A DNA stretch of 21,612 nt from an uncultured bacterium (lineage in GTDB: Bacteria; CAIJMQ01), in assembly GCA_903821905.1 (NCBI GenBank), contig CAIJMQ010000022.1, positions 1 through 21,612 on the forward strand, written 5' to 3'. Of this stretch, positions 1-21,612 are shown in pieces. Within the stretch, counting starts at the first letter, position 1; each line of letters begins with the position of its first letter. Position numbers and translations under genes: made by a program. A model generated the notes under the pieces. That model was not told the DNA's origin and ran no database searches. It saw only the letters and a list, made by a program, of their open reading frames with translations.

Positions 1-732
1 CCATACGTCTATATTCATTTTATCAAGAACTATTTTTAGCTCGTTAACAAGTGCGATATTGACAGCTCTATAAATATTTTCTAGAAGTTTTGCCATTTCT
101 GCTACCTCAGCGGAAGATACAGGGACCACCCTGTCAATAATTGAAGAGTAGAGTAGAACACCCAATTTCAAACAGTTCGGTGTGATTCCTCCCACTACTT
201 TAGGAATAGTTTTTGTAGAATATTTTTTATTGCCCGGGTCTTCTCTTTCCGGTGAGAAAACAAGAAAGAAATCTTTCCCCACTTTTAGATTTTTTGATTG
301 TAACGAAGTTAAAACCAATTCCCTGGTTGTTCCGGGATAAGTTGTCGATTCAAGAGATATAAGTTGTCCCTTCTTCAATCTCTTTTTTATTGCATCTACG
401 CTGTTCTCTATATATTTCATATCAGGATCTCTTCCTTTTCCCAGTGGGGTAGGGACACAAATTATGATGACGTCAACTTCTGACAACTTGTCCATATTAT
501 CTGTAGCATGGAATTTGGGGGAATACTTCCTGAAAATATCAAAAGAAATATGTTTTATATAAGATTTATATTTATTTAAACTATCTACCTTGTTTTTATC
601 TACATCGAATCCTAATACCGGGAAACCTTCTTCAAGAAACCTTATTACTAAAGGAAGTCCTACATATCCCAGCCCAATAACGCCAATCTTGGCTTTCCTA
701 CTTTTGATTAGTTTTTCCAGTTTATCTCTCAT
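1..732 (-). CDS. UDP-sugar 6-dehydrogenase, UDP-GlcNAc dehydrogenase type (partial, 3' end beyond window)
   Basis: 244 codons are visible, from an ATG at 732 to the left edge, where the frame is still open. The protein is an NAD-dependent nucleotide-sugar dehydrogenase, oxidising C6 of a UDP-sugar to a uronic acid for surface polysaccharide synthesis in the cytoplasm. Visible are the Rossmann motif GLGYVG (residues 20-25), ICVPTP, ESTTYPGTT, SPEREDPGN and the helix AEMAKLLENIYRAVN with its conserved Lys and Asn. The SPEREDPGN form is typical of the UDP-N-acetylglucosamine dehydrogenase (WbpA-like) branch rather than UDP-glucose dehydrogenase. The catalytic Cys region lies beyond the window. 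It is the second gene after the VanZ-like gene (84-base gap) and has no strong Shine-Dalgarno site. The family is certain; the exact sugar is inferred. Confidence 0.93.
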   Translation of the reverse strand, partial: MRDKLEKLIKSRKAKIGVIGLGYVGLPLVIRFLEEGFPVLGFDVDKNKVDSLNKYKSYIKHISFDIFRKYSPKFHATDNMDKLSEVDVIIICVPTPLGKGRDPDMKYIENSVDAIKKRLKKGQLISLESTTYPGTTRELVLTSLQSKNLKVGKDFFLVFSPEREDPGNKKYSTKTIPKVVGGITPNCLKLGVLLYSSIIDRVVPVSSAEVAEMAKLLENIYRAVNIALVNELKIVLDKMNIDVW

Positions 733-816
733 ATGGTTCTTCTTGGTAAACTTTAAGGCTATATTTTACCAAAGATATATAAAAAAAACTGTATAACCCA
801 AGTTTATAGATACTTA

Positions 817-1146
817 CTATAGAAGTAATTTTACTATTACTAATAAACTTGCTCCTGCATAGTTGGCTAATATGTCCAATACTTCAAAGGACCTGGAGGG
901 GACTGCCAGCTGCATAATTTCTATGAGTAGGCCGTAAGTTCCTGCCAGCAAGATTGATACTTTCAATTTATTAGTGGTTTTATAACACAGCAAGGAAAGA
1001 ATGAAGTACGAAAAAAAGTGTAGTACTTTATCAAAATTGGGTATTGGTTGAGTTTTTATCGGCTGGGGAGTTAAAGAAAAATATAAAATCAAAACAGCAA
1101 AAGATATTGTTAGAACAAGATATGCCTTATTTCGTTTTATATCCAA
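817..1146 (-). CDS. VanZ-like family small membrane protein
   Basis: 109 residues, starting with TTG at 1146; no ATG gives a comparable N-terminus and a good promoter lies just upstream. The protein has about four hydrophobic helices and the VanZ-like pattern: FDKVLHF (D39, K40, H43), a helix with E76 and Q79 (IEIMQ), and DILANYAG (D91, N95, G98). Members are short integral membrane proteins, often near envelope polysaccharide genes; the name comes from a teicoplanin-resistance protein but most members have no known activity. It precedes the nucleotide-sugar dehydrogenase on the same strand, which agrees with an envelope role. The start is less certain than the family. Confidence 0.85.
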   Translation of the reverse strand: MDIKRNKAYLVLTISFAVLILYFSLTPQPIKTQPIPNFDKVLHFFSYFILSLLCYKTTNKLKVSILLAGTYGLLIEIMQLAVPSRSFEVLDILANYAGASLLVIVKLLL

Positions 1147-1161
1147 AGTTAATTTTTGCCA

Positions 1162-1190
1162 ATTATAAACTTTTACTTCTGAACTGACAA
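1162..1190 (-). promoter_or_regulatory. Sigma70-type promoter of the VanZ-like gene
   Basis: On the minus strand, TTGTCA (1190-1185), a 17-base spacer and a perfect TATAAT (1167-1162). Transcription would start near 1155, giving a very short leader before the TTG at 1146. It is divergent from the leuS promoter. Confidence 0.65.
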
Positions 1191-1226
1191 TTATTACTTA
1201 AAAACGACATGCTGTATTTTTTCAAG

Positions 1227-1256
1227 TTGACCGATAAGGGGAAACAGTTTTATAAT
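1227..1256 (+). promoter_or_regulatory. Sigma70-type promoter of leuS
   Basis: TTGACC (1227-1232), an 18-base spacer and TATAAT (1251-1256), about 45 bases before the leuS start. I see no T-box-like specifier or terminator structure in the short leader. Confidence 0.65.
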
Positions 1257-1300
1257 TTCCACAATTGGTAGATAGGAAATAATAAAACAGATGAAATCTA

Positions 1301-3712
1301 ATGGATAAAGAGAACAATTACCCTTTCAAAGAGATAGAAAGTAAGTGGCAGGAGTTTTGGCAACAGAATAACTTCTACCAAGCTGAAGATTTTTCCTCAA
1401 AGCCAAAACTTTATATCTTAATCGAATTCCCTTATCCTTCCGGAGAAGGGCTTCACGTTGGCCACTGCAGAAGCTATTCCGCATTAGATACCATATCCCG
1501 CAAGAAAAGAATGGAAGGATTCAATGTCCTTTATCCGATAGGCTGGGATGCATTCGGTTTGCCTACGGAGAATTACGCAATAAAAAACGGTGTCCATCCT
1601 GAAGTTGCCACTCAAAAAAATATTGCCAATTTCAAAAGAAGTTTAAAAAGTTTAGGGATTTCTTTTGACTGGAGCAGGGAAGTAAATACCACCGACCCAA
1701 GCTATTACAAATGGACACAATGGATTTTCCTGCAGTTATTCAAAAAAGATATGGCTTATCAGTCGGAAATCCCGATTAACTGGTGTCCTTCCTGCAAAAT
1801 CGGTTTAGCCAACGAAGAAGTTATAGAAGGCAAATGCGAAAGATGCGGGACAGAAGTGGAACGCAGAGAACAAAAACAGTGGATGTTAAAGATTACTAAA
1901 TATGCTGACCGGTTGATTGAGGATTTAGAAGGCCTCGATTACCTGGAGAAAATCAAACTTCAGCAGATTAACTGGATAGGCAAAAGTTTCGGCACGGAGA
2001 TTGACTTCGAAGTAGAAAATTCTAACCAAACAATCAATGTATTCACTACAAGAGCAGACACTCTTTGCGGAGTAACAGCAATCGTGTTGGCGCCTGAACA
2101 TCCGTTAGTAGGCAAACTAATTACCATCGAATGTAAGAAAAAAGTTTTGAAATATATAAAAGACGCCAAAGCAAAAAGCGAATTCGAAAGAACAAAAATC
2201 GAAAAAGAAAAGACAGGTGTTTTCGCCGGTTCTTACTGTATTCATCCCGTAACAGGTGAAAAAATTCCTGTTTGGATAGGCGATTACGTAATCGCCACTT
2301 ACGGCGGCGGTGCAGTAATGGTTGTTCCAGCCCACGATTATAGAGATTACGACTTTGCAAAGAAGTTCGGCTTAGCAGTTAAAGAAGTCGTTAAGGGTGG
2401 CGATATAACGAACGAAGCATTTACCGATTATGGTGTCTTAATCAATTCAGGAGAATTTGACGGACTATCTTCCAAGGATGCAATAGAAAAAATCACCGGC
2501 TGGCTCCAGGCAAAAAACTTAGGTCGCAAGATAGTTCAGTACAAACTACGCGACTGGATATTCTCAAGACAGCATTATTGGGGTGAACCAATTCCGATTA
2601 TTCACTGCGACTCGTGCGGAATGGTGCCTGTCCCCGAACAGGATTTACCCGTTAAACTCCCCTTTGTTGAAAAGTATGAACCCACAGGAACAGGCGAATC
2701 ACCTTTAGCCGATATCAAAGAATGGGTCAATGTTAAATGCCCCAAATGCGGCGAACCAGCAAAAAGAGAAACAGACACAATGCCAAACTGGGCGGGCTCA
2801 AACTGGTATTTCATGCGCTATACCGACGCCAACAACGACAATGCCCTGGCCGACCCCAAGAAACTCAAATACTGGCTCCCTGTTGACTGGTATAACGGCG
2901 GAATGGAACATACGACACTTCATCTATTATATTCACGCTTCATATACAAATTCCTATACGATATCGGCGTTGCTCCGACTCCCGAACCTTACCAAAAGCG
3001 GACAGCTCACGGTATGGTTTTGGCAGAAGACGGCAGAAAAATGTCCAAATCATTCGGCAACGTAATCAACCCCGATGACATCGTCAAAACCTACGGCGCA
3101 GATACATTGAGAATATACGAACTGTTTATGGGACCATTTGACCAGGCAATCTCCTGGAATACACAAGGCGTAAAAGGTGTCTTCAGATTCTTGGAACGTC
3201 TCTGGAATCTAACTCTTGAATGTTCACAAAACAAAGAAAGCAGTGAAGAAGCCATACGCGAAATACATAAACTCAATAAAAAAATCTGCGATGACTTGGA
3301 TAAAGCAAAGTTCAACACACCAATCGCAGCGTTTATGGAATTTATAAATTTCGGATATGCTAATAAAGAGAAAGTAGGGAAAGATGTAATCAAGAGAATG
3401 TTATTGCTTCTTGCTCCGTTTGCTCCGCATACCGCAGAAGAACTGTGGGAAAGAGTAGGGGAAAAGCCATCAGTATTCAATAACGCCTATCCTAAATACG
3501 ACGAGAAACTGCTCAAGGAAGAAACGATTACCGTTATAGTTCAGGTGAATGGTAAACTTCGAACAACACTGCAGGTTGACAGGAATATATCAGAAGAAGA
3601 TTTGAAGAAGTTAGCTCAACAAGACCCTCACGTCCAGAAACACACTGAAGGAAAGCAAATTAGGAAAGCGATTGTTGTTTCGGGGAAGTTAGTTAATTTC
3701 GTGGTTGATTAG
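1301..3712 (+). CDS. leuS: Leucyl-tRNA synthetase
   Basis: 803-residue class I aminoacyl-tRNA synthetase that charges tRNA-Leu with leucine in the cytoplasm. The HIGH signature appears as HVGH (residues 52-55) and KMSKS lies at residues 580-584. Between them are the first zinc-binding module (CPSC...CERC), the CP1 editing domain with TTRADTLCGVT, and a second CDSC...CPKC zinc ribbon before the catalytic domain resumes. The C-terminal anticodon-binding domain ends with VIVQVNGKLR. The length matches the roughly 804-residue Bacillus-type enzyme and is shorter than the E. coli type because there is no large leucine-specific insertion before KMSKS. The start ATG at 1301 has only a weak upstream purine stretch. 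Its 3' end overlaps the convergent deacetylase gene by 20 bases. Confidence 0.99.
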   Translation: MDKENNYPFKEIESKWQEFWQQNNFYQAEDFSSKPKLYILIEFPYPSGEGLHVGHCRSYSALDTISRKKRMEGFNVLYPIGWDAFGLPTENYAIKNGVHPEVATQKNIANFKRSLKSLGISFDWSREVNTTDPSYYKWTQWIFLQLFKKDMAYQSEIPINWCPSCKIGLANEEVIEGKCERCGTEVERREQKQWMLKITKYADRLIEDLEGLDYLEKIKLQQINWIGKSFGTEIDFEVENSNQTINVFTTRADTLCGVTAIVLAPEHPLVGKLITIECKKKVLKYIKDAKAKSEFERTKIEKEKTGVFAGSYCIHPVTGEKIPVWIGDYVIATYGGGAVMVVPAHDYRDYDFAKKFGLAVKEVVKGGDITNEAFTDYGVLINSGEFDGLSSKDAIEKITGWLQAKNLGRKIVQYKLRDWIFSRQHYWGEPIPIIHCDSCGMVPVPEQDLPVKLPFVEKYEPTGTGESPLADIKEWVNVKCPKCGEPAKRETDTMPNWAGSNWYFMRYTDANNDNALADPKKLKYWLPVDWYNGGMEHTTLHLLYSRFIYKFLYDIGVAPTPEPYQKRTAHGMVLAEDGRKMSKSFGNVINPDDIVKTYGADTLRIYELFMGPFDQAISWNTQGVKGVFRFLERLWNLTLECSQNKESSEEAIREIHKLNKKICDDLDKAKFNTPIAAFMEFINFGYANKEKVGKDVIKRMLLLLAPFAPHTAEELWERVGEKPSVFNNAYPKYDEKLLKEETITVIVQVNGKLRTTLQVDRNISEEDLKKLAQQDPHVQKHTEGKQIRKAIVVSGKLVNFVVD

Positions 3713-4361
3713 CAAGATACTCAGCCAATTCACTGAAAGTCATAAACACACATCCTTGCCGTTTTAATTCCGCAATAATCGCAGGCATTTCCGCAACCGT
3801 CTCATTACGCCATTCGTGGAACAAAATAACAGTTCCGTCTGTAATATTGGATGTGGCATTTTGCTTGATTTGTTCTGCGCTCAATTCTGCTTTCCAGTCA
3901 TCGGAAACTCCCAGACTTTTAAACTTATATACTTTGAGGTTAACCTTTTCCGCTATCGCAGGTATTCGCGGGTCAGATTCAATGTATGGTAACCAGTACC
4001 ATTTCGGCGTATAACCTACCTTTTCAATAATAACCTTCTGCGCGTTCACGATATCAAATTCCAGCATTTCATTGTCTGAATCTTTTGGGTGTAAGTGAGA
4101 ATATGAATGATTCGCTATCTCGTGTCCTGCAGCCACAACAGCTTTTGCGATATCAGGATGAGCTTCTACGTTTGTTCCTACATAGTCGAACGTAACATGT
4201 ATTTTTTCGCGCTCAAATATTGCTAAGAGCTTTGGCGCATTGTCCGTCGTTGGTCCATCATCAAAACAGAGAGCTACATGTTTGGGCGCTGATTCAGCTT
4301 TAACCGAGTAAGTGGCTGTTAGTAAGAACATTGTAATAATAAGTAGTGAACGTATAAACAT
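3693..4361 (-). CDS. Secreted NodB-like polysaccharide deacetylase with altered motif 3
   Basis: 222 residues from the ATG at 4361; a TTG five codons upstream is possible but would put charged residues ahead of the signal peptide. The N-terminus is a signal peptide (hydrophobic residues about 5-17, then KAES). The NodB fold is shown by FDDGP (33-37; D34/D35), the metal-binding histidines in HSYSH (H85, H89), SDDW, and LFHEW near the end. Family members are metal-dependent enzymes removing N- or O-acetyl groups from chitin oligomers, peptidoglycan or xylan. The motif-3 arginine (normally R-x-P-Y) is replaced by Trp123 in WLPY, so activity may be altered. It would act in the periplasm or outside. 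It follows the HNH gene with a 21-base gap and overlaps leuS tail-to-tail. Confidence 0.93.
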   Translation of the reverse strand: MFIRSLLIITMFLLTATYSVKAESAPKHVALCFDDGPTTDNAPKLLAIFEREKIHVTFDYVGTNVEAHPDIAKAVVAAGHEIANHSYSHLHPKDSDNEMLEFDIVNAQKVIIEKVGYTPKWYWLPYIESDPRIPAIAEKVNLKVYKFKSLGVSDDWKAELSAEQIKQNATSNITDGTVILFHEWRNETVAEMPAIIAELKRQGCVFMTFSELAEYLANQPRN

Positions 4362-4382
4362 AAAGTCTTTTACCAAGGAAAT

Positions 4383-4949
4383 TTAATATTGGTTTATTTT
4401 AGTTTTACAATTGGGACAAACATCTAATCCAGTAAGTAATCCTATCCGAGTATTACAATTAGAACAGTAAAAATTTGAATATGTTTTTGGCCCAAGTTTT
4501 ACGGCATTGGTACTATTCACGATTGCAGAAGCAGTCATACTAGCTGTTTGAGGGGTAATATCTTTAATGAGTTGGTCTGATATACTTTTTAGCATTGCTT
4601 TTAATTCTGTAATATCTTCTTGACCACGTTGAATTTTCTCCAACTTGGTATTCATATTATTTAATACTTCCCAATTTTGAGTTACCCAATTTTTACTTGA
4701 TGAATATATTTCTTCACACTGTTTATACCATCGGTCTCTCATTTGCCGTATTTCTTTTCTTTTTTTAGGATTATCACCAAACTGATCATGACAATTTTGG
4801 CATAGCGGTGCTCCATTATCTATATCATCAGAACCACCTTCATTTTCAGGAATAATATGATGGGCATCAATTCCAATATTTTGACATCTACAGCAACGAA
4901 ATGCCGCTTTGTTTTTTATCTCAAGTTTTGTTTTTTCAGAAAATGGCAT
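4383..4949 (-). CDS. HNH endonuclease with C-terminal zinc ribbon
   Basis: 188 residues. The N-terminal half is an HNH nuclease: C19-x2-C22, the catalytic AHH (H30, H31), an Asn at 45 and PLCQNCHD (C50, C53, H54). A helical, probably coiled-coil linker follows (about residues 65-130), and the C-terminus carries a four-Cys zinc ribbon (C162, C165, C178, C181). HNH proteins of this size are metal-dependent DNA nickases or nucleases found in restriction, phage packaging and homing contexts; the specific role is not evident. No methyltransferase or phage gene is nearby. The ATG at 4949 has an AAGGAT Shine-Dalgarno site, and the gene has its own promoter within the preceding gap. Confidence 0.9.
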   Translation of the reverse strand: MPFSEKTKLEIKNKAAFRCCRCQNIGIDAHHIIPENEGGSDDIDNGAPLCQNCHDQFGDNPKKRKEIRQMRDRWYKQCEEIYSSSKNWVTQNWEVLNNMNTKLEKIQRGQEDITELKAMLKSISDQLIKDITPQTASMTASAIVNSTNAVKLGPKTYSNFYCSNCNTRIGLLTGLDVCPNCKTKINQY

Positions 4950-4969
4950 TTCTATATCCTTTGTATCTC

Positions 4970-4998
4970 ATTAAACCCCTCAACACCCAAAAAGTCAA
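4970..4998 (-). promoter_or_regulatory. Sigma70-type promoter of the HNH gene
   Basis: On the minus strand, TTGACT (4998-4993), a 17-base spacer and TTTAAT (4975-4970), about 20 bases before the HNH start codon. It suggests the HNH and deacetylase genes form a unit separate from the membrane-protein operon upstream. Confidence 0.55.
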
Positions 4999-5010
4999 AT
5001 AAAGAGGATA

Positions 5011-5280
5011 TTACTTTAACCTTTGGAAAATCTTTTTTAGAATAGGTATTTCGCCTATTAGACCGATTAGAAGAGACAATATACCCAACATACCCATGCA
5101 GAACATTACAAAAGTAATAGCAATTCCTACGGAAAGCCAAGACGAGAAATGTTGTGAAGGGTTCCTAGGTCTACTAAGAGATGGAACTAATAGCGTAAAT
5201 CCCAGAATCCCAATTGGAATTAAAATATAACCTATGAGTCTAAGTTTACCCATGTTTGATGGTTTGTTCTTTTTAAACAT
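5011..5280 (-). CDS. Small two-helix membrane protein of unknown function
   Basis: 89 residues with a basic N-terminus, a first hydrophobic segment (about residues 13-34), a short polar loop rich in Ser, Pro and Arg, a second long hydrophobic segment (about 47-75) and a basic tail. I recognise no family. It begins 16 bases after the RDD gene's stop codon, in the same direction, so it is likely co-transcribed. The Shine-Dalgarno site (GTGAG) is weak. Another frame here is open but not hydrophobic and has no ribosome site, so this frame is preferred. Confidence 0.65.
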   Translation of the reverse strand: MFKKNKPSNMGKLRLIGYILIPIGILGFTLLVPSLSRPRNPSQHFSSWLSVGIAITFVMFCMGMLGILSLLIGLIGEIPILKKIFQRLK

Positions 5281-5296
5281 AGTTACTCACGTCAAA

Positions 5297-5902
5297 TCAT
5301 GCATGAAATCCCATTTTGCCTTTTGGTTCTTCTTGTTCTTTGAGATTTTCAGACATGGTCTTACAATCAATTACAACGGTTCCTGCTATAAAATCGTGCA
5401 AAGCCCGTCTTTTATTGTTGAGCAATAGCGATGTTAAGTTTCCAAAATTCCATAAAATAATCAAAATTTTATTATAGTTAAACCAGCTAGGATAAAATTT
5501 AACCATATATCTTCCTTTTTCAAGGAAACTCATTACGCGATATGTTTCATAGGAAAGGGACTTGAATGCAATTGTAATGGCAACAAGAAATAACACAATA
5601 AACAAAGTATTCACGGATAAACGCAAGAATGCCTCTTTATAGGATATTGGCTCAAATGATGTTTTGACAATTTTTATTTTCATAACAAGTTTGCCCGGAG
5701 TAGCACCAAATTTCACTAAAAAGAATACCTTGAAAGCAAGTGTAAGGATAGCCAATAAATAGGTGGAAACAATATATGAGGCAAATGAGTAGTTTGCAAG
5801 AGGAAGGATTAGTAGAGACAGCCCCCCAAAAATTATACCGTCAATAATAACTGCAGGAGCTCTTAACCAAAATTTTGCATATATTACTTCATCAGGTTTC
5901 AT
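5297..5902 (-). CDS. RDD family integral membrane protein
   Basis: 201 residues with a strong GGAGGG Shine-Dalgarno site before the ATG. The RDD pattern is clear: FWLRAPAVIIDGIIFG in the first helix (Arg14 and Asp21), then FGATPGKLVMKIKIV, and near the end KRRALHDFIAGTVVI with the third-motif Asp. There are about four membrane helices. RDD proteins occur in the inner membrane of many bacteria; some affect ion or stress tolerance but most are uncharacterised. The C-terminal tail EEPKGKMGFHA is not part of the RDD fold and is identical to the tail of the nearby DUF3467 protein, with 32 identical bases. The tail therefore looks acquired. Confidence 0.9.
   Translation of the reverse strand: MKPDEVIYAKFWLRAPAVIIDGIIFGGLSLLILPLANYSFASYIVSTYLLAILTLAFKVFFLVKFGATPGKLVMKIKIVKTSFEPISYKEAFLRLSVNTLFIVLFLVAITIAFKSLSYETYRVMSFLEKGRYMVKFYPSWFNYNKILIILWNFGNLTSLLLNNKRRALHDFIAGTVVIDCKTMSENLKEQEEPKGKMGFHA
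5301..5332 (-). repeat. 32-bp repeat, copy 1 (3' end of the RDD gene)
   Basis: Identical over 32 bases to 6813-6844 and read in the same frame (EEPKGKMGFHA) in both genes. The codon after it differs: TGA here, TAA in the other copy. The adjacent bases 5294-5311 also match 5920-5937 at 17 of 18 positions. Confidence 0.95.
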
Positions 5903-5924
5903 TTATTCCCTCCTTCATGAAATC

Positions 5925-5937
5925 ACGCATGAAATCC
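5925..5937. repeat. 13-bp direct repeat, left copy flanking the lipoprotein gene
   Basis: ACGCATGAAATCC, identical and in the same orientation as 6811-6823. It lies between the stop of the GC-rich lipoprotein gene (four bases away) and the RDD gene start. The core CATGAAATC is also repeated just beside it at 5916-5924. Confidence 0.9.
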
Positions 5938-5941
5938 GAAA

Positions 5942-6763
5942 TCAGTCACCTACGGTGATGGTGATGTTGTCGTTGAGCACTGTTGCCTGCGTCATCTTGC
6001 GGTTGGCGTAAAGACCCATATGCACTCCGGCTAAACCTGGTTTGTCCAGATAAGGGCCGGCGGATACCAGTACGTTGTCCTGGTAAATGCGAACTTGTCC
6101 TGTCTTGACGTCCGCCTCCACGCGCACTGTTACCCACTTTCCGATGGGAAATACAGGGCCATCCTTGATTTCGTCAAAGAACACGGTGGTCTTGCCTGCG
6201 GAACCAATCGAGTAGCCTTGCAACCGGTAATGTCCCGGCGTCCCCACGAGATTCACCATCACAGAGGGATGCCAGTTTGTCCCACCGACGCGGGTGGTTT
6301 CATCAAACAAGGACACTAAACTCAACCACGGTTTGTCAGAGTAAGGACCCAGTTCTGACGGCGTGAGGTCGTCCACTTTGATGTCGCAACTGACAGTGAT
6401 GCTGCCAGGCAGAAACTGGTCGAAATAAATTCCCGGATACAGACGGAATTTCTCGGGATCGGAGGGCGGAAAATCAGGAGTGAGATGAGCGGCGAAGACG
6501 AGTCCCCGTCCCGGCTCCTTCGGGTCGGGCAGGTATTCATAGTGACCCGGAATTATCGGACGTTCGGAGTTCACAAAGGCGGATTCGCTCGAACAATCCC
6601 CTTTCCAAACAAACGCGCGCGGTACTGACGAAGTCACGGATTCCTCCCTTGATATATTCGTATGACTGATTGACCGACAACCTGCACAAAGTATAGCTAT
6701 TCCAAATCCAATAATCAATAACGGATTCCAGTATTTCTTAATGAAAGTTCTGTGTTTTTTCAT
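5942..6763 (-). CDS. GC-rich concanavalin-A-like (LamG/polysaccharide-lyase type) lipoprotein
   Basis: 273 residues from the ATG at 6763; a TTG ten codons earlier keeps the frame open but precedes the normal signal-peptide start. The N-terminus is a signal peptide ending ILCAGC (predicted lipidated Cys29, with Cys at -3 where Leu is usual). The remainder is beta-rich, with features of sugar-binding or lyase jelly-rolls: SITVSCDIKVDDL, GKWVTVRVEADVKTGQVRIYQD and GLAGVHMGLYA. No catalytic residues can be assigned, so it may bind or cleave extracellular polysaccharide. Hand counts of four lines across the mature part give 53-63% GC, against 30-35% in two lines over its own signal-peptide region. 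It is bracketed by a 13-bp direct repeat and looks horizontally acquired. Confidence 0.85.
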   Translation of the reverse strand: MKKHRTFIKKYWNPLLIIGFGIAILCAGCRSISHTNISREESVTSSVPRAFVWKGDCSSESAFVNSERPIIPGHYEYLPDPKEPGRGLVFAAHLTPDFPPSDPEKFRLYPGIYFDQFLPGSITVSCDIKVDDLTPSELGPYSDKPWLSLVSLFDETTRVGGTNWHPSVMVNLVGTPGHYRLQGYSIGSAGKTTVFFDEIKDGPVFPIGKWVTVRVEADVKTGQVRIYQDNVLVSAGPYLDKPGLAGVHMGLYANRKMTQATVLNDNITITVGD

Positions 6764-6808
6764 TTTCACTTCGTTAAACTTCTTTATTCCCAAGACTTCA
6801 AATAATAT

Positions 6809-7105
6809 TTACGCATGAAATCCCATTTTGCCTTTTGGTTCTTCAGATGCTTGGATGACACCGAATTTTGCTTCATATTTACCAATATTATCCTGTAATG
6901 CTTTTATTATTCTTTTCATATGTCCGGGGCTGATGATTACTCTTGAAGTTACGGTTCCCACCGGCGGGACAATCATCAAAAAGTCCATCACAAATTCTTC
7001 TTTGGTATGCATAACCAACATATTGTTGGAATATGAGCCGCTCTGCAGTTCTGGTGGACAAGTAACTTTTATTTCTTTTGGTTGTTCCCCTTGACCGTTT
7101 GCCAT
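6809..7105 (-). CDS. DUF3467 family protein
   Basis: 98 residues with an excellent AAAGGAGG Shine-Dalgarno site before the ATG. The core fits DUF3467: a strand pair around NNMLVMHTKEEFVMDF, then TSRVIISPGHMKRIIKALQDNIGKYEAKFG, the most conserved part of the family. Members are small cytoplasmic proteins of unknown function. Two extensions are unusual: the first nine residues (MANGQGEQP) resemble the start of the upstream membrane protein (MTNSQEEQP) at the DNA level, and the last eleven (EEPKGKMGFHA) equal the end of the RDD protein. This gene is therefore the likely source of both duplicated ends. Confidence 0.9.
   Translation of the reverse strand: MANGQGEQPKEIKVTCPPELQSGSYSNNMLVMHTKEEFVMDFLMIVPPVGTVTSRVIISPGHMKRIIKALQDNIGKYEAKFGVIQASEEPKGKMGFHA
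6811..6823. repeat. 13-bp direct repeat, right copy
   Basis: ACGCATGAAATCC, identical to 5925-5937. It covers the end of the DUF3467 gene, including the last codons and most of the stop. The 873 bases between the copies hold only the GC-rich lipoprotein gene and its leader. Confidence 0.9.
6813..6844 (-). repeat. 32-bp repeat, copy 2 (3' end of the DUF3467 gene)
   Basis: Identical to 5301-5332 and encodes the same C-terminal residues EEPKGKMGFHA in the same frame. Flanking bases differ at once upstream in each gene (VIQAS here, LKEQ in the RDD gene). Confidence 0.95.
7078..7105 (-). repeat. 28-bp gene-start repeat, copy 1 (DUF3467 gene)
   Basis: The first nine codons (MANGQGEQP) match 7448-7475 at 24 of 28 bases. 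All four differences are A/G transitions. Similarity ends at the next codon. Confidence 0.85.
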
Positions 7106-7130
7106 TTAAACCTCCTTTAATTTAGTGAAA

Positions 7131-7475
7131 TTACATAACAATTATGAAACAAGCAAGTGCCAAGAGAGCAAAGGGAAGAGCTATATATCCTGCCCATTTT
7201 GGTTTGCCTCTAAATGATAGTACAGCCCATATACATGACAAAATTGCAAAAATCCGATAAATTAAAAGGTGAGAAAGAACTGATTCAGCAACTAAAGCAG
7301 TTTCGTGGATCCTCTCATCTGGGTATAATGATGCTAAGCGGGTGCAAATTTGCCAGTGAACAGTACTATATATTGACAACAAGTAAACACAAATAAAAGC
7401 AAAGAAAATACTTGTGAGCACATAAGGCCATGCTGATTTTCTAGATATTGGTTGTTCTTCTTGACTGTTTGTCAT
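7131..7475 (-). CDS. Three-helix membrane protein of unknown function
   Basis: 114 residues with a polar start (MTNSQEEQPISRK) followed by three hydrophobic segments at about residues 17-37, 66-87 and 93-113. I recognise no family. The ATG directly follows the TAA of the upstream lipoprotein gene with no gap (TAAATG), so translation is probably coupled. The N-terminal nine codons are near-identical in DNA to those of the DUF3467 gene just downstream, although the rest of the two proteins is unrelated. Confidence 0.75.
   Translation of the reverse strand: MTNSQEEQPISRKSAWPYVLTSIFFAFICVYLLSIYSTVHWQICTRLASLYPDERIHETALVAESVLSHLLIYRIFAILSCIWAVLSFRGKPKWAGYIALPFALLALACFIIVM
7448..7475 (-). repeat. 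28-bp gene-start repeat, copy 2 (membrane-protein gene)
   Basis: First nine codons of the 114-residue membrane protein, matching the start of the DUF3467 gene at 24 of 28 bases. Confidence 0.85.
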
Positions 7476-7865
7476 TTAATGTTTATCAGGTATTTCGACT
7501 CTGACTGTTGAAATCCGTGTGTTAGAGCTAGTAATCAAGCCGCCAACCGGCGTTTCTTCATTTGGATTGATTTTTAGCTGTGTATTTATAGATGATACTT
7601 TACCTTCTTTATTTCTATTTTCATACTTAAGTTGTAGAGCGAGGAAGCCGTCTTTCTCGTCAGTCAATTTTCCAGACAGTATACGCTTTGACTGTTTGGT
7701 GCCCATGATTTTGTTGAAAGTTCCGTCAGGTTTGATATCTGCTATTGTTGTAATAGAACCTGTTGGAGATGATTCGGTTAGAATAACACGACGTGAAGGA
7801 ATAGAGGCACATCCGCAGATGAGAACAACCAAGAGAACGACAATTAAAAGGTTCTTAAATTTCAT
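7476..7865 (-). CDS. Small lipoprotein of unknown function
   Basis: 129 residues. The signal peptide has a basic start, a long Leu/Val core and the lipobox ICGC (predicted lipidated Cys19). The mature part is polar and beta-prone, with repeated short strands (GSITTIADIKPDGTFNKI, GFLALQLKYENRN, STVRVEIPDKH) and no cysteines. I recognise no family. It is 17 bases behind the upstream membrane-protein gene and directly abuts the next one, so it is an internal operon gene. It would sit in the periplasm, anchored to the inner or outer membrane. Confidence 0.8.
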   Translation of the reverse strand: MKFKNLLIVVLLVVLICGCASIPSRRVILTESSPTGSITTIADIKPDGTFNKIMGTKQSKRILSGKLTDEKDGFLALQLKYENRNKEGKVSSINTQLKINPNEETPVGGLITSSNTRISTVRVEIPDKH

Positions 7866-7882
7866 AATTATTTAGGTTGGGG

Positions 7883-8395
7883 TTATTTAGTAATCGTATT
7901 TATAAAATTTGCAATTGATTCGCTTTTCCGAATTAACAGTGCAGCTACTATAAGTGTTACTACAGGATTTGCCATATCTTTCCACAAAAAGCGTTCGATA
8001 GAATATTGTGGATTTTGTATTACGATTATCACAGTGAGTTGTACAATAGCTCGTATGCCAGATGATATTAAGTAATATAAGCCAATAATTTGAATCCAAA
8101 AAGCTACTCTACCATAACAAGGCACTGAATCTGCGGGCAAAACTTCCTGTTGTTCTGTTTTCCCAATAAGCATGTTAAGTATTTTTTCTCGTCTAAAAAG
8201 GAAAAGGGCAGAAAGTGCAAGAGGGATTAATAAGTACAGCCACATCATAAAGATATAGACCCCTTTTTGGACAAACTGGTCTTGTGGCATAAAGAAAATT
8301 TGCCATGTTGTGGCTATCATAGATTGGATGAAATACATAAGAAAATAAATGCCGAAAATAATGAGTACGATATCAAGAACTTGTCTTTTATTCAT
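7883..8395 (-). CDS. Four-helix membrane protein of unknown function
   Basis: 170 residues with a good GGAGG Shine-Dalgarno site before the ATG at 8395. Hydrophobic segments lie at about residues 8-28, 44-66, 97-124 and 141-157, with a charged cytoplasmic loop (FRREKILNMLIGKTEQQEV) after the second helix. I recognise no family. It follows the DUF3795 gene after 15 bases and precedes the small lipoprotein gene by 17, so the three are very likely co-transcribed. Confidence 0.78.
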   Translation of the reverse strand: MNKRQVLDIVLIIFGIYFLMYFIQSMIATTWQIFFMPQDQFVQKGVYIFMMWLYLLIPLALSALFLFRREKILNMLIGKTEQQEVLPADSVPCYGRVAFWIQIIGLYYLISSGIRAIVQLTVIIVIQNPQYSIERFLWKDMANPVVTLIVAALLIRKSESIANFINTITK

Positions 8396-8410
8396 AACTT
8401 CCTCCTATTC

Positions 8411-8878
8411 TTATTTATCCGCTATTTCATAAGGATAACGCCGGATATCAACATAACAGAAACCTGTTTTTGCGCGTTCTTTCTGTTCTTTGACCCATTT
8501 ATCTATACCGATTTCTTTCATACGCTGTCCGTCAGCTAATAGAGTAGGGTAGCCCTTGGCAATGCCGTTTATTCTCTTGCACGGATATTCTTTGCAGAAT
8601 ACGCAGATGTCTATACCTTTTTTAACGGCGCATTTACGGATTCCACAAAATGGGGGGCCGCATCTGCCGTCGCGACAGCTACCTGAGTGCTCTGATTTTG
8701 TTAACCCTTTAAGGAATTTCCAGAATTCCGTGAAATCGGGAATCTCTTTTCCCCAATATTCATATCCCTCTTTTTTCATAATATCCTGCAGTTCTTTTGC
8801 TCTTTTGGGGATACGGTTCTTTTGGGAACAAAGCCCGCAGTATAAACCACAATAGGTTATAAGTTTGAGGTTTGGCAT
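8411..8878 (-). CDS. Cys-rich DUF3795 family protein
   Basis: 155 residues from the ATG at 8878, chosen because AAGGAG lies at the right distance; an upstream in-frame ATG adds eleven basic residues without a ribosome site. The protein begins with the family pattern YCGLYCGLC (C10, C14, C17) and has a central cluster C68, C73, C78, C83 followed by ICVFCKEYPC (C92, C95, C100); C141 is extra. The spacing suggests zinc or an iron-sulfur cluster. DUF3795 proteins are cytoplasmic, common in anaerobes and archaea, and of unknown function. Confidence 0.88.
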   Translation of the reverse strand: MPNLKLITYCGLYCGLCSQKNRIPKRAKELQDIMKKEGYEYWGKEIPDFTEFWKFLKGLTKSEHSGSCRDGRCGPPFCGIRKCAVKKGIDICVFCKEYPCKRINGIAKGYPTLLADGQRMKEIGIDKWVKEQKERAKTGFCYVDIRRYPYEIADK

Positions 8879-8900
8879 TTTATTCTCCTTTTTTCTCTTT

Positions 8901-9152
8901 TCATATTTCATCTTCGTTGCCTTGTGTTAAAGATTTCATTAAACGCGGAATTGGTGGTTTCTGAGAAGACATAGGTCTATGAAATATCTTGAACCTTAAC
9001 CAATAAAATTGTCCGGCCAAAATAGCAAATAAACCAATAGGAATGAAAATAAAAAGGATTACCAATAATGAGATAGATAAAATGATGGGTATAAGTAGTG
9101 CAAGAAGAATAAAATGCCAAAAAGAAAAATCCCCAAACACTTTTATTCTCAT
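8901..9152 (-). CDS. Small two-helix membrane protein
   Basis: 83 residues. A nearly continuous hydrophobic stretch (about residues 11-50) probably forms a helical hairpin, followed by a basic, proline-containing cytoplasmic tail ending NEDEI. I recognise no family. It is the first gene of the membrane-protein operon, 22 bases before the DUF3795 gene, with a plausible promoter just upstream. The ATG has only a weak ribosome site. A second open frame across the same bases lacks a start region. Confidence 0.65.
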   Translation of the reverse strand: MRIKVFGDFSFWHFILLALLIPIILSISLLVILFIFIPIGLFAILAGQFYWLRFKIFHRPMSSQKPPIPRLMKSLTQGNEDEI

Positions 9153-9172
9153 AACTATTCAGAGTCAAGAGA

Positions 9173-9202
9173 ATAATACAGTATTTGGGGAAGGTTATGC
9201 AA
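9173..9202 (-). promoter_or_regulatory. Possible promoter of the membrane-protein operon
   Basis: On the minus strand, TTGCAT (9202-9197), an 18-base spacer and TATTAT (9178-9173), giving a leader of about 14 bases before the ATG at 9152. It lies immediately after the stop of the secreted-protein gene. Confidence 0.45.
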
Positions 9203-9210
9203 CCCGGATA

Positions 9211-9696
9211 TTAATTAGCTGTTTTGTCGTAAACACTCACAGCTTTCATCTCTCCCTTAGATGTTTTTTGTGCTGATTCAATTGAAAGAGAGTTTCCGCC
9301 TTCCGACAGTTTCCATGTTTCTACTTTAGTGATTTCCGTTTTATTCCCGTTTCTTTCGAGTACAGTTGTTGAAGAAATAGTTATACTCTTTCCATCTGCG
9401 AACAAATTTGCAGTTATTTTTTTCAACATCCCATTAGTTGTGTTTTCCTTTGTCTGCCCATCAAGAGTAAAATTCTCTGTGAGTTTGATATCTTTTCCGT
9501 CCGGTCCCACTAAAACTTTTTGAACTGATAGATTGTTTCCGTTTCGAGTGATTATTAACTCTTTAGCTGAATTTCCTTTCTCATTATTCTTATTCAAAGA
9601 CCATTTACCCGAAAAATTTCCCTTGCTGTCTTGTGCAAATGCAACGGAAGAGACAACTAGAAGAGCCACCAACATCAAACTTACTAAAACTCGCAT
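9211..9696 (-). CDS. Secreted lipocalin-like protein, paralogue A
   Basis: 161 residues with a GGAGG Shine-Dalgarno site six bases before the ATG. The signal peptide ends VAFA before QDSKG (cleavage after about residue 22). The mature part is polar with alternating strands: NFSGKWSLN, ELIITRNGNNLSVQK, ENFTLDGQ, LFADGKSITIS, VETWKLSEGGNSLSIE and VYDKTAN. This looks like a small periplasmic beta-barrel or beta-sandwich. It is clearly paralogous to the protein encoded at 10933-11418, sharing FSGKW, the FTLDGK-type turn, ADGK and a C-terminal VYD. The function is unknown. Confidence 0.82.
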   Translation of the reverse strand: MRVLVSLMLVALLVVSSVAFAQDSKGNFSGKWSLNKNNEKGNSAKELIITRNGNNLSVQKVLVGPDGKDIKLTENFTLDGQTKENTTNGMLKKITANLFADGKSITISSTTVLERNGNKTEITKVETWKLSEGGNSLSIESAQKTSKGEMKAVSVYDKTAN

Positions 9697-9738
9697 ATTA
9701 GCCTCCTTTTTATTTGGTTAGATAAAAAATTACACCCT

Positions 9739-9766
9739 AGTTTACATCTTTAAATGTAATTGTCAA
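9739..9766 (-). promoter_or_regulatory. Promoter of the secreted-protein gene, overlapping an inverted repeat
   Basis: On the minus strand, a perfect TTGACA (9766-9761), a 16-base spacer and TAAACT (9744-9739). The spacer contains TTACAT/ATGTAA arms (9742-9747 with 9754-9759), and an alternative pairing AATTACA/TGTAATT (9728-9734 with 9755-9761) is followed on the minus strand by six T. This could be an operator, or a weak terminator for readthrough from the flavoprotein gene. Confidence 0.5.
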
Positions 9767-9769
9767 GCA

Positions 9770-10936
9770 TTATACAAGTTGACCGGTGCAATATCCCGAT
9801 GCCCAAGCCCAGTGAAGATTGAATCCGCCTAACTGGCCTGTTACGTCTAAGACTTCACCGACAAAATAGAGCCCTTTTACCTTGTGGGATTCAAAGGTTT
9901 TGGAAGATAGTTCTTTGGTATCAACTCCGCCTTTAGTTACTTCAGCTATCTTATAACCTTCCGTGCCTGAAGGAATTGTGCGCCATTTATGAAAGACTTG
10001 AGCAGTCTTGTTGATTTCTTTTTGGTTGTATTGATTTACCGGCTTGTTAGGACAATATAACTCCAACCATTTTTGAACAAGGCGTTTTGGTAATAGTTCG
10101 CCTATTAAGGTTTTTAATTCTGCTTTCGGTTTTTCTTTCTGCCATTTATTCATTGTTTTAACTAAATCAATGTCTGGCAAGAGATTAATAACAATCTCTT
10201 CTCCTTTATTCCAGTAGTTTGAAATTTGGAGTATTGCAGGTCCGCTTAATCCTTTATGAGTGAAGAGGATGGATTCTCTGAAAGATTTTTTATTGCAGGA
10301 AACAAGTGTTTCTACAGAGATACCGGCTAAATCACGAAAGTGTTTATTATCAAAAACAAGAGGAACTAAAGCTGGGGAGGTGGGGATAATGTTCAGTCCG
10401 AATTGTTTGGCAATGTCATATCCAAAACCCGAAGCCCCGATTTCAGGCATTGATAAACCACCGGTTGCTATAACCAAAGATTCTGCCGAATAGTCTCCTA
10501 AATTGGTGTTTATGAGGAAATACTCTTCTTTTTGTATGTTTTTTATTTCACAGTTAGTTTTAATCTCAGCTTTTCCTATCTCGCATTCTTTCAATAATAG
10601 ATTTACAATCTCTTTGGCTTCTTTGTTACAGAAGAGTTGACCTGCTTTTTTCTCATTGTAAGGTATGCCATACTTTTCAAGTAATGAAAGGAAAATATCT
10701 GGAGTAAATCGGCTCAATGCTGATTTGCAGAAATTTGGGTTATTGGATGTGTAATTGTCTGATTGGACCCAGAGGTTTGTAAAGTTGCAGTGTCTCCCGC
10801 CTGAAACAAGGATTTTATTGCCGACCTGGTCAGATTGGTCTAAAAGCAGGACTTTTTTCCCTCTTTGTCCCGCTGTCAAAGCACACATCAACCCTGCTGC
10901 ACCGCCGCCAATTATTATAACCTGATAATGTTTCAT
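9770..10936 (-). CDS. BaiN/HI0933-family FAD-dependent flavoprotein
   Basis: 388 residues. The N-terminal FAD-binding Rossmann motif is GGGAAG (residues 10-15). It is followed by the family hallmark region, here SGGRHCNFTN instead of the common SGGGRCN-x-TN, then VIATGGLSMPEIGASGFGYDIA, and the C-terminal FAD-contact region GLYFVGEVLDVTGQLGGFNLHWAWASGY. Family members are cytoplasmic flavoproteins annotated as NAD(P)/FAD-dependent oxidoreductases; the BaiN group is linked to bile-acid dehydroxylation, but most members have no known substrate. Its ATG overlaps the stop of the upstream paralogue gene (ATGA), so translation is coupled. Confidence 0.93.
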   Translation of the reverse strand: MKHYQVIIIGGGAAGLMCALTAGQRGKKVLLLDQSDQVGNKILVSGGRHCNFTNLWVQSDNYTSNNPNFCKSALSRFTPDIFLSLLEKYGIPYNEKKAGQLFCNKEAKEIVNLLLKECEIGKAEIKTNCEIKNIQKEEYFLINTNLGDYSAESLVIATGGLSMPEIGASGFGYDIAKQFGLNIIPTSPALVPLVFDNKHFRDLAGISVETLVSCNKKSFRESILFTHKGLSGPAILQISNYWNKGEEIVINLLPDIDLVKTMNKWQKEKPKAELKTLIGELLPKRLVQKWLELYCPNKPVNQYNQKEINKTAQVFHKWRTIPSGTEGYKIAEVTKGGVDTKELSSKTFESHKVKGLYFVGEVLDVTGQLGGFNLHWAWASGYCTGQLV

Positions 10937-11418
10937 TTTTTTCTATCATAAACATCATTGGAATTTCGGGTGCCTTTAGCGGATTGAGAGGAATAATTAA
11001 CCGAAAGAGATTTTCCGTCTTCTGAGAGTTCCCATATTTCGATAGTTGTTCTAATATCATTTTGCGCAAAAATACTCATATAAGAAATTGTCATTTTTTT
11101 ACCATCTGCAGACCAACTTACAGCTGATTTTGTTGGTTTTCCAGATATTACACTGTCTTTTACTTTACCATCCAATGTAAATTTTTCAGTGATAATTCCC
11201 GACCCTGAAAATTTTTGTGAAATTCTATCGATTATTAAATCATTTCCTTCTTGACGGACATTTAGTTCTTTCTGAGCAGATGTTCTGTGCCCTTCATATA
11301 AACTTTTATCACTGTTTAAAACCCATTTGCCTGAGAAATTTACTTTTTCAGTTCCCGCAAATGTAATAATAGAGATAGAAATTAAGATAACCAAAATTAA
11401 AGCTGTTAAAAATCGCAT
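10933..11418 (-). CDS. Secreted lipocalin-like protein, paralogue B
   Basis: 161 residues, the same length as its paralogue at 9211-9696. The signal peptide ends ITFA before GTEKVN. The mature part repeats the same series of elements: NFSGKWVLN, KELNVRQEGNDLIID, EKFTLDGKVKDS, WSADGKKMTIS, IEIWELSEDGKSLSV and NDVYDRKK. The ATG has AGGAG at a suitable distance. The 4-base overlap with the flavoprotein gene places both in one transcript. A periplasmic location is likely and the function is unknown. Confidence 0.82.
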   Translation of the reverse strand: MRFLTALILVILISISIITFAGTEKVNFSGKWVLNSDKSLYEGHRTSAQKELNVRQEGNDLIIDRISQKFSGSGIITEKFTLDGKVKDSVISGKPTKSAVSWSADGKKMTISYMSIFAQNDIRTTIEIWELSEDGKSLSVNYSSQSAKGTRNSNDVYDRKK

Positions 11419-11453
11419 ATTAGATCTCCTGACTTTTAAGTTTATTTAATTGC

Positions 11454-11482
11454 AGGTTATCCCACGACATAATAAAAGTCAA
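11454..11482 (-). promoter_or_regulatory. Possible promoter of paralogue B and the flavoprotein gene
   Basis: On the minus strand, TTGACT (11482-11477), a 17-base spacer and the weak -10 TAACCT (11459-11454). The position is right for the gene starting at 11418. I could not find a convincing promoter for the divergent rsmD in the same gap. Confidence 0.35.
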
Positions 11483-11540
11483 ATTAATAGAAGGCATGGA
11501 TTATGATAAATTTTTTTAGAAAGTGTAAAATAAAAAGAAC

Positions 11541-12113
11541 ATGAGAATATCCAGCGGTGAAAAGAAGGGGAGAGAATTAAAATGCAGTAAACCTTCTCCT
11601 TTACTCAGGCCGATTACCGATAAGATAAAAAATGCTATTTTTTCTATACTTTTTGACAGGGTGATAGACGCTGAAATTCTGGATATGTTTGCAGGTACGG
11701 GAATATTTGGCTTTGAAGCATTATCCAGAGGAGCTAAAGATGTTACGTTTGTGGACAAGAGTTATCAGAATATCAAACTTATAAGAGAGAACGCGCAAAA
11801 TCTTCAGCTTGATAAGCAAATAATCGTAGTTAGTAGGGATTTTAAAGAAGCAATAGAGTACATGGAGAAGATGAAGAAATCCTTTTCGATTATATTCATA
11901 GATCCGCCTTACAATTCAGATTTTGCTGAGCAAACTATAACTCATCCTTCTTTTCCATTATTAATTAAACCTGAGAGTTTAATTATAGTGAGAGTACATC
12001 ATAAGACTGAATTACCTTCCTCTTGTAATAATTTAAATCTTACTGATTGCAGGAAATATGGCGAAGCAAAAGTATATTTCTATAAAAATTCTTTACCTGA
12101 GAAAGAAATATAG
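11541..12113 (+). CDS. rsmD: 16S rRNA (guanine966-N2)-methyltransferase RsmD
   Basis: 190 residues, the usual family length. It begins MRISSGEKKGRELK, the standard RsmD start, then LLRPITDKIKNAIFSIL. The S-adenosylmethionine motif is DMFAGTGIFGFEALSRGA (from residue 48), and the N-methyltransferase catalytic motif is DPPY (121-124). The enzyme methylates one guanine of 16S rRNA during 30S assembly in the cytoplasm. There is no clear Shine-Dalgarno site. The usual neighbour coaD is absent: the gene stands alone, convergent with the transporter operon and nine bases from its last stop, with no terminator between them. Confidence 0.95.
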   Translation: MRISSGEKKGRELKCSKPSPLLRPITDKIKNAIFSILFDRVIDAEILDMFAGTGIFGFEALSRGAKDVTFVDKSYQNIKLIRENAQNLQLDKQIIVVSRDFKEAIEYMEKMKKSFSIIFIDPPYNSDFAEQTITHPSFPLLIKPESLIIVRVHHKTELPSSCNNLNLTDCRKYGEAKVYFYKNSLPEKEI

Positions 12114-12122
12114 ATTTGTGAC

Positions 12123-12941
12123 TTAAGATAATTTAAATTCCCACTGCTGATGAAGAATTGGGACATCGTTGATTAATTTTATAGTATAGGGATGTTGGGG
12201 GTTGATTATAACTTTTTCTGGGTCACCCGATTCCACAATTTTACCGTGTTGCATTATAAATACACGGTCACTTACATAGTATGCCAATCCGATGTCATGA
12301 GTGACAAAAATTATTGATGTTCCGTAGACTTCTCTGAGTTTCATGAATAATTTGAGTATATTAGACCGCAGAACTGCATCAATCATTGAAGTTGGCTCAT
12401 CGGCGATTAGTAACTGCGGTTTAATAAGGAATATACGTGCTATCATTATTCTTTGTCTCTGTCCGCCGCTTAACTCAAAAGGATATTTATCCAGAACGTC
12501 TTTTGGATTTATGTTTACTGATTCAAGAGATTCTGTGATTAGTTTATCTTTTTCTCCGCTCTTTAAGTTGCTTCCGAGGATTTTCAGCGAATCTTTTAAA
12601 ATCTTGCTTATAGAAAAAAACTGATTGAAACTGCTGAACGGGTCTTGGAATATTCCTTGAACTTTCTGCCAATATTTAATTCTATTTCTTCCTTGGAAAG
12701 TTCTTATATCTATGCCGTTTAGTTCTATGTTCCCTTCGGTCGGTTTAATTAAGTTTAGAAGCATCTGAGCTGTAGTTGTTTTTCCGCTACCGCTTTGTCC
12801 TACTAAAGATACGATTTCTCCTTTATGAATGTCGAAATTTATGTGGTCAACTGCAATTACCGAATCTTTGCCTGTCCCAAAAATCTTAAGAAGATTTCTT
12901 GCTTTCAGTATTATTTCTTTGTTCTCAGAGGATGAATACAT
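12123..12941 (-). CDS. Opp/Dpp-family ABC transporter ATPase, second subunit (short form)
   Basis: 272 residues. Walker A is GQSGSGKT (48-55), and the signature LSGGQRQR precedes Walker B LLIADEPTS; the D-loop region reads SMID rather than SALD. H-loop and dimer contacts follow in FVTHDIGLAYYVSDRVFIMQHGKIVESGDP. The protein stops soon after HPYTIKLINDVP and so lacks the Cys-containing C-terminal extension of full-length OppF/DppF (about 320 residues). It pairs with the next ATPase to power peptide or oligosaccharide uptake at the inner membrane. Its start overlaps the end of the first ATPase gene by 31 bases, which indicates coupling. Confidence 0.95.
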   Translation of the reverse strand: MYSSSENKEIILKARNLLKIFGTGKDSVIAVDHINFDIHKGEIVSLVGQSGSGKTTTAQMLLNLIKPTEGNIELNGIDIRTFQGRNRIKYWQKVQGIFQDPFSSFNQFFSISKILKDSLKILGSNLKSGEKDKLITESLESVNINPKDVLDKYPFELSGGQRQRIMIARIFLIKPQLLIADEPTSMIDAVLRSNILKLFMKLREVYGTSIIFVTHDIGLAYYVSDRVFIMQHGKIVESGDPEKVIINPQHPYTIKLINDVPILHQQWEFKLS

Positions 12942-13894
12942 CGGACAAAACTCCCTTTGGTAAGTTCCACCATTTCTATATCTTTTTCTCTACAATCTTT
13001 TTTAAATTCAGGACATCTATCTGCAAATCTACATCCTTTAATTGCATGCCGTAAATCAGGAGGGGTCCCGGAAACTGAAGGCAGGTTTTTTTCTCTCATG
13101 CCCTTTTCCGGAACTATCATGGAGGACATCAGTACATCTGCATAAGGATGATGAGCATTGAAAAGAATATCGGAAACAGAACCTATTTCAACAATCTGAC
13201 CTGCATACATTACTGCAATCCCATCTGCAATTTGTCTTAAAATAGGAAGTTCGTGTGTAATGAAAATAAGGCTTTTCATTATTTTCTTCTTGACCATGAT
13301 TTTTAGAAGTTCGATAACTTCTCTTTGTGATGAAACATCTAAAGCGGAAGTAGGTTCATCTGCAATTACTATCTCCGGGTTCATAATAGTCGAAAGAATT
13401 ACAAGTGTTCTCTGTCTCATTCCTCCGCTTAGTTCAAATGGGTAACGGTTTAAAACATCTTTGGGAAGTGAAAGGGATTCAAATCTTTCTATTACTCTAT
13501 GTATAATGTTTTCCCTTGTTGTTTTTGGCTCGTGTTGTTTAACTATATCTATAGCGAAATTTCTTATTCGTATGGTGGGATTTAAAGCGTTCATAGAACT
13601 TTGAGGTATAAAAGATATCTTAGGACCGAGAATTGATTTTCTTATTTCCTGTGTGTTGAGTTTTGTAATGTCGATTCCATCCAGAAATATTTCTCCAGAT
13701 ATATATTTAAGTGGGGGAGGAAAAAGGCACGATAAACTTATTGAAAACGTAGATTTTCCACAACCGGATTCACCGGCGATTCCCAAGATTTCACCCTCAT
13801 TAAGATCTAATGAAATTCCATCCACAGCTCTTACTTCTTCAGAACTGGTTTGGTAGTATGCTTTAAAATTCCTGATTGAAAGCAACTCTTTCAT
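12911..13894 (-). CDS. Opp/Dpp-family ABC transporter ATPase, first subunit
   Basis: 327 residues, full family length. Walker A is GESGCGKS (41-48), the signature is LSGGMRQR and Walker B is IVIADEPTSALD. The C-terminal oligopeptide-transporter extension has four cysteines (C288, C294, C301, C319), the pattern associated with an iron-sulfur cluster in DppD-type ATPases. It hydrolyses ATP on the cytoplasmic face to drive uptake. It starts two bases after the stop of the permease gene upstream, with AAGGAA as a ribosome site overlapping that stop. Confidence 0.95.
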   Translation of the reverse strand: MKELLSIRNFKAYYQTSSEEVRAVDGISLDLNEGEILGIAGESGCGKSTFSISLSCLFPPPLKYISGEIFLDGIDITKLNTQEIRKSILGPKISFIPQSSMNALNPTIRIRNFAIDIVKQHEPKTTRENIIHRVIERFESLSLPKDVLNRYPFELSGGMRQRTLVILSTIMNPEIVIADEPTSALDVSSQREVIELLKIMVKKKIMKSLIFITHELPILRQIADGIAVMYAGQIVEIGSVSDILFNAHHPYADVLMSSMIVPEKGMREKNLPSVSGTPPDLRHAIKGCRFADRCPEFKKDCREKDIEMVELTKGSFVRCIHPLRTKK

Positions 13895-13896
13895 TT

Positions 13897-14730
13897 CTAT
13901 TTCCTTAATCTTGGGTTGAAAACCTCGTCCATCCCTATGTTAACAAGGTATAAAGAGAAAGTTATTACAGCTATGGAAAATACAGCAGGGAAAAATGCCC
14001 ACCAGGCACCGGTTCGTACCGCTTCGAAATTAAGAGCCCATGAAAGCATTACTCCAAGAGAAATAGTATTTTCGGGACCAAGCCCAAGCATACTCAAACC
14101 AGCTTCGTTTAATATTCCTCCTGCGGATTGGATTACAAATACCATGAAAATATAGGACAGCATATAAGGAAGAACTTCTGTAAACATAATATTCAAATTT
14201 CCCTTGCCATTTAATTTTGCCATGCTGATATGTTCTCTTGTTTTCAAGCTTGATGCTTGTGCTCTTACTGCTCTTGCAGTCCAGGGCCAACTTGTAATAC
14301 CGATTACCATTGTGACCAGAAATAAAGATCTTTTTTGCAGACTGACAGCTAAGAGTACCAGTATTACAAAGGAAGGAATTACGAGAAAAAGATTAGTTAA
14401 GCTGTTAAGAACGTTATCTACCCATTTACCTGTAAAACCTGCAATAGTGCCTATTATTGTTCCTATAAGAGTTGCAAGTATTCCAGCGGATAATCCAACT
14501 ATAACTGATGTTTTAATACCGTGTATCAGTTCAACTAAAACATCTCTTCCAAAATTGTCGGTTCCCAAGGGATATTCTTTAGAAGGAGAATCATAAAGGT
14601 TGCCCACCATTTCAGTAGGGTCTTTGGAACTTAGCGCAGTGAAAGTAATACTTCCAATAAAAAGAAAAAGAAAGACACTTAATCCAAATACAACTTTTCC
14701 GGAACTAAAAAGTATTCGTAGGGTTTTCAA
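13897..14730 (-). CDS. Opp/Dpp-family ABC transporter permease, C-type
   Basis: 277 residues with about six membrane helices. The start is TTG at 14730, three bases after the upstream stop and preceded by GAAGAG. The start is supported because the first membrane helix begins near residue 13. The short periplasmic part YPLGTDNFGRDVL is diagnostic of OppC/DppC permeases. The EAA-like cytoplasmic loop reads EHISMAKLNGKGNLNIMFTEVLP, a form I associate with the sugar-importing branch of this family. It forms the translocation channel with the B-type permease. Confidence 0.94.
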   Translation of the reverse strand: MKTLRILFSSGKVVFGLSVFLFLFIGSITFTALSSKDPTEMVGNLYDSPSKEYPLGTDNFGRDVLVELIHGIKTSVIVGLSAGILATLIGTIIGTIAGFTGKWVDNVLNSLTNLFLVIPSFVILVLLAVSLQKRSLFLVTMVIGITSWPWTARAVRAQASSLKTREHISMAKLNGKGNLNIMFTEVLPYMLSYIFMVFVIQSAGGILNEAGLSMLGLGPENTISLGVMLSWALNFEAVRTGAWWAFFPAVFSIAVITFSLYLVNIGMDEVFNPRLRK

Positions 14731-14733
14731 TTT

Positions 14734-15741
14734 TTACTCTTCTATTTGTGAAGCTTTTATTCTCGGGTCAACGAAGCTATATATAATATCTATAAAGAAG
14801 TTAGCAGTAAGTACAGCCATTGTCACTAAAAGGGTGCCGCCTTGTATTAAAGGATAATCTTGTTGACGTATTCCGTTAAAAAGCCACGTTCCAACTCCGG
14901 GGTATGAAAATACAATCTCGACTATGAGGGCTCCGCCTACCATTGTTCCTAAACTAAGTGCAAGTCCGGTTATTTGAGGAAGCATTGCATTTCTGAACAC
15001 ATATCTAATAATTTTTGATTCTTTTATACCTAAGGATTTTGAATAATTTACATAATCCGTATTAAGTTCATAAATGCTCATTTCTCTCATCCCAACTGCT
15101 TGTCCTCCTATAGTAACCAGAACTATCGATAGAAATGGCAGAAAATAATGTTTTAGAACATCTAAAATAAAACTTATTGAGAATGATGGAACTAAGTTCA
15201 TGCTGTATCCACCGTTTGTCGGGAGTATATGCAGGACAACACCGAAGAAATATAACAAAATAATGGCAAGACAATAGTATGGAATACAGCTTATAAAAAG
15301 AGAAAAGGGAAAAAGTACACTGTCAAACTTGCCTTTTTTATAGGCAGCTGTAACTCCAAGGAAATTACCGAGTAGCCATCCTATAATTATGGAAGGAACC
15401 TGAAGAGCTATTGTCCACGGAAGCGCTTTAGCAAGTATCTCGTTTACTCTTATAGGATATAAACTGAAAGATACACCGAGGTCTCCGTGTAAAACTTTCA
15501 CCAGATAGTCCCAGAACTGGATGTACAAAGGTTTATCTAAACCAAATTCTTGTATATACGAGTTGTATAATTTTTCCAGTACATCACTTGGGGCTCCGCC
15601 AGATGCCATTTTTGATACTATACCGGTAATGGGATTACCGGGCATTAATCTTGGGAGAAGAAAATTTAGTGAGATAGCTACAAAAAATGTGAAAATATAC
15701 CACTTGGATTTTCTTAGAAGATATCTTTTATATGGACTCAC
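14734..15741 (-). CDS. Opp/Dpp-family ABC transporter permease, B-type
   Basis: 335 residues starting with GTG at 15741, supported by AAGGAT just upstream and the family N-terminus YKRYLLRKSKWYIFTFFV. It has six membrane helices, the periplasmic signature LPRLMPGNPI, the cytoplasmic coupling loop DYVNYSKSLGIKESKIIRYVFRNAMLPQ (EAA-like) and the C-terminal IIYSFVDPRIK typical of OppB. It forms the channel with the C-type permease. The gap to the binding-protein gene is 33 bases. Confidence 0.94.
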   Translation of the reverse strand: MSPYKRYLLRKSKWYIFTFFVAISLNFLLPRLMPGNPITGIVSKMASGGAPSDVLEKLYNSYIQEFGLDKPLYIQFWDYLVKVLHGDLGVSFSLYPIRVNEILAKALPWTIALQVPSIIIGWLLGNFLGVTAAYKKGKFDSVLFPFSLFISCIPYYCLAIILLYFFGVVLHILPTNGGYSMNLVPSFSISFILDVLKHYFLPFLSIVLVTIGGQAVGMREMSIYELNTDYVNYSKSLGIKESKIIRYVFRNAMLPQITGLALSLGTMVGGALIVEIVFSYPGVGTWLFNGIRQQDYPLIQGGTLLVTMAVLTANFFIDIIYSFVDPRIKASQIEE

Positions 15742-15774
15742 TAATCCTTACCTTAATTGGTTGGGGATGAATTT

Positions 15775-17535
15775 TTATTTTACCGGTTTAATCTCATAAA
15801 GTGCTTTAATCCCTGCACCTGTTATACACATTTGAGGTGGAGCATATGGATTTTCTTCACTTGGGAAATTTGTCCAATGTGTAGTATTGTATTGATAGAA
15901 CATCCATGGCCTGTATTCAACCGGAATAGCCGGAATATCTTGAAGATATATTTTCGCAAGTTCCGTATATAGTTCTTTCATTTTAACTTCGTCAGTTAGC
16001 TTTGGGATTTCATCAAGGAGTTCATCAGCTCTTGGATTTGAATATCTGCCAAAGTTACGGAATGCGAGTTCACCGATAGGCCGAATATCCTTAGCATACA
16101 TTACCTCATAGAATCTTGACCAGGGCTGTGAAGGTAGGGGATTGCCTGCAGGTGTCATCATTGTAATGTCAAAGTTGCCGGAATATCTATTGTCTGCAGC
16201 AACAGCTTGGTCAGGGAAATAGGTGACTAAATCTATTCCTATTTTTTGGGCTGATTTTGAGACTATCTCAAGAGAGACCTGCCAGTCTGACCATCCGTAA
16301 GGACATTCTACTTTAATTGGTCCAAGTCTTGTTCCATCTTTAAGAACCCAGACGTCATCTTTACCTTTTTTTGCACCAATACCCTGTAATATTTCGATGG
16401 CTTTTTGAGGGTTATATTCCCATCCATATTTTTTAACTGTTTCTTCGTCGTAATATTTCTTCTCCGGACCGAACGGAAGTATTAAACTTGAAACAACTGT
16501 AGGAGAATATTTTGTCATTGCGAGTTCCGCAATTTTTTTATAATCGATACAATAAGCTATAGCTCTTCTTACTTCAGGAACGTCAAGGGGATGTCTTTTA
16601 AAATTAAACCAGATACAAGGAGTCCCAACAGGGACATAATACGGTTCTTTTTTGTACCAGGTTCCTACAGGAAGTCCTTTTTCCCACATTTTCCAAATTT
16701 GCGGTACAAACTGTTGTCCTACATCAACATCACCTTTTTCAAATGCAAGATTACCGGCATCGTTGCTCTTGAAGATAGGATGGACTAAATATTTAGGAGT
16801 AGGTAGTTTACCGAAAAGATTTTTCCCCCAATAGTTATCATAACGTTGTGCAATTATTTTTTCGGAAGAATAATAATATACTTTGTAGGGACCTGAACCA
16901 ACGGGGTTTTCGTTTTTATATTCACGTATCTTTTTTATATCATAACCAGATTGTTCTTCTATTTTTGTCCATATATGTTTTGGGAGGATAGATACATCAA
17001 CAAGATTATTAACCAATGCTAATCTGTTCGGATTATCTTTTTTTAATTCTATAGAGAAAGCATATTTACCGATTGCAGAAATTTTATCTACGTATAACCA
17101 AAAACCACTATTAACAAGTGGGTATTTCTTGGCTATATCAAAAGTATAAACGACATCATCAGCAGTGAATGGTTCTCCGTCCTGCCAATGCACATCGTCA
17201 CGTAATTCTACTTGTAATGTATATTCATCAACCCATTTATATCCTTTTCCAATGAATGGCTCCAGTTCTCCTGTTATCATATTGTAAAGAAATAATGTTT
17301 CATAAACAGCTTCATTCCACATCCCGCCACTACCAGGAACAGGCCAAGCTGCATTACCTGTAAGAAAATTGAAATTCGTTGGAGGTCCCCATTGTATTCC
17401 GTTGAAATAAAGAGTTTCAGAGCGAGAGATATCTTCTACGTCAGCTAAGATAGAGGAAAATGTGCTAAAAATAATTATTGTGGATACAACTACTAATAAG
17501 AAAAGTTTCCGTATTATCTGATTTTTATAATTCAT
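15775..17535 (-). CDS. Extracellular solute-binding protein, family 5 (Opp/Dpp type)
   Basis: 586 residues with a signal peptide (basic start, hydrophobic residues about 11-29, then ILADVED). There is no lipobox Cys, so it is probably a free periplasmic protein. Family-5 features include ELEPFIGKGYKW, LRDDVHWQDGEPFTADDVVYTFD, GSGPYKV, VRRAIAYCIDYKKIA and, late in the chain, WMFYQYNTTHWTNFPSEE. It captures the substrate for the four transport genes downstream. The C-terminal NPYAPP and GIKALYEIKP recall cellobiose- or oligosaccharide-binding relatives of Thermotogales, so sugar uptake is as plausible as peptide uptake. It is the first gene of the operon and has an AAAGGAG ribosome site. Confidence 0.94.
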   Translation of the reverse strand: MNYKNQIIRKLFLLVVVSTIIIFSTFSSILADVEDISRSETLYFNGIQWGPPTNFNFLTGNAAWPVPGSGGMWNEAVYETLFLYNMITGELEPFIGKGYKWVDEYTLQVELRDDVHWQDGEPFTADDVVYTFDIAKKYPLVNSGFWLYVDKISAIGKYAFSIELKKDNPNRLALVNNLVDVSILPKHIWTKIEEQSGYDIKKIREYKNENPVGSGPYKVYYYSSEKIIAQRYDNYWGKNLFGKLPTPKYLVHPIFKSNDAGNLAFEKGDVDVGQQFVPQIWKMWEKGLPVGTWYKKEPYYVPVGTPCIWFNFKRHPLDVPEVRRAIAYCIDYKKIAELAMTKYSPTVVSSLILPFGPEKKYYDEETVKKYGWEYNPQKAIEILQGIGAKKGKDDVWVLKDGTRLGPIKVECPYGWSDWQVSLEIVSKSAQKIGIDLVTYFPDQAVAADNRYSGNFDITMMTPAGNPLPSQPWSRFYEVMYAKDIRPIGELAFRNFGRYSNPRADELLDEIPKLTDEVKMKELYTELAKIYLQDIPAIPVEYRPWMFYQYNTTHWTNFPSEENPYAPPQMCITGAGIKALYEIKPVK

Positions 17536-17579
17536 TCAGAATACTCCTTTCAAAATTATTATATAAATTTTGTAAAACA

Positions 17580-17607
17580 ATTTTACTATTTATATTCGGA
17601 ATGTCAA
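17580..17607 (-). promoter_or_regulatory. Promoter of the ABC importer operon
   Basis: On the minus strand, a perfect TTGACA (17607-17602), a 16-base spacer and TAAAAT (17585-17580). The leader would be about 40 bases and includes the Shine-Dalgarno site. No clear operator was seen. Confidence 0.65.
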
Positions 17608-17680
17608 AGTTACAGTTAAAAATTATATTGTTTAGATTAATTACAATAGAGAATATACAATATTTCTTATAGATATTAAA

Positions 17681-17709
17681 TTGACCTTGGTCGTGTTATA
17701 TAAGATAAT
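17681..17709 (+). promoter_or_regulatory. Promoter of the O-antigen-ligase/TPR and mla operon
   Basis: TTGACC (17681-17686), a 17-base spacer and GATAAT (17704-17709), about 28 bases before the start codon. It is divergent from the importer promoter; the rest of this roughly 200-base gap is AT-rich with nothing else recognised. Confidence 0.6.
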
Positions 17710-17737
17710 TTGTACAGAAAATACTATAGGATAGAAA

Positions 17738-19906
17738 ATGAAGAGAAATTCGATTACCAAAACTATACCTCAAAAAGCAGATAAATGGTCAATAGCCTTC
17801 CTTGTTGTTTTAATTATAATTTCAATAGTTATTCCTGCAGTTATGTCGCCCCCGGATTTTAAGATAAAAATTTTTAATTGGTCTGCCAATATTGTTCAGC
17901 CTTTTAACTATGTAATGATTAAAATAGTTATTACACAATTTCTTTTAATCATACTTTTTATATTCTGGCTTTACTATACCATTGAAAAAGCAGAAATTTC
18001 TTTATATAAAGACCCGGCCTATATTCCTTTGATATGTTTATTTATATGGTGTTTCATAAATCTTTTTTGCTCCTCTTTTCTGTATGCAAGTATAAGAGAA
18101 TTAGAAAGACTTTTTACTTGTTTTTTTCTTTATTTTGTCGTTGTAAATCTGATAAAAAAAGAAAAAGATATTATTAGTATGGTTATTCCTATACTTATTG
18201 TCTTTGTCGTTCTTTCCCTTTCAGGATTATCTTACTTTTGGAAGACCAAAGACGCTGTCATAATATCGACTTTTGGAAATCCTAATTTTTTTTCTGCATA
18301 TTTAATTATGATTCTTCCACTTGTGATTCTAGTAGGGATATATAATTTTTTGCGAAACAATTTTTTCATATCTTCTTTGATATTTCTTTTGTCCGTTGCG
18401 GTTCTTTTTCTCATATATATCTTGAGCTCTCAAGGTGCTTGGATAGCATTAGTAATCTCTTTCATTTTTCTGATAACCTTATTTGTCACTAAAAATCTCA
18501 AAACTGAGAAGAAAGTAATAGTGTTTGCTATATCTATGCTTTCAATTTTATTAATATTGGGGGCTATATCATTATTGCTAATATATAAGGTGCCACAGAT
18601 TAAAGCTTATATTGACAAAGATATAACATCAGGCACGGTAGGAATAAGGATTAACATATGGCAAGGCACTTTAAGAATGATAAAAGCACGTCCATTTACC
18701 GGGTGGGGTATGGGGACTTATCCTATTGTATATCCGCATTTCCGTATACCCGAATATTTTTTAAATCCGATGTCTGTAAATGCAACTGACCATGCACATA
18801 ATGAGATCCTTGAACTTACAAGTGAGATAGGAATTATTGGACTGGGGATTTTTTTGTGGATATTAGGAGTAATTTTTTTAAGAGGTATAAGAGTTTTTTA
18901 TAATAAACCCTTAAACCTTATGAACATTGTTCATGCAGGTTTACTTGCCGGAGTGTTGGCATTATTCATTCAAAACCTTACAGATGTGAACTTCCGTCTT
19001 GAGGCATCAATTCTTTACTTCTATTTTTTTCTTGGATTAATTTCTGCAGAATGTAAACTTTCTCAACCCTACAAAGAAGAGGACTATTTCAGTAAGAAAT
19101 TTTCATATAGAAAAGCTGCTGTTTTGCTCATAATTCCTATAGCTATATTTCTTGGGTTCATTTATACACACGAGACAGTAAGGTTAATAATATCTTCCAG
19201 TTATTTAAAGGATGGTATAGTGTTAAGAGATAAAAAAAAATGGGATGAAGCTATTAGACAATACGAGAAAGCTCTCTACTGGGATAAATATAATTGGAAA
19301 GCTTATTACCGTCTTGGTTTTGCATATGCAGAAACAAATAAAGCAAATGAAGCTTTAGCTGTATATTTTAAATTAAAAGAGATTTCACCTGATTATGCAG
19401 ATTTGCATTACAATTTGGGTTCCTTATATTTGAAAATGGCAAAATGGGAGAATGCTAAAGAAGAGTTCCAGAAATCCATAGAACAAAACCCTTATGAACC
19501 AAAAACACATTACAATTTAGCTGTAGTATTACTACAATTAGGAGAAATAGACAATGCTATTAAAGAAGACAAACGTGCTATTTCTGTGCAAGAGGAAAAG
19601 AAAAAAATAAGTTCTAATCTGCCTGATTTTGTATCAGGATATGTTGGATTGGGTGATATTTATTATTCTCAAGAAAAATGGAAAGAAGCATCTCAAAATT
19701 ACGGCAGAGCAGTGCAATTAGGTGAAAAGAATGCTAAAATCTTACTTAAATTAGGGAACTCTTATTCCCAAATGCAAGATTTTAAGAATGCAAAAAGAAT
19801 TTATGAAGAAGCCTTTAATCAAGATTCTTCGTTAGTTCAGGTTAAGGAATTGATTAAACAGTTGGATGAAATTATAAAATTAGACAATAACAATGGCGCA
19901 AAATAG
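17738..19906 (+). CDS. O-antigen ligase/polymerase-like (Wzy_C) membrane protein with C-terminal TPR repeats
   Basis: 722 residues, with AGGAT before the ATG. The first 450 or so residues form about ten membrane helices. They include the Wzy_C/O-antigen-ligase pattern: SSQGAWIAL, then RINIWQGTLRMIKARPFTGWGMGTY (GWG at 322-324), a long periplasmic loop with HAHNE (352-356) and a helix EIGIIGLGIFLW. A final helix near residue 465 leads into about five TPR units from residue 490 (KKKWDEAIRQYEKAL, ADLHYNLGSLYLKM, PKTHYNLAVVLLQLGE and so on). Such proteins transfer or polymerise surface glycans on the periplasmic side. The TPR tail probably recruits a partner. It overlaps mlaE by 14 bases. Confidence 0.9.
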   Translation: MKRNSITKTIPQKADKWSIAFLVVLIIISIVIPAVMSPPDFKIKIFNWSANIVQPFNYVMIKIVITQFLLIILFIFWLYYTIEKAEISLYKDPAYIPLICLFIWCFINLFCSSFLYASIRELERLFTCFFLYFVVVNLIKKEKDIISMVIPILIVFVVLSLSGLSYFWKTKDAVIISTFGNPNFFSAYLIMILPLVILVGIYNFLRNNFFISSLIFLLSVAVLFLIYILSSQGAWIALVISFIFLITLFVTKNLKTEKKVIVFAISMLSILLILGAISLLLIYKVPQIKAYIDKDITSGTVGIRINIWQGTLRMIKARPFTGWGMGTYPIVYPHFRIPEYFLNPMSVNATDHAHNEILELTSEIGIIGLGIFLWILGVIFLRGIRVFYNKPLNLMNIVHAGLLAGVLALFIQNLTDVNFRLEASILYFYFFLGLISAECKLSQPYKEEDYFSKKFSYRKAAVLLIIPIAIFLGFIYTHETVRLIISSSYLKDGIVLRDKKKWDEAIRQYEKALYWDKYNWKAYYRLGFAYAETNKANEALAVYFKLKEISPDYADLHYNLGSLYLKMAKWENAKEEFQKSIEQNPYEPKTHYNLAVVLLQLGEIDNAIKEDKRAISVQEEKKKISSNLPDFVSGYVGLGDIYYSQEKWKEASQNYGRAVQLGEKNAKILLKLGNSYSQMQDFKNAKRIYEEAFNQDSSLVQVKELIKQLDEIIKLDNNNGAK

Positions 19907-20660
19907 TAGAAAAGCGAGTGCATTTGATTCTGGGATGCAAAGAATAGGAGAAATACTAACATTATTATATCGTACCTTGTATTTTTCAACGGTAGCTCAT
20001 CGCAATCTAAAAGGCATAATACAACAAATGTCCGAAATAGGTGTAGAGTCAGTTCCTATGGTATCTCTTATGGCAATATTTACCGGAATGGTTATGGGAT
20101 TACAAGCTGGACATGAACTATTGAAATTTCAAGCTCAAGAATTTTTAGGTGTTGGTGTTGCTGCTACTTTAGTAAGAGAGCTTGGGCCGGTACTTACAGG
20201 TCTTATTGTAGCAGGTAGGGCCGGTGCTGCGATGACAGCAGAGATAGGAACTATGCAAGTATCTGAAGAAGTAGATGCTTTACGTTCTATGGCTATTGAT
20301 CCGGTAAAATATCTTGTCATGCCGCGTTTTATCGCTGCTATGATTGTTATGCCTCTTCTTACTATTTTAACCGATGTTATAGGTATTGGCGGCGGTTTTT
20401 TAATCGGCAGGGCTCAATTAGGTGTAAGATTGAGTGCTTATGTAGGACATATGGTGGATTTTGTTACTTTGAAAGATATTTCAAATGGTATTATAAAATC
20501 AGTTATTTTTGGTGGTATAATCGCCATCATCGGCTGTTATCAAGGGCTTAAAACCGAAGGTGGAGCCAGAGGTGTAGGAAAAGCAACTACCCTTTCGGTT
20601 GTAGATTCGTTTATACTTATATTGATATCAGATTATTTTATAACTCATATACTTTATTAA
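19893..20660 (+). CDS. mlaE: MlaE-family lipid ABC transporter permease
   Basis: 255 residues, normal for the family. Motifs include the N-terminal amphipathic helix, VPMVSLMAIFTGMVMGLQAGHEL, the conserved VRELGPVLTGLIVAGRAGAAMTAEIGTM region with VSEEVDALRSM, and the C-terminal GYQG-like GCYQGLKTEGGARGVGKATT. It is the inner-membrane channel of the Mla phospholipid transport system, which maintains outer-membrane lipid asymmetry. The ATG lies inside the end of the preceding gene and has no Shine-Dalgarno site, so translation probably depends on coupling. Confidence 0.96.
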   Translation: MAQNSRKASAFDSGMQRIGEILTLLYRTLYFSTVAHRNLKGIIQQMSEIGVESVPMVSLMAIFTGMVMGLQAGHELLKFQAQEFLGVGVAATLVRELGPVLTGLIVAGRAGAAMTAEIGTMQVSEEVDALRSMAIDPVKYLVMPRFIAAMIVMPLLTILTDVIGIGGGFLIGRAQLGVRLSAYVGHMVDFVTLKDISNGIIKSVIFGGIIAIIGCYQGLKTEGGARGVGKATTLSVVDSFILILISDYFITHILY

Positions 20661-20664
20661 AAAA

Positions 20665-21429
20665 ATGGAATCGGAAATTAGCATACGAGTAAAAAAATTA
20701 ACAAAAAGTTTTAATGGCAACAAGGTATTAGATAATTTAGATATAGAAATAAGAAAAGGAGAAACTCTCGGTATTTTGGGTAAAAGTGGAATTGGCAAAT
20801 CCGTTTTCTTAAAACATATAATAGGCCTTATGAAACCTGATTCGGGAGAAGTTTATATTGGTGCAATTGATATAGTACCACTTCCTGAAACAGAGATAAG
20901 TATAATCCGCAGGATGTTGTTCGGTATGTTGTTTCAGACGGGAGCTTTACTTAATTCTTTAAGTGTAGGAGAAAATGTAGCGTTACCACTTAGGGAAGGT
21001 ACAGGTCTAACAGATGCGAAAATCAATAATAAGGTTAAAGAGAAACTGGAACTGGTAGGGTTAAAAGATATAGAAGATCAAATGCCCGATTCTTTGTCCG
21101 GTGGTATGAGAAGAAGAGTTGGACTTGCTCGAGCACTTGTAATGGATCCTAAAATAATTCTCTACGATGAGCCAACTAGCGGACTTGATCCAATCATAGC
21201 CAATTCCATTAATTACATGATTTTAGAGGTCAAAAAAGTCACAGGAGCCACTTCTATTGTTGTTACTCATGATCTAAATTGTATGAACATAATAGCGGAC
21301 AGGGTTGGTCTGTTATATGATGGCAAAATAATGGCTTTAGACGAAAAGGAAAAGTTCCTTAATAGTAAAAACCCCTATGTTCAACAGTTCATTCATGGTA
21401 AAATCGAGGGGCCAATTAAGATTGGATAA
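20665..21429 (+). CDS. mlaF: MlaF-family lipid ABC transporter ATPase
   Basis: 254 residues. Walker A is GKSGIGKS (39-46) followed by VFLKHIIGLMKPDSG, typical of MlaF rather than of nutrient importers. The Q-loop is in MLFQTGALLNSLSVGENVALPLRE, the signature is LSGGMRRRVGLARAL, Walker B is IILYDEPTSGLDP, and the H-loop is VVTHDL. It powers lipid movement through MlaE. It starts four bases after the mlaE stop, without a clear ribosome site, and is followed after 17 bases by mlaD. The mlaE-mlaF-mlaD order is the standard one. Confidence 0.96.
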   Translation: MESEISIRVKKLTKSFNGNKVLDNLDIEIRKGETLGILGKSGIGKSVFLKHIIGLMKPDSGEVYIGAIDIVPLPETEISIIRRMLFGMLFQTGALLNSLSVGENVALPLREGTGLTDAKINNKVKEKLELVGLKDIEDQMPDSLSGGMRRRVGLARALVMDPKIILYDEPTSGLDPIIANSINYMILEVKKVTGATSIVVTHDLNCMNIIADRVGLLYDGKIMALDEKEKFLNSKNPYVQQFIHGKIEGPIKIG

Positions 21430-21446
21430 TTTAAAGGGATAAAAAA

Positions 21447-21612
21447 ATGCCAAAATTATCACATGAAAAAAAGGTAGGAATATTTTTTATAATAACTGTT
21501 TTACTTACTATAGCCGTAATTTTCTTATTTGGTAAAATCCGCCCATTTAGAAAAGGTTACAATTTTACAGTCACTTTTCATCGTGTTGCAGGTTTGTCTG
21601 TAGGAGATGAGG
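21447..21612 (+). CDS. mlaD: MlaD/MCE-domain lipid-binding protein (partial, start only)
   Basis: 55 codons are visible before the right edge. The protein begins MPKLSHEKKVGIFFIITVLLTIAVIF, a short cytoplasmic start and a single membrane anchor. It is followed by the first strands of an MCE domain (YNFTVTFHRVAGLSVGDE, matching the usual v-x-F-x-x-v-x-GL-x-x-G-d pattern). MCE proteins form a periplasmic ring that binds phospholipids and sits on MlaE. The ATG has AAGGG upstream. Position and order support the call. Confidence 0.92.
   Translation, partial: MPKLSHEKKVGIFFIITVLLTIAVIFLFGKIRPFRKGYNFTVTFHRVAGLSVGDE

Follow-up and report, generated by a model that had tools for sequence, protein, structure and literature searches.

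A lipoprotein gene of foreign origin, flanked by short direct repeats, at a DUF3467–RDD gene junction where the DUF3467 end is recurrently copied

Short variable segments bounded by flanking repeats, mostly under 30 bp, are known from E. coli and other bacteria, where they are common in membrane-protein genes and have been attributed to illegitimate recombination (PMC2884548). Homology-facilitated illegitimate recombination in natural transformation, as cited in the same source, has been described for Acinetobacter, P. stutzeri and S. pneumoniae. The locus considered here lies in a window of 21,612 nucleotides (the whole stretch of DNA that was analysed), which is one contig of a fragmented metagenome-assembled genome of 1.30 Mb and 84% completeness. 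It resembles the segments of PMC2884548 in being gene-sized, in having direct repeats below 30 bp, in involving membrane or surface genes and in bearing no mobile-element signature; whereas those segments are mostly strain-level differences often read as deletions between repeats, the present case involves a cross-phylum gene and a target-gene end that is copied in two genera. With homology-facilitated illegitimate recombination the locus shares foreign DNA, very short homologies and independence from a transposase or NHEJ, and a ComEC gene is present in the window’s genome; in contrast to that process, no long homologous anchor was identified here, and the event is read from sequence alone. 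Integron cassettes and integration sites at gene 3' ends are comparable in their repeat copies at gene ends and in the addition of genes in a row, but the present locus has no attC structure, no nearby integrase and repeats of unequal length.

The features on which the argument depends are the following (window coordinates).

5297–5332, minus strand: copy C, an exact 32-base duplicate of the DUF3467 3' end, and its TGA junction
5297–5902, minus strand: RDD-family membrane protein gene (PF06271, E=7.8e-18), carrying the DUF3467 tail as an in-frame C-terminal fusion
5925–5937, no strand assigned: right 13-bp copy (B), exact match, in the gap between the lipoprotein stop and the RDD leader; donor similarity stops here
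5942–6763, minus strand: the acquired lipoprotein gene, encoding an LCAGC lipobox and a domain of jelly-roll lectin/polysaccharide-lyase-like type, identified by homology to L020 and L021 and by a beta-sandwich model
6722–6810, minus strand: AT-rich stretch from the DUF3467 end to the part with foreign homologues; an ATG start at 6763 is probable
6809–7105, minus strand: DUF3467 gene, 98 aa (PF11950, E=1.4e-20); the repeated tail derives from its final 11 codons (EEPKGKMGFHA)
6811–6823, no strand assigned: left 13-bp copy (A), exact match, in the DUF3467 3' end
7437–7479, minus strand: start of an upstream 114-aa gene, which repeats the DUF3467 5' end at 28 of 32 bases

The sequence ACGCATGAAATCC forms an exact 13-bp direct repeat at 5925–5937 and 6811–6823, precisely where the first-pass annotation had placed it, and the lipoprotein gene on the minus strand is the sole gene between the two copies, again as annotated. 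A third copy with one mismatch lies at 5299–5311. The two longer matches that the annotation had also pointed out were both recovered, namely 17 of 18 identical bases between 5294–5311 and 5920–5937 and an exact 32-bp repeat between 5301–5332 and 6813–6844. The stretch common to copies A and C is 32 bases long and that common to A and B 13, while B and C agree at 17 of 18 positions, TGATTT among them. The mere presence of a 13-base repeat in 21.6 kb is unremarkable, the window containing 12 exact 13-bp direct repeats against 9.5 expected by chance. Chance does not, however, explain why its copies lie at the two edges of the gene: when the last 60 bp of the DUF3467 gene were compared with the 40 bp before RDD, the observed match of 13 exceeded the simulated maximum of 11 and was reached in none of 4000 simulations.

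The lipoprotein gene is horizontally acquired, of planctomycete or verrucomicrobial type on the evidence of its homologues, and inserted with a sharp right edge. In a scan of 85,000 species, its closest relative was a free-standing 262-aa lipoprotein from Phycisphaerales (L020; 81% amino acid identity), followed by the end of a 653-aa protein from Verrucomicrobiales (L021; 71%) and by Armatimonadetes-type relatives of 57–58% identity that are fused to a glycosidase-looking protein. The DNA alignment to L020 runs from window position 6721 down to 5936; it stops at the start of copy B, a few bases beyond the stop codon. The left edge of the insert is masked by the 88 AT-rich bases at 6722–6810, which fall outside this alignment. 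For that leader no source was detected in seven related genomes, the best non-self match having E=0.003. The description of the gene as GC-rich holds for the domain, with a GC content of 0.545 as against 0.32–0.39 in the neighbouring genes, but not for its first 57 codons, which are AT-rich (GC 0.35). The ATG at 6763 agrees better with the homologue than the listed TTG (6793), which is therefore probably not the true start. Plasmid and phage collections returned no match to the lipoprotein segment, and an origin from either was rejected on this ground.

The product is probably a carbohydrate-binding or lyase-like lipoprotein of the cell surface, as suggested by a structure model that shows a beta-sandwich, predicted with low to moderate confidence (mean pLDDT 60.7, pTM 0.63). 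The model’s fold matches belong to the concanavalin/lectin-lyase class and include alginate and glucuronan lyases. Clostridial neurotoxin binding domains, the top fold matches, were rejected as an indication of function, for they have in common with the model only the lectin jelly-roll (TM about 0.3). Likeness to the polysaccharide lyase family PF14099 is one of fold class only, the score of 19 bits being below the curated cut-off of 29.9, and searches of solved structures and NCBIfam gave no match to the lipoprotein.

The annotation had regarded the arrangement as a probable insertion at a gene junction and had proposed a search of relatives for the empty site. This site was found: in G003, a member of the same family but of a different genus, the DUF3467 gene (83% identical) is directly followed by RDD (67% identical) and the lipoprotein gene is absent. 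Together with the foreign source of the gene, the empty site supports insertion. The lipoprotein gene is also absent from all six class relatives. DUF3467 orthologues in G001–G003 are 83–87% identical, with the same tail and a TAA stop; the tail EEPKGKMGFHA is present in every one of the four family genomes, one of them having EFHA, and in other phyla a GF motif recurs close to the DUF3467 C-terminus. Since the RDD protein of G003 has no DUF3467 tail, C is a copy of that tail.

Gene capture of this kind is already known; what is mildly unusual is that the DUF3467 end has been copied repeatedly. A second copy of the genome’s own DUF3467 3' end is present in G003 (L019:2082–2117, minus strand), at the end of a 150-aa gene located 1.56 kb downstream of DUF3467, with 25 exact bases at L019:2085–2109. 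G001 and G002 have one DUF3467-tail copy each, and no further tail copies were detected in the genomes examined. A near match at C26 was rejected as a tail copy: it is coding sequence of dapB-like type. The DUF3467 3' end has therefore undergone downstream duplication in both genera. The two duplications appear to be independent, because each copy carries the base changes of its own genome; alternatively, a single old copy may have evolved in concert with the gene end. The other end of the gene has been copied as well. Positions 7437–7479 match 7067–7109, so that the 114-aa membrane protein gene, which is missing from the relatives’ loci, begins with a copy of the DUF3467 leader and first codons. 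Isolated near repeats of 25–32 bp of comparable kind were rare in 566 kb of control sequence (background rates drawn from samples of 195 kb and 371 kb), and none of 20 DUF3467 genes from other phyla showed DUF3467-end repeats.

The further proposal of the annotation, that the 13-bp copies are the two sides of one interrupted site, is plausible but unproven; on balance we consider it more probable than not. It would imply a formerly uninterrupted ...GGATTTCATGCGTGATTTCATGAAGGAGG-RDD junction, and such an ancestral contiguous junction, copied to position C and later split by the insert, could account for all three copies. In favour of this idea, the copy at the RDD end extends past the tail with six of seven bases common to the RDD leader (p about 0.004 by our own arithmetic), which supports the argument although it is not strong taken alone. 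Against it stands a stop-codon mismatch. Copy A is followed by TAA, the DUF3467 stop in four of four genomes, but TGA follows both B, at the RDD leader, and C, at the RDD end, so the ancestor would have needed TGA, with the insert supplying AA by chance. Copies of the DUF3467 end also occur in association with no lipoprotein gene, 1.56 kb downstream in G003 and at the RDD end in the window, and the repeat here could therefore have arisen otherwise than through this insertion. A shared ancestral flank of copies A and A2, with p 0.03 among 21 comparisons, was set aside.

The gene is foreign, a relative has the site empty, a repeat lies on either side of the insert, and the DUF3467 end has been copied more than once, in two genera. 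A horizontal insertion, of a kind already known, is thus well supported for this gene junction, which is an unusually busy one. In the reading we prefer, at a probability of roughly 0.6, the foreign lipoprotein gene was joined into the DUF3467–RDD gap by short-homology, transposase-independent recombination, with a switch of template during replication as the likeliest step. The planctomycete/verrucomicrobial-type gene would have entered by horizontal transfer, perhaps through transformation. Synthesis may then have departed from the host template within the DUF3467 end to copy the foreign gene, and re-entry into the host template about 13 bases upstream would have duplicated those bases on both sides; the order of these events is likewise conjectural. 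Template switching in the course of replication or repair, with slightly upstream re-entry, would be expected to yield short pasted copies as well as duplications of the target whose length is arbitrary. Similar events would also account for the DUF3467 3'-end copies, both the one that ends the RDD gene in the window and the one that ends the 150-aa gene of G003, and for the DUF3467 5' end copied to the 114-aa gene. Fill-in during end joining is an unlikely route, since Ku (PF02735) was absent from the seven genomes, of which the window’s is 84% complete, in a search with a positive Bacillus control. Against the preferred reading, the TAA conserved behind copy A is more in keeping with a DUF3467 end left intact than with one that was cut, and the empty site of G003 is in another genus, where loss of the gene by deletion is a possible alternative.

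It is doubtful that copy B is instead a remnant of an RDD or DUF3467 tail duplication and that the lipoprotein gene arrived by an unrelated event nearby. Such a history is consistent with the copying of the DUF3467 tail elsewhere in the lipoprotein’s absence, with the TGATTT common to B and C but not A, and with the conserved TAA stop of DUF3467; it requires, however, a tandem duplication and a replacement on top of the insertion, and donor similarity stops right at B. An uninterrupted DUF3467-end GCGTGATTTCATGAAGGAGG-RDD arrangement in the same genus would not fit it. Unlikely, too, is site-specific cassette capture, in which a tyrosine recombinase encoded elsewhere would integrate small gene cassettes at the DUF3467 3' end as attachment site, restoring the gene end and leaving copies at a distance. 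That two genera each have a duplicate of this 3' end about 1.5 kb downstream, in the sequence version of the respective genome, agrees with it, as do the five matches to the tyrosine-recombinase domain in the window’s genome compared to two in most relatives. Yet the copies differ in length (13, 25 and 32 bp) and in their downstream flanks, with no constant core, the segments contain no recombinase, the genomes have no other tail copies and the 20 DUF3467 genes of other phyla have no such repeats. An attC-like fold is absent, and a folded single-strand site was dismissed, as folding was no better than that of shuffled sequences. Quite unlikely is the more general idea that in this family the DUF3467 3' end is a recurrent acceptor for small cassettes by an undescribed mechanism. 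If true, each capture would remake the DUF3467 end and leave a downstream copy, giving rise to an array of surface-protein genes. A transposon-type insertion with a 13-bp target-site duplication, its element since lost or acting in trans, would explain the direct repeat on both edges and the foreign gene inside, but is very unlikely: terminal inverted repeats and a transposase gene, which the annotation had already failed to see, are indeed lacking in the segment, neither plasmid nor phage collections gave a match, and the TAA beyond copy A is conserved.

The locus has importance as a natural example of a single foreign gene entering a small genome independently of a mobile element, with a near-donor sequence, the empty site and the footprint all visible. 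The DUF3467 end, copied repeatedly in two genera, offers a spot for working out the rules of such captures. Window positions 3693–9700, from leuS to an FAD oxidoreductase gene, constitute a locus of gene turnover where small membrane, lipoprotein, HNH or nucleotidyltransferase/HEPN-like genes differ per relative. The small lipoprotein genes at 7476–7865 of the window and at L019:3948–4343 of G003 are alike only over 22 aa at the end with the signal peptide (77%). Beyond it they showed no similarity, which suggests replacement of the body. The FAD oxidoreductase gene is flanked by two diverged paralogous genes for secreted proteins, at 9211–9696 and 10933–11418.
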